DNA of 64,000 nt from Pseudofrankia inefficax (lineage in GTDB: Bacteria > Actinomycetota > Actinomycetes > Frankiales > Frankiaceae). The DNA is taken from positions 3,100,001 through 3,164,000 of the forward strand of contig NC_014666.1 in NCBI RefSeq assembly GCF_000166135.1. Reading direction: 5' to 3'. The notes below the pieces were generated by a model. It worked only from the letters and a program-made list of their open reading frames with translations. It was not told the origin of the DNA and made no database searches. Below are positions 1 through 64,000 of the stretch, in pieces (the stretch's first letter is position 1; each line of letters opens with the position of its first letter). A program made the translations under genes and the position numbers.

Positions 1-184
1 GCAGGGCCAGGCCGGCGACCCCGATCTCGGCGGCGAGCTGGTGCCAGGCGGCGGGGTCGTAGCCGGCCGGCGTCTCCATGAGACGCCTGACCTCGGTCTC
101 GGGCGAGGTCTTGTCCAGGAAGTCGCGTACCGTCCGGCGCAGTTCCAGCTGTTCCTGGGTGAAGGCGAGGTCCACGTGGCTCAC
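1..184 (-). CDS. acyl-CoA dehydrogenase, N-terminal fragment
   Basis: Only the first 61 codons are inside the window; the gene runs off the left edge. The start of the protein (VDLAFTQEQLELRRTVRDFL) is the usual N-terminal helix of acyl-CoA dehydrogenases, FAD enzymes that put an alpha-beta double bond into acyl-CoA esters. The GTG start at 184 overlaps the stop of the upstream amidohydrolase by 4 bp (GTGA), so the two are probably translationally coupled in one operon. A second in-frame GTG four codons later is a possible alternative start. The flavin and catalytic glutamate regions cannot be seen. Family call is fairly safe; substrate unknown. Confidence 0.75.
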   Translation of the reverse strand, partial: MSHVDLAFTQEQLELRRTVRDFLDKTSPETEVRRLMETPAGYDPAAWHQLAAEIGVAGLAL

Positions 185-1098
185 GGCCTGCCGGTCAGGC
201 CCAGGACGCGCGCGGCGTTCTCCCGCAGGAACTTCGGCCACACGTCGTCCTTCAGCGGGACCTGGCGCATCTCCGTCATGATCCGGTCAAGCGACAGGCC
301 CATCGGGAAGTAGCCGCCGTACAGGATCTTGTCCGCGCCGCGGGTGTTGGCGTAGTCGAGGACGGCCGTCGGGTAGTAGCGCGGGGAGAACCCGCTGGTC
401 GAGTAATAGAGGTTGGGCCACTTGAGCATCAGCTTCACGGCCAGCTCGGTCCACGGCTCGGCGCCGTGGCGCATCACGAACACCAGCTCGGGGAAGTCGT
501 ACATCACCTGGTCGATCAGCTCGACCCGCTGGACCATGGACGGCACCCGGGGTCCGGCGATGCCGACCGTCACGAAGACCGGGATCCCCAGCTCGACGCA
601 CTTGGCGTAGATCGGGTACATCTGTGGCGCGTCGATGGCCACCTGCGGCGACACCCCGTGGGGGAACAGGGACACGGCTCGGACGCCGAACTGCTCGTGC
701 GCGCGGACGAGGGCGCGAATACCGTCCATCCCCTGGTTGGGATCGCAGCTCCACGAGGCGACGAACCGGTCCGGGTGCTCGGTCAGCGCCCGCTCGGCCG
801 CCTGCGGGTGCGCGCTCATGCTGATCAGCGCGGTCTCGATGCCGTGCCGGTCCAGCTCGCCGAGCACGAGGCCGACCGGGTCCTCGTCGTCCGGGAGGTG
901 GCTGGCCGGTACGTCGTGGAACATGTACGACGCGGGCATCACGAAGTCGTCCCGTGACTCCCGGTCGCGCAGCGAGGAGCGGATCTGCCGGTACAGCGCG
1001 GCGGGGTCCTGGGGGAGCCCGACCATTGTGTCGATCACGCCGAGGTCGGCCGGCCAGGGCTGGCCCGTCGCGGCGGGGGGCGAGAACGTGGAAGCCAC
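181..1098 (-). CDS. amidohydrolase family protein (amidohydrolase_2 type)
   Basis: The 305-residue product looks like a member of the amidohydrolase-2 (ACMSD/decarboxylase-like) TIM-barrel family, with typical segments such as DRFVASWSCDPNQG, the conserved MRHG near the middle and DKILYGGYFPMG near the end. These enzymes often decarboxylate or hydrate aromatic or cyclic acids using a metal. I chose GTG 1098 because GGAAGG lies six bases upstream; an upstream extension to 1248 is low-complexity and has no such site. It is followed with 4-bp overlap by an acyl-CoA dehydrogenase. A candidate operator (1267-1289) lies in the shared promoter with the divergent oxidoreductase. Substrate not known. 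Confidence 0.75.
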   Translation of the reverse strand: MASTFSPPAATGQPWPADLGVIDTMVGLPQDPAALYRQIRSSLRDRESRDDFVMPASYMFHDVPASHLPDDEDPVGLVLGELDRHGIETALISMSAHPQAAERALTEHPDRFVASWSCDPNQGMDGIRALVRAHEQFGVRAVSLFPHGVSPQVAIDAPQMYPIYAKCVELGIPVFVTVGIAGPRVPSMVQRVELIDQVMYDFPELVFVMRHGAEPWTELAVKLMLKWPNLYYSTSGFSPRYYPTAVLDYANTRGADKILYGGYFPMGLSLDRIMTEMRQVPLKDDVWPKFLRENAARVLGLTGRP

Positions 1099-1266
1099 CT
1101 CGTACCTTCCGTGCCGGGGGTGCCGCACCGGGAGTGCCGCACCGGAGAATGCCCGCCGGGAGCGCCGCGGCGCCGGCCGTCCCCATCCGGGTGACGGGGT
1201 CCTGACCTGGGGCGGCGGCGGTCGTCGTGGCCGGATTGACCCAACCATAGCCCGTCACTACTGTCT

Positions 1267-1289
1267 ATGTCGACGTCGATATCGACATG
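1267..1289. promoter_or_regulatory. candidate operator, motif copy 1 (ATGTCGA...)
   Basis: The 23-bp site begins ATGTCGACGT and ends TATCGACATG, so it is itself largely palindromic. It agrees at 14 of 23 positions with both other copies at 3602-3624 and 7863-7885. It lies 45 bp before the oxidoreductase start at 1334 and in the upstream region of the divergent amidohydrolase. The nearby TetR regulator (7884-8540) is a plausible ligand, by inference only. Confidence 0.45.
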
Positions 1290-1333
1290 CGCACCTCACC
1301 CGGTGACCGTGGCGCGTGCGGGAGGGTGAGCGG

Positions 1334-2437
1334 ATGACGACGCAGCAGACCGCCGACGGCGAGTTCCTCACGGAGCTGGGCTTCTACACACTCGCCGGGC
1401 ACAGCGCGACCCCGCGCGACCTGGTCGGCGAGGTGCGCCAGGCCGAGCGGCTCGGCATCGGTGCCGCGTTCATCTCGGAGCGGTTCAGCACCAAGGACGC
1501 CGCGACGCTGTCCGGCGCGGCCGGAGCCGTCAGCGAGACGATCGGCATCGCGACCGGCGCGACGAACCACAACACCCGCCATCCGATCGTCACCGCGACG
1601 ATGGCGACGACGATGCACCGGCTGACCGGTGGCCGGTTCGCCCTCGGGCTCGGGCGCGGCTTCGACCGCCTCTTCCGTGGCCTGGGGCTGGACCCGGTCA
1701 CGGGCGCCCAGCTGGAGGACTTCGTCGGGCTGATGCGCCGGCTCTGGCACGGCGAGACCGTGCTCGGGCATGCCGGGCCGGCGGGCAGCTATCCCTACCT
1801 GCACCAGGACGCCACGTTCGACGAGGACGTGCCGGTGCTGCTCGCGGCGCTCGGCCCGCGCTCGCTGGAGCTGGCCGGGCGCTGCATGGACGGCGTCGTG
1901 CTGCACACCTTCTACTCCGACGAGGCGGTCAGGGACGCGCTCGCCTCCGTCGCGAAGGGCGCCGTGGAGGCGGGCCGCGACCCGGCCAGCATCCGGGTGT
2001 GGTCCGTGCTCGCGACCGTGTCGGACGAGATCCCGGCGGATCTCCGGCTGCTGAAGACGGTCGGCCGGCTCGGCGCCTACCTGCAGGGCTACGGTGACCT
2101 GATGGTCCGCGTCAACGGCTGGGATCCGGCCGTGCTCGCGCGCTTTCGCGCCGACCCGTTCGTCAAGGGCTTCCGGGGCAGCCTCGACGGGCACGCGACG
2201 ACGGACCAGCTGGAGCACGTGGCGACGCTGATCCCGCCGGACTGGCTCGCGACCAGCGCGACCGGCAGCCCGCGGCAGTGCGCCGAGGCCATCGTCGGGC
2301 AGTTCGACCTGGGGGTGACCGGGGTGATCATGCATGGCGCGACGCCGGCGGAGCTGACGTCGGTGCTCGACGCCTACCGGCGGATCCGCCCGGCCGCCGT
2401 GCGCGGGCTGCCGGCGAACCCCGGACGGCTGGCGTGA
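1334..2437 (+). CDS. luciferase-like (LLM class) F420-dependent oxidoreductase
   Basis: The 367-residue protein has the luciferase-like TIM barrel layout: an early ELGFYTLAGHSATPRDL strand-helix, RHPIVTATMATTMHRLTGGR and GLGRGFDRLFRGLGLDP, which is characteristic of the actinobacterial F420 group. Such enzymes carry out hydride transfers or oxygenation during catabolism of cyclic compounds, in the cytoplasm. ATG 1334 is preceded by GGAGGGTGAG; the longer reading frame from 1316 has no better site. The next gene starts at GTG 2434 inside its stop codon, so they are co-translated. It faces the amidohydrolase across a candidate operator. Exact substrate not deducible. Confidence 0.8.
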   Translation: MTTQQTADGEFLTELGFYTLAGHSATPRDLVGEVRQAERLGIGAAFISERFSTKDAATLSGAAGAVSETIGIATGATNHNTRHPIVTATMATTMHRLTGGRFALGLGRGFDRLFRGLGLDPVTGAQLEDFVGLMRRLWHGETVLGHAGPAGSYPYLHQDATFDEDVPVLLAALGPRSLELAGRCMDGVVLHTFYSDEAVRDALASVAKGAVEAGRDPASIRVWSVLATVSDEIPADLRLLKTVGRLGAYLQGYGDLMVRVNGWDPAVLARFRADPFVKGFRGSLDGHATTDQLEHVATLIPPDWLATSATGSPRQCAEAIVGQFDLGVTGVIMHGATPAELTSVLDAYRRIRPAAVRGLPANPGRLA

Positions 2438-3552
2438 CCGGCCCGGCCGGCGACGGGGGAGCCGGGCCGGCCACCCGCACCGACCGCCCGGGCTGGATCG
2501 CCGACGACCCGGCCGAGATCACGCCGGAGTGGATGACCGACGTCCTGCGGGCGGGCGGCAACGACGTGGAGGTCACGGGGCTGCGGTTCGCGCCGGTCGG
2601 CACCGGCCAGACGGCCGTCAGCTACCGTTTCCACCTCGACCTGGCGCCCGGCGCGGCCGGGCCGGCCACCGTCGTGGTGAAGATGGCCGCCGGCGCCCCG
2701 GCGGTCCGCAAGCGGCTGCGGCTCGCCTACAGCAACGAGGTCGGTTTCTACCAGACCTTCGCCGGGCGAACCCCTGGCCGGGTGCCCCGGTGCTGGAACG
2801 CCGCGCTCAGCGAGGACGGCCTCCAGTTCACCCTCGTGCTCGAGGACGCGCACCCGGCCCGGCCCGGCAACCAGCTCGACGGCGCCACGCCCGCGCAGGC
2901 GCTGGTCGCCGTCCGCAACCTCGCCGGCCTGCACGCGCCGTTCTGGAACGACCCGGCGCTGGCCGGCGACACGCCCTGGCTGGTACGCCTCGACGACGCG
3001 GGCCTGGCCTACCTCGGCAAGGTCGTCACCGCGGCGGCCGCGGAGTTCACCCGTCGCTACGAGGACCAGCTGGGGGCCGAGGACGTCGACACCCTGGTCC
3101 GGGCGGCCGGGCTGGTGGCCGGCTGGGGGCGGCACACCGCGGCCCCGGTCTCGCTCGTCCACGGTGACTACCGGCTCGACAACCTGCTGTTCTCCGGTGA
3201 CCGGGAGGTGCGGGCGGTCGACTGGCAGACGATCGAGGCCGGCTTCCCCGGCCGGGACCTGGCGTACTTCGTCTCCACCGCCCTCCCGCCCGCCGACCGG
3301 CGCGCCCAGGAGGCTCCGCTGGTGGCCGCCTACCACCGGGAGCTCGTCGAGCAGGGCGTCACCGACTACCCGGCGGACGTCTGCTTCGAGGACTACCGGC
3401 GCGGGATGCTGCAGGGGCCGCTGATCACGATGATCGGCTGCGTCTACGCGAGCGCGCCGCGCACGGACAGCTCGGACCGGATGTTCCTGTCGATGGCCAC
3501 GAACGCGGCGGCGGCCATCCGCGAGCTGGGAGTCCTCGACCTGCTGGCCTAG
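2434..3552 (+). CDS. phosphotransferase family protein (APH/ecdysteroid kinase-like)
   Basis: The 372-residue protein has the aminoglycoside-phosphotransferase kinase fold: the catalytic loop LVHGDYRLDNLLF and the metal-binding VDWQTIEAGFPGRDLAYF follow in the usual order. In actinobacterial catabolic clusters such proteins occur beside acyl-CoA dehydrogenases and ligases and may phosphorylate small hydroxylated substrates; they are not evidence for antibiotic resistance here. GTG 2434 overlaps the stop of the oxidoreductase (GTGA). A second, distinct member is at 14342-15442. The physiological substrate is not known. Confidence 0.75.
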   Translation: MTGPAGDGGAGPATRTDRPGWIADDPAEITPEWMTDVLRAGGNDVEVTGLRFAPVGTGQTAVSYRFHLDLAPGAAGPATVVVKMAAGAPAVRKRLRLAYSNEVGFYQTFAGRTPGRVPRCWNAALSEDGLQFTLVLEDAHPARPGNQLDGATPAQALVAVRNLAGLHAPFWNDPALAGDTPWLVRLDDAGLAYLGKVVTAAAAEFTRRYEDQLGAEDVDTLVRAAGLVAGWGRHTAAPVSLVHGDYRLDNLLFSGDREVRAVDWQTIEAGFPGRDLAYFVSTALPPADRRAQEAPLVAAYHRELVEQGVTDYPADVCFEDYRRGMLQGPLITMIGCVYASAPRTDSSDRMFLSMATNAAAAIRELGVLDLLA

Positions 3553-3575
3553 CCGCGGCCCCGGCCGACCGCGGC
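3552..3575 (+). terminator. weak GC-rich hairpin after the APH-like gene
   Basis: GCCGCGG and CCGCGGC form a 7-bp stem around a 10-base loop directly at the stop codon. There is no run of T. It may end the transcript before the crotonase promoter at about 3600. Confidence 0.3.
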
Positions 3576-3601
3576 CTGGCCGGTGAGGCGAGAGCCGGTT
3601 A

Positions 3602-3624
3602 ATGTCGACGTTGGCGTCAAGTTC
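3602..3624. promoter_or_regulatory. candidate operator, motif copy 2
   Basis: ATGTCGACGTTGGCGTCAAG followed by TTC matches the copy at 7863-7885 at 21 of 23 positions. It lies 56 bp upstream of the crotonase start at 3680, in the only intergenic gap of this operon. Its presence suggests shared control of the crotonase and the alcohol dehydrogenase operons. Confidence 0.5.
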
Positions 3625-3679
3625 GAGGACCGCCGCGGAATCAGAGACGGGGTCCTACCCGAGATCACCTGGGAGTGAC

Positions 3680-4477
3680 ATGACCGACGGCCAGGCTGCC
3701 GGCAGCGCGGTTCTGATCGAGGCCCGCGGCGCCGTGCGGGTCGTGACGCTGAACCGCCCCGAGTCGTTCAACGCCGCCGACGAGGCGCTGCACGAGGCGC
3801 TGGCCCTGCTGTGGCCGCGGCTGGACGCCGACGCCGACTGCCGCGCGATCGTCCTCACCGGCGCGGGCAAGGCCTTCTCGGCGGGTGGCGACCTCGGGCT
3901 GCTCGACCGGATGACCAGGGACGTCGCGCTGCGTGAGGCGATCATGGCGGAGGCCGCGGACATCGTGCGCGGGATGACGTCGGTCCGGGTACCCATCATC
4001 GCGGCGGTCAACGGGCCGGCGGTCGGCCTCGGCTGCAGCCTGGCCGCGATGAGCGACCTCGTCGTCGTCGACGAGCGGGCGTACTTCGCCGACCCGCACG
4101 TCGCGCTGGGCCTCGTCGCGGCCGACGGCGGGGCGCTGACCTGGCCGCTGCTGACCGGTCTCCTGCGGGCCAAGGAGTACATCCTGCTGGGGGACAGGCT
4201 GCCGGCGCAGGAGGCGCTGCGCCTCGGCCTCGCCAACCGGGTCGTCCCGGCCGGCACCGCGCTGGAGACGGCCCTGGAGCTGGCGGACCGGGTCGCCGCG
4301 CTGCCGCCGCAGGCGGTCCGGGAGAGCAAGGCACTGCTCAACAGCGCGCTGACCCAGGCGGTCGGGTCGCTGCTGACCGGCGCGATGGCGCAGGAGACGG
4401 CGTCCTTCGAGGAGCCGGCGTTCCAGGACAACCTGGCGGCGATGCTGCGCCGCACGGCCGGGCGGGCCAGCGGATGA
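3680..4477 (+). CDS. enoyl-CoA hydratase/isomerase (crotonase) family protein
   Basis: The 265-residue protein is a crotonase: the LNRPESFNAADEALHEAL start, oxyanion-hole segment AFSAGGDLGLLDR, and VNGPAVGLGCSLAAMSDL. The second glutamate position of classical hydratases falls in DPHVALGLVAADGG, so an aspartate or other residue may replace it; hydratase versus isomerase or hydrolase activity cannot be decided. ATG 3680 is preceded by GGGAGTGAC. It overlaps the following NTF2-like gene by 4 bp. The candidate TetR-type operator is just upstream, in line with induction with the rest of the catabolic region. Confidence 0.85.
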   Translation: MTDGQAAGSAVLIEARGAVRVVTLNRPESFNAADEALHEALALLWPRLDADADCRAIVLTGAGKAFSAGGDLGLLDRMTRDVALREAIMAEAADIVRGMTSVRVPIIAAVNGPAVGLGCSLAAMSDLVVVDERAYFADPHVALGLVAADGGALTWPLLTGLLRAKEYILLGDRLPAQEALRLGLANRVVPAGTALETALELADRVAALPPQAVRESKALLNSALTQAVGSLLTGAMAQETASFEEPAFQDNLAAMLRRTAGRASG

Positions 4478-4893
4478 CGGCGGGCGAGGTCGGGCTCGCG
4501 GACCAGTTCGCCATCCACATGACGCTGGCCCGCTACTGCCACCGCTGCGACGACGCGGACTTCGAGGGCCTCGTGGCGCTGTTCACCGCGGATGCCGTCT
4601 TCACCTACGGCAACCGGTCGGCCCACGGCTCCGCCGAGCTGCTCGCGTTCTTCCGCGACACGCAGAGCCGGCCCGAGCAGCGCGGGAAGCACCTCACGGT
4701 GAACGAGGTGTACGAGCCCGACGGCGACCGCGGCGACCGGGTCCTCGCGGCGTCGGACTTCGTCTTCCTGCGCTTCGCCTCAGGCCGGCTCGTCCCGGCG
4801 ATCGCCGGGCGCTACCACGACCAGTTCGTCCGGGTCGACGGCGAGTGGCGGATCGCCCGGCGGGAGGTGCTCACCCTGGAGGCGTTCGGGTGA
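4474..4893 (+). CDS. NTF2-like / SnoaL_4 domain protein
   Basis: This 139-residue protein has the cone-shaped NTF2-like fold signature: an N-terminal helix (ADQFAIHMTLARYCHRCDDADF), EGLVALFTADAVFTYG, and a C-terminal RYHDQFVRVDGEWRIARREV. In catabolic clusters such proteins act as dehydratases, isomerases or ring-hydroxylating dioxygenase beta-like subunits, but no catalytic residue can be assigned here. ATG 4474 overlaps the crotonase stop by 4 bp (ATGA), so they are co-translated. Its 3' end overlaps the convergent oxidoreductase by 23 bp. Confidence 0.75.
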   Translation: MTAGEVGLADQFAIHMTLARYCHRCDDADFEGLVALFTADAVFTYGNRSAHGSAELLAFFRDTQSRPEQRGKHLTVNEVYEPDGDRGDRVLAASDFVFLRFASGRLVPAIAGRYHDQFVRVDGEWRIARREVLTLEAFG

Positions 4894-5749
4894 CGGCCGC
4901 CGGCAGCGCCGCGGCCAGCCGCCGCCACTGCGCCAGGGGCAGCGCCCGCTGGTCGGCGGCGAGAACCTGCAGGCAGACGTGGTCCGCGCCGGCGGCCCGG
5001 TGCTCGGCCACCCGCCGCATGACCGCGTCCTCGTCGCCCCACGCGATCATCGCGTCGAACACGCGGTCGCTCACCGCCGCCACCTCGTCGGCCGGGAAAC
5101 CGAGCCGCACCAGGCTGTTGGCGTAGTTGGGCAGCGACAGGTAGCCCCGCAGCCACGCTCCGCCGACCGCGTGCGCCTCGTCCTTGTCGGAGCAGAGGAT
5201 CACGGCCTGCTCCGGCAGCACCAGGGGGCCGTCCCCGACCGCCTCACGGGCGATCCGGGTGTGTTCAGGGGTGACCAGGTAGGGGTGGACGCCCCGGGCC
5301 CGCCTCGCCGCGAGGTCGAGCATCTTCGGGCCGAGCGCCGCGAGAACCCGCCGGTCGGTGGGGACCGGCGGCTCGTCGGCGTCGAGTCCGTCGAGGAAGT
5401 CCGCCATCGCGGCGAGCGGCCGCCGGTAGCGGCCGGCCTCGACGGCCACCGCGTGGCTCACCCCGATGCCCAGCAGGAAACGGTCGCCGTATTGGGCGGA
5501 CAGCCCGGCGTACCCGGCGGCCACCTCGGCCGGAACGTAGTTCCAGATGTTCAGCACGCCGGTCGCCACGACCACCCGGCTCGTCGCGGCGAGCAGGCGC
5601 TCGACGGCCTCGAACGACGGGCCGCCCATGTCGGGGATCCACAGCGCGCCGAAGCCCAGCTCCTCCAGCTCGGCCGCCGCCTCGGCCATCGCGGCCGGGT
5701 CGCCGTAGCGCAGCTGCTGGCTCCACACGCCCACACCAGAAAGATTCAC
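4871..5749 (-). CDS. luciferase-like (LLM class) F420-dependent oxidoreductase
   Basis: A 292-residue luciferase-like monooxygenase-family protein, start MNLSGVGVWSQQLRYGDPAA, with ALWIPDMGGPSFEAVERLL, VVVATGVLNIWNY and DRFLLGIGVSHA, all typical of the F420-dependent subgroup TIGR03620-like. It is only distantly similar to the first oxidoreductase at 1334. GTG 5749 sits one base after the stop of the upstream SDR gene, so the pair is translationally coupled; no longer frame with a plausible ribosome site is needed. It is the last gene of the alcohol dehydrogenase operon on this strand and converges on the NTF2-like gene. Confidence 0.8.
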   Translation of the reverse strand: MNLSGVGVWSQQLRYGDPAAMAEAAAELEELGFGALWIPDMGGPSFEAVERLLAATSRVVVATGVLNIWNYVPAEVAAGYAGLSAQYGDRFLLGIGVSHAVAVEAGRYRRPLAAMADFLDGLDADEPPVPTDRRVLAALGPKMLDLAARRARGVHPYLVTPEHTRIAREAVGDGPLVLPEQAVILCSDKDEAHAVGGAWLRGYLSLPNYANSLVRLGFPADEVAAVSDRVFDAMIAWGDEDAVMRRVAEHRAAGADHVCLQVLAADQRALPLAQWRRLAAALPAAVTRTPPG

Positions 5750-5750
5750 G

Positions 5751-6614
5751 TCAGTCCCTGCCCGCGCCCGTGGCGCTCTTCGCGCGCGCGGTCCATCCGC
5801 CGCGCCGGTGGATCGCGACAGCGCCGCCGTCGACGACCAGGTCCGTCCCGGTGATGAACCTCGCCTGCTGGCCGAGCAGGAACGACACGGCGTCGGCGAC
5901 GTCATCGGGTGTGCCGACCCGCTTCGCCGGTGCGCTGTCGACCTGCGCCCGCATCGCCGCGCCCCACGGCCCGGCGAGTTCCTGGCGGCCCATCGGCGTC
6001 GAGACGACGCCTGGGCTGACCGAGTTCACCCGGGCGTCGCGCCGGCCCCAGAGCTTCGCGGCCGCGCGGACCCGGATCAGGTTCCCGACCTTGGCCAGGC
6101 AGTAGGCCTGGGCCTGGTCCGTCACGAGGTCGGGGGCCAGGAACGGCAGGCGGGCCAGCTCGGCGGCGGGAGTCAGCGCCAGCGCCGCCTCCTGGTCGGG
6201 CGACAGCGTGGGCGCGAAGTGGCCGGCCGTGCTGGCGATGACGACCCCGGCGCCGCCGGGCGCCACGACGCCGGCGAACTCGTCCAGGAACAGCGCGACG
6301 CCGAGCAGGTCGACCCGCAGGATGTCGGCCGGCTTCGCCTGGACCGGCGAGAGCCCGGCGGTATGGGCCAGGTGCGTGACCGGCCCGAGGCCGCCCGCGG
6401 TGGCCGCGAGCGACGCCATGGAGTCCGGCTCGGCCACGTCCACCGCCTGGACGGCGACCTCGTGCCCCTCGGCCGCTAACGCGTCCCGCGCGGCTTTCAG
6501 CGTGCGTTCGTCCCGGTCGGCGAGCAGGAGCCCGCGCCCCGAGCCCAGCCGGCGCGCGATGGCCAGGCCCATCCCGCCCACCCCGATGATGACCGCCACG
6601 TCCCTGCTGACCAT
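5751..6614 (-). CDS. SDR family oxidoreductase
   Basis: A 287-residue short-chain dehydrogenase/reductase: the dinucleotide-binding turn GVGGMGLAIARR at residues 11-22, an acidic residue after the second strand (LADRDERT) suggesting NAD preference, and the catalytic YCLAK motif. The C-terminal FITGTDLVVDGG closes the fold. ATG 6614 follows GGAGGCGAC. It lies between the NDMA-type alcohol dehydrogenase and an F420-type oxidoreductase, all on the minus strand, so a role in oxidation of the same hydroxylated intermediates is likely. The canonical TGxxxGIG glycine pattern is slightly changed. Confidence 0.85.
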   Translation of the reverse strand: MVSRDVAVIIGVGGMGLAIARRLGSGRGLLLADRDERTLKAARDALAAEGHEVAVQAVDVAEPDSMASLAATAGGLGPVTHLAHTAGLSPVQAKPADILRVDLLGVALFLDEFAGVVAPGGAGVVIASTAGHFAPTLSPDQEAALALTPAAELARLPFLAPDLVTDQAQAYCLAKVGNLIRVRAAAKLWGRRDARVNSVSPGVVSTPMGRQELAGPWGAAMRAQVDSAPAKRVGTPDDVADAVSFLLGQQARFITGTDLVVDGGAVAIHRRGGWTARAKSATGAGRD

Positions 6615-6693
6615 GTCGCCTCCGTCGTGCGGCCGAGCCCGGCCCTTGTCCGAGTGGGTCGTTCCTGCGTCTGGTCCCGACCGTGCCGGGGCC

Positions 6694-7809
6694 TCAGAAG
6701 ACGATCGCCCCGCGCAGGATCCGGCCAGCCTCCAGATCGGCGTAGCCGTCGTTCACCTGGTCGAGGGTGTACGTCCTGGTCACCAGTTCGTCGATCTTGA
6801 GGATGCCGGCCTGGTAGAGGCCGAGCAGCTTCGGGATCGCGACGCGGGGGCTCTGCGAGCCGTACAGGCAGCCCCGGATCTGCTTGTTCGCCATCGCCAG
6901 CATGAACAGGTTGACGTCGGCCTGCGCCTGCTGGAAGGGCGCCACCGCGGTGACGACGCAGGTGCCGTCCTTCCCGGTCAGCCCGAGCGCCGGTTCCAGC
7001 AGCTCCGAGCGCATCACCGAGACCGCGCAGATGACCGACTCGCACATCGCGCCGTGGGTCAGCCGGCGGATCTCGTCGGCCGCCTCGTCGATGGACGCGA
7101 ACGCGTGGGTGGCGCCGAGGCGCAGCGCCTGCTCCCGCTTGAACTCCACCGGGTCGACCGCGAAGATCCGCCGCGCGCCGGCGATTCGCGCGCCCTGCAC
7201 GGCGCTGACCCCGATGCCGCCCAGGCCCAGGACGGCGACGCTGTCACCCGGCTTCACCTCGGCCCGGTTGACCGCCGAGCCGAACCCGGTCGCGACACCG
7301 CAGGACACCAGCGCGGCGACGGTCCACGGCACCGACGGGTCGACCTTCACGACCGACGTCTCGGCGAGCAGCTGGCGCTCGGCGAACGCGCCGAGCTGGG
7401 TGTACCGGGCCACCGGCGTGTCACCGATCCGGTGGGCGACCCGCCCGTCGGTCATCATGCCGAGGTCGAACAGCTTGCGGCCGTCGTCGCACAGGAACGC
7501 GCGGCCGCTGCGGCACAGCGCGCAGTTCCCGCAGGACGGCACGAACGACATCGCCACGTGGTCGCCCGGGCGGACCGAGGTGACGCCCGGCCCGACCTCG
7601 ACGACCTCGCCGGCGCCCTCGTGGCCGCAGATCATCGGGTAGTGCGGCATCGGCATGTCACCGGTGCGGGCATGCTCGTCCGAGTGGCACAGGCCGCAGG
7701 CCCGCACGTCGATCAGGACCTCGCCCGCGCGGGGGGCGTCGATCTCGACCGTCTCGATCTTGAAGTCCTGGCCGGGGCCGTAGAGCAGTGCCGCCCGCGA
7801 ACTCACCAT
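6694..7809 (-). CDS. zinc-dependent alcohol dehydrogenase, NDMA-dependent type
   Basis: The 371-residue enzyme has the medium-chain alcohol dehydrogenase layout: catalytic zinc ligands Cys41 and His63 (GHEGAGEVVEVG), probable third ligand Cys170, structural zinc cysteines 93, 96, 99 and 107, and the NAD-binding GLGGIG at 195-200. It resembles the actinobacterial NDMA-dependent (Rxyl_3153-like) group, in which the cofactor is thought to stay bound and needs a dedicated redox partner. ATG 7809 is preceded by GAGAGG about ten bases away. It heads a minus-strand operon with an SDR and an F420 oxidoreductase. A candidate operator lies 54 bp upstream. Confidence 0.88.
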   Translation of the reverse strand: MVSSRAALLYGPGQDFKIETVEIDAPRAGEVLIDVRACGLCHSDEHARTGDMPMPHYPMICGHEGAGEVVEVGPGVTSVRPGDHVAMSFVPSCGNCALCRSGRAFLCDDGRKLFDLGMMTDGRVAHRIGDTPVARYTQLGAFAERQLLAETSVVKVDPSVPWTVAALVSCGVATGFGSAVNRAEVKPGDSVAVLGLGGIGVSAVQGARIAGARRIFAVDPVEFKREQALRLGATHAFASIDEAADEIRRLTHGAMCESVICAVSVMRSELLEPALGLTGKDGTCVVTAVAPFQQAQADVNLFMLAMANKQIRGCLYGSQSPRVAIPKLLGLYQAGILKIDELVTRTYTLDQVNDGYADLEAGRILRGAIVF

Positions 7810-7862
7810 CTGGGACCGACCTCTCGTCTTCCCGCGATCAGGGCGGGATGAACGCTAGGCCG

Positions 7863-7885
7863 ATGTCGAGGTTGACGTCAAGTTC
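7863..7885. promoter_or_regulatory. candidate operator, motif copy 3, with perfect TTGACGTCAA
   Basis: The copy contains the perfect 10-bp palindrome TTGACGTCAA at 7872-7881 and shares 21 of 23 bases with copy 2. It lies 54 bp upstream of the alcohol dehydrogenase start and touches the stop codon of the TetR gene, so it would control the minus-strand operon. Confidence 0.5.
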
Positions 7886-8540
7886 AGTGAGGTTGGGCTG
7901 GCCGGACGAGGGCGCGCACCACGTGCGTCTCGACGAAGGCGCGCTGCCGGCTCGGCGACCAGGTGGACCACGGCGGTGCCATGAGCAGCGAGCCGGCCGC
8001 GATCAGCCAGCGGGTCGTCTCCCGCAGGTCCAGGTCCGCGTACAGCTGGCCGTCGGCGAGCCAGCCGGTCAGCAGCGGGCCGAGGTGGCGGTGCACGGCG
8101 TCGACGATCGGCTCGGCCGTGAGCCCCGGCGACTCGCTGAACGGCCGGCTCCCGTCCGAGAAGATCGCCTCGCTGATGGCGTCGCCGTTGACCAGGCGCA
8201 CGGACTTCAGGAACACGTCCGAGATGGACTGGGCGGCGTCGTCGGGCCGCGCCAGCGTGCTCAGCACGCCCGACATGGCGGAATCGACCCTGCTGAGCAG
8301 GACGGCGAGGATCAGGTCGTCGCGGGTCTTGAAGTACCGGTACACCGTCGAACGGGAGACGCCGGCCTCGGTGGCCACCTCCTCGACCCGGATGCGGCGG
8401 TCGCCACGGCGCAGCACGCACCGGACCGTCGCCGCGACGAGGCGGCGCCGCGCCTCCGTGTCGTCCAGCAGTGCGCTCTCGCTGCCCCACCAGCCGGCCG
8501 TGCGCTGCCCCCCGTCCTGCTCGCCCGCGGTCACAGCCAT
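7884..8540 (-). CDS. TetR/AcrR family transcriptional regulator
   Basis: The 218-residue protein has an N-terminal TetR helix-turn-helix (IRVEEVATEAGVSRSTVYRYF, residues about 48-68) and a variable C-terminal ligand domain. The start ATG 8540 has no strong ribosome site; a TTACCATT stretch just upstream could be a -10 box of a leaderless message. It lies between the alcohol dehydrogenase operon and a divergent aldehyde dehydrogenase, so it is the natural candidate for control of the catabolic region and for binding the ATGTCGA/TTGACGTCAA motif. The ligand may be an acyl-CoA intermediate, by analogy only. Confidence 0.85.
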   Translation of the reverse strand: MAVTAGEQDGGQRTAGWWGSESALLDDTEARRRLVAATVRCVLRRGDRRIRVEEVATEAGVSRSTVYRYFKTRDDLILAVLLSRVDSAMSGVLSTLARPDDAAQSISDVFLKSVRLVNGDAISEAIFSDGSRPFSESPGLTAEPIVDAVHRHLGPLLTGWLADGQLYADLDLRETTRWLIAAGSLLMAPPWSTWSPSRQRAFVETHVVRALVRPAQPH

Positions 8541-8697
8541 GGGGCAATGGTAAGGGCGGTCGATCGTCCACTTCGGGCCGTGAGCCCGCGGTGTGATGAG
8601 ACGCTGACATCCAATCGACTCGACATGCGACATTGAGTAGGTTCTGTCTCGGACGGCGCCGCGGGCTGGCCGGCTGGCCGACGAGAGGAGCACCCGG

Positions 8698-10158
8698 ATG
8701 CTTGGGACCAACGAGGTCTTCATCGGGGGGAAGTGGGTTCCGGCCTCCTCCGAGAGCTACCTCGACGTCCGGTCGCCCAGCACCGAGGAGGTGGTGGGAC
8801 GGGTCCCGGACGCGGGAGCCGCCGACGTCGACGCCGCTGTCTCGGCGGCGCGCCTGGCATTCGACGAGGGCCCCTGGCCGCGACTGCCCCCGGCCGAGCG
8901 GGCCCGGACAATGGAGCTGTTCCTCGGTGAGCTGACCGCGCGGGCGGACGAGCTGGGTCGGACGATCACGCTGGAGAACGGCACGCCCGTCGCGGTCGTG
9001 CGCCCGGCGCAGGTCGACAACGGCCTGGACGTCGTGCGCTACTACGCCGAGTCCGCCGCGGCGCTGGAGCTGGAGTCACCGCGGGCCGGGCGCTACTCCC
9101 CGCTGATAGTCCGCCACGAGCCGGTCGGGACCGTCGCCGCGATCGTGCCGTGGAACGTCCCCTTCTTCCTGGGGATGATGAAGGTGGCGCCCGCGCTGGC
9201 CGCCGGCTGCACCGTCGTGCTCAAGTCCGCGCCGGAGACCCCGCTGCACGCGAACGTCGTCGCCGAGGCCGCCCTCGCCGCCGGCCTGCCGCCGGGCGTG
9301 CTGAACGTGCTCGCCGCCGGGCCGGCGTCGAGCGAGCTGCTCGTCACCCATCCGGGCATCGACAAGGTCGCCTTCACCGGGAGCACCGCCGTCGGCAAGC
9401 GCATCGCCGGCCTGGCGGGCGCCCAGCTCAAGCGGGTCACCCTGGAGCTCGGCGGCAAGTCGGCGGCGATCGTCCTGGACGACATCGACCTGGCGACGGC
9501 GATGGCCCGGCTCACCATGGTGAGCCTCTTCCTCAGCGGCCAGTTCTGCGTGGCGCAGTCGCGCGTCCTCGTCTCCCGCGAGCGCTACGACGAGGCGGTC
9601 GAGCTGTTCGCCGCCTCGGTGAGCGCGCTGCCGGTCGGCGACCCCGCCGACCGCGGCACCTTCCTCGGCCCGCTCATCTCGAAGAAGCAGCGCGACCGGG
9701 TGCTCGGCTACATCGAGATCGGGCGCGGCGAGGGCGCGACGGTCGTCACCGGCGGCGGCACGCCGGCCGGCCTCGACCGCGGCTGGTACGTCGAGCCGAC
9801 CGTGTTCCGCGACGTCGACGCCGGCATGCGGATCGCGCAGGAGGAGATCTTCGGCCCGGTCGTCGCCTTCATCCCCTACGACGACGAGGCCGACGCCGTC
9901 GCGATCGCGAACGGCACGGACTTCGGCCTGCACGGCACCGTCTGGACCGGGGACGTCGAGCGCGGGCTGGAGATCGGGCGGCGCATTCGTACCGGCTCCT
10001 TCGGCGTCAACGGCCTCTCGCTGGACCCGGCCGCGCCCTTCGGCGGGATGAAGCAGTCGGGCCTCGGCCGGGAGCTGGGACCGGAGGGCCTGCACGCCTA
10101 CCTCGACGCGAAGACCATGACGGTCCCCGCCGGGACGTCCCTGCCCGGTTCGCCGTGA
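8698..10158 (+). CDS. aldehyde dehydrogenase family protein
   Basis: A full-length 486-residue NAD(P)-dependent aldehyde dehydrogenase: Asn153 in PWNVPFF, the general base Glu250 in ELGGKS and the nucleophile Cys284 in SGQFCVAQSR are all present. It should oxidise an aldehyde made by the neighbouring alcohol dehydrogenase to a carboxylate, which the acyl-CoA ligase downstream could then activate. ATG 8698 follows GAGAGGAGCACCCGG. It is divergent from the TetR gene, and the 157-bp gap contains a further half-site ATGTCGA (minus strand, 8620-8626). Substrate unknown. Confidence 0.92.
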   Translation: MLGTNEVFIGGKWVPASSESYLDVRSPSTEEVVGRVPDAGAADVDAAVSAARLAFDEGPWPRLPPAERARTMELFLGELTARADELGRTITLENGTPVAVVRPAQVDNGLDVVRYYAESAAALELESPRAGRYSPLIVRHEPVGTVAAIVPWNVPFFLGMMKVAPALAAGCTVVLKSAPETPLHANVVAEAALAAGLPPGVLNVLAAGPASSELLVTHPGIDKVAFTGSTAVGKRIAGLAGAQLKRVTLELGGKSAAIVLDDIDLATAMARLTMVSLFLSGQFCVAQSRVLVSRERYDEAVELFAASVSALPVGDPADRGTFLGPLISKKQRDRVLGYIEIGRGEGATVVTGGGTPAGLDRGWYVEPTVFRDVDAGMRIAQEEIFGPVVAFIPYDDEADAVAIANGTDFGLHGTVWTGDVERGLEIGRRIRTGSFGVNGLSLDPAAPFGGMKQSGLGRELGPEGLHAYLDAKTMTVPAGTSLPGSP

Positions 10159-10197
10159 CCGCCGCCGCCCCGCGGGCGGGGACGGGCGGCGCCCACG

Positions 10198-10230
10198 GTG
10201 GTGGCCGCCGCACGGGGCGACGGCCACCAC
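10198..10230. terminator. bidirectional hairpin between convergent genes
   Basis: GTGGTGGCCG at 10198-10207 and CGGCCACCAC at 10221-10230 form a perfect 10-bp stem with a 13-base loop, between the stops of the aldehyde dehydrogenase and the convergent SDR. There is no T run, as usual in such GC-rich genomes. Confidence 0.6.
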
Positions 10231-10247
10231 ACAGGTCAGCGCCCCGG

Positions 10248-11099
10248 TCAGCGCCTGGCGGCCGGCTCCGCCCGGCCGAGCACCGCGTCGCGGCCGCCGA
10301 ACCGGCGCTCGACCATCGACGAGTAGTCCGGCCCCCGGCGCAGGCCGAGCCCACCGTCGACGTTGATGACCTGGCCGGTGACCCGGCTGGCCCGCGACGA
10401 CAGCAGGAAGCTGACGAGCTGGGCGATGTCGTCGACGTCGGAGGCACCGCCGAGCGGGGTGTTCTCGTCGTAGCTCTGGTAGACCGGCGTGCCGGGGGCG
10501 ATGAAGCTGACGATCTCCGTCGACGTCAGCCCCGGGCGGACCGCGTTGAACCGGAGGCCCGCCTCGCCGTACTCGTCGGCCGCGTTGCGCACGAGCTCCT
10601 CGACGCCGGCCTTGGCCACAGGGTAGGCCCCGAAGTAGGGATGCGTCACGTCGCCCGCGATCGACGAGATGGCGACGAACGAGCCGGAACCGGACCGGGC
10701 GAACAGCGGCACCGCCGACTTCACCAGCAGCAGCGTGCCGATGATGTTCAGGGTCAGCACCCGCAGGTACTCCGTGACGTCCTGGGCGTGCATCGGCGCG
10801 AGCGCGCCGCCACCGCCCGCGTTCGCGACCACCCCGTCGAGCTGGCCGCGCCAGTCGGCGGCGAAGGCCACGACCCGCTGCACGTCCGGCTCACTGGTGA
10901 CGTCGGCGACCTGGTACTGCACGGCCGCGCGACCGGCCTCCGCGTTGATCGCGTCAGCGGTGCTTCGCAGCGACGTTTCGGTACGGCCGCAGATGGTCAC
11001 CCACGCGCCATCGCTCGCGAGCCTTCGCGCAATACCAGCGCCGATGCCCGTACCGCCGCCCGTGACAAGTACCGACAGGCCGTCGACTTCGCTCGTCAT
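10248..11099 (-). CDS. SDR family oxidoreductase
   Basis: A 283-residue classical short-chain dehydrogenase: glycine motif VTGGGTGIGAGIARRL, NAG in VVANAGGGG, catalytic serine in AISSIAGD, and the YPVAK motif; it ends with the usual GQVINVDGG segment. Two ATG codons nine bases apart compete (11108 and 11099). The ribosome site GAAGGA is only two bases from the first but nine to eleven from the second, so I prefer 11099. It is divergent from an NTF2-like gene and probably acts on a hydroxylated or keto intermediate of the same catabolic route. Confidence 0.87.
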   Translation of the reverse strand: MTSEVDGLSVLVTGGGTGIGAGIARRLASDGAWVTICGRTETSLRSTADAINAEAGRAAVQYQVADVTSEPDVQRVVAFAADWRGQLDGVVANAGGGGALAPMHAQDVTEYLRVLTLNIIGTLLLVKSAVPLFARSGSGSFVAISSIAGDVTHPYFGAYPVAKAGVEELVRNAADEYGEAGLRFNAVRPGLTSTEIVSFIAPGTPVYQSYDENTPLGGASDVDDIAQLVSFLLSSRASRVTGQVINVDGGLGLRRGPDYSSMVERRFGGRDAVLGRAEPAARR

Positions 11100-11282
11100 C
11101 TTCGCCATCTTCCTTCGGTCACGGCCACGGAATCGTGATTGTGGCGCCGCGATTGTTGACGTCCTGCCGCGTTCGACAGTACGCGCACGACGGTACTCGT
11201 CGGCCGGGGCTTCTCGCCACTATTCGAACCAGCCGACCGACCTGCGCCGGACAGCGGCTGGCCTCACCAAGTCGGGAGAGAT

Positions 11283-11876
11283 ATGTCATCGGTCCAGGAC
11301 GTGACGGCGCGGGACTGGCCGGACGAGAACGACATCCTGCAGGGCTTCCGGCTCATTGACGACCGGCTGGTCGGCGATTCGGAATCGTTTGCCCTGCGCG
11401 CGCTGCGTGAACGCCTGGCCGGTGAGCTGTTCGGGGACGCCGAACGCGTCGAGCCGACGCTCGGATCGTCATTCAACCTCGTGACGCAGGCGGGTGACGC
11501 GACGACCACGACCGGTCGTGAGACCCTTCTCCAGGGATTTCGGCGTCAGGCCGCCGCGAAGGGCGGCGTCATGATGTGGATCCATTTCGAGGACCTCGTC
11601 GTGGAGGGCGATTCGATCGCCGGCCAGGGAACGCTGAACACGATGATGACCGGGTCCCTCGCCGCCCGGGCCGGCCGGTCGGACGTGGCGCCCGAGGACC
11701 TGTGCCTCACCACCGTGCCGGTCGCGTTCTTCATCCGGTCCGCCGCCGGCGTCATGACGTCCGAGGTGCTCTACATGAACGTCGAGGCGTCCTCGTCGTC
11801 GGTGCGCCGGAATGGCACCATGCCCGATCCGGCCCGCTTCCTGGCGCTCGTCGACCGCCGAGATTCCACCGTCTGA
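11283..11876 (+). CDS. uncharacterised NTF2/SnoaL-like protein
   Basis: The 197-residue protein is not clearly recognised. Its start (DENDILQGFRLIDDRLVGD), a middle strand MMWIHFEDLVVEGDSIAGQG and VAFFIRSAAGVMTSEVLYM suggest an NTF2-like cone fold as in SnoaL-type proteins. ATG 11283 is preceded by GGGAGAGAT. It leads a plus-strand operon with an SDR and an acyl-CoA ligase, so it is likely a catabolic accessory or isomerase-type enzyme. The upstream gap holds a partial motif TTGACGTC (11156-11163) resembling the core of the putative TetR operator. Confidence 0.6.
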   Translation: MSSVQDVTARDWPDENDILQGFRLIDDRLVGDSESFALRALRERLAGELFGDAERVEPTLGSSFNLVTQAGDATTTTGRETLLQGFRRQAAAKGGVMMWIHFEDLVVEGDSIAGQGTLNTMMTGSLAARAGRSDVAPEDLCLTTVPVAFFIRSAAGVMTSEVLYMNVEASSSSVRRNGTMPDPARFLALVDRRDSTV

Positions 11877-11891
11877 CCGGGAGCCGAGAAC

Positions 11892-11912
11892 ATGAAGATC
11901 ACAGAATCATGA
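11892..11912 (+). CDS. six-codon mini-ORF overlapping the SDR start
   Basis: ATG 11892 opens MKITES followed by TGA, and that TGA overlaps the ATG of the SDR gene (ATGA at 11909-11912). GGGAG lies eight bases before the first ATG, so ribosomes would enter here and could restart on the SDR. The mini-peptide repeats the SDR start MKIAES almost exactly, which looks like a short duplication. Whether it is translated is unknown. Confidence 0.4.
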   Translation: MKITES

Positions 11913-12679
11913 AGATCGCGGAGTCGTCGGCGATCGTGACGGGCGGTGCCGGCGGGCTCGGCGCGGCGACGGTCCGCCACCTGGTCGGCCTCGGGGTCGG
12001 CGTCGCCGTGTTCGACCGGGACGAGGAGCGCACGACCGCGCTCGCGGCCGAGCTCGGGCCCACGGTGGCCGCGATACCCGGCGACGTCACCGACGACCGC
12101 GACGTCCAGACCGCGATCGACGCGGCCCAGGCCCTGGGAACCCTGGCGGTCGTGGTCAACGTCGCGGGCGGCGGCACCCGGCCGGCCCGCACCGTCGGGC
12201 GCGGCGGCGAGCCGCACGACATGGAGACGTTCGTCGCGACGATGGCGAAGAACGCCTTCGGCACCTTCAACGTGACCCGGCTGGCCGCCGCCGCGATGTC
12301 GGCGAACACTCCCGACGAGGACGGTCAGCGCGGGGTGGTGGTGAACACGGGGTCGCTCGCCGGGCTGGAGGGACAGGCCGGGCAGGTGGCGTACGCCGCG
12401 GCGAAGGCGGCCATCCTGGGCATGACGCTGCCGCTCGCCCGTGACCTCGCGCCGCTGGGAATCCGGGTGTGCGCGATCGCGCCGGGCACGATGGGCACAG
12501 AGCTGATGCTCAGCGCGTCCCAGCAGCTGAAGGACAAGCTGCTTTCCACCGTCGTCTTCCCGCACCGCATGGGCCACCCGGCGGAGTTCGCCCTGCTGGT
12601 CGAGATGATCGTAAGGAACTCCTATCTCAATGGGGAGAACATCCGCATCGACGGCGGGCAGCGATTCCCGGCGAAATAG
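11909..12679 (+). CDS. SDR family oxidoreductase
   Basis: A 256-residue short-chain dehydrogenase with IVTGGAGGLGAATVRHL, an Asp after the second strand (VFDRDEER, so NAD is likely), VNVAGGGTR, TGSLAG with the catalytic serine and YAAAK. It looks like the 3-hydroxyacyl-CoA dehydrogenase type II subgroup, which oxidises 3-hydroxyacyl-CoA; that is an inference from general similarity. It lies between the NTF2-like gene and the acyl-CoA ligase, 23 bp before the latter. The preferred ribosome site serves the overlapping mini-ORF at 11892 rather than this ATG. Confidence 0.88.
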   Translation: MKIAESSAIVTGGAGGLGAATVRHLVGLGVGVAVFDRDEERTTALAAELGPTVAAIPGDVTDDRDVQTAIDAAQALGTLAVVVNVAGGGTRPARTVGRGGEPHDMETFVATMAKNAFGTFNVTRLAAAAMSANTPDEDGQRGVVVNTGSLAGLEGQAGQVAYAAAKAAILGMTLPLARDLAPLGIRVCAIAPGTMGTELMLSASQQLKDKLLSTVVFPHRMGHPAEFALLVEMIVRNSYLNGENIRIDGGQRFPAK

Positions 12680-12702
12680 CGCACAACTGGAGGCGACACA
12701 CC

Positions 12703-14286
12703 GTGAGTGGAATCTCTGCCCAGTCGGACGAGCTGTACCGCGGGGCCTTTCTTCCCGACCTCCTCATCGCGGCGCTGCGGCGCGACCCCGGGAAGCCCGC
12801 CATTTACCTCGGTGACGGAGTCCTGACGGCCGCGGACCTCAGCGCGCAGATCAGTCGCTATGCGCAGGTATACGCGGCGAAGGGTGTCTCTCCGGGCAGT
12901 GGCGTCGCGACCCTGTCCAAGAACCGGCCCGAGGTCCTGTACTCGATGGGTGCCTACATGGTGACGGGCAGCCGCAACACCGCGCTGCACCCGCTCGGGT
13001 CACTCGACGACCACGCCTATGTTCTCGCGGATGCCCAGATCGAGACGCTCGTCTTTGACGAGTCCTTCGCGGAGCGGGCCGCCCTTCTCCAGGAGCGGGT
13101 ATCGACCTTGAGGCGGCTTCTCTCCTTCGGCCCCTGCGACGTGGGTGAGGACCTCGTGGCGTTGGCGGCGGGTTTCGAGCCGAAACCGCTCGTCGGCCCC
13201 GACGTCCAGGCGGAGGACGTCGCGGCGGTCGCTTACACCGGTGGCACCACCGGGGAGCCAAAGGGCGTCATGACGGCGTACCGCGGCAGCGCCGCGATGA
13301 CGCAGATCCTGCTCACGGAATGGCAGTGGCCCACCGATCTGCGTCATCTCGTCTGTACGCCGCTGAGCCATGCCGGCGCGTCGTTCATCGTTCCCGTGCT
13401 GCACCAGGGCGGCTCGGTCGTGGTCCTGCCCCGTTTCGAGGCCGGCGCGGTGCTGGAGGCCATCGAGGAACACCGCGTCACGTCGGTCTTCCTGGTGCCG
13501 TCGATGATCTACGCGATTCTCGACCACCCCAGGTTCGCCGAGACGGACCTGTCGAGCCTGGAGACCGTCTTCTACGGCGCCTCGGCCATGTCGCCGAGCC
13601 GGCTGCGCGAGGCGATCGAACGGATCGGCCCGGTCTTCTTCCAGTTCTACGGGCAGACCGAGGCGCCGCAGTCCGTGTTCGTGCTGCGCAAGGAGGAGCA
13701 CGACCCGGACGACCTGGCCCGGCTGGCCTCGTGCGGGCGGCCGGTGCCGTGGGTCAAGGTCGCGTTGCTGGACGACGAGGGCCAGCGGGTCCCGCGGGGC
13801 GAACCGGGCGAGATCTGCGTGCGCGGCCCGCTGGTGATGAAGGGCTACTGGAACAAGCCGCAGCAGACTGCCGAGGCCTTCGCCGGCGGGTGGCTGCACA
13901 CCGGCGACATCGCGCGCGAGGACGCCGACGGCTTCTACACGATCGTGGACCGCAAGAAGGACATGATCGTCAGCGGCGGCTTCAACGTCTTCCCCCGCGA
14001 GATCGAGGACGTGCTCTCGACCCATCCGGCGATCGCCGCCGCGGCCGTCATCGGCGTACCGGACGAGAAATGGGGCGAGGCCGTCAAGGCGGTCGTGGTC
14101 CTGCGGCCGGGCACGACCGTCGAGGCGGCGGAGCTCATGGCGCTGGTCAAGGAGCGCAAGGGCGCCCACCACGCGCCGAAGACCGTCGACGTGGTGGACG
14201 CGCTGCCGCTCACCGCGGTCGGCAAGCCCGACAAGAAGGCGCTGCGGGCGCGGTACTGGTCCCTCGCGGACCGCCAGGTCGGCTGA
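12703..14286 (+). CDS. acyl-CoA synthetase (AMP-binding)
   Basis: A 527-residue adenylate-forming ligase: P-loop-like AYTGGTTGEPKGVM at 178-190, the A5 motif FYGQTEAPQS, WLHTGDIAREDADGF, DRKKDMIVSGGFNVFPREIE and the C-terminal catalytic lysine region AVGKPDKKALR. It activates a carboxylic acid as acyl-CoA via acyl-AMP. GTG 12703 is preceded by CTGGAGGCG. It is third in a plus-strand operon after an NTF2-like protein and an SDR, and probably activates the acid made by the aldehyde dehydrogenase. Chain length or ring preference cannot be read from the sequence. Confidence 0.9.
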   Translation: MSGISAQSDELYRGAFLPDLLIAALRRDPGKPAIYLGDGVLTAADLSAQISRYAQVYAAKGVSPGSGVATLSKNRPEVLYSMGAYMVTGSRNTALHPLGSLDDHAYVLADAQIETLVFDESFAERAALLQERVSTLRRLLSFGPCDVGEDLVALAAGFEPKPLVGPDVQAEDVAAVAYTGGTTGEPKGVMTAYRGSAAMTQILLTEWQWPTDLRHLVCTPLSHAGASFIVPVLHQGGSVVVLPRFEAGAVLEAIEEHRVTSVFLVPSMIYAILDHPRFAETDLSSLETVFYGASAMSPSRLREAIERIGPVFFQFYGQTEAPQSVFVLRKEEHDPDDLARLASCGRPVPWVKVALLDDEGQRVPRGEPGEICVRGPLVMKGYWNKPQQTAEAFAGGWLHTGDIAREDADGFYTIVDRKKDMIVSGGFNVFPREIEDVLSTHPAIAAAAVIGVPDEKWGEAVKAVVVLRPGTTVEAAELMALVKERKGAHHAPKTVDVVDALPLTAVGKPDKKALRARYWSLADRQVG

Positions 14287-14293
14287 CCCGGCG

Positions 14294-14332
14294 GCCGGCT
14301 CGCCGGGCGTCGTCCGGGCCTGGCGAGCCGGC
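14294..14332. terminator. bidirectional hairpin between convergent genes
   Basis: GCCGGCTCGCC (14294-14304) and GGCGAGCCGGC (14322-14332) form a perfect 11-bp stem with a 17-base loop, between the acyl-CoA ligase and the convergent APH-like gene. Confidence 0.65.
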
Positions 14333-14341
14333 CGGCTCCGG

Positions 14342-15442
14342 TCAGCTGGCCGCCGCCGCGAGCCGGTCGCGCACCTCGCGGTAGCGCTCCCGGCTGGCAC
14401 GGACCGGCCCCGGATCGAGATCGTCCGCGACGCCCAGGTCCCGCAGCGCCGCCCGGGTGTAGTGCGGAATGGCGAGACCCATCTCGGCGAACCGCAGGTC
14501 GTCACTGGCGCCGGAGTCGAACATCATCGTCCCGACCAGCAGGATCACGCAGGTCTTGAAGGTCTGGAACGACCGGTACCAGTCCCGGTGGCGCACCGGG
14601 ATGCCCGTCAGCCGCTCGTAGTAGGCGACGGCGTCCTCGAACGCCAGGGCGGCGGGCCGGCTGGTGAAGTGCACCGGGACGTTCCAGAACAGCTCCAGGT
14701 ACCCGATGTCCGCGAGGGGGTCGCCGATCCCGGCCAGCTCCCAGTCGAAGACGCCCGTGACCTCGCCGCCCTCGAAGGCGAAGTTCCCGGGCTTCACGTC
14801 GCCGTGCACGAGGGTGATCCGCTCGGACGGGACCGGCCGGCGTTCGACCAGCGCCTCGTGCAGCCGCTCCAGCGCCGGGAGCCGGTCCTTCCGGACGCGG
14901 CGCAGCTCGGCCGACCAGTGCGCCAGCTGGTCGGCCAGATAGGTCCGTCCCTCGCCCTCGCCGGCCAGCCCGCGCTCTCCCGGGTCCACGGAATGGATGG
15001 CGGCGAGCTGCTCGATGATGCCCTGCGTCATCCGGTGGATGGTCGTCGGGCTCGCCTCCAGCTCGGCGGGGATGTGCTGCTCGTAGACCTGGCCGGGCAC
15101 CTTGGCCATCACGTAGAACGGCCGGCCGAGCACGTCACCGGACTCGTCGAGCCACAGCACCGCCGGGCCCCGCACGGCGGTCGGCTCCAGCGCGCGCAGG
15201 ATCGTGAACTGCCGGGCCATGTCGTACGGCTCCAGCAGCCCGGGGGAGGGCGGGCACAGCCGGAGCACGACGTCCCTGCGCCGTGCCGTGCCGCCCTCGG
15301 TCCAGGCCAGGGCCAGCGCGGTGATCTCGGCGGAATGCCCGAACGTGATGCGGTCCGCGTTCTCGATGCGCAGGCCCGACGCGGCCGGCATCCGTTCCGC
15401 CAACCAGCCGGTCAGCCGGTGCAGATCGTCGGTACCTCTCAC
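14342..15442 (-). CDS. phosphotransferase family protein (APH-like)
   Basis: A 366-residue APH-fold kinase with TLVHGDVKPGNFAF (catalytic loop) and FDWELAGIGDPLADIGYL (metal site). It resembles the actinobacterial group annotated as phosphotransferase family proteins linked to acyl-CoA dehydrogenases of the FadE36/ACAD10 type. GTG 15442 overlaps the P450 stop by 4 bp (GTGA), so both are made from one message. It is the second APH-like kinase in the catabolic region; the pair share fold but differ much in sequence. A role in phosphorylating a hydroxy acid or hydroxyacyl-CoA is a guess. Confidence 0.8.
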   Translation of the reverse strand: MRGTDDLHRLTGWLAERMPAASGLRIENADRITFGHSAEITALALAWTEGGTARRRDVVLRLCPPSPGLLEPYDMARQFTILRALEPTAVRGPAVLWLDESGDVLGRPFYVMAKVPGQVYEQHIPAELEASPTTIHRMTQGIIEQLAAIHSVDPGERGLAGEGEGRTYLADQLAHWSAELRRVRKDRLPALERLHEALVERRPVPSERITLVHGDVKPGNFAFEGGEVTGVFDWELAGIGDPLADIGYLELFWNVPVHFTSRPAALAFEDAVAYYERLTGIPVRHRDWYRSFQTFKTCVILLVGTMMFDSGASDDLRFAEMGLAIPHYTRAALRDLGVADDLDPGPVRASRERYREVRDRLAAAAS

Positions 15443-16650
15443 CGGCCGGGCCCCACGGCGGCCGGCGCGAACCGGATCCGGATGGTGTCGTAGGCCCGGG
15501 TGAACGTCGCGGGCAGGATTCTGGGCTCGTCCGGGTCGACCAGCTCCCAGTCCGGGATCCGGCGCAGCAGCTCCTCGAACATGACGCGCAGCTCCAGCCG
15601 GGCCAGATGGGCGCCGAGGCAGACGTGCGTGCCGAAGCCGAAGGCGACATGGCGGGGCGCCGTCCTGGCCACGTCCAGCGTCTCCGGGTCGGTGAACACC
15701 CGCGGGTCGCGGTTCGCCGCCGGGTAGAGCAGCAGGAGCTGGTCGCCCTTCTTGATCTGCTGGCCCTGCAGCTCGTGGTCCTCGGTGGCCGTCCGGCGCA
15801 TGTTCAGGACCGGCGAGACCCACCGGATGAACTCCTCGACCGCCTTGGACGTGAGGAGCTCGGGCTGCTCCTGGAGCACCCGCCGCTGCTCGGGATACAC
15901 CGCGAGATCGCGGATCATCGTCCCGATGACCGTACGGGTCGTCTCCGCGCCGCCGTCGAGGACGAGCAGGGTCTCGTCGAGGACGCGCTTGGTGCTCCAC
16001 CCGGGCCTGGTGGCCCACAGCGAGATGAGGTCGTCCCTGGGCTCGGCCCGGCGCTCCTTGATGATGCCGATCGTCGTCTCGATGAAGTCGGTGATGACCG
16101 GCCCGATCCCCGGGTGCGTCACGTGCGGCGGCCCGTCCGGCGAGGTCAGGCCGGACAGGAGCATGATCTGCTCGGACCAGTGCCGGACGCGCTGCCAGAT
16201 CTCCCGCGGATAGCCGAGCAGGTCCCCGATCATGATCGCGGGCACCCGGGAGGCGATCGCCTCGATCGCCTCGCACTCGCCGAGGGCGACGACGTCGTCG
16301 AGGACCTCGGTGACCACCGCGCGCACGTGGTCCTCGTGCCGGCGCACCGCCCGCGGGGTGAACTGGGGCACGACCAGGTTGCGCTGGGCCTGATGCTCCG
16401 GGTCATCCATGTTGATCATGGACTCGTCATGGGTCAGGTCGATGTGCGGCCGCGACCCGTAGAACGACGAGTAGAGCGCCCCGTTCTTCTCCACGGCGAC
16501 GACGTCGTGAAAACGCGAGATCACCCAGAGCTTCTGCCGGGCGTCCCAGAACACCGGAGCCTCGTCACGCAGCCAGCGGTACGCCTCCCACGGGTCCACG
16601 TAGAACTGCGGGTCGAGGACGTTGACCTGCGCCGCCGTCGTGGTGCTCAT
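15439..16650 (-). CDS. cytochrome P450
   Basis: A 403-residue bacterial class I P450: I-helix GGAETT (233-238), ExxR as EFIR (273-276), and the heme-binding loop FGFGTHVCLGAHLARLE with Cys344 as thiolate ligand. The soluble protein would need ferredoxin and reductase partners, which are not in the window. ATG 16650 shares one base with the stop of the upstream gene. It should hydroxylate a hydrophobic substrate, making the alcohol oxidised by the dehydrogenases to the left. The I-helix has Ala-Glu rather than the common Asp/Glu-Thr arrangement preceded by Gly, still within normal range. Confidence 0.93.
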   Translation of the reverse strand: MSTTTAAQVNVLDPQFYVDPWEAYRWLRDEAPVFWDARQKLWVISRFHDVVAVEKNGALYSSFYGSRPHIDLTHDESMINMDDPEHQAQRNLVVPQFTPRAVRRHEDHVRAVVTEVLDDVVALGECEAIEAIASRVPAIMIGDLLGYPREIWQRVRHWSEQIMLLSGLTSPDGPPHVTHPGIGPVITDFIETTIGIIKERRAEPRDDLISLWATRPGWSTKRVLDETLLVLDGGAETTRTVIGTMIRDLAVYPEQRRVLQEQPELLTSKAVEEFIRWVSPVLNMRRTATEDHELQGQQIKKGDQLLLLYPAANRDPRVFTDPETLDVARTAPRHVAFGFGTHVCLGAHLARLELRVMFEELLRRIPDWELVDPDEPRILPATFTRAYDTIRIRFAPAAVGPGR

Positions 16651-17810
16651 CAGAAGGCCACCTGGTGGTCGGACTCGGCGGTGAGGCCGAGCTCGGGCCA
16701 CTCCCCGCTGATGATGCTCTCCATGATCCCGTAGCCCACGGCGTCACCCTCCCTGACTCGTACGGGGGTATCGCGCAGCTGCCCGAGCTGCGGCAGGTAC
16801 TCGTCCGACCAGCAGTCCGCGATGTACTCGCCGTCCACGTACAGCGCGCCCTTCCACGTCCCGTGGATCTGGCCCTTCCACGGTCCGTACAGGCCGGTCT
16901 TGAGGAAGAAGCCGGACTCGCCCAGCGCCTCGAACTCGATGACCCGCTTCTCGCCCGACTCCATGACGAGCTGCAGCTCGCCGCCCTTCACGAACCGGGT
17001 CCGCGCGTCGTACTCGACCCGCGCGTCCGTCGTCCGGACCGGCAGCTGCCGGCCGTCCCCCTCGTTCAGGTAGGTCGACGCGTAGCCCCAGTTCGCGCCG
17101 GTGACGAAGACGGCCGACTCGTAGAACGACCCGTCCGGCCGGCCCAGGAACATGGGCGACCACTTCATGTGGCCCTTGATCGCGCCCTTGGGCCGGGCGC
17201 GGCCCTTGGCGAGATCGGGAGGCGGCGCCCCGACGCTCTGGCGGACACCCCAGGAATGGTCCCGGTAGCCGAACCACTCCCGCTGGCTGACCTCGTGCTT
17301 CTCACCCGCGACGGTGACGGTGCCGGACACCCAGCCGCCCTGGTGGTAGCGCACGACATTGACGTCGACGCGGCCGGTGTGCCGGTTGCGCACCAGGTTG
17401 CGGTCCTCGAAGAACGGCCTCGTCACCCCGGACAGCACGAGGTCGAACGAGACGGGCTGGACGTCGTTCTCCTCCAGCCGGAACCGCACCTGGTTCAACG
17501 GCTCGACGATCTCATAGCTGATCGGGCCGACGCCCATCAGCTCCGGGGCGCCGCGCAGCTCGCGGCTTCCCCGTACCGTCCACTGCTCACGGCCTCGGGA
17601 GACGCCGGCGAAGCCGTCGATGACGCCGCGGTTGTGGTACTTCCCGAGGCCGAAGTCGACCTGCAGGGAGCCGTCGGTGCTCGCGAGCGAGCCCCAGACC
17701 TTCTCGGTCCAGGCCAGATCGGATTCGGAGACGGTGGCGAACGTGTCCACGATCTGGTGGGTCATGGTCTCGTCCGCGCCGCGCAGTGCGCCGATGTCCT
17801 TGGGTGCCAT
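16650..17810 (-). CDS. uncharacterised CrtC/AttH-like (DUF7064/7065-type) protein
   Basis: The 386-residue protein has the motif QREWFGYRDHSWGVR in the middle, which recalls the RDHSWG stretch of lipocalin-like CrtC/AttH and related actinobacterial DUF proteins (carotenoid hydratase, diels-alderase-like folds). No signal peptide is visible. It is translated just before and overlapping the P450 by one base, so a shared substrate is likely. ATG 17810 follows GGGGTAGGACAG. It might bind, hydrate or isomerise a terpenoid or steroid-like molecule, but this is inference. Family naming is from memory. Confidence 0.6.
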   Translation of the reverse strand: MAPKDIGALRGADETMTHQIVDTFATVSESDLAWTEKVWGSLASTDGSLQVDFGLGKYHNRGVIDGFAGVSRGREQWTVRGSRELRGAPELMGVGPISYEIVEPLNQVRFRLEENDVQPVSFDLVLSGVTRPFFEDRNLVRNRHTGRVDVNVVRYHQGGWVSGTVTVAGEKHEVSQREWFGYRDHSWGVRQSVGAPPPDLAKGRARPKGAIKGHMKWSPMFLGRPDGSFYESAVFVTGANWGYASTYLNEGDGRQLPVRTTDARVEYDARTRFVKGGELQLVMESGEKRVIEFEALGESGFFLKTGLYGPWKGQIHGTWKGALYVDGEYIADCWSDEYLPQLGQLRDTPVRVREGDAVGYGIMESIISGEWPELGLTAESDHQVAF

Positions 17811-17908
17811 CTGTCCTACCCCTCACGCACCGATGCAGGGCGACGATCCTGTCGTACGGCGAAACACTACTTCATGTTTGTCTCATCTCCCAGGCATGGC
17901 TGGGCGCA

Positions 17909-17928
17909 CCCGCCAGGACGGTGGCGGG
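17909..17928 (-). terminator. hairpin after the SRPBCC gene
   Basis: CCCGCCA and TGGCGGG form a 7-bp stem with a 6-base loop, 12 bases past the stop of the SRPBCC gene on the minus strand, so that gene is probably a separate transcript from the P450 operon. Confidence 0.45.
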
Positions 17929-17939
17929 CGCGCCGGCGG

Positions 17940-18407
17940 CTACTCGACGGTGCGGGCCAGGATGCCGAGGGTGGCCCGCAGAGCGGCCTCGGGGATGACC
18001 GGGAAGATCCCCTTGCCGCGGTAGGTCTCCGGGATCTCGGACCAGTCGTAGTACGAGGTCACCCGGGTGCCGCCGTCGCTGGGCTCCAGCCGGTAGCCGT
18101 ACAGGTGGCGCAGCGGCTCGCCCAGCAGCGCGCCGCCGATCGTCCACTCGATGAGGGCGTCCTGCTCGAACTTCGTGATGATCACCGTGACGTCGTACTT
18201 GCCCAGCGGATAGTCGTTGAGCGCCTCGCGGTCCATGTGCACGACGAACTCGTCGCCGACCGCGCTCACCGGCTCCCCGTCGGCAGACTGCAGCATGCCG
18301 GAACTGTCGATCTTCACGTGGCCCGCGGGGTCGCTCACCACCGCGAATACCGCCGACGGCGACGCCGCCACCTGCCGGGAGACCTCGAACCGCTCTGTTT
18401 CCGTCAT
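17940..18407 (-). CDS. SRPBCC family protein
   Basis: A 155-residue START/Bet v1-like (SRPBCC) protein: start TETERFEVSRQVAASPSAVF is the usual first strand and helices, with GDEFVVHMDRE and GGTRVTSYYDWSEIP. The fold binds hydrophobic ligands in a deep cavity, fitting the nearby P450. ATG 18407 has GGGTGGCC upstream; the longer frame to 18689 is low-complexity and has no good start. Single-gene unit by position, with a hairpin after it. Function could be ligand binding or cyclase-like activity. Confidence 0.8.
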   Translation of the reverse strand: MTETERFEVSRQVAASPSAVFAVVSDPAGHVKIDSSGMLQSADGEPVSAVGDEFVVHMDREALNDYPLGKYDVTVIITKFEQDALIEWTIGGALLGEPLRHLYGYRLEPSDGGTRVTSYYDWSEIPETYRGKGIFPVIPEAALRATLGILARTVE

Positions 18408-18676
18408 GAAGGCCACCCTGCCATGGCGGCATATCGCACGCCACAAACGGACATCGCCCCAGCTCGCGGCCACCGCGCGGCCGGTCCGACGCGCGGTTCC
18501 GGCTGCCCCGCCCCGGGACGGTGGGTTGGGTGCCGGTCGTGTGGGGGAGCGGCGCACGAACTGTTTGCCCTGCGTCAGCCCGGCGGACGCGGGTCCGTTG
18601 CCGGGTCCTTTCCGGTCGTCCTTAGCGTCCGTGCGGCCTGGTGGTCCGGCCGGGCGGCTGACGAACGGTGGATGCG

Positions 18677-20095
18677 ATGGGTGCGACACGCAGGCAGGTG
18701 CTGACCGCCGCGGGGCTGGGACTGCTCGGCGCTGGCCTCGCGCCGGGGCTCGACCAGGCGGCCTGGGCCGGGGCTCCGGCGAGTGGCGGTGCCCAGCCGA
18801 GCGGAGCCGTCGCCGGCCTCGGCCCGCTGGCCAAGGCCGGCCCGGAGCTGGCGCTGCCGCCGGGGTTCCGCTACACGTCGTTCGGCGCCGCCGGGACGCG
18901 GATGTCCGACGGCCTGGCCACGCCGATCGCGCACGACGGGCAGGCCCTGTTCGCCACCGGCCGGGACACCATCCGGATCCTGCGCAACCACGAGATCGAC
19001 GCCGACATGCCTGGCGTGAAGCAGCGCAGCCTCGGCCCGCGGGCCGCGTACGACCGGGCGGCCCCGGCGGGGGTGACCTCGTCGTCGTACGACCTGGCGG
19101 CCGGCCGCCTGCGGGAGAGCTTCCTCGTGCTCAACGGGACGCTGGAGAACTGCAACGGCTCCCCGACGCCGTGGGGCAGCTGGCTGTCCTGCGAGGAGAC
19201 GGTCGACGGGACCGGCGCCGGCTACGAGAAGCCGCACGGGTACGTCTTCGAGGTGCCCGCGAGCGCCCGAGGGCCGGTCGAGCCGGTTCCGCTGCGCGCG
19301 ATGGGCCGGTTCGAGCACGAGTGCGCTCCGGTCGACCCGGCGACCGGGATCGTGTACCTGACCGAGGACAACGGCGACCCCGGCGACGGCCTGTACCGCT
19401 TCCTGCCGGACCGGCCGGGCCGGCTCGCCGCGGGCGGCCGGCTGCAGATGCTCGCCGTGCGCGGTGAGCCGACCTACGACACGGAGACCGGCCAGCGCGT
19501 CGGCGAGCGGCTGCCCGTCGGCTGGGTCGACATCGCCCACCCGGACCCGGCCGACGCCGAGACCTTCGCCGGCTCGGTGTACAGCCAGGGCCGGGCCCGC
19601 GGCGGCGCCCGGTTCCTCGGCCTGGAAGGCGCCGAGTGGGCGAACGGCTCACTGACGTTCGTCGCCTCGGAGGCCGGCGACGCCGGCGAGGGCCAGGTGT
19701 GGCGCTACCGGCCGACCGGACGCGACGGCGGCCTGCTGACCCTGCTGTACGAGTCGACCGACGGCAGGGTCCTCGACCAGCCGGACACGATCACGGTCGG
19801 CCCGCGCGGCGGCGTCCTGATGTGCGAGGACGGGGACGGCGAGGACGAGGACGGCGGTGACAACTACCTGCGGCTGCTCACCCCGGCCGGCCGGATCGTC
19901 GACCTGGCCAAGGTGATCGCTCCGCTCGACCTGCACTACTGGTCGCCGGACGACTTCCCCGCGCCCGGCCCGGTCGGGGCCAGCGAGCTCTCGGGTGTCC
20001 GGTTCACCGCCGACGGCCGTCACCTCGTCGTCAACGTGCAGTACCCGGGCCTGACCTGCGTCATCACCGGGCCCTGGCAGAGTCTGCCTAGCTGA
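18677..20095 (+). CDS. PhoX family (DUF839) phosphatase, Tat-exported
   Basis: The 472-residue product starts with a Tat signal: ATRRQVLTAAGLGLLGAG, then a hydrophobic stretch and alanine-rich cleavage region near residue 35. The mature part matches DUF839/PhoX beta-propeller phosphatases: NHEIDADMPGVKQR, NCNGSPTPWGSWLSCEE, RFEHECAPVDPATG, and ENGD-like TEDNGDPGDGLYRF. Such enzymes use calcium and iron to hydrolyse phosphate esters outside the cell. ATG 18677 has GGTGG five bases upstream; GTG 18668 is an alternative. The 3' end overlaps the convergent regulator gene by 8 bp. Substrate not known. Confidence 0.82.
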   Translation: MGATRRQVLTAAGLGLLGAGLAPGLDQAAWAGAPASGGAQPSGAVAGLGPLAKAGPELALPPGFRYTSFGAAGTRMSDGLATPIAHDGQALFATGRDTIRILRNHEIDADMPGVKQRSLGPRAAYDRAAPAGVTSSSYDLAAGRLRESFLVLNGTLENCNGSPTPWGSWLSCEETVDGTGAGYEKPHGYVFEVPASARGPVEPVPLRAMGRFEHECAPVDPATGIVYLTEDNGDPGDGLYRFLPDRPGRLAAGGRLQMLAVRGEPTYDTETGQRVGERLPVGWVDIAHPDPADAETFAGSVYSQGRARGGARFLGLEGAEWANGSLTFVASEAGDAGEGQVWRYRPTGRDGGLLTLLYESTDGRVLDQPDTITVGPRGGVLMCEDGDGEDEDGGDNYLRLLTPAGRIVDLAKVIAPLDLHYWSPDDFPAPGPVGASELSGVRFTADGRHLVVNVQYPGLTCVITGPWQSLPS

Positions 20096-21434
20096 TCTCG
20101 GCGAGGCGCTGCTCGAGGTCGCGGACGGCGGGGACGGACGCGTGCCGGCGCAGCCGGACGCGGACGTCCTCGGCCCGGCGCGCGTTGCGCCGTGACCGGG
20201 TGGCCGCGAGCAGCGGCACCGCCTGGGTGGCGAGCGCGCAGCCGGCGTCGACGTCGCCCAGGTCGATCTGCACGCCCGCGCGGCGCAGCAGGTAGGTCGT
20301 GCGGTCGCGGGGCTTCTCGGTCGACTGGGCCGCCTGCGCCTGGCTGAGCCAGCCGTCGGCCGACAGCAGGTGCCCGAGGTCGATGTAGCAGCAGCCGACC
20401 TGGGCCTGGAACTCGGCGTCGTCGAAGTAGCCGGCCCAGTCCGGCTCGGGCGCGGTGGTCTGGTCGAACGCGGTCTCGGCGACGCCGATCTCGTGCAGGC
20501 AGGCGACCTGGTCGCCGAGCGCCGCGTGGGCCCGGGCCTTGCGAAGGTGCATCATCGCGCTGACCCGCCCGCCGGCGCCGTCCGCCGTGTGGACCGCCGC
20601 CTCGGCCAGCGCGATCGCCTCGACCGGCCGCGACACGTCCAGGCACTGCAGGGACAGGTTCTTCAGCACGTTCGCGCCGAGCAGGCGGTCGCCGGCGACG
20701 TGCGCCGCGTGCAGCGCGGCCAGCCAGTACCGCTGGGCCGCCGTCTGGTACCCGGCGTCGAAGGAGACCCAGCCGGCGAACCGGGCCAGCTCCGCGGCGA
20801 CCAGGTGCAGCTCGCGACTGATCTGCTCGGTGTAGCGGCCGGCCGAGAGCAGCTCGGCCACCACACCGAGCTCCGCGTCGACGAGCCGGCGCACGCTCGC
20901 CCCGCCGAGTCGGTTGTCCATCACGCGCAGGCCGGGCAGGCTGTGCGCGATCCGCGTCACGATCTGCTCGTCGACCAGCCCGCCGTCCAGCGCGCCGGCG
21001 AGGTGGGCCGGCTCCAGGCCGAGCCACTGCTCGGCGAGCGCCGCGATCCCGGAGCTGCTGATGGTCAGGAAACCGCGGCGGTCGGCGACGGCGTCCTCGA
21101 CGACGTCGGTCAGCGCGGTGAGGCTGCCGGCCTGGGTCCACGGGTAGTTGGTGCGGACGTTGTCCCCGGTGGGCAGCCAGGTGGGCCAGGGATGGGAGTC
21201 CAGCCGGTCGGTGGGCACGCCGAGCTCGGTCGCCAGCGCGAGCTGGGTCACCCGGTCAGGGACGACGCCACGGTGCTCCCATCGCCATACCTTCTGTCTT
21301 TCGGCGGCCATGTTGGCCTCGCCGAGGTCGCGGGCTCTCTTCGCGACGACTCGGGCGAGCTTCTGGTAGGACCAGCCCCGCTGGGCGCGGACGAACGTCA
21401 GTGGATGTGCGCAGGCCTGGGCGTTACCCGACAT
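20088..21434 (-). CDS. HTH/TPR-like regulatory protein of Streptomyces type
   Basis: The 448-residue protein has an N-terminal XRE-like helix-turn-helix (PLTFVRAQRGWSYQKLARVVAKR, then KVWRWEHRGVVPDRVTQLALA) followed by a long helical region with tetratricopeptide-like repeats (for example YWLAALHAAHVAGDRLLGANVLKNLS, IALAEAAVHTADGAGGR). Such proteins regulate development or secondary metabolism in actinomycetes. ATG 21434 has AGAGAGGATC upstream. A perfect-armed inverted repeat sits at 21479-21496 in its promoter. The C-terminal end overlaps the PhoX gene by 8 bp, convergent. Target genes unknown. Confidence 0.72.
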   Translation of the reverse strand: MSGNAQACAHPLTFVRAQRGWSYQKLARVVAKRARDLGEANMAAERQKVWRWEHRGVVPDRVTQLALATELGVPTDRLDSHPWPTWLPTGDNVRTNYPWTQAGSLTALTDVVEDAVADRRGFLTISSSGIAALAEQWLGLEPAHLAGALDGGLVDEQIVTRIAHSLPGLRVMDNRLGGASVRRLVDAELGVVAELLSAGRYTEQISRELHLVAAELARFAGWVSFDAGYQTAAQRYWLAALHAAHVAGDRLLGANVLKNLSLQCLDVSRPVEAIALAEAAVHTADGAGGRVSAMMHLRKARAHAALGDQVACLHEIGVAETAFDQTTAPEPDWAGYFDDAEFQAQVGCCYIDLGHLLSADGWLSQAQAAQSTEKPRDRTTYLLRRAGVQIDLGDVDAGCALATQAVPLLAATRSRRNARRAEDVRVRLRRHASVPAVRDLEQRLAEIS

Positions 21435-21777
21435 CGTTGACGATCCTCTCTGGTTGGGGGTACGGGTGCCTCATGGGTCTCGCTAATTCCAGCGAGTTGC
21501 GAGTGCGATGGGTGCACTGAACGCACGCCAAATCGGTGCTTTCCAGTGCGGAACGGTTGTCATTGCCGGCTGCCTCGGGAATGGAATGGGCTGAAAGAAG
21601 CGACAGGTGTGCGTGGCCTGGAACGGATGTCGGGCAGGTCCGTGGCATCGTGTCTTCATAAGATCCGAAACCTGGGAATCACCCGCGCGGAGTCGGCGGC
21701 CCCGGTGTTGGATTCAGCGGGATTCCGCGACCTGGGAAGGCTCTCCGCGGCTCGGTCCCGGCCGGCCGGGGAGAGCG
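21435..21777. other. intergenic region with no gene seen
   Basis: This 343-bp stretch is upstream of the HTH/TPR regulator and downstream of the small membrane protein gene. Apart from the inverted repeat at 21479-21496 I see no gene or conserved structure. Base composition is less GC-rich than around it. Confidence 0.5.
21479..21496. promoter_or_regulatory. inverted repeat in promoter of HTH/TPR regulator
   Basis: CTCGCT and AGCGAG flank AATTCC, giving perfect 6-bp arms, 45 bases upstream of the regulator start. Position and size fit an operator, perhaps for autoregulation. Confidence 0.35.
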
Positions 21778-22020
21778 TCAGGCGATGTCGGGAGGCAGCA
21801 GGAGGGACGCCACGGCACGGTGTGTCGAGGCGCAGGGGGTGTGCCGGGCGCGGCCGTCCTCCCAGCCGTGACCGCAGTCAGGGCAGCGGCGGGGGATGAC
21901 GGTCAGGACGCGGGCCATATCGGAGGTGCGCCGGAGCCTGCGTGCGGTGATCGTCGCCCCGACGGCGGTCACGGTTGCCAGGACAAGGGCAGCCAGAGCG
22001 AGGGTGACGGCGGCCACCAT
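21778..22020 (-). CDS. small membrane protein with CxxC motif
   Basis: An 80-residue product starting MVAAVTLALAALVLATVTAV, one transmembrane segment at residues 2-25, followed by a basic patch (ITARRLRRTSD), a CPDCGHGW motif and a later Cys (RHTPCASTHRA). The cysteines and histidines could bind zinc on the cytoplasmic side. ATG 22020 is preceded by a perfect AGGAGG with six-base spacing, which is the main reason to accept it as a gene. Function unknown. The gene stands alone between the HTH/TPR regulator and the kinase. Confidence 0.6.
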   Translation of the reverse strand: MVAAVTLALAALVLATVTAVGATITARRLRRTSDMARVLTVIPRRCPDCGHGWEDGRARHTPCASTHRAVASLLLPPDIA

Positions 22021-22571
22021 GTATTGCCTCCTAAGACAGGGAAGGCGGGGGACTGGACTGCGTCCCCCCGCCTTCGCCCGGACCCGTCGCGCGCGCCGAT
22101 TGCTTCGGCGGGCCTGATCACCACCTCGTTGTAGTGATCTGTCTGCGGACAGTACGCCCGTGCAGACGCCTTTGCATGCGCAATGCCACACCCGGCCCAC
22201 TCGCCGCCCATGGGGATCCGGAAAGCAGGTGGGAGTTGGCTGACCAGTGGATTTCAAACTGATGCACAACTGGCAGGTAGGTGCTTCTGTCGATCGGCTT
22301 GATCTGCCTTTTCTCGCGCGGTTGCCATTCGATCTGTGCCCGACGTCACAGCCTGGCGGGGCGCGATCGATGAATGCGCGGCATCGATTCCTGCGCGGTA
22401 AACCTGATATGTCCCGAATTATCTCGGTGTCCCACGTCACAGCCGGGGCCGCCGCGGTGATCTACGACAGGCCATGAACCGCTGCCCCATCGACGTTTCG
22501 CGGGGCGTGGCCCAGGCCCGGCCGCGCCTGGGTGGCCGTCCCCTGGCGGGCTCGCGTGCCGGCGGCGTCGC
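22021..22571. other. intergenic region with no protein gene seen
   Basis: A 551-bp stretch of lower GC than its surroundings. It holds a hairpin (22511-22532) that probably ends the kinase transcript, the palindromic CTGTCTGCGGACAG at about 22138, and a repeated CGTCACAGCC. Reading frames here are short and lack ribosome sites. It should hold the promoter of the small membrane protein gene. Confidence 0.45.
22511..22532 (-). terminator. hairpin after the Ser/Thr kinase gene
   Basis: CCCAGGC and GCCTGGG form a 7-bp stem with an 8-base loop, about 40 bases past the kinase stop on the minus strand. Confidence 0.5.
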
Positions 22572-24506
22572 TCAGCCCCGGGTGACGGTTCCCTGGGTGT
22601 CGGTGTACGTGGCCGAGCACTGCTTGTGGCCGGTGTCGGCCACATTCCAGATGCAGATGTGGACCGAGAGCTTGTAGTAGCCGAAATACAGGAAGCCGCC
22701 GGGGGCGGAGTTCTTCTCGGCGTAGTTCTCGGCGGTGAGCCTGACCGTCGAGTCGCCGAGGGTGTCGCTGGTCGTGATGACATCGGCGGCACAGGAGGCG
22801 GCACCGGCGGAAAGCGTTCCGTAGAGGATGTCGGAGAAGTCCAGCCAGCCGGCGCAGCCGGCGACGCTGACCGACGACCCGGCCTGATAGCTCGGGTCGG
22901 ACCCGGGACCCGCGGGGCCGGCCTGGCCCGAGCTGGCGGTCGGTCGGATGGTGGGCGGCGCGGTCTGGGACGGGACGCTCGCGGGCCCCGCGCCAGCCGA
23001 TGAGCTGACGGTCTGGGGTGTCACGGCCGACGTGGCGGTGCTCGGCGTGACAGCCGGTGTCGTGGCCGGCCCGGACGGCGGGGTCGCCGGGGCGGAGGTG
23101 GCCGTCGCCGTCGGAGGCCGCGCGCTGACCGAGACGTCGGTGGCGTTCTTCGCCGCCGCGTGGCTCCCGCCCGAGCGGATGCCGGCGTCGAGCAGGCCCA
23201 CCGGCACGGCGACGGCGGCCACCACGAGGGCGCAGACGAAGGCCAGCCGCGCCAGCCTGCGCCGAGACCTGCCCGTCGCGTCCGGCGGCGCGCTCCCGTC
23301 GGCGACCTTCCCGGCGGCGACCTTGCCGTCGATGGAGGCGGGCGGCGGGTTTCCGCCGGCTGCCGGCGCGGCGCCAGCGGCGGCCGGGTCCTCATCGGCG
23401 GCCGGCCCGGCCGGGGCAACACCCGCACTGGCCACGGCGCCCGGACTGGCGACGGCTACGGCCGGCTCGGCCAGGGCGACAGCTGCGCCGGCTACCGCGA
23501 CAGCCGGCGCGCGTTCGGCGGGAGCCAGCGCGGCTCCCAGGGCAGCCAGCTCGCCTCCGGCAAGTCCGGCCAGGGGCCGATCAGACTCGGTGGCTGTGGC
23601 TGTGGCGTCCGGGTCGGTGTCGGCCGGGTCGGCGGCGGCGCGGACGGCGTCGTCGACGTGCAGCGGGACCCCGGAACGGGCGGCCCAGCCGGCGCCGAAG
23701 GCCTGGGCGGCCGCTCCCGCGAGGTCCACCGCGAACGCCCGGGCGTCCTGGTGGCGCTCGGCGGGGTCCTTGGCCAGCGCGCGCCGCACGACGGCGGCCA
23801 GCCGCGGGTCCACCCCGGTCAGCGGCGCCGGCGTCACGGTCAGCTGCTGGTACAGCATCGCGTGCACGGGCTGCTTCGGGTCGAACATGGGGCGCCCGGC
23901 CAGCAGCCGGTAGAGCACGACGGCCAGGGCGTAGAGGTCGGTGCCGGGGCCGAGCCGCCCGCCCTGGATCTGCTCCGGCGCCATGTAGAGGGGAGTGCCG
24001 ACCGTCCCGCTGGCGGTGGCCGCGGACCCCTCGAAGACCTTCGCGAGCCCGAAGTCGCTGACCTTCGGGGTTCCGTCCGTGCCGAACAGGATGTTGTCGG
24101 GCTTGATGTCCCGGTGCAGGACGCCCTCGCCGTGCGCGTGCTCCAGCGCCGCGGCGACCGCCAGCCCGACGGCGCAGGCCTGCTCGGGGCCGAGCTCGGC
24201 CAGCCGGTTGGTCAGCGTGCCCCCGGCCAGCAGCTCCATGACCACCAGGCAGAGGCCCTCGGCCTCGACGTAGTCGTGCACGCGGACCAGGTGCGGATGG
24301 TCCAGCCTGGCCAGCAGCCGGGCCTCGGAGATGAAGCCGGACGCGACGCCCGCGGAGCCGTCGGCGTCCATCACCTTGATCGCTACTGAGCGGCCCATCC
24401 GGCGGTGTTGGCCGCCCACCACCAGGCCGAACGCGCCGGCCCCGAGCCGGCCGGCGACCCGGTAGCCGGGCAGGGCCTTCTCCAGCCGCTCGCGATCGAC
24501 GATCAC
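22572..24506 (-). CDS. receptor-like Ser/Thr protein kinase (PknB type)
   Basis: The 644-residue protein has a full Hanks kinase domain: glycine loop LGAGAFGLV, Lys44 in VAIKV, HRDIKPDN with Asp133, DFG at 151, and MAPEQ. An Ala/Pro-rich linker runs to about residue 410, one transmembrane segment is at about 421-440, and an extracellular part follows with a Ser/Thr/Pro-rich stalk and a four-cysteine C-terminal domain. GTG 24506 has GGAG six bases upstream; earlier in-frame starts (24539, 24599) are possible but less well served. The extracellular domain presumably senses an unknown signal. Monocistronic, with a hairpin after it. Confidence 0.9.
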   Translation of the reverse strand: MIVDRERLEKALPGYRVAGRLGAGAFGLVVGGQHRRMGRSVAIKVMDADGSAGVASGFISEARLLARLDHPHLVRVHDYVEAEGLCLVVMELLAGGTLTNRLAELGPEQACAVGLAVAAALEHAHGEGVLHRDIKPDNILFGTDGTPKVSDFGLAKVFEGSAATASGTVGTPLYMAPEQIQGGRLGPGTDLYALAVVLYRLLAGRPMFDPKQPVHAMLYQQLTVTPAPLTGVDPRLAAVVRRALAKDPAERHQDARAFAVDLAGAAAQAFGAGWAARSGVPLHVDDAVRAAADPADTDPDATATATESDRPLAGLAGGELAALGAALAPAERAPAVAVAGAAVALAEPAVAVASPGAVASAGVAPAGPAADEDPAAAGAAPAAGGNPPPASIDGKVAAGKVADGSAPPDATGRSRRRLARLAFVCALVVAAVAVPVGLLDAGIRSGGSHAAAKNATDVSVSARPPTATATSAPATPPSGPATTPAVTPSTATSAVTPQTVSSSAGAGPASVPSQTAPPTIRPTASSGQAGPAGPGSDPSYQAGSSVSVAGCAGWLDFSDILYGTLSAGAASCAADVITTSDTLGDSTVRLTAENYAEKNSAPGGFLYFGYYKLSVHICIWNVADTGHKQCSATYTDTQGTVTRG

Positions 24507-24626
24507 CGAGCGCTCCGGCGGCCTCGCGGCTTGACCCACTGCCCCGTCATGGACACCGGAGTCTAGTCGCGAGGCCACATATCGCCGCAGAACGGCCACG
24601 CCGGGTGCAACCAGCGACCGGCCGGG

Positions 24627-25160
24627 TCAGGGCTCCATCTTCTGCAGGAAGGTCAGCAGGTCGTCCGCGTGCTCCTCCTCCTGCTCCAGAATCCCTTCGA
24701 ACATCCGACGGGACGTCGGGTCCTTCTCGCCGAGCCACCCGATGATCTCGGTGTAGGAGGCGATCGCGATCCGCTCGGCGACCAGGTCCTCCCTGACCAT
24801 CTCCAGGAGGCCGGGACTGGCGTCGTACTCGGCGTGCGAACGCATCGTCAACGTGTCGGGGTCGAAGTCCGGCGATCCACCCAGCTGCGTGATGCGGGCG
24901 GCGAGCAGGTCGGCGTGCGCCTGCTCCTCGGTCGCGTGCTGCGCGAACTCCGCCGCGACCTGGCCCGAGCCGAGGCCCTGCGCGGTGAAGAAATGCCGCT
25001 TGTAGCGCAGGACGCAGACCAGTTCGGTGGCGAGCGCCTCATTGCACACGTCGATGACCCGAGCCAGGTCGGCGCCGTACGCGTCCGTCACCGGACCGCG
25101 TTCGATCTGCTCGCGGGCCCGCGCCCGGAGGGTCTTCACATCCGTCAGGAAGTCCGTCAT
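24627..25160 (-). CDS. bacterioferritin-like ferritin
   Basis: A 177-residue four-helix ferritin-like protein. Metal-binding residues of a di-iron ferroxidase site are visible: ALATELVCVLRYKRHF, HATEEQAHADLL (ExxH), LVAERIAIASYTEI and LEQEEEHADDLL (ExxH). It stores iron or protects from peroxide in the cytoplasm. ATG 25160 has AAGGAG five bases upstream. It is divergent from the small cysteine-rich gene and cstA. The inverted repeat GGTTAC...GTAACC (25306-25332) lies in the shared promoter region. The closest match could be bacterioferritin or a Dps-type ferritin; the heme methionine cannot be identified. Confidence 0.85.
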   Translation of the reverse strand: MTDFLTDVKTLRARAREQIERGPVTDAYGADLARVIDVCNEALATELVCVLRYKRHFFTAQGLGSGQVAAEFAQHATEEQAHADLLAARITQLGGSPDFDPDTLTMRSHAEYDASPGLLEMVREDLVAERIAIASYTEIIGWLGEKDPTSRRMFEGILEQEEEHADDLLTFLQKMEP

Positions 25161-25305
25161 CGCTGCTCCTTCAGCCTGGGTCGTAGTCCCCTCCTGTCCA
25201 CCGGCGGCGGGGCTCACACCATCGGCCGCTGAAACCTGGGCCACTCGCGGTTCACGTTCCCGGGGACGCGCTTTCACCGGTCAAGCGGGACAACTCTCCC
25301 GCCAG

Positions 25306-25357
25306 GGTTACTGGCGTGACCATGAGGTAACCGATCGTAGCGTCGTCCGGCTATAAA
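25306..25357. promoter_or_regulatory. inverted repeat and -10 box in bfr/cstA intergenic region
   Basis: GGTTAC (25306-25311) and GTAACC (25327-25332) form an inverted repeat with 15-base spacer. TATAAA at 25352-25357 is a likely -10 box for the plus-strand gene pair. The 266-bp gap between the divergent genes holds no other gene. Confidence 0.35.
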
Positions 25358-25426
25358 GAGGCGACCTCGCGATCATGGGAAACCGATGGCCCGTGACGGA
25401 CACGACGGTCGCGAGGGAGGAGACCG

Positions 25427-25776
25427 GTGATTCGGCTCACCGACCGGGCGCGCGCGGCACTGCGCGACGGCGAGATGATCGTGTTCGACTGGGCCGCGCT
25501 CGGCGTCTGCTGCGGGTGTACCGGCCACCCGTGGCTGCGCACGGCCCCCCGCGCGGTCGCGCTGCGGTCGCGCCGCCTGCGCCCGGTGGCGGCGGATCCG
25601 GCCGGCAGCGTGCTGGCCCACCCGCGTGCCTACCCGGACCTGGTGGGCCGGGACGTCGTGGTCGACTGCCGGCACCGGTTCGGCTTCCGGCGCTTCAGCA
25701 GCGATCTGCCCCAGGGGCTCGACCTCACGGGTCGGCACGCGCGGCCCGTCTCCACCGCTGGCTCGGGCGGCCGGGT

Positions 25777-25780
<4 letters not shown>
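25427..25780 (+). CDS. uncharacterised cysteine-rich protein coupled to cstA
   Basis: A 117-residue protein of unknown function, start MIRLTDRARAALRDGEMIVF, containing a tight cysteine cluster GVCCGCTGHPWL at about residues 28-39 and one later Cys (VVDCRHRFGFRRF). The cluster could bind a metal or an Fe-S centre. GTG 25427 has AGGAG four bases upstream. Its stop overlaps the cstA start (ATGA), so both are co-translated and likely work together. It is not similar to E. coli YbdD, the usual small CstA partner, as far as I can see. Confidence 0.65.
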
Positions 25781-27993
<2,213 letters not shown>

Positions 27994-27996
<3 letters not shown>

Positions 27997-28030
27997 CCCG
28001 GGCCAGGCGCTGACCCGGGCCTGGGGTCAG
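27994..28030. terminator. hairpin between cstA and convergent hydrolase gene
   Basis: TGACCCGGGCCAGGC and a partner ending GGCCTGGGGTCA form an imperfect long hairpin (CCAGGC/GCCTGG plus GACCC/GGGTC) over both stop codons. TGACCCGGGCC is also repeated directly inside it. Confidence 0.5.
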
Positions 28031-29400
28031 AAGGCGTGCCAGCCGTCCTCGCCGACACCGCCGGGGATGGGCGCGTCCGGCTGGTAGGGCGCCCGGGTGA
28101 AGACGAAGCTGCCGAGGTCCAGGTGGGTGCCGGCGGCGTCCGGCGCCCGCACCACCCGCAGCGTCTCGCCCGCGTAGTAGCCGTCCAGGCCGGTCCAGGT
28201 GCCGTCCACCTCGGCCCGGAACCGGGAGCCGCGGCCGGTCTGGCCGACCGGGGTGAGCTCCAGCCCCCGGTCGGCCAGCAGCCGCAGCAGATGCGGGGAC
28301 GGGCCCCAGTACCAGGGCCCGGTGAGCGCCAGAAGCTCCGGGTCGGCCGTGGGCAGCGGGCGCCACGGCTCGGGAGGCCGCGGTTCGTGCTCGGCGACGA
28401 TCTGCACCAGGTCGGCGGCGATGGACCCGACCGCCGGGCCAGAGGTCACGTTCGCCAGCACGACGGCGGCGACGTCCTCGCGTTCGCTCACCCACAGCGC
28501 GGCCAGGAATCCCGGCATCGAGCCGGTGTGCCCGAACAGGACCTGCCCGCCGTGGCGCCGCAGCTGCAGGCCGAGCCCGTACGCGGTGGCCCAGTCGTCG
28601 GTCTCGTCGGGCCCCGACGCGGGCCGGCGCATCTCGGTGATCGTGGCGCGGCCCAGGACGCCCTCGGCGCCGCCGGCGAGGAACGCCGCCCACCGGGCCA
28701 GGTCCGCGGCGGTCGACCAGAGCTGGCCCGCCGGCGCCATCACCCCGGTGTCCGTCAACGGCTCGGGCAGCATCACGTCCGCCCACGGATGCACCGCGAA
28801 GCCCCCGGCGTGCGGGGCCTGGGGCGACAGCGAGGTCCGGGTCATCCCGAGCGGGGCGAGCACGTCGTCGCGCAGCGCGTCGGCCCACGACGTCCCACGC
28901 AGCCGGCCGACCAGCGCGCCCAGCAGCGCGAACCCCGGGTTCGAGTAGTGGAAGCGGCGACCGGCCGGATGCCGCGTCGGCGGCTCGCCCAGCACGTCGG
29001 CCAGCCTCGGCCGCACGGTCCCGGGGGTGCGCTCCCACCAGGGCTCCGGCGTCTCCGCCGCGAGCCCGGAGGTGTGGCCCAGCAGTTGGGCGATCGTCAG
29101 CGGCCCGGCGGCGGTGCCGGGCAGGTGGCGCTCCAGCGGGTCGGCCAGGTCCAGCCGGCCCTCGTCCCGCAGGCGCATGACCTGCACGGCGACGAAGCTC
29201 TTCGTGATGGAACCGATCCGGTACTGGACGTCGGCGTCCGGGGCGTGGCCGTCGATCATGCTGCGGCCGCCGGACCAGACCAGCTGCCCGCCACGCACCA
29301 CGGCACCCATCAGCGAGGGCGTGCGGCCGGCCGCCTGGCCGACGGCCAGCCGGTGGCGCAGCGCGCGCCTGGTGGCGACCAGCAGCTCCTCGGAAGGCAA
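28027..29400 (-). CDS. serine hydrolase, beta-lactamase class C family
   Basis: A 457-residue beta-lactamase/DD-peptidase fold protein: SITK (SxxK nucleophile) after YRIG, YSNPG (YxN), and FGHTGSMPG replacing the KTG triad, followed by a C-terminal domain. It lacks a clear signal peptide. The physiological role may be esterase, amidase or peptidase; resistance is not implied. I chose TTG 29400 because AGAGGGG lies six bases upstream; a longer frame runs into the palindromic repeat at 29534-29608. Convergent with cstA. Confidence 0.85.
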   Translation of the reverse strand: MPSEELLVATRRALRHRLAVGQAAGRTPSLMGAVVRGGQLVWSGGRSMIDGHAPDADVQYRIGSITKSFVAVQVMRLRDEGRLDLADPLERHLPGTAAGPLTIAQLLGHTSGLAAETPEPWWERTPGTVRPRLADVLGEPPTRHPAGRRFHYSNPGFALLGALVGRLRGTSWADALRDDVLAPLGMTRTSLSPQAPHAGGFAVHPWADVMLPEPLTDTGVMAPAGQLWSTAADLARWAAFLAGGAEGVLGRATITEMRRPASGPDETDDWATAYGLGLQLRRHGGQVLFGHTGSMPGFLAALWVSEREDVAAVVLANVTSGPAVGSIAADLVQIVAEHEPRPPEPWRPLPTADPELLALTGPWYWGPSPHLLRLLADRGLELTPVGQTGRGSRFRAEVDGTWTGLDGYYAGETLRVVRAPDAAGTHLDLGSFVFTRAPYQPDAPIPGGVGEDGWHAF

Positions 29401-29533
29401 CGTCGTCCCCTCTCGCCCAGCCCTCTCACCCAGGGCTGTCCGTCCGACCGTACCGGGCACGTAGCCGGGGCACGCCATGGCGACCGCGTGGCCGAGGGGT
29501 AGGCCTCCCGGCGGCGGCCGGGCCGACGGCCCA

Positions 29534-29608
29534 TGATCGCCGTCTTGGCCCTCGGATGGTCGTCGCCGAGCCTGTTTCATAGCCACCAGAGGGCGGAAAC
29601 GGCGATCA
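29534..29608. repeat. dispersed ~75-bp palindromic element, copy A
   Basis: The element begins TGATCGCCGT and ends ACGGCGATCA, and its arms pair imperfectly along most of its length (GGCCCTC against GAGGGC, ATGGT against GCCACC). The copy at 52958-53031 in reverse orientation matches it at about 60 of 75 positions. It lies in a gap between the hydrolase and a binding-protein gene. It resembles a REP/MITE-type element; no transposase is seen. Confidence 0.7.
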
Positions 29609-29682
29609 AGATGATGGGCGGGCCGTCTACGGGCACCGGTGCGAGCGCCGGCGGCGCCGTCGGTCGCCCGCGGCGGACGCCC

Positions 29683-29711
29683 TTGATACGTTCTACATTA
29701 TCCAATATGTC
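29683..29711 (+). promoter_or_regulatory. predicted promoter of the binding-protein gene
   Basis: TTGATA (29683-29688), 17 bases, then TATGTC (29706-29711), in an unusually AT-rich pocket just before the gene at 29753. ACAT and ATGT flank the spacer, which may be part of an operator. Confidence 0.45.
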
Positions 29712-29752
29712 AGCCACGGCGTGCGGACAGAAGCCGACAGAAGGGGACCAGG

Positions 29753-30859
29753 ATGGAATCCCGTAGGGACACCTTTCGTGGCGACGCGGAGCCGATCAAG
29801 ATCGGCTGGCTTGGTTCGGCGCTCGACGGTCCCGGCGGCGGCTACGACAGGATCCACCGGATGGCCTTCGACGAGGCCATCGAGCAGGGTTTCCTGGACC
29901 GGCCGGTCGAGTTCGTCCTGCACGCCGAGAACGGGCTGCCCCGGGGCTCGGCCCGCAACGCCACGGACGGCTTCCGGTATCTCGTCGACCAGGGGTGCAT
30001 CGGGGTCGCCGGCGCCTACAGCTCGGACAACGCGATCGCCGTGGCGCCGCTCGCGAACGAGCTGCAGGTCCCGTTGATCAGCTGGGCCGGCACCGAGCGG
30101 CTGGCGGGGGACTACTGCTTCCGGCTCGGCAACGGCGACTGCGGCGGGGACGCGGCCCTGTGCGCGGCCTGGCTCGCCCGCAACGGCCACAAGCGGGTGG
30201 CCGTCCTCAGCGAGGTCTCGCCCAACGGCGACGAGTACTTCCGCTACTTCCGCCAGGAGTGCCGGATCCAGGGCCTGAGCATCGTCGCGCTGGAGACCGT
30301 GGGGCAGAGCCCGACCCACCTCGCCGACAACCTCGCGAGCCTGCGGCAGTCCAACCCGGACGCGCTGTGCTACATGGGCTACGGCATGCTCGCGCTGCAG
30401 GGGCTGCTGCGCGCGGCGCTCGACGAGCTCGCCTGGGACCCGCCGCGGATCATGGGCACGGCGTTCATGTTCTACCTGATGGGCTTCGAGAAGTTCGAGG
30501 GCTGGGTCGGCATCGACCAGTTCGACCCGAGCAACGCGCTGGTCCACGGCTTCCACGACCGGTATGTGGCCCGCTACGGCGAGGCGCCGCCGCTGTGGCC
30601 GAACGCGATCCCGGTCCTGGCCTATGACACCGCCCGGGTGCTGGCCGCCGGCCTGTTCCGGGCGCCGACGCTGTCCGGCGTCGGTCTGAAGGAGGGCCTG
30701 GAGCGCATCCGCTTCATGCCCAGCACGACGGGCGGGCCGCGTACCCACATCGCGGGCTCGCCCCACGAGCACGGCATGTTCCGCGGCGACTGGCTGCTCT
30801 ACGGCCGGGTCCGCAACGAGAAGCTGGAGTTCGAAGGCCTCTTCGAGCCGGGGAGCTGA
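29753..30859 (+). CDS. periplasmic-binding-fold (branched-chain amino acid type) protein without signal peptide
   Basis: The 368-residue product has the Leu/Ile/Val-binding-protein fold from its first residues (EPIKIGWLGSALDGPGGGYDRIHRMAFDEAI ... VPLISWAGTERL ... HKRVAVLSEVSPNGDEYF). There is no signal peptide or lipobox, so it should stay in the cytoplasm or be part of a regulator such as an amidase-operon AmiC-like sensor; that is inference. ATG 29753 has AGGGGACCAGG upstream. No permease or ATPase gene adjoins. A plausible promoter is at 29683. Confidence 0.75.
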   Translation: MESRRDTFRGDAEPIKIGWLGSALDGPGGGYDRIHRMAFDEAIEQGFLDRPVEFVLHAENGLPRGSARNATDGFRYLVDQGCIGVAGAYSSDNAIAVAPLANELQVPLISWAGTERLAGDYCFRLGNGDCGGDAALCAAWLARNGHKRVAVLSEVSPNGDEYFRYFRQECRIQGLSIVALETVGQSPTHLADNLASLRQSNPDALCYMGYGMLALQGLLRAALDELAWDPPRIMGTAFMFYLMGFEKFEGWVGIDQFDPSNALVHGFHDRYVARYGEAPPLWPNAIPVLAYDTARVLAAGLFRAPTLSGVGLKEGLERIRFMPSTTGGPRTHIAGSPHEHGMFRGDWLLYGRVRNEKLEFEGLFEPGS

Positions 30860-30897
30860 CGGGCGGGTCCCGCGCCACGCTCGTCCGCGCGCCGGGG

Positions 30898-30937
30898 GTC
30901 CACCGTTCGGTGGACGGCGCCGCCCACCTCGCGGTGG
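30898..30937. promoter_or_regulatory. two inverted repeats before ABC transporter genes
   Basis: GTCCACCG TT CGGTGGAC (30898-30915) has perfect 8-bp arms; CCACC TCGC GGTGG (30924-30937) repeats the core. Centres are 24 bp apart. They lie 37-76 bp before the ATPase start. They could be a twin operator or, for the first, a terminator of the upstream gene. Confidence 0.4.
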
Positions 30938-30973
30938 TTCCGCGCGGGTCCCGGGCGGCGAGATCATGGTGGC

Positions 30974-31975
30974 ATGCCAGCGATTGAGATAGCCGCACTG
31001 CGCAAGGCCTACGGCGGGCGGCCCGTCGTGCGTGACCTCGACCTGACCGTCGAGGCCGGCGAGTGCTTCGCGCTGCTCGGCCCCAACGGGGCGGGCAAGA
31101 CGACCACGGTCGAGATCCTGGAGGGCTTCCGCTCCCGCGACGGTGGCCGGGTCACCGTGCTCGGCCACGACCCCGCGGCGGCCACCAGGTCCTGGCGGGC
31201 CCGCACCGGCGTCGTCGCGCAGACCACCGGCGCGGCGCTCGACCTCACCGTCGCCGAGGCGGTCCGGCACTTCGCCGGATACCACGCCGCGCCGCGGCCG
31301 ACGGACGAGCTGATCGACGCGGTCGGGCTCACCGAGCAGGCGGGCACCCGGATCGAGGCGCTCTCCGGCGGCCAGCGCCGCCGCCTCGACGTCGCGCTCG
31401 GCGTCCAGGGCCGCCCGGAGCTGCTGTTCCTCGACGAGCCCACCACCGGCCTGGACCCGCAGGGCCGCCGCCAGGTGTGGGAGCTGGTCGAGGCGCTGCG
31501 GGCCCAGGGCACGACGATCCTGCTCACGACGCACTACCTCGACGAGGCGGCCCAGCTCTGCGACCGGGTCGGCGTGATCACGCACGGGCAGCTGATCGAG
31601 ACCGCGCCGACGGCCGAGTTCGGCGGCCGGCTGCGCGACAGCGCGACCGTGCGCTGGCGCGACGGCGGCCAGGTCCGTGAGGTCAGGACCCCGACGCCGA
31701 CCGCGGTGGTCCGCGACCTGCTCGCGGCCACGCCGGACGGCGAGATCGAGGACCTCGAGATCCTCCGCCCGACCCTGGAGGAGATCTACCTGGCCCTGCT
31801 CGAAAAGGCCGACCGCGCCGCCGCCGGCCCCGTCTCCGACGATCCCGTCTCCGATGACCCCGTGTCCGGCGACCCTGCGCCGGACACGCGTTCCCTCCGC
31901 CGTGGGGCCGCCGCCGGCCCGTCCGACCTCGCCCAGCCGCGCGCGCCGCGCGCCGTCCTCCGGAGTGGATCATGA
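30974..31975 (+). CDS. ABC transporter ATP-binding protein (DrrA-like)
   Basis: A 333-residue ABC ATPase: Walker A GPNGAGKTTT, signature LSGGQRRRLD, Walker B LLFLDEPTTGLDP, H-loop THYLDEA. The C-terminal part (about 240-333) is the DrrA-type extension and ends in a Pro/Ser/Asp-rich tail with 15-bp repeats (PVSDD units). It energises export by the ABC-2 permease whose gene overlaps by 4 bp. Twin inverted repeats lie upstream. Substrate may be a drug or lipid. Confidence 0.92.
   Translation: MPAIEIAALRKAYGGRPVVRDLDLTVEAGECFALLGPNGAGKTTTVEILEGFRSRDGGRVTVLGHDPAAATRSWRARTGVVAQTTGAALDLTVAEAVRHFAGYHAAPRPTDELIDAVGLTEQAGTRIEALSGGQRRRLDVALGVQGRPELLFLDEPTTGLDPQGRRQVWELVEALRAQGTTILLTTHYLDEAAQLCDRVGVITHGQLIETAPTAEFGGRLRDSATVRWRDGGQVREVRTPTPTAVVRDLLAATPDGEIEDLEILRPTLEEIYLALLEKADRAAAGPVSDDPVSDDPVSGDPAPDTRSLRRGAAAGPSDLAQPRAPRAVLRSGS
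31829..31873 (+). repeat. 15-bp tandem repeat inside ABC ATPase tail
   Basis: Three degenerate 15-bp units encode PVSDD, PVSDD, PVSGD in the C-terminal tail. The tail is variable-looking and hydrophilic, and probably does not affect the ATPase core. Confidence 0.5.
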
Positions 31976-32829
31976 GCAGCGCCCAGACCGCCACCTCCAC
32001 CCTGGCCGCGGCCGCCGCCCCGACCAGCCTGCCCGCGCCGCCCGGCGCGTGGCGGATCGCCCGGGCGCGGGCCGCGCTGGAGCTGCTGCTCTACGTGCGG
32101 GCCCGCGAGGCCCTGGTCTTCTCGTTCCTCTACCCGACCGTGATGCTGCTGATCTTCGGCTCCGTCCTCGGTGACCAGACGGTGCCGGGCGGCGTGACCT
32201 ACGTCGACTACTTCACCGCCGGGATCGCGGCGACGGGCATCATCCTGAACACCTTCCAGCAGGTGGGGATCCGGATCGCGCACGAGCGCGAAGCCGGCGA
32301 GCTGGCCCGCCTCCAGGCACTCGGCACGCCGCCGATCTCCTACCTCGCCGGGAAGGGCATCCAGGTGCTGGTCACGACCTGCGCCCAGCTCGCGGTGCTG
32401 GTCGTGGTCGCGCGCCTCGTCTTCGACGTCCCGCTCCCCGCGGACACGGCCCACTGGCTGACGCTGGCGTGGGTGGCCGTCCTCGGCACCCTGGCCGGCA
32501 CCGTGCTCGGCTTCGCGGTGTCGCTCGTGCCGCGGTCGGGGAAGAACGCCGACACGATCATCGCGCCGATGGCCCTCGTGCTGCAGTTCTTCTCCGGGGT
32601 CTTCTTCGTCTTCAGCGACCTGCCGGGCTGGATGCGGATCGTCGCCAGCGTCTTCCCGCTGAAGTGGCTGACCCAGGGGATGCGTTCGGTGTTCCTCCCG
32701 GAGGCCGCGGCACGCGCCGAGGTAGCCGGGAGCTGGGAGCACGGCCGCACCGCGCTGGTTCTCGGCGTGTGGGTCGTCGCCGGGCTCTACGTCTGCGCCC
32801 GCCGCTTCCGCTGGCGCCGCCCGGCCTGA
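31972..32829 (+). CDS. ABC-2 type transporter permease (DrrB-like)
   Basis: A 285-residue permease with about six transmembrane segments (for example VLVTTCAQLAVLVVVARLVF; LGTLAGTVLGFAVSLVP) and the ABC-2 motif GVFFVFSDLPGWMR near the C-terminus. The ATG (31972) overlaps the ATPase stop. Together they should form an export system in the cytoplasmic membrane. A sensor kinase gene follows after a short repeated ORF; the two-component system may control export. Confidence 0.9.
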   Translation: MSSAQTATSTLAAAAAPTSLPAPPGAWRIARARAALELLLYVRAREALVFSFLYPTVMLLIFGSVLGDQTVPGGVTYVDYFTAGIAATGIILNTFQQVGIRIAHEREAGELARLQALGTPPISYLAGKGIQVLVTTCAQLAVLVVVARLVFDVPLPADTAHWLTLAWVAVLGTLAGTVLGFAVSLVPRSGKNADTIIAPMALVLQFFSGVFFVFSDLPGWMRIVASVFPLKWLTQGMRSVFLPEAAARAEVAGSWEHGRTALVLGVWVVAGLYVCARRFRWRRPA

Positions 32830-32857
32830 TCCCCGTCGGCCGGGGCTCGATCAGGAT

Positions 32858-32974
32858 GTGACCACGACCGACACTGGTATCGAGGCGACTGGTACCGAGG
32901 CCATAGGTACCGAGGCCATTGGTACCGAGGCCATTGGTACCGAGGCCGGCGGCGAGGGGCGGGAGCCAACGTGA
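32858..32974 (+). CDS. possible 38-residue leader peptide with GTEAI repeats
   Basis: GTG 32858 opens 38 codons that contain five copies of a pentapeptide close to GTEAI, encoded by the 15-bp tandem repeat 32876-32950, and end in a TGA that overlaps the kinase start (GTGA). The ribosome site is weak (CAGGA just before the start), so translation is doubtful. It could couple translation of the kinase, or be only a by-product of a repeat expansion. Confidence 0.3.
   Translation: MTTTDTGIEATGTEAIGTEAIGTEAIGTEAGGEGREPT
32876..32950. repeat. 15-bp tandem array, five units
   Basis: GGTACCGAGGCCATT-like units occur five times head to tail (units 1, 2 and 5 diverge slightly). It lies between the permease and the kinase gene. 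Confidence 0.9.
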
Positions 32975-34416
32975 CGAACCCGGGCGTGGCGGCGGGCCCC
33001 GAGGCCGGCCGGCGGGCCGAGCCACCGTCGGCCGAATTGCTGTCGGCCGAGCCGCGGCCGGCCGAGCCCGCCGTGACCGATCCACTGTCGGCCGAGCCGT
33101 GGGGTGCCCTGTCGGACCTGTCGGTGGAGGAAGGGATCGCCATCGGCGCGCGCCTCTGGCGCCGTATCGTGCTCGGGCTGCACCTCGCGTTCGTCGTCCT
33201 CGTCACGCTGGCCACGGTCACGGTGCTGACGGTGGACGAGCAGGCTGCCTGGGAACGCCCGGCGGGCCTCGCCTCGCTCGGCGCGATCACGGTGGCCTAC
33301 GCCGTCGTGGCCCGGTTCGGGATGCCGGCCGCCGTGCGCACGCGCCGGCAGACCCGCGTGGTGACCGCGTACCTGGTCGTGCTGGTCCTCGGGATCGGCG
33401 TGCTGGCCCGGGTCGCGCCCGACGGGCTGTTCCTGCTGTTCATCGCGTACCCGCAGGTGTGGTCGCTCGAGGAGCGGCGGGCCCCAAGCGTGGTGTGGAC
33501 GGTGCTGGTGTTCGTCGCCAGCCTGGCGGGGGTGCTGCTGCACCAGGAACAGGTACACCTCGGGCTCGTGGCCGCGATCGGCAACGAGCTGACCGGCGTC
33601 GCGTTCAGCCTGCTGATCGGCTTCTGGGTCCACCGGCTGTTCGACCGCAACCGGGACCAGGCGGGCCTGATCGCCGAGCTCGGGCGCACGAAGGCCGAGG
33701 TCGCCGCGCTGGAACGGGACCGCGGCGCCCAGGCCGAGCGGGAGCGGCTGGCCCGCGACGTCCACGACACGCTCGCGCAGGGGTACACCAGCATCCTCAT
33801 GCTGGCCCGGACCGCGCTCGCCCAGCTGGGGACGGACCCGGCGGGCGCCCGCGAGCGCCTCCAGCTGGTCGAGGAGGTCGCCCAGGAGAACCTCGCACAG
33901 GCGCGCGCGCTGGTCGCGGCCCAGTCCCGGGTGGAGCTGGACGGCACCAGCCTGCGCGACGCGCTCACCCAGCTCGCCCGCCGCTTCACCCGGGAGACCG
34001 GCATCGACGTCGACGTGCGTGTCGCCGGCGAGCCCACCGACCCGCTCCCGGCTGGGCCGGTCCCGGCCGACCCCCTCCCGACCGGGCCGGGCGGGCCGGG
34101 GGCCGCGCCGCCCGGCGGGCTCGCCCTGCGGCCGGCGCAGGAGCTGGTGCTGCTGCGGGCCGCCCAGGAGGCGCTTACGAACGCCCGCCGGCACGCGTCC
34201 CCGAGCCGGGTGAGCCTCGTCCTGGCCCCCGGCGGCCCGGGGGAGGCGATCCTGCGGGTCGTCGACGACGGGGTCGGCTTCGCCGCCGGCACCGAGCCGG
34301 GAACGGGCCTGACCGGCCTGCGCCGCCGGGTCGAGGCGGCGGGCGGGGAGCTGCGGGTCACGTCGGCTCCGGGCACGGGCACCGAGGTCCTCGCCCGCCT
34401 GGTGAGCGAGCCGTGA
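32971..34416 (+). CDS. sensor histidine kinase, NarL/DesK type
   Basis: The 481-residue protein has a low-complexity N-terminus, about five or six transmembrane segments (residues 65-220), and a HisKA_3 dimer domain with His265 in ARDVHDTLAQG, followed by an HATPase_c domain (EALTNARRHASPS, VDDGVGF, GTGLTGLRRR). It signals to the response regulator whose gene overlaps by 4 bp. GTG 32971 overlaps the stop of the small repeat ORF. A Pro/Gly insert lies between the dimer and ATPase domains. The stimulus is unknown; the ABC exporter upstream is a likely target. Confidence 0.9.
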   Translation: MTNPGVAAGPEAGRRAEPPSAELLSAEPRPAEPAVTDPLSAEPWGALSDLSVEEGIAIGARLWRRIVLGLHLAFVVLVTLATVTVLTVDEQAAWERPAGLASLGAITVAYAVVARFGMPAAVRTRRQTRVVTAYLVVLVLGIGVLARVAPDGLFLLFIAYPQVWSLEERRAPSVVWTVLVFVASLAGVLLHQEQVHLGLVAAIGNELTGVAFSLLIGFWVHRLFDRNRDQAGLIAELGRTKAEVAALERDRGAQAERERLARDVHDTLAQGYTSILMLARTALAQLGTDPAGARERLQLVEEVAQENLAQARALVAAQSRVELDGTSLRDALTQLARRFTRETGIDVDVRVAGEPTDPLPAGPVPADPLPTGPGGPGAAPPGGLALRPAQELVLLRAAQEALTNARRHASPSRVSLVLAPGGPGEAILRVVDDGVGFAAGTEPGTGLTGLRRRVEAAGGELRVTSAPGTGTEVLARLVSEP

Positions 34417-35168
34417 CCGCCAGCCGCCCGCGCCGGGGCCAGCCGGTCGCCGCGCCGGCCCCGGCCGAGACAGGAGCCGCGGCGCGGCCCGTGGCAGCGG
34501 CAGGCGAGCGGGCAGTGGCCGGTGCGCGGGCGGCGATCCAGGTGCTGGTGGTCGACGACCATCCGGTGGTGCGGTCGGGGCTGGTCGGCATGCTGGCCAG
34601 CCAGCCGGACCTGCGCGTCGTCGGGACGGCGGCCGACGGGTACGAGGCCGTCGCCAGAGCCGGCGAGCTACGGCCCGACGTCGTCCTGATGGACCTGCGG
34701 ATGCCACGCCTCGACGGCGTCGCCGCGATCGAGCGGATCACCGCCGCGGGGCCGGACGTCGCCGTGCTCGTCCTGACCACCTACGACGGTGATGCCGACA
34801 TCGTGCGGGCGGTCGCCGCCGGGGCCGCCGGCTACCTGCTCAAGGACGCCCCGCTGGAGACGCTGGCCGAGGCGGTCCGCGCGGTGGCGCGCGGCGAGAC
34901 CGTGCTGGCCCCGCCGGTCGCCGCCCGGCTGGCGTCCCGGCTGCGCGCCCCCGACCCGGTCACGTTGACCCGCCGGGAGACCGAGGTGCTCGCCGCGGTC
35001 GCCCGTGGCCGCACCAACGCCGAGATCGGCCGGGAGCTGTTCATCGGCGAGGCCACCGTGAAGACCCACCTGCTGCGCGTCTTCGCCAAGCTCCAGGTCG
35101 ACGACCGCACCCATGCCGTCACGGCCGCCCTCGAACGCGGCCTGCTGCCGCCGATCACCCCGGCCTGA
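34413..35168 (+). CDS. response regulator, NarL/FixJ family
   Basis: A 251-residue regulator: Pro/Ala-rich head of about 40 residues, receiver domain with Asp48-Asp49 and phospho-acceptor Asp94 in VLMDLRMPRLDG, then a LuxR-type helix-turn-helix (LTRRETEVLAAVARGRTNAEIGRELFIGEATVKTHL). GTG 34413 overlaps the kinase stop. It probably controls the ABC exporter or its own operon. A perfect hairpin follows. Confidence 0.93.
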   Translation: MTASRPRRGQPVAAPAPAETGAAARPVAAAGERAVAGARAAIQVLVVDDHPVVRSGLVGMLASQPDLRVVGTAADGYEAVARAGELRPDVVLMDLRMPRLDGVAAIERITAAGPDVAVLVLTTYDGDADIVRAVAAGAAGYLLKDAPLETLAEAVRAVARGETVLAPPVAARLASRLRAPDPVTLTRRETEVLAAVARGRTNAEIGRELFIGEATVKTHLLRVFAKLQVDDRTHAVTAALERGLLPPITPA

Positions 35169-35191
35169 CCGCCGGCGCCGGGCCGGCGGTC
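35167..35191. terminator. perfect hairpin between convergent genes
   Basis: GACCGCCGGC and GCCGGCGGTC form a 10-bp stem with a 5-base loop between the response regulator and the convergent binding protein gene. Confidence 0.6.
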
Positions 35192-35216
35192 AGCACCGCG
35201 GGGAGCGCGAGGACGG

Positions 35217-36479
35217 CTACTGGAGCGCCACCCCGCACCAGTACCCGTCGTGGTCGAGCGCGGCGGGGGGCTGCACGGGAGCGAACGTGTGGCCCGTCGC
35301 GTCGACGTTCATGAAGTTCTCGCACAGAATCGGCTGCTTGGGCTTCGTCAGGTCGATCGGCGGGATCATGCCGCTGGAGGTGAAGTTGGTGACCTTGCGC
35401 ATCTTCTGGATGAAGGCCTGGCGGGTCGGGCAGACGCCGGCGAGCTGGATGCCCTGGATCATCTCGTCCGCGGCCACGTAGCCGGCGAGAGCGAGCTCGT
35501 CGGTCGGGTCCGTCAGTTCCGGGGCGTAGGTGGAGATCGCGTTCAGGTACGACTTCATCGCCGGCGAGTCCTGTGCGGCGACGCTCGACAGGATGGACAT
35601 GCCGGCCATGTCGGCGCCCCGCTGGGCGAGCAGCCCCGGGCTGAATCCGGTGGCGTTCAGCGCCACCTTGATCCTGGCGCCGTTGGCCTTGGCCTGTGAG
35701 TAGATGTCGATGAACGGGTCGGACTGGGCGGCGCCGACGAGCGTGTCCGCGCCGGACTTCCGCAGCTGGTCGGCGACACGCGCCGGGTTGGTGACCCCGT
35801 TGGTGTAGGTGACGACGTCGACGATCTGAATCCCGCGGCTCTGCAGGCTCGGGACGAACTGCAACGCCAGGTTCTTCGACGCCGCGATGTTCGGGTCGAC
35901 GACCACGAGCGCCTTCGTCCCGCCCTGTGCCTTGACGAAGTCGCCGAAGACCGAGGTGCCGCCGGTGTTGAACAGGTTGCCGGCGGAGAAGACGTTGGTG
36001 TAGTTGCTCCAGTTGGCGCTAGTGGCGGTTCCGGTGACCGGCACGTTCTGCTTCTGGAGCCAGTCGGCCGACTGGTCGAGAACAATCGACGTGGCGACGA
36101 GGCCGAAAACCTTCTGGTCGTCAATCATATTGTGCGCGACCTGTGAGAAGGTCTGGGCGTCGGACTGGTCGTCACCCCACACCAGGTCGATCCTGCGACC
36201 CTCGACGCCGCCGCGGTCGTTCTGCAGGCCGATGCGGGCCTCGACCCCGCTGCGGGACGCCTTGAACGCGGAGGCGATCTCGGCCGGGCCGCTGTCGGGA
36301 TAGATCAGCCCAATCTTGACCGAGCTGCCGGTCACGCCCGGCTCGGCCGCGCACGAGTGGGCGCCGTTGGAGGCCGTGTTCGACGACGACTGGCAGGCGG
36401 TAATGGCAGCGGGTAACCCTACTATTACCGCCGCGATCGCCACGGTCGTGGCCCGCCCACGCGGGTGGCGAAGGATCAT
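35217..36479 (-). CDS. branched-chain amino acid-type ABC substrate-binding lipoprotein
   Basis: A 420-residue exported lipoprotein: basic start, hydrophobic stretch, lipobox ITAC at about residues 26-29, then the periplasmic-binding fold (KIGLIYPDSGPAEIASAFKASRSGVEARI, DPFIDIYSQAKANGARI). It should catch a small acid or amide outside the membrane for a transporter that is not encoded nearby. ATG 36479 has GGGAGAAG upstream, preferred over 36527. Solitary gene. Confidence 0.85.
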   Translation of the reverse strand: MILRHPRGRATTVAIAAVIVGLPAAITACQSSSNTASNGAHSCAAEPGVTGSSVKIGLIYPDSGPAEIASAFKASRSGVEARIGLQNDRGGVEGRRIDLVWGDDQSDAQTFSQVAHNMIDDQKVFGLVATSIVLDQSADWLQKQNVPVTGTATSANWSNYTNVFSAGNLFNTGGTSVFGDFVKAQGGTKALVVVDPNIAASKNLALQFVPSLQSRGIQIVDVVTYTNGVTNPARVADQLRKSGADTLVGAAQSDPFIDIYSQAKANGARIKVALNATGFSPGLLAQRGADMAGMSILSSVAAQDSPAMKSYLNAISTYAPELTDPTDELALAGYVAADEMIQGIQLAGVCPTRQAFIQKMRKVTNFTSSGMIPPIDLTKPKQPILCENFMNVDATGHTFAPVQPPAALDHDGYWCGVALQ

Positions 36480-36840
36480 GGGGTTTCTTCTCCCATTCCA
36501 GGATCGGTCAGTCCAGGTTCGACCCATATTGCCAACACCCGGTACTTGCTGCGAGACAGGAGGCTAACGTGCCGACCGGGCGGACGTTCCGGGGGGAGCG
36601 GGCGGTGCTGGTCCGTGGTGTTCGGCCGCGACCGGCCGTTCACCGCCTATGTGACCGGGCCCACAGTGGTCCTGATCGTGCCGTTCATTTCGTCGCGCTC
36701 GCTGCCGAGGCCTGCGCGGCGGAATGGGTAACCCACAATGCCGTCCGCAAAGGGCCCCATTGCGGCGACCGGTTTCGCCGTGGCGGCCCGGCCCGTCGCC
36801 GTCGTGGCGCGGGTGGTCAGCCGTGGTCAGGGGTCAGGGT
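36480..36840. other. intergenic region, one doubtful ORF
   Basis: A 361-bp stretch between the binding-protein start and the pobA end. The only feature is a perfect AGGAGG five bases before GTG 36569, listed separately. The other frame in this stretch contains a short hydrophobic run, so a decayed gene is possible. It should also hold the promoter of the binding-protein gene. Confidence 0.45.
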
Positions 36841-36865
36841 TCAGCGGGCCGGCCAGCCCGTGTAG
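36569..36865 (+). CDS. doubtful 98-codon ORF with perfect ribosome site
   Basis: GTG 36569 follows AGGAGG with five-base spacing. The protein is arginine-rich and low in hydrophobic patterning (start PTGRTFRGERAVLVRG), and its end overlaps the pobA gene antisense by 25 bp, so real coding is uncertain. The neighbouring frame encodes GPTVVLIVPFISSRSL, a possible membrane helix, which may mean a frameshifted remnant. Confidence 0.22.
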   Translation: MPTGRTFRGERAVLVRGVRPRPAVHRLCDRAHSGPDRAVHFVALAAEACAAEWVTHNAVRKGPHCGDRFRRGGPARRRRGAGGQPWSGVRVQRAGQPV

Positions 36866-38025
36866 CCCTCCGCGAGATAGGCCGAACCGGCCCGCGAGGA
36901 CACGAGGCTGGTCAGCTCGCCCAGCTGGCGCTGCTCGTCGAACTCGCTCGCGCCGTCAGCCCGGTGCAGCATCGTGGTCAGCCAGTAGGAGAAGTGCTGG
37001 GCCCTCCAGACCCGTTCCAGCGCCCGCGCGGTGTAGCGCTCCAGCGCGGTGGCGTCGTTGCGGACCAGGGCCTGTTCGATGGTCTCGGCGAGCAGCCGGA
37101 CGTCGGCGAGGGCCAGGTTCAGGCCCTTCGCGCCGGTGGGGGGCACGGTGTGGGCGGCGTCGCCGGCGAGCAGCAGCCGGCCGTGGCGCATCGGGGCCTG
37201 GACGAAGCTGCGGAACGGCAGCACGGTCCGTTCGAGGACCGGGCCCTCCTGGAGGCGGAACCCGTCCTGGCCGGCCAGCCGGCCCTGCAGCTCGGCCCAG
37301 ATCCGGTCGTCGGACCAGTCGTCCGGGTTCTCGGCCGGGTCGCACTGGAAGTAGAGGCGCTGCACGGTGGCGGTGCGCTGGCTGACCAGGGCGAATCCCC
37401 GCGCGGCCCGGGTGTAGATCAGCTCCGGCGCGCTTCGGGGTGCCTGGACGAGGACGCCGAACCAGGCGAAGGGGTACTCGCGGAAGTACTGAGTGGCGGC
37501 GGTGACCAGGGCTCGGCAGCCGCTGCGGGAGCCGTCCGCGCCGACGACCAGCCGCGCGGCGATCTCGTGCCTCCGGCCGTCCGCGTCGGTGTACCGGACC
37601 CGGGGCGCGGTCAGGACGTCGGTGACCTCGGTGTCGCTGATGCCGTAGCGCAGGTCGCCACCGTCGGCGGTGCGGGCCCGGTGGAGGTCGACGAAGACGT
37701 CGGTCTGCGGGTAGAGCCAGCAGGCGCTGCCCGCCAGGGCCTCGAAGTCGATCCGGTGGCTGACCCCGCCGAACCGCAGGGCGATGCCCTCGTGGCGCTG
37801 TCCGTCGGTGAGCACCCGGTCGACCCCGGCGTCGACCAGGAGGCGCACGCTGTCGCGCTCCAGGATGCCGGCGCGGTGGGTGGTCTCGATCGTGCCGGCT
37901 GACCGGTTGTCGATCACGACGCTGTCGAGCCCGGCGAGGTGGAGCAGCCGGGAGAGCATCAGGCCGGCGGGCCCGCCGCCGACGATGGCGACCTGGGTGC
38001 GGGTGGTGCTGGCGACCGGGGTCAT
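36841..38025 (-). CDS. pobA: 4-hydroxybenzoate 3-monooxygenase
   Basis: A 394-residue flavin monooxygenase: FAD-binding VAIVGGGPAGLMLSRLL at 13-29, the DG motif in VVGADGSRSGCR and GDAAHTVPPTGAKGLNLALADV near residue 290. It hydroxylates 4-hydroxybenzoate to protocatechuate using NADPH or NADH and oxygen. It lies first or last in the protocatechuate gene set, on the same strand as pcaD, pcaB, pcaG and pcaH. ATG 38025 has GGAG five bases upstream. A 90-bp tandem array separates it from pcaD, so it may have its own promoter. Very secure call. Confidence 0.95.
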   Translation of the reverse strand: MTPVASTTRTQVAIVGGGPAGLMLSRLLHLAGLDSVVIDNRSAGTIETTHRAGILERDSVRLLVDAGVDRVLTDGQRHEGIALRFGGVSHRIDFEALAGSACWLYPQTDVFVDLHRARTADGGDLRYGISDTEVTDVLTAPRVRYTDADGRRHEIAARLVVGADGSRSGCRALVTAATQYFREYPFAWFGVLVQAPRSAPELIYTRAARGFALVSQRTATVQRLYFQCDPAENPDDWSDDRIWAELQGRLAGQDGFRLQEGPVLERTVLPFRSFVQAPMRHGRLLLAGDAAHTVPPTGAKGLNLALADVRLLAETIEQALVRNDATALERYTARALERVWRAQHFSYWLTTMLHRADGASEFDEQRQLGELTSLVSSRAGSAYLAEGYTGWPAR

Positions 38026-38079
38026 GACCGCTCCGTTCGGGTCGCGGGACGTCCTCGGCGCCGCGCGCCTCGGGCCGCC

Positions 38080-38169
38080 GTCGTCGTTGCCTGGTCGGTC
38101 GTCGTTGCCTGGTCGGTTGTCGTTGCCTGGTCGGTCGTCGTTACCTGGTCCGTCGTCGTTACCTGGTCC
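38080..38169. repeat. 18-bp tandem array, five units
   Basis: GTCGTCGTTGCCTGGTCG-like units repeat five times, with one or two changes between units. It lies between the pobA start and the pcaD stop; read from pcaD it codes Thr/Asp/Gln-rich (TTDQVT) triplets after the stop. Unit length is a multiple of three. Confidence 0.9.
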
Positions 38170-38179
38170 GTCGTCCTGG

Positions 38180-38992
38180 TCAGTCCGCCGGACTGGACAC
38201 CGCCGGACCGGACAGGTGGGTGAGCAGGAGGTCCGCGACCCGCCGGGGCGCCTCGGCGGGGGCCAGGTGCGCGACGCCGTCGAGTACGGCGAGCCGCCCG
38301 TCCCGGACGCCGGCGGCGAGCCGCTTCAGGCTGGCCGGCGGCGTCACCGCGTCCCGGGCACCGGCGATCGCCAGCACGGGCGCGGCCACGCCCGCGAGCC
38401 GGTCGCGGACGTCGAAGCCGGCGAGCGCGTCGCAGGCCTGCGCGTAGCCCTCCCGGTCGACGTCGGCCAGGCCCCGGACCAGCTCGGCGGCGACGCCGGG
38501 CCGACGGTCCGCGAAGCCGGGGGCGAACCACCGCTCGGCCGCGCCACCGGCGAGGGCCGCGCAGCCGGACGCGCGCACGACCGCGGCCCGTTCGCGCCAC
38601 GCGGGCGGCGTGCCGATCGTGGCCCCGGTGCACAGCAGGGCCGCCCGGCCGACCCGGCCCGGGGCGTCGAGCAGCAGCCGCAGGCCGACCGCACCGCCGA
38701 GCGAGACGCCCGCGTAGGCGAACCGGGCCGTGGCGTCGCCCCGGGCCGCGGCGATCCGCTCGACGTGGGCGAGCACCCCCGCGGCGAGCTCCCCGACCGT
38801 GAAGGGTGCCTGGACGGGCGTGCCGCCGTGGCCGGGCAGGTCCCAGCCGACGACGTCGAACGTGTCGCCGAGCAGGCCGGCCGCCGCCGACCACAGGGCC
38901 CTCGACGTGGTGCCCAGCGACGGCCCGACGACGAGCAGCGGCTGGTCCGGGCGCCCGGCGAGCCGTCCACCGGTGAGCGCGGGCACCGTCAC
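38180..38992 (-). CDS. pcaD: 3-oxoadipate enol-lactonase-type alpha/beta hydrolase
   Basis: A 270-residue alpha/beta hydrolase with the nucleophile elbow GVSLGGAVG, an early DLPGHGGTP and a late catalytic His in GVAHLAPAEAP. It hydrolyses beta-ketoadipate enol-lactone to beta-ketoadipate. In many actinobacteria PcaD is fused to PcaC (as PcaL); here it is a single domain and no PcaC is found. GTG 38992 overlaps the pcaB stop (GTGA). Call supported by position between pobA and pcaB. Confidence 0.88.
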   Translation of the reverse strand: MTVPALTGGRLAGRPDQPLLVVGPSLGTTSRALWSAAAGLLGDTFDVVGWDLPGHGGTPVQAPFTVGELAAGVLAHVERIAAARGDATARFAYAGVSLGGAVGLRLLLDAPGRVGRAALLCTGATIGTPPAWRERAAVVRASGCAALAGGAAERWFAPGFADRRPGVAAELVRGLADVDREGYAQACDALAGFDVRDRLAGVAAPVLAIAGARDAVTPPASLKRLAAGVRDGRLAVLDGVAHLAPAEAPRRVADLLLTHLSGPAVSSPAD

Positions 38993-40233
38993 CGGCCGGC
39001 CGCCAGGTAGGCGTCCGCGCGGGCGAGGGTGGCGGCGACGACGGTGTCCGCGACTCCGAGGTAGTCGTCCTCGGGCGTCTCGCCGCCGGGAAGGCCGGCG
39101 GAGGCGGCGAAGGCGGCCACCGACCCGCGCTCGGCGGTCAGGAGCGGCCAGGCGGCCCGGGCGGTGGCGCGCATGCGGGCGGTGTCGACCTCCAGACCGC
39201 GCAGGAGCTCGCTGGTGTGGCTGGCCGCGACGACGGCCCGGCGGGCCAGATCCCGCAGGGTGGGCCATTCGGTGTGCCAGGCGCCGTCGGGCCGCTCGTC
39301 CCCGGCCAGCGCGGCCGCGAGGTGCAGCGTCGAGGCCAGCGCCGGCGCGGTGAGGGCGGCCCGGCGGATCAGCACCGACAGCACCGGGTTGCGCTTGTGG
39401 GGCATGGTCGACGAGCCGCCGCGCCCGGGGACGGCCGGCTCCGCGAGCTCGCCGATCTCCGGGCGCGACAGCGTGGCCACGTCGGTGGCGATACGGCCCC
39501 AGGCGTCGGTCCCGGCCACCAGCGCGTCGCCGAGCGCGGTGAACGTCGTGCGGGTCGTGTGCCAGGGCCGCGCGGGCCGCAGGCCGAGCGCGGCCGTGGC
39601 GTCCGCGACGGCGCCGGACACGGCCGCGACGGGGTCGGCGTGACCGCGCCGGCGGGCCAGCTCGACCGCGGCCGACAGCGTCCCGGCCGCGCCGCCGAAC
39701 TGCGCCGGCAGCGCCACCCGGTCGAGCGCCTCGGCCGCGTCGAGCACTCCCGTCAGCCAGCCGGCGGCCTTGAGCCCGAACGTCGTCGGCACGGCGTGCT
39801 GGGTGAGCGTCCGACCGGCGAGCAGCGTGCCGCGGTGGGTGTGAGCGAGCGCGGCGAGCGCGCCGACCTGGTCCCGCTGCTGCGCGCGAATCCGGTCGAC
39901 GACGTCGCGCAGCAGCAGGACGAGACTGGTGTCGATCACGTCCTGGCTGGTCAGGCCGCGGTGCACCCAGGGCGCACCCGGGCCGACGGCGCGCTCCCGC
40001 CACAGCGCCACGAGCGCCGGCACCGGGTTGCCCGCGTCCTCGGCGGCGCGGGCGACGGCGGCCAGCTCCGCCGGCCCGACGAGGCCGGTCAGCTCGGCGC
40101 TGGCCGGGGCGACGCCCGCCCGGGCGAGCGCGTCCAGCCAGGCCTGTTCGACCCGGGCCATCGCCGTCAGCCAGGCCGCCCCGGTCACCAGCTCCCCGGC
40201 GCGCTCGTCGCCGGGCCAGAACAGGTCACTCAT
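38989..40233 (-). CDS. pcaB: 3-carboxy-cis,cis-muconate cycloisomerase
   Basis: A 414-residue fumarase/aspartase-superfamily enzyme with the signature GGSSTMPHKRNP around residue 270. It converts 3-carboxy-cis,cis-muconate to 4-carboxymuconolactone. ATG 40233 is six bases after the pcaG stop. It overlaps pcaD by 4 bp. Length is as usual for the family (about 400-450). Confidence 0.94.
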   Translation of the reverse strand: MSDLFWPGDERAGELVTGAAWLTAMARVEQAWLDALARAGVAPASAELTGLVGPAELAAVARAAEDAGNPVPALVALWRERAVGPGAPWVHRGLTSQDVIDTSLVLLLRDVVDRIRAQQRDQVGALAALAHTHRGTLLAGRTLTQHAVPTTFGLKAAGWLTGVLDAAEALDRVALPAQFGGAAGTLSAAVELARRRGHADPVAAVSGAVADATAALGLRPARPWHTTRTTFTALGDALVAGTDAWGRIATDVATLSRPEIGELAEPAVPGRGGSSTMPHKRNPVLSVLIRRAALTAPALASTLHLAAALAGDERPDGAWHTEWPTLRDLARRAVVAASHTSELLRGLEVDTARMRATARAAWPLLTAERGSVAAFAASAGLPGGETPEDDYLGVADTVVAATLARADAYLAAGR

Positions 40234-40239
40234 CCGCGC

Positions 40240-40809
40240 TCACCCTTCCCGGTAACGCAGGAAGACGGTCTCGTCCGGGCCCTGCAGCCGGAGGTCGAAC
40301 ACGAGCCCCCGCTCGTCGGGTGACGCGACCAGGGTCCTGCGCCGTTCGGCCGGCAGCGAGCGCAGCAGCGGGTCGGCGGCCAGCGCGGCGGCGTCGCCCG
40401 GCAGGTAGGCCCGAGTGAAGAGCCGGTCGAGCAGGCCCCGCGCGAACACGGTGACGGCGTAGAACGCGGCCCGGCCAGGCTCGGTCGGCCCCGGCACGAG
40501 CGTGCGGAACGAATAGTCCCCGTCCGGGCCGGTGGCCGATCGCCCGAAGCCGGTGAACGTCCGCCCGTCGCGGCACAGCGAGCCGGGCACCCGGGGGATC
40601 GTCCCGTCGGGGCGCGCCTGCCAGATCTCGACGAGCGCGTCCGGCACCGGGTCGCCCGCGCCGTCGAGCACCCTGCCGCGCAGGATCACCGCGCCTGGGC
40701 TGCCGGCCGGCACGAGGTCGCGGTCGCCGCCGTAGCGGAGGCTGTCATGGAAGAACGGCCCGACGGTCTGGCCCGGGGTCGCGATCAGGGTCATGCGGGA
40801 GGCTGTCAT
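40240..40809 (-). CDS. pcaG: protocatechuate 3,4-dioxygenase alpha subunit
   Basis: A 189-residue intradiol dioxygenase subunit: TPGQTVGPFFHDSLRYGG, ILRGRVLDGAGDPVPDALVEIWQA and SFRTLVPGP. The alpha subunit has lost iron ligands, as expected; the iron site is in pcaH. ATG 40809 overlaps the pcaH stop by 4 bp. Met6 is an alternative start. Confidence 0.93.
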   Translation of the reverse strand: MTASRMTLIATPGQTVGPFFHDSLRYGGDRDLVPAGSPGAVILRGRVLDGAGDPVPDALVEIWQARPDGTIPRVPGSLCRDGRTFTGFGRSATGPDGDYSFRTLVPGPTEPGRAAFYAVTVFARGLLDRLFTRAYLPGDAAALAADPLLRSLPAERRRTLVASPDERGLVFDLRLQGPDETVFLRYREG

Positions 40810-41597
40810 GCCGGCGGCTCGAACCAGGTCTGCCGGCCGCCGGTCAGGACGATGTCCCAGCGGTAGCCGGTGGCCCACTCGTGACTGGTCAGGTCATGGT
40901 CGTAGGCGGCGACCAGCCGGTCACGGGCCCGCTGGTCGGCGATCGACTGGAAGATCGGGTCGAGCGCGTGCAGCGGGTCTCCCGGGAAGTACAGCTGCGT
41001 GACGAGGCGCTGGGTGAACGCCGTGCCGAACACCGAGAAGTGGACGTGGGCCGGCCGCCACGCGTTGCGGTGGTTGCGCCACGGATAGGGCCCTGGCTTG
41101 ATCGTCTGGAACCGGTACCGGCCGTCGTCGTCGGTCAGGCACCGCCCGGCGCCGGTGAAGTTCGGGTCGAGCGGGGCCGGATGCTGGTCTCGCTGGTGGA
41201 CGTACCGGCCCGCCGCGTTGGCCTGCCAGATCTCCACCAGCTGCCCGCGGACCGGCCGGCCCGCGCCGTCGACGACGCGACCGGCCAGGACGACGCGCTC
41301 CCCGATCGGCTCGCCGGGGTGACCGGCCGTCAGGTCGGCCTCCAGCGGGTCGACCTCGCCGGCCCCGAAGCAGGGCGCCGATCGTTCGATCGTCTCGGGG
41401 TCGACGTCGCGCGGCTCGCGGGTGGGGTGGCGTGCCGCGGTACTCCGGTAGGGCGGATAGTCCAGCCGTGGCCGGGCCTCCCCGGCGCCGGCCGGCCGGT
41501 AGCCGGCCGCGAGGGCCGCGATCTCGGAGCTGATCACGGACTGCGGCTCCAGCTCGGGCGCCGGAAGCTCGGGCGCCGGGCCGGTGGCGGGGCTCAT
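40806..41597 (-). CDS. pcaH: protocatechuate 3,4-dioxygenase beta subunit
   Basis: A 263-residue intradiol dioxygenase subunit. The four ferric iron ligands known from Pseudomonas enzyme are visible with the right spacing: Tyr132 (GRYVHQRD), Tyr171 (GPYPW), His184 and His186 (PAHVHF). It cleaves protocatechuate with oxygen to carboxymuconate. No strong ribosome site is seen before ATG 41597. It is first in the minus-strand pca unit and divergent from an IclR regulator, with a likely operator 46 bp upstream. Confidence 0.95.
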   Translation of the reverse strand: MSPATGPAPELPAPELEPQSVISSEIAALAAGYRPAGAGEARPRLDYPPYRSTAARHPTREPRDVDPETIERSAPCFGAGEVDPLEADLTAGHPGEPIGERVVLAGRVVDGAGRPVRGQLVEIWQANAAGRYVHQRDQHPAPLDPNFTGAGRCLTDDDGRYRFQTIKPGPYPWRNHRNAWRPAHVHFSVFGTAFTQRLVTQLYFPGDPLHALDPIFQSIADQRARDRLVAAYDHDLTSHEWATGYRWDIVLTGGRQTWFEPPA

Positions 41598-41642
41598 GCT
41601 GGGCAGCGTAGGAGCGCCCGGGGTGACCGCGACCGCGGGTGC

Positions 41643-41657
41643 TTCCGCTCAGTGGAA
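41643..41657. promoter_or_regulatory. candidate IclR operator in pcaH/regulator gap
   Basis: TTCCGCTCAGTGGAA is a 15-bp near-perfect palindrome, the size and shape of IclR-family sites. It lies between the divergent pcaH (46 bp) and IclR (12 bp) starts and could regulate both. Confidence 0.55.
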
Positions 41658-41668
41658 GAATCCCGGGC

Positions 41669-42427
41669 ATGGCGGGCAACACCGGAACCCCGGGCGCGAC
41701 CGTCACGGGCCGGATCATGGCGATCCTCGGGGCCTTCGACGACCACCACGCCCGGCTCGCGCTGACGGACCTCGCGCGGCGCGCGGGGCTGCCCGTGCCC
41801 ACGGCCCATCGGCTGGTGGGGGAGCTGGTCCGGCACGGCGCCCTGGCTCGGTCCGGCGACGGCTACGTCGTCGGCCGGCGGCTGTGGGAGCTCGGGCTGC
41901 TCGCGCCGATCGAGTCGACCCTGCGGGAGACGGCGGCGCCGTTCCTGCACGACATCCACGCCGCCACCCGGGCCACGGTCCACCTGGCGGTGCGCGACGG
42001 CCGGGAGGCGCTGTACCTGGAACGGATGGCGGGCCGGGCCTCGGTGCCGGTCGTCAGCTCGGTCGGCTCGACGTTGCCCCTGCACGCCACCGGCGTCGGG
42101 AAGGTGCTGCTCGCGCACGCGCCCGAGGACGTCCGGCGCGCCGTTCTGGCCTCGCTCGCGCGGGTGACCCCGTACACGATCACCCAGCCGGGCCGGCTGA
42201 ACGAGCAGCTGGGACAGATCCGGCGGGTCGGGTACGCCACGACGGTCGAGGAGATGTCGCTGGGCGCCTGTTCGGTCGCCACACCCGTCCATCGCCGCGG
42301 CCAGGTGGTCGCCGCGATCGGCGTCGTCGTGCCCACGCTGCGCCGGGACCGTGGCCGGCTCGCCGCCGCGCTGCAGGTCGCCGCGCAGGGGATCTCGCGC
42401 CAGCTCGCCGCGCTGCCTCCGGCCTGA
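41669..42427 (+). CDS. IclR family transcriptional regulator of the protocatechuate genes
   Basis: A 252-residue IclR protein: N-terminal winged helix (LALTDLARRAGLPVPTAHRLVGELV) and the effector-binding IclR domain (TRATVHLAVRDGREALYLERM, ATGVGKVLLAHAP). Probably PcaR/PobR-like, controlling the divergent pca operon in response to a ring-cleavage intermediate; inferred from position. ATG 41669 lies close behind the operator-like palindrome. It ends before a hairpin shared with a MarR gene. Confidence 0.88.
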   Translation: MAGNTGTPGATVTGRIMAILGAFDDHHARLALTDLARRAGLPVPTAHRLVGELVRHGALARSGDGYVVGRRLWELGLLAPIESTLRETAAPFLHDIHAATRATVHLAVRDGREALYLERMAGRASVPVVSSVGSTLPLHATGVGKVLLAHAPEDVRRAVLASLARVTPYTITQPGRLNEQLGQIRRVGYATTVEEMSLGACSVATPVHRRGQVVAAIGVVVPTLRRDRGRLAAALQVAAQGISRQLAALPPA

Positions 42428-42437
42428 GCCGGGCTCC

Positions 42438-42455
42438 CTGCCGCCCGGGCGGCAG
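42438..42455. terminator. hairpin between IclR and MarR genes
   Basis: CTGCCGCC CG GGCGGCAG is a perfect palindrome between the two convergent stops. Confidence 0.5.
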
Positions 42456-42461
42456 CGCCCC

Positions 42462-42893
42462 CTACCGGCCGGGCAGCAGCGCGCGCCACATCTCGCGCAG
42501 GCTCGCCTGGACCTGGTCCACCTCGGCCGCGGTGAGCGCGCCGGTCATCCGCCGTTCCAGGTCCGCGACCGGCTCCGCGAACCGCGTGAGCAGGCGCCGG
42601 CCCGCCGCGGTGAGCTGGACCAGCGACTCCCGGCGGTTGCGCGGGTTGGTCTCGCGCCGGATGAGGCCGCGTTCCTCCAGCGTGCGCAGCATGTCCGCCA
42701 TCGACTGCGGGGTGACGAACGAGTCGCGGGCGAGCCGAGCCGCCGAGACCGCGCCGGAGCGTTCCAGCACGGTCAGCGCGGTGTACTGCGGCGTGGTCAC
42801 GCCGGACGCGCGCAGCACGTCGTCCAGACCGGCCCGGACGGCCAGCTCCAGGCGTTTCACCGTGTACAGCAGCGACGGGGGCGGGTGGTCCAC
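42462..42893 (-). CDS. MarR family transcriptional regulator
   Basis: A 143-residue MarR protein: TTPQYTALTVLERSGAVSAARLARDSFVTPQSMADMLRTLEERGL (winged helix) with RRETNPRNRRESLVQLTAAG as the wing. GTG 42893 is preceded by GAGGGG. Two CAGGnnnCCTG boxes (42931-42941 and 42966-42976) lie between it and the divergent crotonase, so autoregulation and control of crotonase and acetoacetyl-CoA synthetase are likely. Confidence 0.88.
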   Translation of the reverse strand: MDHPPPSLLYTVKRLELAVRAGLDDVLRASGVTTPQYTALTVLERSGAVSAARLARDSFVTPQSMADMLRTLEERGLIRRETNPRNRRESLVQLTAAGRRLLTRFAEPVADLERRMTGALTAAEVDQVQASLREMWRALLPGR

Positions 42894-42930
42894 GCGACCC
42901 CTCAACCCTCGGCCGGACCAGCGGCATTGA

Positions 42931-42976
42931 CAGGGGACCTGACGATACTCGACACTTTCGATCATCAGGTTTCCTG
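42931..42976. promoter_or_regulatory. two MarR-like boxes and TTGACA -35
   Basis: CAGGGGACCTG (42931-42941) and CAGGTTTCCTG (42966-42976) are inverted repeats with centres 35 bp apart. TTGACA starts at 42927. The right box and following bases recur before the binding-protein gene at 51554. Confidence 0.6.
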
Positions 42977-42994
42977 TTGATTGGACGAGGCCAC

Positions 42995-43798
42995 GTGTTC
43001 GACCCCGCCGCCCTGCCGCCCTCACTGAGGCTCGACCGTGCCGGGCAGGTCGCCGTCCTGAGCCTGAGCCGGGCCAGGAAGCGCAACGCCCTGGACGACG
43101 CCACCGTCCTCGGGCTGGGCGCGTTCTTCGCCGCGCCGCCCGGCTGGGCCCGCGCCGTCGTGCTGGCGGCGGACGGTGACCACTTCTCGGCCGGCCTCGA
43201 CCTCGGTGAGCTGCGCGAACGCGACGCGGTCGCGGGCCTGCACCACTCCCGGATGTGGCACCGGGCCTTCGGGCAGATCGAGTCCTGCCCGGTGCCGGTG
43301 ATCAGCGTGCTGAAGGGGGCGGTCGTCGGCGGCGGGCTGGAGCTCGCCTGCGCGACCCACCTGCGCGTCGCCGAGCGGTCGGCGTTCTTCGCGCTGCCCG
43401 AGGGGGAACGCGGCCTGTTCACCGGAGGTGGGGCGTCGGTGCGGGTCCCGCGCCTGATCGGCGTCGCCCGGATGACCGACCTCATGCTCACCGGGCGGGT
43501 GCTCGCCGCCGCCGAGGCCGAACGGTACGGCCTGGCCCAGTACCTGGTCGACGACGGGGCCGGCCTCGACACCGCGCTCGGCCTCGCGGCCCGGACGGCC
43601 GAGAACTCGCCCGTGACGACCTACGCGGTGCTGCACGCGCTGCCGCGGATCGCCCAGGCCGACCCCGAGGCCGGGCTGCTGCTGGAGTCGCTCATGGCGG
43701 CCGTCGCGCAGGACAGCGGCGAGGCCAAGCGCCGGATGCGCGCCTTCCTCGACGGCGCGGCCCCGAAGGTGGCCGACCCGCGGGAGGCAGGCCGATGA
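42995..43798 (+). CDS. enoyl-CoA hydratase/isomerase family protein
   Basis: A 267-residue crotonase: LDRAGQVAVLSLSRARKRNALDD, oxyanion segments DHFSAGLDLGEL and GAVVGGGLELACATHLRVA. The residues at the usual catalytic glutamates are ERG in LPEGERGLFTGGG. GTG 42995 follows GGACGAGG; TTG 42977 is an alternative that would overlap an operator box. It is co-translated with acetoacetyl-CoA synthetase (4-bp overlap). Likely regulated by the divergent MarR protein. Confidence 0.85.
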   Translation: MFDPAALPPSLRLDRAGQVAVLSLSRARKRNALDDATVLGLGAFFAAPPGWARAVVLAADGDHFSAGLDLGELRERDAVAGLHHSRMWHRAFGQIESCPVPVISVLKGAVVGGGLELACATHLRVAERSAFFALPEGERGLFTGGGASVRVPRLIGVARMTDLMLTGRVLAAAEAERYGLAQYLVDDGAGLDTALGLAARTAENSPVTTYAVLHALPRIAQADPEAGLLLESLMAAVAQDSGEAKRRMRAFLDGAAPKVADPREAGR

Positions 43799-45786
43799 CG
43801 GCGACAGCCGGTGGCCCTGAGCTGCTCTACCACCCAGGAGCGAAGGTCACCGACGGGGCCAGGGTCCAGGACTACCTCGGCTGGCTGGCGCGGGAGCGCG
43901 GCGTCTCGTTAGCCGGCTGGGCCGAGCTGCGAGCCTGGTCGGTCGAGTGCCTGGAGGACTTCTGGGAGTCGATCTGGCACTACTTCGGGGTCAGGGCACA
44001 CGCCGGCTACGACCGGGTCCTCGCCGAGCGCGCGATGCCGGGCGCCCGGTGGTTCACCGGCGCCACCCTCAACTACGCCGAGCACTGCTTCGGCACGGCG
44101 GACCAGGCCGAGAGCCTGGCCGTGCTCGGCTACTCGCAGACGCGCCCACCGGTCGAGCTGACGTTCGCGGCGCTGCGCGAGCAGGTCCGCCGGGCCCGGG
44201 CCGGCCTGCGCCGGCTCGGCGTCGGGCCCGGCGACCGGGTCGTCGCCTACCTGCCGAACTGCCCGGAGACGCTGGTCGCCTTCCTCGCCGCCGCGAGCCT
44301 CGGCGCCGTCTGGGCCAGCTGCGCCCCCGAGTTCGGGGCGCCCAGCGTGGTTGACCGGTTCGCCCAGGTCGAGCCGAAGGTGCTGCTCGCCGTCGCCGGC
44401 TACACCTACGGCGACAAGGTCGTCGACCGGCGGGCCGAGGTCGCGGCGCTGCGGGCCGCGCTGCCGTCCGTCGAGCAGGTCGTCCATGTCCCGTACGGTC
44501 CGTTCGAGCTGGACGGCGCCGTCGCCTGGGCGTCGCTGCTCGCCCCGACCGACGAGCCGCTGGCGTTCGAGCCGGTGGCCTTCGACCACCCGCTCTACGT
44601 GCTGTTCTCCTCCGGCACGACCGGCCTGCCGAAGGCCATCGTCCACGGCCACGGCGGCATCCTGGTCGAGCACCTGAAATGCCTCGGCCTGCACTGGGAC
44701 CTGCGGCCGGGCGACCGCCTGCTGTGGTTCACCACGACCGCCTGGATGATGTGGAACATCGGCGTCTCCAGCCTGGCCGTCGGCGCGTCGCTGGTGATGG
44801 TCGACGGCAACCCGCTGTATCCCGACCTGCGGGAGCAGTGGCGCCTGGTCGAGCGGACCGGCGCCACGCTCATGGGGGCGAGCCCCGGCTATCTCATGGC
44901 CTGCCGGCGCGAAGGCCTGCGGCCGGCCGCCGAGTTCGACCTGTCCCGGCTGCGCCAGCTCGGCGTCGCCGGCAGCCCGTTCCCGGCCGAGGGGTTCCGC
45001 TGGGTCCACGAGCAGCTGGGCGACCGGGTGCTGCTCAACGTCGGCAGCGGCGGCACCGACGTCTGTACCGGCCTGGTCCAGGCCGCGCCGCCGCAGCCGG
45101 TCTGGGCGGGCGAGATGTCCGGCGCGAGCCTGGGCGTGGCCGCGGCCGCGTTCGACCGGGACGGCCGCGTCGTCGTCGGGGAGCTCGGCGAGCTGGTCAT
45201 CCTCGCGCCGATGCCCTCGATGCCGGTCGGGTTCTGGGGCGACGACGGGCGTCGGTACAGCGAGGCCTACTTCGCCGCGTTCCCGGGGGTCTTCCGGTTC
45301 GGCGACTGGATCCGGTTCTCCGCGGCCGGCACCTGCCTGATCACCGGCCGTTCGGACGCGACCCTCAACCGCGGCGGCGTGCGGCTGGGCACCGGAGAGT
45401 TCTACCGGGCGCTGCAGGACGTGGCCGAGGTGGGTGACAGCGTCGTGGTCCACCTGGAGGACGACGAGGGCGGGCCGGGGGAGCTCCTGCTGTTCGTCGT
45501 GCCGAGCGCGGGTCACCGGGTGGACGACGACCTGCGCGCCCGGCTGCGGGAGCGGATCCGTTCGACGCTGTCCCCGCGCCACGTTCCCGACGAGATCGTC
45601 GAGGTCGCCGCCGTGCCCTACAACCGCACCGGCAAGAAGCTGGAGATCCCGGTCAAGAGGATTCTGCTCGGCGCGTCCGTGGCCGCGGTCGCCTCGGCGG
45701 GGTCGCTGCTGGACCCGGCGTCCCTCGACGCGTTCGCCCGGTTCGCCGAGGCTCGTGGCGCCGACGACCGTCGGCCGAGGCTTTAA
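43795..45786 (+). CDS. acetoacetyl-CoA synthetase (acetoacetate-CoA ligase)
   Basis: A 663-residue adenylating enzyme with the ATP loop FSSGTTGLPKA at 271-281 and NRTGKKLEIPVKR with the C-terminal catalytic lysine. Length and motifs (the WFTGATLNYAEH start, TGRSDATLNRGGVRLGTGEFY) fit acetoacetate-CoA ligases. It activates acetoacetate or a related 3-oxo acid. ATG 43795 overlaps the crotonase stop (ATGA); GGGAGGCAG precedes it. The pair probably degrades or recycles a short-chain keto acid. Confidence 0.9.
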   Translation: MTATAGGPELLYHPGAKVTDGARVQDYLGWLARERGVSLAGWAELRAWSVECLEDFWESIWHYFGVRAHAGYDRVLAERAMPGARWFTGATLNYAEHCFGTADQAESLAVLGYSQTRPPVELTFAALREQVRRARAGLRRLGVGPGDRVVAYLPNCPETLVAFLAAASLGAVWASCAPEFGAPSVVDRFAQVEPKVLLAVAGYTYGDKVVDRRAEVAALRAALPSVEQVVHVPYGPFELDGAVAWASLLAPTDEPLAFEPVAFDHPLYVLFSSGTTGLPKAIVHGHGGILVEHLKCLGLHWDLRPGDRLLWFTTTAWMMWNIGVSSLAVGASLVMVDGNPLYPDLREQWRLVERTGATLMGASPGYLMACRREGLRPAAEFDLSRLRQLGVAGSPFPAEGFRWVHEQLGDRVLLNVGSGGTDVCTGLVQAAPPQPVWAGEMSGASLGVAAAAFDRDGRVVVGELGELVILAPMPSMPVGFWGDDGRRYSEAYFAAFPGVFRFGDWIRFSAAGTCLITGRSDATLNRGGVRLGTGEFYRALQDVAEVGDSVVVHLEDDEGGPGELLLFVVPSAGHRVDDDLRARLRERIRSTLSPRHVPDEIVEVAAVPYNRTGKKLEIPVKRILLGASVAAVASAGSLLDPASLDAFARFAEARGADDRRPRL

Positions 45787-45826
45787 TTCAGGTAGACAAT
45801 TGTGCGGTTGATGGGTTCTTGGGAAG

Positions 45827-46684
45827 TCAGCGGACGCCGCGCGTGCCTCGCCGGGAAATCCGCCGCCGGCGCGGGCCCGAATCGACCGGGTCCGCGGGAG
45901 GGCCCAGGTCGTCCACCTCGTCGGGAACCGTCGAAATGACCAGCGGCGGCCCGTCGTCGGGGTGGCCCGGCCAGGAAAGGGCGCTGGTCGCGGTCGGCCG
46001 GGGCTGGTCGAAGGCGACCTGACCGTCCCGGTACAGAAGAACCATATCCACCATCACGGCGAAAAGGCCGCGCCCAAGCTCGAAGGCCAGGTCGCTCACC
46101 GTTCGCCGGCCGTTCACCCGCATCAGGATGCGCGCCCGGCCCTCATCGAGGGGCGGCGCCGCCGCGGTCGCGCGCGGATGGGCGCGCGCATGTACGCCCA
46201 GCTCGCGCCACCCGGCCGCGACTCCCAGCCGGCGCCGGGTCTCGCGAACCGCGCGGCCGACGTCCATCCCCGGATTGAGCGGAATGAGCGGGTCGGTGAC
46301 GTCCGGGTCCGGGACGCAGGCGAAAACATCCTCCAGCGCCAGGGCGAACAGCGCGTCCAGCGCGGCCGTCTGGGTGACCACCTGTGCCGACGCGTCGCCG
46401 AGCAGGCCGCGCCCGACCAGCGCGCCCCGCAGCCCACCAGGCGGTATGGCCTCGGCGAGGGCGCCGGCCCAGTCCTGGCGCGCTATCCGCCCCGACCGCA
46501 GCAGGAGCGCCTCGACCCCCGGGGTGACCGGCGTCTCGGCGGCGACGAGCAGGCCCGAACTCAGGATGACCGTTCCCCCGACCCTCGCGCCTTCGGCCCG
46601 CAGCGTGCCGGAGAAACGTTCCTCGCCGAGTCTGGACAATACGTCGAGAAGAACATAACCATCCGCCGCGGTGCCAGCGCCCAT
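45827..46684 (-). CDS. DUF4388 (PATAN-like) domain protein
   Basis: The 285-residue protein has the N-terminal domain DGYVLLDVLSRLGEERFSGTLRAEG... GGTVILSSGLLVAAETPVTPGVEALLLRSGRI, as in DUF4388/PATAN proteins of regulatory and gliding systems. A second domain and a basic C-terminal tail (GPRRRRISRRG) follow. It is divergent from a Roadblock/LC7 protein gene, which suggests they work together in a small-GTPase or signalling module, though no GTPase gene is near. ATG 46684 has GGTGGAA upstream. Confidence 0.7.
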   Translation of the reverse strand: MGAGTAADGYVLLDVLSRLGEERFSGTLRAEGARVGGTVILSSGLLVAAETPVTPGVEALLLRSGRIARQDWAGALAEAIPPGGLRGALVGRGLLGDASAQVVTQTAALDALFALALEDVFACVPDPDVTDPLIPLNPGMDVGRAVRETRRRLGVAAGWRELGVHARAHPRATAAAPPLDEGRARILMRVNGRRTVSDLAFELGRGLFAVMVDMVLLYRDGQVAFDQPRPTATSALSWPGHPDDGPPLVISTVPDEVDDLGPPADPVDSGPRRRRISRRGTRGVR

Positions 46685-46755
46685 CGCGTTCCACCCCCTC
46701 GTCCGTGACAGCGAACAAAGGGAAGGATATGGTGCGTTGCGGTCGAGTACTACCA

Positions 46756-46800
46756 GTCCCGTCGATCGTCCGGCAAATCACGTGGTAGATCGGTCGGGAC
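46756..46800. promoter_or_regulatory. inverted repeat between DUF4388 and Roadblock genes
   Basis: GTCCCGTCGATC (46756-46767) and GATCGGTCGGGAC (46788-46800) are near-inverted repeats in the low-GC divergent promoter region (46685-46853). Could be a shared operator. Confidence 0.3.
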
Positions 46801-46853
46801 AAAAGTCAACCCAGATAAAATGCCAAATTGTCCATTGGATCGGGGAAGGTTGT

Positions 46854-47219
46854 ATGGACATCGAGACCGCGTTGAAGGAAGCGATGGCACTCGACGGAGC
46901 GCTCGGGGTCGCGCTCGTCGACTACGAGAGCGGAATGATGCTGGGCTCCGCCGGCGGTGGCCGGGCGCTCAACCTTGAGGTCGCGGCGGCGGGCAACACC
47001 GACGTGGTCCGCGCCAAGGCGAGGACGCTGGAGGCCCTCGGTATCCGCGAGGGGATCGAGGACATCCTCATCACCGTGGACCGGCAGTACCACATCATCC
47101 GCCTGCTCACCCGCGGCGGCAGCCGGCTGTTCCTCTACCTCGCGCTGGACCGGGCCCGGGCCAACCTCGCCCTGGCCCGCCACGGCCTGCGGAACATCGA
47201 ACGCGAACTGAGCATGTGA
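46854..47219 (+). CDS. Roadblock/LC7 domain protein
   Basis: A 121-residue Roadblock/LC7 fold protein (MDIETALKEAMALDGALGVALVDYESGMMLG, then ITVDRQYHIIRLLTRG, LFLYLALDRARANLALARHGLRNIE). In bacteria such proteins (MglB, conservon proteins) modulate small GTPases. ATG 46854 has GGAAGG upstream. No GTPase or conservon histidine kinase is nearby; the partner may be the DUF4388 protein. Confidence 0.8.
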   Translation: MDIETALKEAMALDGALGVALVDYESGMMLGSAGGGRALNLEVAAAGNTDVVRAKARTLEALGIREGIEDILITVDRQYHIIRLLTRGGSRLFLYLALDRARANLALARHGLRNIERELSM

Positions 47220-47322
47220 CGTCCCGGTGGCCGGCCAGGCCTCCGGTGTCCTTCCAGGTGCCTCGGGCGAACGACGCCGCCTGCTCGACCGCTGACCGGC
47301 GGTCGGCCAGGCGCGCCGGCTC

Positions 47323-47376
47323 CTGACCTACCCGAAGTCACTGACCTACCCGAAGGCGCTGACCTACCCGAAGGCG
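47323..47376. repeat. 18-bp tandem array covering the stop of the sigma-factor gene
   Basis: CTGACCTACCCGAAGGCG-like units occur three times (two identical, one with three changes). The third unit lies inside the end of the sigma gene and includes its stop; the others are downstream. Confidence 0.9.
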
Positions 47377-48233
47377 CTCACGTCGACGTGGCGTAGCCGG
47401 CCGGGGTCCGCGAACACGTCGATCTCCACGATCCGCCCGGCCCGGACCGTGAAGCCCAGTACCGCGACGACCGCCGCGCCCGGCGGCAGCACGACGATGC
47501 CGGGCCGGCCGTTGACCAGGGCCGCGCGCCCGTACGGGGACATCGGCGCGAACGTCGACGTCCGCTCGGCCACCGCCCGGGCGCCCCGGACCTCGCCGGA
47601 CGCGCGGGGACCGGCGTCCGCGCGCAGCACGACGTCGGGGTCGAGCACCGCGAGCAGGCCCGCCAGGTCACCGTCGCGGGCCGCGGCCTGGAAGGCCTCG
47701 ACCAGGCGGCGCTGCTGGGCCGGGTCGCCGCTCCCGTCCGGCTCCACTCCGCGCAGCCGGCGGCGGGCCCGGCTGGCCAGCTGGGTCGCCGCGGCCGTGG
47801 ACCGTCCGACGACCGGGGCGATCTCGTCGAACGGCACCCCGAACAGGTCGTGCAGGACGAAGGCGAGCCGTTCGGCCGGGCTCAGCGTCTCCAGGACGAC
47901 GAGCAGCGCGACGCCGACGGCGTCGGCGAGCAGGGCCTCCTGCTCCGGGTCGGCGCCGCCCACCGGAGCGACCACCGGCTCGGGCAGGTGGACCCCGGCC
48001 GGCTCCTCCCGGCGGGCCCGGCGCGCGCGCAGCTGGTCCAGACAGATCCGGGCGATGACGGTCGTCAGCCACCCCGGCAGGTTCACGACGTCCGCCCGGT
48101 CGGCGCGGCTCAGGCGCAGCCAGGTGTCCTGGACGGCGTCGTCGGCCTCGCTGAACGAGCCCAGCAGCCGGTAGGCGACCGCCCGCAGCCGCGGCCGCTG
48201 TGCCTCGAACACCTCGGTGAGCGTCTCGGTCAT
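47364..48233 (-). CDS. ECF sigma factor with C-terminal SnoaL-like domain (SigJ/ECF41 type)
   Basis: A 289-residue sigma factor: region 2 (RAVAYRLLGSFSEADDAVQDTWLRL), region 4 (LSPAERLAFVLHDLFGVPFDEIAPVVGRSTAAATQLASRARRRL), then a SnoaL-like C-terminal domain (DPDVVLRADAG...GRIVEIDVFADP). ECF41 factors control a gene for an oxidoreductase-type target, usually next to them; the NAD(P)-binding gene 48326 is divergent and adjacent. ATG 48233 has AGGGAGG upstream. Confidence 0.9.
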   Translation of the reverse strand: MTETLTEVFEAQRPRLRAVAYRLLGSFSEADDAVQDTWLRLSRADRADVVNLPGWLTTVIARICLDQLRARRARREEPAGVHLPEPVVAPVGGADPEQEALLADAVGVALLVVLETLSPAERLAFVLHDLFGVPFDEIAPVVGRSTAAATQLASRARRRLRGVEPDGSGDPAQQRRLVEAFQAAARDGDLAGLLAVLDPDVVLRADAGPRASGEVRGARAVAERTSTFAPMSPYGRAALVNGRPGIVVLPPGAAVVAVLGFTVRAGRIVEIDVFADPGRLRHVDVSAFG

Positions 48234-48325
48234 GGTGTGCCTCCCTGTTCCGTCATACCGAGTGACGAGCGGCGACTGGCCGACCTGACCGAACCGGGCC
48301 GGCCTGACGGCAAGGAGCACCCCCG

Positions 48326-48994
48326 ATGAAGCTCACGATCTTCGCGGCGACCGGCGGCATCGGCCGGCTGCTGGTGGCACAGGCCCTGGACGCGGGCCAC
48401 GAGGTGACCGCCGTGGCGCGGCGGCCGGAGGCGGTGGCGCCGTCGCCCGGCCGGGTCGTGGCCGCGGACCTGGCGACGGCCGACCCGGCGGCGCTCGTGC
48501 CGGCCGTCGCCGGCGCGGACGCCGTCCTGTCCGCGCTCGGCGGGCGCAGCCGGCGTGACACGGACGTCGCCACTCGCGGCACGGACGCGGTCGTCACGGC
48601 GATGCGGACCGCCGGCGTCCACCGGATCGTCGTGGTCAGCGCCGCCCCGATCGGCACGGTCGCCTCGCCCGCGCGGCCACACCCGCCGCGGCGCGACCCC
48701 GGTGACGGCCCACTCATGCGCTACGTGCTGGGCCCGGCGGTCAGGGCCGCGCTCGGCGGCCACTACGCGGACCTGGCCCGGATGGAGGACCTGCTGCGCG
48801 CGAGCACCCTCGACTGGACGATCGTGCGGCCACCGAGGCTCACCGACGGCCCGCTGACCGCCGCCTACCGCACGGCCTACGGCCGCAACCTGCGCCGTGG
48901 CGCCTCGGTCTCCCGGCCGGACGTGGCGCACTACATGCTGCGCTGCCTCGACGATCCGACCAGCGAGCGCCAGACCGTCGGGATCGCGCGGTAG
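48326..48994 (+). CDS. NAD(P)-binding SDR-like protein (NmrA type)
   Basis: A 222-residue atypical SDR/NmrA-fold protein: KLTIFAATGGIGRLLVAQAL with the glycine motif, VTAVARRPEAV, and TIVRPPRLTDGPLTAAY. It could be an NAD(P)-dependent reductase, isomerase or redox sensor. AAGGAG precedes ATG 48326. It is divergent from an ECF41 sigma factor with a 92-bp gap, so it is a natural target of that sigma. Confidence 0.82.
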   Translation: MKLTIFAATGGIGRLLVAQALDAGHEVTAVARRPEAVAPSPGRVVAADLATADPAALVPAVAGADAVLSALGGRSRRDTDVATRGTDAVVTAMRTAGVHRIVVVSAAPIGTVASPARPHPPRRDPGDGPLMRYVLGPAVRAALGGHYADLARMEDLLRASTLDWTIVRPPRLTDGPLTAAYRTAYGRNLRRGASVSRPDVAHYMLRCLDDPTSERQTVGIAR

Positions 48995-48999
48995 GCCGG

Positions 49000-49638
49000 C
49001 TACCTGGCCGGCATCAGCAGCAGCACGGCGGCTCCGAGCCCGCAGAGCAGATAGCACTGGCCGACGAGCCCGGTGCTGCAGGAGCGCAGGGTCAGGCGGA
49101 GCTGGTCGCGGCGGGACGCGAAGCAGGCCGGGCGGGAGGCCCGCCGGCCGCCGAACACGAGCGGAACGCGCGCGCCGACCGGCACCGGCCTCAGCAGCGG
49201 AAGCCGGGTCCGGTGGGTCTGGCCGTCGTCCGTGACATAGCTGACGACCGCCCAGCACGGTGCGGCCACCGTCTGGACCAACCGCGAGGTGTGCACGCCC
49301 TCGACGACACCGACGCCCCGGACGCCCCGGTGCTGGCGACCGGCCCTGGACCACAGGTCGAGACCGGGCAGCAGCGCGAACAACGCGACGGCCGCCCACC
49401 AGACCGTCGCCGGGACGCCCTCGTGGTCGGTCAGCGCGGCCGCCGTCGCCATGAGGAGCACCGGCACGACGACGAGGATGACGAACACGCAGACCAGGCG
49501 CCGGTCCGCCCCCTGCCACCGGTCCGGCGCGTCGGCCGCGCGGACCGGGCGCCACCTGGCCCGGGAGTCCCTCGGGTCGTCGCTGGCGACGATGTCGGCG
49601 CCGGTCGAGGCCGCGTCCCCCCGCGGTGCCTGGTCCAC
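49000..49638 (-). CDS. membrane protein of unknown function
   Basis: A 212-residue protein with hydrophobic segments at roughly residues 48-68 (LVCVFVILVVVPVLLMATAA), 79-97 and a C-terminal anchor (YLLCGLGAAVLLLMP). Between them is a soluble stretch. GTG 49638 has GAGGAGG eight bases upstream. No family recognised. Convergent with the NAD(P)-binding gene (5-bp gap). Confidence 0.65.
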   Translation of the reverse strand: MDQAPRGDAASTGADIVASDDPRDSRARWRPVRAADAPDRWQGADRRLVCVFVILVVVPVLLMATAAALTDHEGVPATVWWAAVALFALLPGLDLWSRAGRQHRGVRGVGVVEGVHTSRLVQTVAAPCWAVVSYVTDDGQTHRTRLPLLRPVPVGARVPLVFGGRRASRPACFASRRDQLRLTLRSCSTGLVGQCYLLCGLGAAVLLLMPAR

Positions 49639-49710
49639 CGTCGCCGCCTCCTCGGACCCTGGGCGCCGGGACGGCCGCCCGCGGCAGGGCCGCCCACTCT
49701 CCCAGGCGAA

Positions 49711-50103
49711 TCAGCCGGCGGGCAACCGCTTGCCGGGCCTTCGCGCCTGGACCAGCTGAACGACATTGCCTTCCGGGTCGACGCAGTCACAGTGCAGCGC
49801 GTCGCGGAACTCCCAGGCCGTGGCGGCGGGGCTCACCTGGCCGCCGAGGGCGCCGGCGACCGGCCGGAGCGCCTCGATGTCGGCGACCTCGAAGGCGAGC
49901 TTGACCGGCGTGTTCGAGCGCCGGTCCGGCGGCGTGGCGGTGGGCACCGCGTCGCCCGACCGGACGAGGGTGAGCAGCCAGGCGTCGGATTCCAACCCGC
50001 GGTAACCGTCCGCGCCGTCGGCGGGGGTGAGCCCGAAGCAGCCTTCGTAAAAGGCGCGCATGCGTTCCAGGTCCCCGACGTAGATGACCGCTGCCGCCCG
50101 CAT
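49711..50103 (-). CDS. VOC family (glyoxalase/bleomycin resistance-like) protein
   Basis: A 130-residue VOC domain protein (AAVIYVGDLERMRAFYEGCFGL, then VKLAFEVADIEALRPVAGALGGQV and CDCVDPEGNVVQL). Metal ligands may include the terminal Glu in DPEGN. Function could be a dioxygenase, isomerase or ligand-binding protein. It is divergent from the ethylene-forming-enzyme-like gene with only 99 bp between starts. Confidence 0.82.
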   Translation of the reverse strand: MRAAAVIYVGDLERMRAFYEGCFGLTPADGADGYRGLESDAWLLTLVRSGDAVPTATPPDRRSNTPVKLAFEVADIEALRPVAGALGGQVSPAATAWEFRDALHCDCVDPEGNVVQLVQARRPGKRLPAG

Positions 50104-50202
50104 GAGCGAACCTTACCGGTCACGCCTGCGCTACCGTCGCCACGACGCAACGCCCTGCCAGAACGCGGATTCTTCTTGAGGGGCGCGCAGAGAGGGACCG
50201 AC

Positions 50203-51219
50203 ATGGCCGGCCTTCAGACCTTCCAACTCCCCGACTCGGTGGACGGCACCCCGCTCGACCTCCAGTTGGCCCAGGAACTGGTCCGCGCGTGGCGGACCGA
50301 CGGAATCCTCCAGGTGGCGACCGACCCGGCGCAGAGCCGCAGGACACACGCGGCCCTGGAGTCGAGCAGGCGCTTCTTCAGCCAGCCCGCCGCGGTCAAG
50401 GCCAGCTGTATCAGCGATCTGACCTTCAGCGGATACATAGCCTCGGGAGAAGAGCGCACGGCGGGCGAGCCGGACTACTCCGAGATCTTCACCGTCTGCC
50501 CAGACGTACCGTTGGACGACCCCAGGGTCCGGGCGCAATGGCCCTGCCATGGCCCGGTTCCCTGGCCCGATGACGAGTACGAGCGCGCCATGACGGCCTT
50601 CATGGCGGGGCTGGGCGTCATCGGCGAGAAACTGCTGAGACTGGCGGCGCTGGGACTGGGCCTCGACCTCGACACATTGACGAGCCTGACGCGGGATGGC
50701 TGGCACCACCTGCGGGTGCTTCGCTTTCCGGCCCGGTCCGCGCGGACGAGCCGGGGAATCGGAGCTCACACCGACTACGGGCTCCTCGTGATCGCCGCGC
50801 AGGACGACGTCGGTGGCCTCTACATCCGCCCGCCGGTCGACGGCGAGCGGCGCACCAGGAACTGGCTGCCGACCGAAAGCATGGCCGGCAGGTACGAGGA
50901 CGACGAGCCCTGGACGTTCGTGGAGCCGGTGCCCGGCGTCGTGACGGTCTTTCCCGGCGACATGCTCCAGCTCATCACCGACGGATTGCTGCTCTCCACC
51001 CCGCACAAGGTGCGGCTCAACACCCGCGCGCGATATGCCCTCGCGTACTTCCACGAGCCGCGCTTCCAGGCCCGTATCCGGTCGGTTTCCGGGGAAAATG
51101 ACGGCGATTCCCTGCATTACGGAAGCCATTTCACCAGAATGTTCATGCGCTCCTACCCCGAGCGCGTCACGACCCGGCGGATCCTCGCCGAGGACCGGTT
51201 GTCGCGCCTCGTCCGGTAG
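50203..51219 (+). CDS. efe: ethylene-forming-enzyme-like 2-oxoglutarate/Fe(II) oxygenase
   Basis: The 338-residue protein aligns without gaps, over residues 1-318 as I recall the sequence, with the Pseudomonas syringae ethylene-forming enzyme (350 residues). Iron ligands His189, Asp191, His268, the 2-oxoglutarate Arg277, and the arginine-binding residues Glu84, Thr86, Arg171, Tyr192, Phe283, Arg316 and Tyr318 are conserved; Cys317 is replaced by Ser. The segment GIGAHTDYGLLVIAAQDD is nearly identical. That family makes ethylene and CO2 from 2-oxoglutarate and, in a side reaction, hydroxylates L-arginine to guanidine. ATG 50203 has AGAGGGA upstream. No partner gene seen; the VOC gene is divergent. 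Confidence 0.88.
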   Translation: MAGLQTFQLPDSVDGTPLDLQLAQELVRAWRTDGILQVATDPAQSRRTHAALESSRRFFSQPAAVKASCISDLTFSGYIASGEERTAGEPDYSEIFTVCPDVPLDDPRVRAQWPCHGPVPWPDDEYERAMTAFMAGLGVIGEKLLRLAALGLGLDLDTLTSLTRDGWHHLRVLRFPARSARTSRGIGAHTDYGLLVIAAQDDVGGLYIRPPVDGERRTRNWLPTESMAGRYEDDEPWTFVEPVPGVVTVFPGDMLQLITDGLLLSTPHKVRLNTRARYALAYFHEPRFQARIRSVSGENDGDSLHYGSHFTRMFMRSYPERVTTRRILAEDRLSRLVR

Positions 51220-51553
51220 GCACCACGTCGCGGAGCGGGACGACGTCGGCGCCTTCCGGGCTGCCTGGCGCGACACGCCGGGCCACGTAGGCGCGCCGTA
51301 GGGCACCAGCTTGCTGCCTATTGACAGATTTCGGGATGGTGGACCATCATGCGGGACCTTCAGGTTTCCTGCTGATCGGAGCCTGGTGCAGGCAACCATC
51401 CGTGTCCGCCGAGCGACCACCGAACAAACCTTTCGCCAGCCGGCCGGCATCGACCCAGCCGGTCCGCGCGGCGTTCCCGACGAGCCAGACACCGGCGCGC
51501 ACCACAAAAGTCAGTCTCGTATTCAGCCGACGCCAACGGCAAAGGTGGAGAAC
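51220..51553. other. intergenic region before a binding-protein gene
   Basis: A 334-bp stretch with no gene seen. It contains TTGACA (51321-51326) and a CAGGTTTCCTG box (51361-51371), described separately. No other structure is apparent. Confidence 0.5.
51320..51380 (+). promoter_or_regulatory. promoter region sharing box and spacing with the MarR promoter
   Basis: ATTGACAG (51320-51327) and a 21-base stretch from 51360 to 51380 (19 of 21 identical to 42965-42985) are spaced as in the MarR/crotonase promoter (41 versus 40 bases). The stretch contains CAGGTTTCCTG. The same MarR protein probably binds both. Confidence 0.55.
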
Positions 51554-52894
51554 ATGTCGCACATTGGGAGACCGAACCGTCGACGGGCTGGAACCCGGCC
51601 ATTCCGGTCCGCCACCGCCCGCCAGTTACCCACCCGCCCGGTCGGGTTACGCCTGGCCGGCGTCGCGGTCGTCGCCGCGAGCCTGGCCTTCGTCTCGGCC
51701 TGCGGCGGCTCCGGCGGCACGGGCGCGGCCCCCGCGCCGGCGAGCGGTTCCGCCGGCCAGGCCGACATCCTCGGACCGGTGGCCAAGGCCACGGGCGCGC
51801 CCATCACGATCGGCGTGATCACGGACGGCGCCAGCCCGGTCGCCGATCACACCAACGACAACAAGGTCGCCCAGGCCACCGCCAAGTGGCTCAACGACCG
51901 CAGGTCCGGCCTCGGCGGCCGGCCGCTCGACATCACGATCTGCGAGACCCTGGGCGACCCGGCCAAGGCGACCGACTGCGGCAACCAGATGGTCGAGAAG
52001 GGCGTCGCCGCCGTCGTCATCGGTACCTCCAGCGTCGTCGACAGCGCCTGGAAGCCCCTGAACGACGCCAAGATCCCCGTCATGATCTACGGGTCCGGTG
52101 ACCCGAGCCTGCTGTCGAGCCCGACGACCTTCAGCCTCGGCAACCCGACCTTCCCGATCATCGACCTGCCGATCCAGGTCGCGAAGGACAAGGGCAACAA
52201 GAAGGTCGCCGCCATCGTGATCGACGTCCCGGCGGCCCTGCACTCCGCCCAGGACGTCGCGCCGCCGCTGTTCAAGAAGGCCGGCATCGGCTACGAGCTC
52301 GTCCGGGTGGCCCCGGGCACCGCCGACATGACGCCCCAGATGCAGAAGATCGCCTCGGACGGCTCCGACCAGGTCTTCATCATCGGCAACGACTCGTTCT
52401 GCATCAGCGCCATGAACGGCCTGAAGCAGGTGGGCTTCACCGGCACCATCAGCGCCATCTCCCAGTGCATCACCGACGCCACCCGCAAGGCGGTCTCCGC
52501 CAGCACCCTCAAGGGCATCGTCGTGAGCGCCACGGTGCCGATCGGCCCGGCCAGCCCGTCGATGGACCTGTTCACCAAGGTCGCCGAGACCTACGGCAGC
52601 GGCATCGACCTCAGCTACCAGGACGGCATGATCATGTTCTCGCTGGTGGCCGGCCTCCAGGCGGCGACCCAGGGCATCTCGGGTGACATCACCCCGGCGA
52701 CCATCACCTCGACCATCAAGGCGATGAAGGAGACGGCGCTGCCCGGCGCGGCCGGGCTGAAGTTCCGCTGCAACGGCAAGGCCATCCCCGACCAGCCCGC
52801 CGTCTGCGTGCTCGGTGGCCTGACGACGACCCTGGACGACAAGGGCCAGCCCACCGCGTACAAGGTCCTCGGCAACACCCCGATCCCGGCCTGA
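51554..52894 (+). CDS. ABC transporter substrate-binding lipoprotein (branched-chain amino acid type)
   Basis: A 446-residue lipoprotein: arginine-rich start, hydrophobic stretch and lipobox VSAC near residue 53, then the periplasmic-binding fold (ITIGVITDGASPVADHTNDNKVAQATAKWLND, LGGRPLDITICETLGDPAKATDCGNQM). ATG 51554 has GGAG four bases upstream. No transporter genes adjoin. A promoter segment shared with the MarR region suggests it imports a precursor of the acetoacetate-type pathway; inference. Confidence 0.88.
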   Translation: MSHIGRPNRRRAGTRPFRSATARQLPTRPVGLRLAGVAVVAASLAFVSACGGSGGTGAAPAPASGSAGQADILGPVAKATGAPITIGVITDGASPVADHTNDNKVAQATAKWLNDRRSGLGGRPLDITICETLGDPAKATDCGNQMVEKGVAAVVIGTSSVVDSAWKPLNDAKIPVMIYGSGDPSLLSSPTTFSLGNPTFPIIDLPIQVAKDKGNKKVAAIVIDVPAALHSAQDVAPPLFKKAGIGYELVRVAPGTADMTPQMQKIASDGSDQVFIIGNDSFCISAMNGLKQVGFTGTISAISQCITDATRKAVSASTLKGIVVSATVPIGPASPSMDLFTKVAETYGSGIDLSYQDGMIMFSLVAGLQAATQGISGDITPATITSTIKAMKETALPGAAGLKFRCNGKAIPDQPAVCVLGGLTTTLDDKGQPTAYKVLGNTPIPA

Positions 52895-52902
52895 CCCCCG
52901 CC

Positions 52903-52945
52903 GGTGGGCCGAAGGGAAGGCGGACAGCCCGCCCTTCGGCCCACC
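52903..52945 (+). terminator. perfect 14-bp hairpin after binding-protein gene
   Basis: GGTGGGCCGAAGGG (52903-52916) and CCCTTCGGCCCACC (52932-52945) pair perfectly with a 15-base loop, just past the stop. Confidence 0.75.
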
Positions 52946-52957
52946 CCGGCCCCGCCT

Positions 52958-53031
52958 TGATCGCTTTTTGGCCCTCTGGTGGCTGTGAACCAGGCCCGGC
53001 AACAACCACTGGAGGGCCGAAACGCCGATCA
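52958..53031. repeat. dispersed palindromic element, copy B (inverted)
   Basis: A 74-bp element from TGATCGCTTT to GCCGATCA, reverse-complementary in orientation to copy A (29534-29608), about 80 percent identical. It lies between a binding-protein gene and a TetR gene, 12 bases past the terminator. Confidence 0.7.
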
Positions 53032-53068
53032 TGGCGGCACCGGGCTACCTTGCCGGTGGCGGCCCCGG

Positions 53069-53731
53069 CTACTCAGTGCAGGAGATGATGTCCTCGAGCT
53101 CGTCGTCCGTCGGCGCGGCGGGCACGGCGGCCCCGGTCCGGTCGGACTCGCGCACCATGAACCCGTCCAGGATCGCCTCGACGTAGCGTCGCCAGAGGTC
53201 CGGCTGGGTGCGCGCGATGTGGCTGCTCAGGCCACCGGTGAGCATGAAGATCATCGGCAGGTCGGTGAGGGTGAAGTCGGCGCGCAGGCGGCCGGTGGAC
53301 CGGGCCCGCTCGACGATCCGGGTGAGGACCGGCAGCAGCCGTTCCTTCGCGAGATCCCGGTGGCCCTCGGCGACCGAGAGCATGGCCTGCCACATGGCCC
53401 GGTCGGAGAACTGGTGCTCACAGGTGCGCAGCACCGCCGTGCGCAGTGCCTCGACGGGGTCGCCGATCTGCTCGGCGGCGAGCAGGATGTCGCGCGCGGC
53501 CTCGAACCGCTGCTCGATCAGCGCGCCCAGCAGCGCGTTCCGGTCGGCGAAGTGGCGGTAGACGGTGCCGACTCCCACGCCGGCCGCCTCGGCCAGCTCG
53601 TGGAAGGTGACGTCCAGGCCCCGGACGGCGATGAGCCGGTCGGCGGTGGCCAGGAGCAGCGCGCGGTTGCGGGCGACGTCCTTGCGCACGCGCGGGGCGG
53701 CGGTGCTGGACACCGCGGCTGTGGCGGGCAT
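53069..53731 (-). CDS. TetR family transcriptional regulator
   Basis: A 220-residue TetR protein: HTH in LDVTFHELAEAAGVGVGTVYRHFADRNAL, followed by a C-terminal domain of TetR_C_33-like appearance. It lies 88 bp after the MFS transporter gene on the same strand, with a hairpin between (53763-53804). It is a natural repressor of the MFS gene. ATG 53731 has GGAGGAA upstream, weakly spaced. Confidence 0.88.
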   Translation of the reverse strand: MPATAAVSSTAAPRVRKDVARNRALLLATADRLIAVRGLDVTFHELAEAAGVGVGTVYRHFADRNALLGALIEQRFEAARDILLAAEQIGDPVEALRTAVLRTCEHQFSDRAMWQAMLSVAEGHRDLAKERLLPVLTRIVERARSTGRLRADFTLTDLPMIFMLTGGLSSHIARTQPDLWRRYVEAILDGFMVRESDRTGAAVPAAPTDDELEDIISCTE

Positions 53732-53762
53732 GGCTTCGGTTCCTCCGCGGCTCGTCGACGGT

Positions 53763-53804
53763 GGCGCGTCGGCCCGGCCCGGTAGCGGACCGGGCCCACG
53801 CGCC
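53763..53804 (-). terminator. hairpin between MFS and TetR genes
   Basis: GGCGCGT...GGCCCGGT and ACCGGGCC...ACGCGCC pair over about 15 bp with small bulges, just past the MFS stop. Confidence 0.45.
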
Positions 53805-53819
53805 GGGGACGGACGTCGG

Positions 53820-55340
53820 TCAGGCGCCGAGCGCGATGACCTCCGCTTCATTCTCTCCGGCCTGCCGCACCCGCGACGGCAGAACGACGGCAGTGATCAC
53901 GGCGCCCAGCATGAGGATGCCGGAGCTCCACCAGAAGGCCGTCGTGTAGCTGTGCAGGGTGGCGAGCACGGCGCGCTGCGGGCCGGGGGAGTGGGACTGG
54001 ACGTAGCCGCTCATGGCCGAGGCGGCGATGGTGTTCAGCAGCGCGGTGCCGACCGACCCACCGACCTGCTGGGCGGTGTTGACCATCGCCGAGGCCACCC
54101 CGGCATCCTGCGGGGCGACGCCCGCGGTGGACAGGCTCATCGCCGAGGCGAAGACGAGGCCGAGGCCGACGCCGAAGACCATGGTGGCGGGAAGGACGTT
54201 CGCGGCGTAGGTCGAGCCGGCGTCGATGTGCGTGAGCATCCACAGGCCGACCCCGCCGATCGCCAGACCCGGGGCCATGATGAACCGCGGGCCGAACCGC
54301 GTGGTGAGCACGGTCGAGCCGATCTGCGAGGCGACCATCAGGGCGGCGGTCATCGGCAGGAAGGCGAGGCCCGACCGCACGGCGCTGAAGCCGAGGTTCT
54401 GCTGCAGGTAGTAGGTCAGGAACAGGAAGACCCCGAACATGCCGGCGCCGGACATCAGGATCGCCAGCAGCGACCCGCCGCGGTAGCGGTCGAGGATGAC
54501 CCGCAGCGGCAGGACCGGGTGCGCCACCCGCTGCTGGACCAGGACGAACGCGACCAGCAGCACCCCGGCGGCGACCAGGAAACCGATCGTCACCGGGTCG
54601 GCCCAGCCACCGGTCTCGGCGTGCGAGAAACCGTAGACGACGGAGAACAGCCCGGCGGAGACGAGCACGATGCCCGGGAGGTCGAGCCGGGGACGTTCCT
54701 GCGCGGCCTGGTTGCGAAGCCACGCGACGCCGCCGGCGAACGCGAGCGCCGCGAAGATCAGGTTGACGTACATGCACCAGCGCCAGGACAGGTACTCGGT
54801 GAGCACGCCGCCGAGCAGCAGCCCGATGGCCGCGCCGCCGCCGGCGATCGCCCCGTAGATCCCGAACGCCTTCGAGCGCTCCTTGACGTCGGTGAACGTG
54901 GTCGTCAGCAGCGACAGCGCTGCCGGCGCGAGCAGCGCGCCGAACCCGCCCTGCACGGCGCGGGCGACGACGAGCATGCCGAAGCCGGTGGCCGCGCCGC
55001 CGAGCGCCGAGGCGATCGCGAACCCGACCAGGCCGATGAGGAACATCCGCTTGCGGCCGAACAGGTCGGCGAGGCGCCCGCCGAGCAGCAGCAGGCTACC
55101 GAACGCGAGGGCGTACCCCGTCACGATCCACTGCCGCTGGTCGTTGGTGAAGCCCAGCGCGCGCTGCGCCGACGGCAGCGCGATGTTCACCACCGTCGTG
55201 TCCAGCACGACCATCAGCTGCGCCAGGCCCAGCAGGCCCAGGATCCACCAGCGCATCCCGTGCATCCGGTCGGTCTCGCCGCCGGCCGGTGGAGCCGTGA
55301 CGGCGGGCGAGGCCTGCGCGTCCTTCGTCTGTATGGCCAT
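53820..55340 (-). CDS. MFS transporter, DHA2 (EmrB/QacA) type
   Basis: A 506-residue 14-helix drug:proton antiporter type: LDTTVVNIALPSAQ (helix 1 motif), GRLADLFGRKRMFLIGL (loop 2-3), and motif-C-like GAIAGGGAAIGLLLGGVL. Such proteins export toxic small molecules. ATG 55340 has GGAG seven bases upstream. Three AAGTGGAC-like elements lie upstream, probably operators for the linked TetR. Confidence 0.92.
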   Translation of the reverse strand: MAIQTKDAQASPAVTAPPAGGETDRMHGMRWWILGLLGLAQLMVVLDTTVVNIALPSAQRALGFTNDQRQWIVTGYALAFGSLLLLGGRLADLFGRKRMFLIGLVGFAIASALGGAATGFGMLVVARAVQGGFGALLAPAALSLLTTTFTDVKERSKAFGIYGAIAGGGAAIGLLLGGVLTEYLSWRWCMYVNLIFAALAFAGGVAWLRNQAAQERPRLDLPGIVLVSAGLFSVVYGFSHAETGGWADPVTIGFLVAAGVLLVAFVLVQQRVAHPVLPLRVILDRYRGGSLLAILMSGAGMFGVFLFLTYYLQQNLGFSAVRSGLAFLPMTAALMVASQIGSTVLTTRFGPRFIMAPGLAIGGVGLWMLTHIDAGSTYAANVLPATMVFGVGLGLVFASAMSLSTAGVAPQDAGVASAMVNTAQQVGGSVGTALLNTIAASAMSGYVQSHSPGPQRAVLATLHSYTTAFWWSSGILMLGAVITAVVLPSRVRQAGENEAEVIALGA

Positions 55341-55361
55341 CCGCCATCTCCGTCCCGGTGA

Positions 55362-55423
55362 AAGTGGACATCATCGCTCCGTTTCCAGAACTCTATCCAG
55401 AAGCGGACGAGCTAAGTCCACTT
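55362..55423. promoter_or_regulatory. AAGTGGAC-like repeats upstream of MFS gene
   Basis: AAGTGGAC (55362-55369), AAGCGGAC (55401-55408) and AAGTCCACTT (55414-55423) occur within 62 bp. The outer pair is an inverted repeat. Fits operators of the linked TetR protein. Confidence 0.4.
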
Positions 55424-55495
55424 CGACGGGTGAGCTTCCTTACGGGCCGAGCCTCGGTGATCTTGCTCGTAAGATGACGAAAGTGGCAATTCGTC

Positions 55496-56123
55496 GTGAA
55501 GGGGAGCAATGCGCCCCACGTCGCCGGGCCCTCACACCGGGCCCGGATCGGGGCTGGCGGCATGGGCGCGGTCTACCTGTCCTACACCCCGGGCGGGCGG
55601 CGAGTGGCGATCAAGGTCGCGCGGCCGGAGTTCGCCGACGACCCGGAGTTCCGCCGCCGGTTCACCGCCGAGGTGACGATCGCCCAGCGCGTGCGGGGCC
55701 TCTACACGGCACCCGTCATCGACTGCGATGGCACGCGGCCCGGCCCTGGCTCGCCACGGCCTACGTGCCGGCTCCCTCGCTGGCGGCGACGGTCGCCCGC
55801 CGGGGGGCGCTCGCGGCGGAGTCGGTCCTGCTCGTGATCGCGGGCGTCGCCGAGGCGCTGCAGGCGGTCCACGCCGCCGGAGTGATCCACCGCTCCGACC
55901 TCGCGAGACTCGCGCCGTGGAATGGTTCCGGAGCGCCGACGCCCGCCGAATGCGCACGGGTGCTGCGCACCCAGCGGGAGTCGTCGATCAGCAAACACAC
56001 CGGCCTGCGGTTCTGCGTCGCCGGTTACGACACCGGCCACCTCGCGGCCGGCTATGTGCGGTCGTACAGCGGCGGAGTCAGCCAGATCCAGGTGACGTCT
56101 GGAGCGCCACCCTCGGCAGCTGA
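55496..56123 (+). pseudogene. decayed Ser/Thr protein kinase gene
   Basis: The start encodes a kinase N-lobe (IGAGGMGAVYLSYTPGGRRVAIKVARPEF). At about 55735-55745 the frame changes, and the new frame continues PWLATAYVPAPSLAATVARRG... and stops at HRSDLARLAPW, where HRDLKPSN should be. After this a C-terminal domain remnant (PTPAECARVLRTQRESS) follows with no catalytic lobe or transmembrane segment, and a last frame shift gives VWSATLGS before TGA 56123. So the gene lost its catalytic loop, DFG region and membrane helix and cannot be a kinase. It lies between the MFS gene and the acyltransferase. Confidence 0.8.
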
Positions 56124-56151
56124 ACGCCGCCGGGGGTGGCAGCAGCTCCCC

Positions 56152-58053
56152 TCAGGGGCGGGCGGGGTCCGTGGCGAGCAGCTGGTCGAGCTCGGCGAGG
56201 GCCTCGCGCAGCCGGTCGGCGAACGCGTGCATGCCGGCGGCCACCGGGCGCGGGGTGCTCAGGTAGATGTTCAGCCGGTCCGCCAGCAGCACGTAGGCGA
56301 TGCCGATGCACTTCCCGCTGGTCGAGCCGAACCCGAAGTACTCGATGTTCTCCGACGGGGCGGAGCTGGTGCTCAGGTAGTCGTCGCGCATCACCAGCCA
56401 GCCCGGCGACTCGTACAGCGGAGACGCCGCCGGCACCCCGAGCTCGGCGCCGTGGCGGCGCTGGATGAAGGCGAGCTCCCACAGGTGCTGTTCGGGCGCG
56501 TCGCCGCGCTGGCAGTCGCCGGCCCGGCGGACGTGCGCCCCGGCCGCGGCGCGCAGCGCCTCGCGGCGGGTGGCCGGGTCCGCCGTCGGGTCGTTCATGG
56601 CCGCGACGAAGGCCAGCACCTCCGGCGTGACGACCCGCATCGCCTCCGTGCGCCCGTAGCGCCACTGGCGGGTGGCGATCGACTCGTAGGTCGCGCCGAT
56701 CAGGCCCTTCGCCCGGTGGTGCGCGAGCTGGTAGGCCAGCTGCACCAGCGCGTCCGGTGAGATCCGCAGCGCCTTGGACCGGTCGGCGCCGTGCTCGGGG
56801 AAGGTCAGCGCCACCGACGCGGTGTCCGCGCCGAACTGGGTGAACGCCTGGGCCGCCGCCCGGATGTCGGCCCGCAGCGCCTCGTCCAGGACGAAGGTGA
56901 CGGGCCGCACCGCCGGGCGGCCGTGCGCCCGGGCGCCGGAGCGGGCCGACAGCTCGGCGGCCGGCGCGGCGAGCAGCTCGTCGACGAAGCTCAGGATCGT
57001 GGTGCCGTCCAGCCCGCAGTGCTCGACGTTGATCCCGGCCTGGCCGTTCGGCAGGACGACGAACGAGACCGCCTTGTCGTACCAGCGGCCGGCGGCGCTG
57101 CCGTACAGCAGCTGGTCGCAGGTGGCGATCCGGTCCGGCGGGGTGACGTGGTCGAGGCAGACGCAGAACAGCGCCCGCTCGACGTCGTCGAGGGCGACCG
57201 CGTTCGCCGGGTCGAGGGCGAGCAGCGCCGCCCGGCTGCGGGCCCAGTCCGCGCGGGCCTTCGTGGTGAGGTGCCCGACGGCGGTGTCGTCCGGCGCGGG
57301 CGTCAGGTCGGCGGCGGCCAGCACGTCCACCAGGCCGGTGGCCAGCTCGGCGAGGGTGTGCGGGGTGCCGTCCGGGCCGAGCACCTCCAGCTGGAACATC
57401 TGCCCCCGGCGGAACACGAGGACGTGGCGGGCGTCCGACGGGCCCGGCCACGCGGCGCTGTAGGGCACCCGGACGGTGTCCTGCTCCAGGCCGGGGATCC
57501 GGGTGGTGGAGAACAGGAACCGGTTCTGCACCATCGACTGGGGCTGGCCGCGCCGCACCAGCGGCGGGATGCGCTCCGCGTCCAGCCGCAGCTTGTAGTC
57601 GAGCGCGGCGGCGATCAGGCCGGCGGCCCGCTCGACCTGCGGGCCGCCCGGCAGCGCCTCGGCCGTGGGCGCGGGCACGGCGTCGCGGAACAGGAAGAAG
57701 AAGTTGGCGTTCAGCGCGATCCGGTCGCGGCGGCCCAGGTAGCGGGCGGGCCAGAACTCGTCGAGCCAGCTGTGGACGCCCTCGCTCGCGTCGAACGCGG
57801 CGAGCTGCGCGTGCAGCGCGGGCCCCGGCCCGTCCGGCGCGAGGAACTCGGCGACGGCGGCCTCGGTCGCGGCCAGCTGCTCGGCGGTGAGCAGCGGGGC
57901 ACACCAGTCCAGGAACCGGGCGCAGCTCTCCGCCAGGCCGGGCAGCGGGACGCGGGGCAGGCTGTCCTCGTTGTCGAAGGTGCCCGTGGCGGGCACCATC
58001 CCGCCCGTGGGCGCGGCGGTGGTGGCGGCCTCGCGGCCGGTCTGGACGGTCAT
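56152..58053 (-). CDS. carnitine/choline acyltransferase-fold enzyme
   Basis: A 633-residue protein of the carnitine/choline O-acyltransferase family (Pfam PF00755-like), rare in bacteria. Catalytic His345 lies in NVEHCGLDGTT; Tyr456-Glu-Ser458 and Thr469 (GRTEAMR) keep the spacing of carnitine-binding residues of mammalian CrAT, and STS is at 561-563. The position of CrAT Arg518, which binds the carnitine carboxylate, is Gln522 (EQHLWEL). So it should transfer an acyl group from CoA to a hydroxy compound that is not necessarily carnitine. ATG 58053 has GAGGAAG upstream. Third of three co-directional genes with a methyltransferase and a 2-oxoglutarate oxygenase. Confidence 0.87.
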   Translation of the reverse strand: MTVQTGREAATTAAPTGGMVPATGTFDNEDSLPRVPLPGLAESCARFLDWCAPLLTAEQLAATEAAVAEFLAPDGPGPALHAQLAAFDASEGVHSWLDEFWPARYLGRRDRIALNANFFFLFRDAVPAPTAEALPGGPQVERAAGLIAAALDYKLRLDAERIPPLVRRGQPQSMVQNRFLFSTTRIPGLEQDTVRVPYSAAWPGPSDARHVLVFRRGQMFQLEVLGPDGTPHTLAELATGLVDVLAAADLTPAPDDTAVGHLTTKARADWARSRAALLALDPANAVALDDVERALFCVCLDHVTPPDRIATCDQLLYGSAAGRWYDKAVSFVVLPNGQAGINVEHCGLDGTTILSFVDELLAAPAAELSARSGARAHGRPAVRPVTFVLDEALRADIRAAAQAFTQFGADTASVALTFPEHGADRSKALRISPDALVQLAYQLAHHRAKGLIGATYESIATRQWRYGRTEAMRVVTPEVLAFVAAMNDPTADPATRREALRAAAGAHVRRAGDCQRGDAPEQHLWELAFIQRRHGAELGVPAASPLYESPGWLVMRDDYLSTSSAPSENIEYFGFGSTSGKCIGIAYVLLADRLNIYLSTPRPVAAGMHAFADRLREALAELDQLLATDPARP

Positions 58054-58069
58054 CCTGGTCGTCTTCCTC

Positions 58070-58103
58070 ATCGTGGTCGTGGCGGGATCGTGGTCGTGGC
58101 GGG
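58070..58103. repeat. 17-bp direct duplication
   Basis: TCGTGGTCGTGGCGGGA-like 17-bp unit occurs twice in tandem just before the acyltransferase start. No function evident. Confidence 0.5.
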
Positions 58104-58198
58104 CGGCCTGGGCGGGTCCCGACACTGGACGCGCGGCAGCCGACCGGCGCTCGGCTGGTCATGGCACGGGTGGACTCATCCTGGCGGTTGCCAGGCAC

Positions 58199-58226
58199 CG
58201 CTGTGACGTATTCGCTGTGACGGATT
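58199..58226. repeat. 14-bp direct repeat in acyltransferase upstream region
   Basis: CGCTGTGACGNATT occurs twice head to tail, 17-44 bases past the methyltransferase stop and about 150 bp before the acyltransferase start. It could be a regulator site (GTGACG/CGTCAC core). Confidence 0.35.
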
Positions 58227-58242
58227 CGCGCCGATCGGCTTC

Positions 58243-59115
58243 TCAGCGTGACTCGGGTGGGCGGGAGATGAACAACTGGGCGTAGAGCCAGCCGTCGGCC
58301 TCAAGCCCGCGCGGATCGACCCCGACCCCCGCCAGCGTCGCCAGCACCTGGTCCCGCTCCTGCGGCGAGGCGAACCGGCGCTGCTCGAACATCCGGTCGA
58401 CGGCCACGGTCTGGTAGCCGAACCCGGCCAGCGTCTCGGCGATCGGGTCGAACGGGAACATGCGCAGCGTGAAGTGCGCCATCCACGGCAGGCCCGGACG
58501 GCCGCCCCCCGCCGTCTCCCCGGGCCCGGGGGCCGCGGACCCGCCGGTGGCGGCCGTGACGATCCGGGTCAGGGTCCGTCCGGTGACGTAGCCCAGGCAG
58601 CCGGTCGAGATGACCAGGTCCACGCCGGCGAGGCGGGCCCGCTCCGGCTCGGTCGGATCCCGGGACTCCAGGTCCGCGTGCAGCGCGTCGTCGAGGAACC
58701 CGGCGTCGAGGGCGTAGGACAGCGCGGGACCGGACGCGTCGAGCCCGACCACCTCGATGTCCGTCGCGCCATCGCGCGCCGTGGCCAGCGCCCGGTCGCG
58801 GGCCACCAGCGCCGCCCGGGTATTCGCGTCGACCGCCAGGCTGTCCTCTCCCGCGTAGCGGTCGTACAGGTCGTCCATGGCGACGTCGAACTTCAGCAGC
58901 GCCGCGTTGACGCCATAGGAGCAGCCGACGTCGAGCACGCGCAGCCGCTGGTCCGGGCGCGTTTCCTGGCATTCGTCGATGATTTTGGAGAAGTACGGTT
59001 TGGCCAGCTGGGGGAGCCGGTAGTCGAGCGTGCGCAGCGTGCGGAAGTACGCGCGCGGGTCGGGCTGGTTGTAGACGTGCTCCAGTGAAACCTTTCCGGT
59101 CGCGTCGAAATCCAT
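58243..59115 (-). CDS. class I SAM-dependent methyltransferase-like protein
   Basis: A 290-residue protein with motif I RVLDVGCSYGVNAALLKF at residues 59-76, and IEVVGLDASGPALSYALDAGFLDD and VDLVISTGCLGYVTGRTL later. It would bind S-adenosylmethionine and methylate a small molecule or amine; no substrate-specific family was recognised. AGGAG eight bases before ATG 59115. It sits between the oxygenase and the acyltransferase, so a role in N-methylation of the same metabolite is possible. Confidence 0.75.
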   Translation of the reverse strand: MDFDATGKVSLEHVYNQPDPRAYFRTLRTLDYRLPQLAKPYFSKIIDECQETRPDQRLRVLDVGCSYGVNAALLKFDVAMDDLYDRYAGEDSLAVDANTRAALVARDRALATARDGATDIEVVGLDASGPALSYALDAGFLDDALHADLESRDPTEPERARLAGVDLVISTGCLGYVTGRTLTRIVTAATGGSAAPGPGETAGGGRPGLPWMAHFTLRMFPFDPIAETLAGFGYQTVAVDRMFEQRRFASPQERDQVLATLAGVGVDPRGLEADGWLYAQLFISRPPESR

Positions 59116-59134
59116 GGTCGGTGCTCCTCTCGAT

Positions 59135-59226
59135 CCGCCCGTCAACGGGCGGTCAGGGCGGGCATCGGTCCGGAATGCTCGGTCCGGAAATGGGCGGGCG
59201 GGAATGGGCGGGCGGGAATTCCCGCC
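59135..59226. terminator. two hairpins and repeats between oxygenase and methyltransferase
   Basis: CCGCCCG TCAA CGGGCGG (59135-59152) is a perfect 7-bp hairpin 20 bases before the methyltransferase start. GGCGGGAATTCCCGCC (59211-59226) is a perfect palindrome 22 bases past the oxygenase stop. Between them CGGTCCGGAA and ATGGGCGGGCGGGA occur twice each. Could terminate or attenuate the transcript. Confidence 0.4.
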
Positions 59227-59247
59227 GGCGGGGGATCTGCTCGCCGG

Positions 59248-60141
59248 TCAGTCGAGCAACGCGTCCACGCGAACGGGCTGTTCGGCCGCCCGCTCGTGCG
59301 CGGGAAGCACCCGGCCGAACAACTGCCTGGTCCTGGACAGGCTGCCGACGACGCCCGGCCGCGCGCTGTAGGCGAAGATCACGCTGTGTCGCTGCTCCGG
59401 GCCCGTCACCCGGCTGACCCGGTGCAGCGAGTACCGGCCGAGGAAGAGCTGGAGGTCGCCGGGCCGCAGCCGCAGCCGCCGGACGAACCGGTCGCCGTCG
59501 CCCGCGAGCACGGCCGCCACGTCCTCGACGTTCTCCTCGGCCGCGGACCGGATGCGCGGGCAGTACTCGAACACGCCGCCCCGTGCCTCCTGGGTCAGCA
59601 GGCTCACCGCGAACTCGTTGGTGTCGAAGTGCCAGGGGTGCTCCCGCCCGGGGGCGACCACGTTGACGCACAGGCCCGCCAGCGGGTCCGCCAGCTCGTG
59701 CACGGCGGGCAGCTCGAAACAGGCCGCCACGAAGCGCTGGAACGCGACGCTGGTGTAGAGCCGCTCGACGGGATGGTCGGCCGGGATGCGGTCCCGGGCG
59801 ACGAACGCGTTGCCGCGCCGCATGCTGACCCGCCCCGGGTGCCCCGGCGGCAGCGGTGTCCCCGGCGCGATGTTGTACGCGTTGACGGTCTCGTCGCCGT
59901 AGTAGGCCAGCGGCGCGAGCCGCGCGCACTGGTCGCGCAGGCGTTCCAGCGCCGCGGGCCGGACGAATTCCGGAAGCACACAACAGCCGGACGCGGCCAG
60001 CTCGCGCCGGACACCCTCGATGAGTTTCCCCTGGTCGGCGCTCTCCTGGGGCGCGAACAAGGGGTAGGCCTCGGTGTTCACGACGGCCTCGACCGCCTGG
60101 GCCGTCGCGAGGTCGTCAGTGACGGTCTCGGGCCTGGTCAC
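59248..60141 (-). CDS. 2-oxoglutarate/Fe(II)-dependent amino-acid-type oxygenase
   Basis: A 297-residue Fe(II)/2-oxoglutarate oxygenase: His171-x-Asp173 in PWHFDTNEFAVSLLTQ, distal His240 (GRYSLHRVSRVTG), and Arg251 for 2-oxoglutarate. FEYCPRIRSAAEENVEDVAAVL and the HxD arrangement resemble BesD/HalD-like enzymes that act on free amino acids; halogenases of that group lack the Asp, so this should be a hydroxylase. GTG 60141 has a perfect GGAGGG six bases upstream; longer frames lack one. First of a three-gene series with a methyltransferase and a carnitine-acyltransferase-like gene. Paired GACCGGTAA sites lie upstream. Confidence 0.8.
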   Translation of the reverse strand: MTRPETVTDDLATAQAVEAVVNTEAYPLFAPQESADQGKLIEGVRRELAASGCCVLPEFVRPAALERLRDQCARLAPLAYYGDETVNAYNIAPGTPLPPGHPGRVSMRRGNAFVARDRIPADHPVERLYTSVAFQRFVAACFELPAVHELADPLAGLCVNVVAPGREHPWHFDTNEFAVSLLTQEARGGVFEYCPRIRSAAEENVEDVAAVLAGDGDRFVRRLRLRPGDLQLFLGRYSLHRVSRVTGPEQRHSVIFAYSARPGVVGSLSRTRQLFGRVLPAHERAAEQPVRVDALLD

Positions 60142-60246
60142 GGGAATCCCTCCATCGACCGTCCACGCCACGCGCCGTCCGGTAATTCGGGCGCCTTGAA
60201 GAACCCAGCACAGTTTTCCGGCAGGTATCCGCGCAACGTCCGGCAA

Positions 60247-60290
60247 TGTGACCGGTAACACGATGGACATCTTTCGGCCGCTTACCGGTC
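60247..60290. promoter_or_regulatory. GACCGGTAA inverted pair upstream of oxygenase operon
   Basis: TGTGACCGGTAACA (60247-60260) is a near-perfect 14-bp palindrome and TTACCGGTC (60282-60290) is an inverted copy of its core 32 bp away. Both are about 100-150 bp before the GTG at 60141. Confidence 0.4.
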
Positions 60291-60351
60291 CCGTTCCCGC
60301 TCGCGGCGGCAAACGAGCAGGTCGAAAGCACAGTCACGCGCGGGCGGGCGC

Positions 60352-60440
60352 GGCGACTGGCCGAGGGAAGGCGACCGGCCGAGGGAGGCGACCGGCCGGG
60401 CGAAGGCGACGGGCCGGGCGAAGGCGACCGGCCGGGCGAA
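60352..60440. repeat. 18-bp tandem array, five units
   Basis: GGCGACCGGCCGGGCGAA-like units, one of 17 bp, repeat five times just past the VOC gene stop. Same style as the arrays at 32876, 38080 and 47323. Confidence 0.85.
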
Positions 60441-60456
60441 ACCGCGCCCGGCCGGG

Positions 60457-60816
60457 TCAGTCCCGGCCGGACAGGACGCAGAACTCGTTGCCGGACGGGT
60501 CGGCCAGCACGACCCAGGACTCCTCGCCGGTCTGGCCGACGTCGGCCCGGGTCGCGCCGAGCCCGATCAGGCGCTCCACCTCGGCCGCCTGCTCCTCGGG
60601 CGACGACGGCGACAGGTCCAGGTGCAGGCGGTTCTTGAGGGTCTTCGACTCGGGCACCGCGGTGAACAGCAGCTGGACCGAGCTGTCCGGGACCGCGACG
60701 GTCCAGTCGCCGTCGTCGTCCTGCTCGGGCTCCACGCCGAAGACGTCCGCCCAGAACCGGGCGAGCGGCACGGGCGCGACGGAGTCGACCACGAGCCATG
60801 TCCACCTGAGCGCCAC
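60457..60816 (-). CDS. VOC family protein
   Basis: A 119-residue VOC domain: start VALRWTWLVVDSVAPVPLARFWADVFGV, then NRLHLDLSPSSPEEQAAEVERLIGLGATR and WVVLADPSGNEFCVL. Likely a single-domain glyoxalase-fold protein of unknown substrate. GTG 60816 has GGGAGG upstream. The 18-bp array follows the stop. Confidence 0.82.
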   Translation of the reverse strand: MALRWTWLVVDSVAPVPLARFWADVFGVEPEQDDDGDWTVAVPDSSVQLLFTAVPESKTLKNRLHLDLSPSSPEEQAAEVERLIGLGATRADVGQTGEESWVVLADPSGNEFCVLSGRD

Positions 60817-60919
60817 GTCTGCCTCCCTCACCCGGACCTTGTGCCCGGAAATCCTCATGCCCGGAATCCTCTCGGCGGCCCGGACCAGGGCCCCAAGGTC
60901 AGGGCCCCATGGGCGCCGG

Positions 60920-61189
60920 TCAGGACCGGTCGTCGTCGCGGTCCCACTGCTCGTTGCGCTCGTCGAGGCGCTCCCGCCACGCGGCGGCGTCGGCCGCGCT
61001 CGCGTACGGGCCGAGCCGGCGGTGGCCGGGCATGTCCGGCGGGTTCTCCGGACGCTGGTGCTCCATGCACCACCACCAGCCGGACGGGTTCCAGGCCCGC
61101 CCGTCCGGCGCCTGGGATCGGGAGGCCTCGGACCGAGGCCGCCCACCCAGTCCAACGGCCGCGGCGGCGCGGCGCAGCAAGTTCGCCAT
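60920..61189 (-). CDS. small WWC-motif protein, conserved in actinomycetes
   Basis: An 89-residue protein with a basic N-terminal helix (ANLLRRAAAAVGLGG), GWWWCMEHQRPENPPDMPGHRRLGPYASAADAAAWRERLDERNEQWD. The WWC...RLGPY...ERN pattern matches a small actinobacterial family I have seen as hypothetical protein. Function unknown. No strong ribosome site before ATG 61189, but the sequence pattern supports coding. Confidence 0.62.
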   Translation of the reverse strand: MANLLRRAAAAVGLGGRPRSEASRSQAPDGRAWNPSGWWWCMEHQRPENPPDMPGHRRLGPYASAADAAAWRERLDERNEQWDRDDDRS

Positions 61190-61213
61190 GATCGGGTGCT
61201 TACCCCGGTCAGA

Positions 61214-63253
61214 TCATGATCGATCCTCGCGGCGGGCATCGACCTCGGCCGGGCCGAGGCTGCGCCAGAGGAACTCGTAGGTCAGCGCCAGCTTGTGGGC
61301 GAGCTGCTCGTTGTCGGCGGCGCCGCCGTGGCCGCCCTCGATGTTCTCGTAGTAGCGGACGTCGTAGCCGAGCTCGGCCAGCCGCGCGACCATCTTGCGG
61401 GCGTGCCCGGGATGGACGCGGTCGTCCCGCGTCGACGTCGTGACCAGCGTCGGCGGGTAGGGCTGGCCCGGCCGGACGTTCTGGTAGGGCGAGTACTCGC
61501 GCAGGAACGCCCAGTCGGCCGGGTCGTCCGGGTCGCCGTACTCGGCCATCCACGAGGCTCCGGCCAGCAGTTCGTGGTAGCGGCGCATATCCAGCAGCGG
61601 CACCGAGCAGACGATCGCCCCGAACAGCCCCGGGTAGCGGGTCAGCATGACGCCCATCAGCAGCCCGCCGTTCGAGCCGCCCTCGATGCCGAGCTGGGCG
61701 GGCGTCGTCACCCCCCGCTCGACGAGGTCCCTGGCCACGGCGGCGAAGTCCTCGAAGACGCGCGGCCGGTTCTCCCGGACGGCCGACTGGTGCCAGTCCG
61801 GGCCGTACTCGCCGCCGCCGCGGATGTTCGCGACGACGTAGGTGCCGCCGCGCTCCAGCCAGCCGCGGCCGACGGTGCCGCTGTAGCCCGGGGTGAGTGA
61901 GACCTCGAAGCCGCCGTACCCGTGCAGCAGCGTCGGCCCGGGTTCTCCAGAGCCGACCACGAAGTAGGGGACACGGGTGCCGTCGTCGGACACCGCGAAA
62001 TGCTGGCTGACGGTCAGGCCGTCGGCGGGGAAGAAGCCCGGCGCCTGCTTGACGATCTCGGGCCGCGCTCCGATGTCGCCGCGGTACAGCGTCGCCGGCT
62101 GGGTGTAGCCGCTGGCGTTGAGGTAGTACTCGTCGTCGACGTCGGAGCTCGTGTCGCAGATGGCCGCCGAGCCGGTGTCGGGGAGGTCCGCCAGCGGCGC
62201 CGAGGCCCAGCCGGCGGCGCCCGGCGTCAGCACGGTGAGCTGGCTGCGCACGTCCCGCAGCGTGGCGACGATCAGGTGGTCGCGGGTCCACGCGTGGTAG
62301 GCCAGCGAGGTGTGCGCGTCCGGCTCGAACAGGACGTCGAGCTCGCGCCGCCCGGCGAGGAAGGCGTCGAGGTCGGCGGCGAGCAGAGCGCCGGCCGGAT
62401 GGACCCGCTCCCCGACGGCCCACGGCGACCGGGTGGTGATGAGCAGCCAGTCCCGGTGCACCGAGGTCTCCGCGTCGTCCGGGACGTCGAGGCGGACCAG
62501 CCCGGCCGGCGTGCGCAGGAACGTCTCGGTGCGGTAGAAGTCGACGTTCCGGTAGACGAAGTCGCGGGCGAAGCCCTCGGTCGGGTCGTGGTAGGCGCCG
62601 ACCGAGACGTCGTCCGCCTCGCCCTCGAAGACGGTGACGGCGTCGTCGAGGGGCGTGCCGCGCCGCCATTCCCGGATGACCCGCGGGTAGCCGGAGGTGG
62701 TCAGCGAGCCGGGCCCGAAGTCGGTGCCGACGTAGATCCGGTCCGCGTCGATCCAGCTGGCCGAGCTCTTGGCCTCGGGCAGGACGAAGCCGTCGGTCAC
62801 GAACGACTTCGTGACCAGGTCGAACTCCCGGACGACCGAGGCGTCCGCGCCACCGCGGGACAGCTCGACGAGGGCCAGCCGATGACCGGGCCGCAGCACC
62901 CGCGCGCCGTGCCAGACCCAGTTCTCGCCCTCGAGGTCGGCGAGCGCGTCGACGTCGAGCACGACCTCCCAGTCCGGGACGTCGTCGCGGTAGGACCCGG
63001 GCGAGGTGCGTCGCCACACGCCACGCGGCTGCGCCGCGTCGCGCCAGAAGTTGTAGAGGTACTCGTCCCTCCTGACCGGATAGGGAATCCGGTCGTCCGC
63101 GTCGAGGACCTCGCGCAGCCGCGCGCGCAGCTCGGCGAACCCGGCGGACGGGGTGAGCTCGGCGAACGTCTCGGCGTTGCGGTCTCGCACCCAGTCGAGC
63201 GCGGCCTCCCCGAGGACGTCCTCCAGCCAGCGGTATGGATCGTCCTGGGCCAC
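61214..63253 (-). CDS. prolyl oligopeptidase family serine peptidase
   Basis: A 679-residue S9-family peptidase: N-terminal start AQDDPYRWLEDVLGE, beta-propeller region, catalytic Ser in IEGGSNGGLLMG, Asp near TRDDRVHPGHA and His in EGGHGGAADN. It cleaves short proline-containing peptides in the cytoplasm. The start ATG 63253 is 49 bases after the ROK gene stop. Convincing family call. Confidence 0.93.
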   Translation of the reverse strand: MAQDDPYRWLEDVLGEAALDWVRDRNAETFAELTPSAGFAELRARLREVLDADDRIPYPVRRDEYLYNFWRDAAQPRGVWRRTSPGSYRDDVPDWEVVLDVDALADLEGENWVWHGARVLRPGHRLALVELSRGGADASVVREFDLVTKSFVTDGFVLPEAKSSASWIDADRIYVGTDFGPGSLTTSGYPRVIREWRRGTPLDDAVTVFEGEADDVSVGAYHDPTEGFARDFVYRNVDFYRTETFLRTPAGLVRLDVPDDAETSVHRDWLLITTRSPWAVGERVHPAGALLAADLDAFLAGRRELDVLFEPDAHTSLAYHAWTRDHLIVATLRDVRSQLTVLTPGAAGWASAPLADLPDTGSAAICDTSSDVDDEYYLNASGYTQPATLYRGDIGARPEIVKQAPGFFPADGLTVSQHFAVSDDGTRVPYFVVGSGEPGPTLLHGYGGFEVSLTPGYSGTVGRGWLERGGTYVVANIRGGGEYGPDWHQSAVRENRPRVFEDFAAVARDLVERGVTTPAQLGIEGGSNGGLLMGVMLTRYPGLFGAIVCSVPLLDMRRYHELLAGASWMAEYGDPDDPADWAFLREYSPYQNVRPGQPYPPTLVTTSTRDDRVHPGHARKMVARLAELGYDVRYYENIEGGHGGAADNEQLAHKLALTYEFLWRSLGPAEVDARREDRS

Positions 63254-63302
63254 TGGCCAATTCTGCCTGATCGCCCGGCATTTCCGACGTGTCCCGGAAC
63301 GT

Positions 63303-64000
63303 TCACCCGCCCAGCAGCCTGGCGGCGAGCAGGCCCGCGCCGACCAGGGCCGAGCGGTCGCCGAGCGCGGAGCGCACCAGGGGCGGCGCGGGCCCCAACG
63401 TCACCCGGTCCGCGAGCGCGCCGCGCAGCGGCCGCAGCAGGAGGTCCCCGGCCAGGCTCAGGCCACCGCCGATCACCACCGCGGCCGGGTCCACGACGAG
63501 CTGGCAGATGGCCAGGGCCTCGGCGAGCGCGTCGACGGCGCGGGCCCACACGGCGGCCGCGTCGGCGTCGTCGGCGAGCCGGCCGGCGACGTCGGCGGCC
63601 GTGACCGTCCGGCCGGTCCGCGCCCGGTAGGCCAGGGCGATCCCGCGCGCCGACGCGACGGTCTCCAGACAGCCGACGGAGCCGCACGGGCACGCCAGGT
63701 CGGCGCCGGCGACGCGCAGGTGCCCGATCTCGGCCGCCCGCGCGTGCGCCCCGGTCAGCGGCACGCCGTCGAGGACGACGGCCCCGCCGACCCCGGTGCC
63801 GACGGCGAGGAAGGCGAAGCTGGCCGAGCCGCGGCCCGCGCCGAGCCGGGCCTCGGCGAGCGCCGCGGCCCGAAGGTCGTGGCCGAGCGCGACGGGGATC
63901 GCGAGCTCCCGCTCGACGATCGCGCGCAGCGGCACGTCCCGCCAGCCGATCCTGGCCGACCGGACCGCCAGGCCGGCGGCCTCGTCGACGAGGCCGAGCG
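63303..64000 (-). CDS. ROK family sugar kinase/regulator (partial)
   Basis: The last 232 residues of a ROK family protein; the start lies beyond the right edge. Visible are the ATP-binding-like FLAVGTGVGGAVVLDG, the sugar/metal motif EIGHLRVAGADLACPCGSVGCLE with the zinc cysteines of ROK proteins, and VIGGGLSLAGDLL. It is a glucokinase-type enzyme or ROK regulator. Same strand as the peptidase. Confidence 0.9.
   Translation of the reverse strand, partial: LGLVDEAAGLAVRSARIGWRDVPLRAIVERELAIPVALGHDLRAAALAEARLGAGRGSASFAFLAVGTGVGGAVVLDGVPLTGAHARAAEIGHLRVAGADLACPCGSVGCLETVASARGIALAYRARTGRTVTAADVAGRLADDADAAAVWARAVDALAEALAICQLVVDPAAVVIGGGLSLAGDLLLRPLRGALADRVTLGPAPPLVRSALGDRSALVGAGLLAARLLGG

What the first reader, a model, noticed from the sequence alone, without database searches (positions are those of the whole stretch)
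56152..60141. Oxygenase, methyltransferase and carnitine-acyltransferase-like genes in one row
A Fe(II)/2-oxoglutarate oxygenase with free-amino-acid hydroxylase traits, a SAM methyltransferase, and a carnitine/choline-acyltransferase-fold enzyme lie on one strand, with gaps of 132 and 189 bp and no other genes in between. Together they would suffice to hydroxylate, N-methylate and O-acylate an amino acid, giving a carnitine-like product. I know of no described pathway with this exact trio; it is an inference.
Basis: partly seen in the sequence, partly recalled or inferred. Interest (0 to 1): 0.85.

Follow-up and report, generated by a model that had tools for sequence, protein, structure and literature searches.

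The report
Conserved oxygenase–methyltransferase–acyltransferase operon of unknown product
Three neighbouring genes in a soil bacterium encode enzymes that look able to add a hydroxyl, a methyl and a small acyl group to an amino-acid-like molecule, and the same three stay together in many related bacteria, which points to an undescribed pathway whose product, perhaps a carnitine look-alike, is still unknown.

Summary
Window 56152-60141 (- strand) carries an Fe(II)/2-oxoglutarate oxygenase, a class I methyltransferase (MT) and a carnitine/choline-acyltransferase-family protein (CAT). They form a unit: all three occur in the same 31 of 97 genomes searched, own included; 77 of the 80 kept loci from named genomes have all three, same order and strand, in Frankia, Actinomadura, Streptomyces, Amycolatopsis, Nocardia and others; in 5 of 80, MT and CAT are one open frame. 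No flanking gene recurs beyond 3 of 12 genera compared. The oxygenase belongs to the free-amino-acid BesD/HalD family with a hydroxylase-type triad. The pathway is inferred, not shown. Some distant relatives of oxygenase and MT sit in N-methyl-amino-acid gene clusters, which hints at an N-methylated substrate. Against: those distant oxygenases lack a substrate-contact His that the trio shares with BesD; the trio lacks BesD's Asp143 contact to lysine; CAT's acceptor site matches neither carnitine nor choline enzymes; two genomes have oxygenase and CAT but no detectable MT. Best reading: a module making a short-chain O-acyl ester of a hydroxylated, perhaps N-methylated amino acid. No description was found.

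The parts
59248..60141 (-). Fe(II)/2-oxoglutarate oxygenase, HalD/BesD family, HxD...H triad (H171, D173, H240), 297 aa
   Evidence: Pfam PF23169; AlphaFold2 model pLDDT 89.8; Foldseek and VIA-align top rows are BesD-family entries; triad invariant in 38 trio, 4 close and 22 distant sequences
58243..59115 (-). class I SAM-dependent methyltransferase, 290 aa, subfamily unknown
   Evidence: generic methyltransferase Pfam models in 11 of 11 members of A2 at E up to 1; AlphaFold2 model pLDDT 88.4 matches class I methyltransferases only generically
56152..58071 (-). carnitine/choline-acyltransferase-fold acyltransferase; start codon at 58071 or 58053
   Evidence: PF00755, E 8e-154; PDB carnitine acetyltransferase E 6e-63, profile E 2e-96; catalytic His in 75 of 75 and STS motif in 28 of 28
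59116..59247 (.). 132-bp gap oxygenase-MT, no gene
58054..58242 (.). 189-bp gap MT-CAT (if CAT starts at 58053), no gene

Best explanation
A three-gene metabolic module that makes a carnitine-like ester. The MT methylates, most likely on nitrogen, a small amino acid or amino acid derivative; the BesD-family oxygenase hydroxylates an unactivated carbon of it with Fe(II), 2-oxoglutarate and O2; the CAT-fold enzyme then transfers a short acyl group, probably acetyl, from acyl-CoA to the new hydroxyl. Shown: the genes, their families, their conservation as a unit, conserved catalytic residues. Inferred: a common substrate, N-methylation, order of steps, short acyl chain. Unknown: which amino acid, and what the product is for (acyl/CoA buffer, solute, signal).
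Against: MT is missing between oxygenase and CAT in 3 of 80 loci and in G407; in two of these genomes (L134's and G407) none was found anywhere. The His that would hold the substrate carboxylate (H168) is kept in 38 of 38 trio and 4 of 4 close sequences but in 0 of 22 distant relatives, so the neighbourhoods of those relatives (32-50% identical) may concern other substrates; this made me lower the odds from 0.45 to 0.40 on re-checking. MT fold comparison does not say what it methylates. Of the 18 plasmid neighbourhoods opened, 6 show nothing of the kind (Methylosinus, Bradyrhizobium, S. goshikiensis, S. meliloti, S. atratus, Pantoea) and 2 had no annotation and gave none of the trio's partners. 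CAT was not modelled. No metabolite or assay is known.
Confidence: 0.4

Rival explanations
1. The three act in one pathway, but the MT is not an N-methyltransferase: it makes a carboxyl methyl ester, an O-methyl or a C-methyl group, and the product is an O-acylated hydroxy amino acid (or ester) rather than a betaine. Oxygenase and CAT are the core, the MT an optional decoration.
For: Oxygenase + CAT without MT between in L086, L134, L135 and G407. MT model ties with C-, O-, N- and RNA methyltransferases; BioC and LahSB, carboxyl methyltransferases, are among the first Foldseek rows. CAT lacks the carboxylate-binding Arg (Gln in 75 of 75), as expected if the acceptor has no free carboxylate there.
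Against: Some neighbourhoods of distant MT and oxygenase relatives point to N-methyl amino acids.
Confidence: 0.29
2. A true bacterial carnitine route: MT trimethylates a short amino acid such as GABA to gamma-butyrobetaine, the oxygenase hydroxylates it to carnitine, CAT makes acetylcarnitine.
For: Reaction types fit; gate residues in CAT are as in, or as bulky as in, carnitine acetyltransferase.
Against: CAT acceptor positions differ from carnitine acetyltransferase (Ala106 to Arg, Thr467 to Ala, Arg518 to Gln, each in 75 of 75; numbering and roles recalled). Known gamma-butyrobetaine hydroxylases belong to another family (TauD-like, recalled).
Confidence: 0.07
3. A catabolic or detoxifying module that modifies an environmental or plant betaine or toxic amino acid, with the acyl ester as a storage or export form.
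For: Some distant relatives sit in clusters with transporters and demethylase-type genes that look catabolic.
Against: No flanking frame recurs beyond 3 of 12 genera around the trio (that one, L120 12302-13318, looks by eye like an ABC transporter ATPase), so no fixed transporter, demethylase or dehydrogenase goes with it.
Confidence: 0.14
4. Functionally unrelated genes kept together by shared transcription only.
For: Oxygenase and MT families also occur without the others; CAT hardly does (one remote hit in 396 genomes).
Against: All-or-none presence in 35 of 35 family members, fusions, different flanks.
Confidence: 0.05

Closest known systems
BesD/HalA/HalB/HalD halogenases and the lysine hydroxylase Hydrox (PDB 6NIE, 7U6H-7U6J, 7JSD, 9OER-9OEW)
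   Different: Only 14-18% identical; Thr in place of an acidic contact for the lysine ammonium (Asp143) and no acidic residue aligned to the other (Glu123); in a row with MT and CAT
Carnitine acetyltransferase / CPT2 / carnitine octanoyltransferase / choline acetyltransferase (PF00755)
   Same: Whole length by sequence, catalytic His, STS motif, Thr465-type residue, bulky gate residues as in the acetyltransferase
   Different: Arg, Ala, Gln at acceptor positions 106, 467, 518 (numbering recalled), unlike carnitine acetyltransferase and unlike what I recall for choline acetyltransferase; bacterial; next to a hydroxylase and an MT, sometimes fused to the MT
Eukaryotic carnitine biosynthesis (trimethyllysine and gamma-butyrobetaine hydroxylases) plus carnitine acyltransferase
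   Same: Logic: N-methyl amino acid, 2-oxoglutarate hydroxylation, O-acylation
   Different: Different oxygenase family (recalled), no aldolase or dehydrogenase in the unit; [quoted passage not shown]
Rhizobial/Roseibium operon: MT relative + HxD protein + arylmalonate-decarboxylase/Asp-Glu-racemase-like protein (L161, L163)
   Same: MT of the same family beside a protein with a WHADG...MHRV pattern typical of 2-oxoglutarate oxygenases (my reading)
   Different: The second protein matched no Pfam family and no PDB chain; no CAT

Membership tests
HalD/BesD superfamily (PF23169) | Pfam HalD model over its cut-off | tested here: met
   41-42 bits vs 26 for the window protein; the model matches 12 of 12 members of A1 at E up to 1
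HalD/BesD superfamily (PF23169) | BesD-type double-stranded beta-helix fold | tested here: met
BesD-type halogenase | Gly in place of the iron-binding carboxylate | tested here: not met
   Asp173 in 38 of 38 trio sequences: hydroxylase type
BesD/Hydrox lysine-specific enzymes | His contact to the substrate carboxylate (BesD H137) | tested here: met
   H168 in 38 of 38 trio sequences, 0 of 22 distant ones; contact named in PMC13244439
BesD/Hydrox lysine-specific enzymes | acidic contact D143 to the lysine ammonium | tested here: not met
   Thr174 in 38 of 38
BesD/Hydrox lysine-specific enzymes | acidic contact E123 | tested here: inconclusive
   aligned residue is Leu154 or Ala/Ser155 depending on one gap; an invariant Asp152 lies close by
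BesD/Hydrox lysine-specific enzymes | R77, D239 and W241 contacts | tested here: inconclusive
   Arg104 (36 of 38) is one column from the R77 equivalent; the lid residues could not be aligned
BesD family | acts on a free, carrier-unbound amino acid | not testable with these tools
   needs assay
Carnitine/choline acyltransferase family (PF00755) | full-length model match, catalytic His, STS motif | tested here: met
Carnitine-specific acyltransferases | Arg518 for the carnitine carboxylate (numbering and role recalled; Arg seen in CrAT and CPT2) | tested here: not met
   Gln in 75 of 75
Choline acetyltransferase | Val/Asn/Asn at positions 465/467/518 (recalled, not seen in a call) | tested here: not met
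   Thr/Ala/Gln in 75 of 75
Long-chain acyltransferases (CPT/COT) | Gly at the CrAT Met564 gate (role recalled; Gly seen for CPT2 only) | tested here: not met
   Phe in 75 of 75
Class I SAM methyltransferases | Rossmann fold and motif I | tested here: met
Amino-acid N-methyltransferases | methylates an amino nitrogen | not testable with these tools
   fold rows tie between C-, N-, O- and RNA methyltransferases
Phytanoyl-CoA dioxygenases (PhyH) | PhyH Pfam model match | tested here: not met
   no PhyH match in the window protein, nor among the families listed for 12 members, at E up to 1; below cut-off in two distant relatives. By fold, the next rows after BesD (SnoN, SnoK, later HygX, MysH) include enzymes I recall as PhyH-like, 4 Z units lower

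The most novel reading that the evidence does not exclude
Actinobacteria, including nitrogen-fixing Frankia, have a self-contained three-enzyme route to a carnitine analogue and its short-chain acyl esters: a bacterial counterpart of the eukaryotic carnitine/acetylcarnitine system, built on a different oxygenase family and serving as an acyl-group or CoA buffer or as a secreted quaternary-amine ester.
Probability: 0.27. Interest if true: 0.85.

Novelty: new variant of a known kind. Interest (0 to 1): 0.7.

Why it matters
A gene trio conserved across several actinobacterial families, with rare MT-CAT fusions, is good evidence for an unrecognised metabolite. If the product is a hydroxy-betaine ester, bacteria would have their own carnitine-like chemistry, and the oxygenase would add a new substrate class to the BesD family, which is valued for C-H functionalisation of free amino acids. 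The trio is small enough to be tested by expressing three genes.

Tried and rejected
A fourth conserved gene: flanking frames were compared in 20 loci of 19 relatives (no flanking window frame recurs in 3 or more loci apart from the trio and its shadow frames), in the 80 named loci (the 19 most recurrent frames were printed with up to 12 loci each, all of these Actinomadura, as expected from synteny within a genus) and in 16 loci of 12 genera chosen from the 80 (most recurrent flank in 3 of 12 genera). None is claimed. MT subfamily by PDB profile and by fold: nothing specific. CAT relatives on plasmids: none at E 0.001. Rhizobial HxD protein in PDB: no match. MT relatives elsewhere in the phylum: 10 of 14 remote hits read, none with trio-type oxygenase or CAT in the stretch fetched. 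Distant oxygenases: 16 of 20 read, none with trio-type MT or CAT in the stretch fetched, some stretches being short contigs. No residue-level superposition was possible; residue equivalences are by sequence alignment, those of CAT read by eye. Literature: 9 answered searches in an open-access library listed nothing on the trio; I read passages of PMC13244439, PMC9956245 and PMC8085414, and saw the rest as search listings only.
Full report
What is there. The window lies at 3,100,001-3,164,000 of an 8,815,781-bp single-contig genome. That size is the one I recall for Frankia (Pseudofrankia) inefficax EuI1c; the nearest named loci are Frankia sp. AgB1.9 and Pseudofrankia asymbiotica. On the - strand lie an oxygenase (59248-60141), a methyltransferase (58243-59115) and a carnitine/choline-acyltransferase-fold protein (56152 to 58053 or 58071), with no gene between; oxygenase and MT have plausible ribosome-binding sites.

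It is a unit. Searching 97 genomes (own included) with each protein gave the same 31 genomes three times: 30 of 35 members of the same family, all or none, and one from another family. In 30 of the 31 the three are contiguous. A scan of genome contigs with an oxygenase alignment gave 420 relatives, of which the best 80 were kept; 77 of these 80 have oxygenase, MT and CAT in this order on one strand (in L104 MT and CAT are split over frames, in L127 CAT is cut by the contig end). They span Frankia and allies, Actinomadura, Spirillospora, Streptomyces, Amycolatopsis, Saccharopolyspora, Actinophytocola, Actinokineospora, Kibdelosporangium, Gandjariella and Nocardia. In 5 of the 80 (Streptomyces specialis, Gandjariella, Protofrankia, Candidatus Frankia californiensis, Frankia CiP1) MT and CAT are one open frame. 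In the 75 loci with long enough matches, protein distances correlate between the three genes, r 0.84-0.88, 0 of 999 permutations reaching it; species relatedness alone would also raise this. Flanks differ: no flanking window frame recurs in 3 or more of 20 loci from 19 relatives, and among 16 loci of 12 genera the most recurrent flank is in 3 genera. Within Actinomadura flanks are shared.

How specific is the link. In a sample of 396 genomes of the phylum, the oxygenase profile hits 26, the MT profile 19, the CAT profile 7. Five genomes have all three together; a sixth (G407) has oxygenase and CAT adjacent without MT; the seventh CAT hit (G220) is remote and its genome has no oxygenase hit. 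So 6 of 7 CATs are beside the oxygenase. The other 20 oxygenase hits are weaker; 16 of their neighbourhoods were read and none held a trio-type MT or CAT. The other 14 MT hits are remote; 10 were read, none with trio partners.

The acyltransferase. Profile E 2e-96 to human carnitine acetyltransferase over its whole length. By that alignment, and with roles and numbering recalled from the carnitine acetyltransferase literature, the catalytic His343 (75 of 75) and STS motif (28 of 28) are kept. At the acyl gate Asp356 is kept (28 of 28) and Met564 is Phe (75 of 75), where CPT2 has Asn and Gly; this predicts short acyl groups. At the acceptor site Ala106 is Arg, Thr465 is kept, Thr467 is Ala and Arg518 is Gln, each in 75 of 75. 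Neither the carnitine pattern nor the choline pattern (recalled) is met; the acceptor-binding arginine may have moved to position 106. This is a prediction from sequence only.

Clues from distant relatives. I opened 18 plasmid neighbourhoods, chosen by me (re-read one more widely): 6 of 92 records with oxygenase relatives and 12 of 23 with MT relatives. Oxygenase: 3 of 6 (Rhodobacteraceae M382, Alisedimentitalea, Mesorhizobium WSM1497) have a trimethylamine-methyltransferase-family (MTTB) gene 1.2-5.3 kb away; the first two share one cluster type with a solute transporter and FAD-dependent oxidoreductases (the one tested, in M382, has DAO and GCV_T domains), the third has a Rieske oxygenase. 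2 of 6 (Pseudomonas MPC6, Caballeronia SBC2) have an adjacent M24 creatinase/prolidase-like gene. 1 of 6 (Pantoea) has neither. MT: Mesorhizobium AR07 has sarcosine-oxidase, lyase, purU and 2-oxoglutarate oxygenase genes; Rhizobium binae has M24, purU, RidA and D-amino-acid dehydrogenase genes; M. amorphae has two 2-oxoglutarate oxygenase genes within 4 kb; R. lusitanum and Roseibium have a protein with an HxD...H pattern. 5 of 12 show nothing of the kind and 2 had no annotation. MTTB, sarcosine-oxidase, GCV_T-type and creatinase-like enzymes work on N-methyl or quaternary amino compounds (general knowledge of the families). The weak point is that the distant oxygenases lack H168, so they may bind other substrates.

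Mechanism. Best reading: MT methylates nitrogen, the oxygenase hydroxylates, CAT adds a short acyl group, giving a carnitine-like ester (0.40; I had 0.45 before one search showed that H168 is not shared with the distant relatives). The main rival keeps oxygenase and CAT as the core and makes the MT a non-N-methylating or optional step (0.29): oxygenase + CAT without MT between occurs in 3 of 80 loci and in G407; in two of these genomes (L134's, G407) no MT was found, in one (L135's) a remote one elsewhere (E 9e-70), in one (L086's) a remnant plus a second MT-CAT pair. That the three serve one pathway I hold at about 0.95.

Novelty. Nine answered literature searches in an open-access library listed no description of the trio; most subscription papers are not held, so this is weak evidence. 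[quoted passage not shown] The parts are members of known superfamilies; the combination and its product appear new.

Noticed in passing
window 55496-56000, + strand: N-lobe of a Ser/Thr protein kinase (Pfam Pkinase E 0.005, below cut-off) whose likely continuation, read by eye, lies in another frame: looks like a broken kinase gene. Described only.
   Followed up: no
window about 50200-51219, + strand (within frame 49213-51219): A second 2-oxoglutarate oxygenase (DIOX_N + 2OG-FeII_Oxy), followed by a periplasmic binding protein (Peripla_BP_6) in frame 51311-52894.
   Followed up: no
L161 6871-7641 and L163 6918-7682: Two 56%-identical proteins of about 255 aa with WHADG and MHRV motifs, next to the MT relative; no Pfam or PDB match: possibly an undescribed 2-oxoglutarate oxygenase family.
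   Followed up: partly
L157, L158, L167: M24 creatinase/prolidase-like genes lie beside distant oxygenase relatives (Caballeronia, Pseudomonas) and beside a distant MT relative (Rhizobium binae).
   Followed up: partly
L172 and L175: Two marine Rhodobacterales plasmids carry a shared cluster: HalD-family oxygenase, ABC transporter, MTTB-type methyltransferase, FAD-dependent oxidoreductase(s), two aminotransferases, aldehyde dehydrogenase; looks like catabolism of an unknown betaine.
   Followed up: no
L147 and L148: Distant HalD-family oxygenases directly follow frames that look to me like 2-oxo-acid dehydrogenase E2 components (read by eye, no family search).
   Followed up: no
oxygenase residue H168 (window about 59638-59640): The carboxylate-contact His is shared by the trio oxygenases and BesD but absent from 22 of 22 distant relatives, although those are closer to the trio in overall sequence.
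   Followed up: partly
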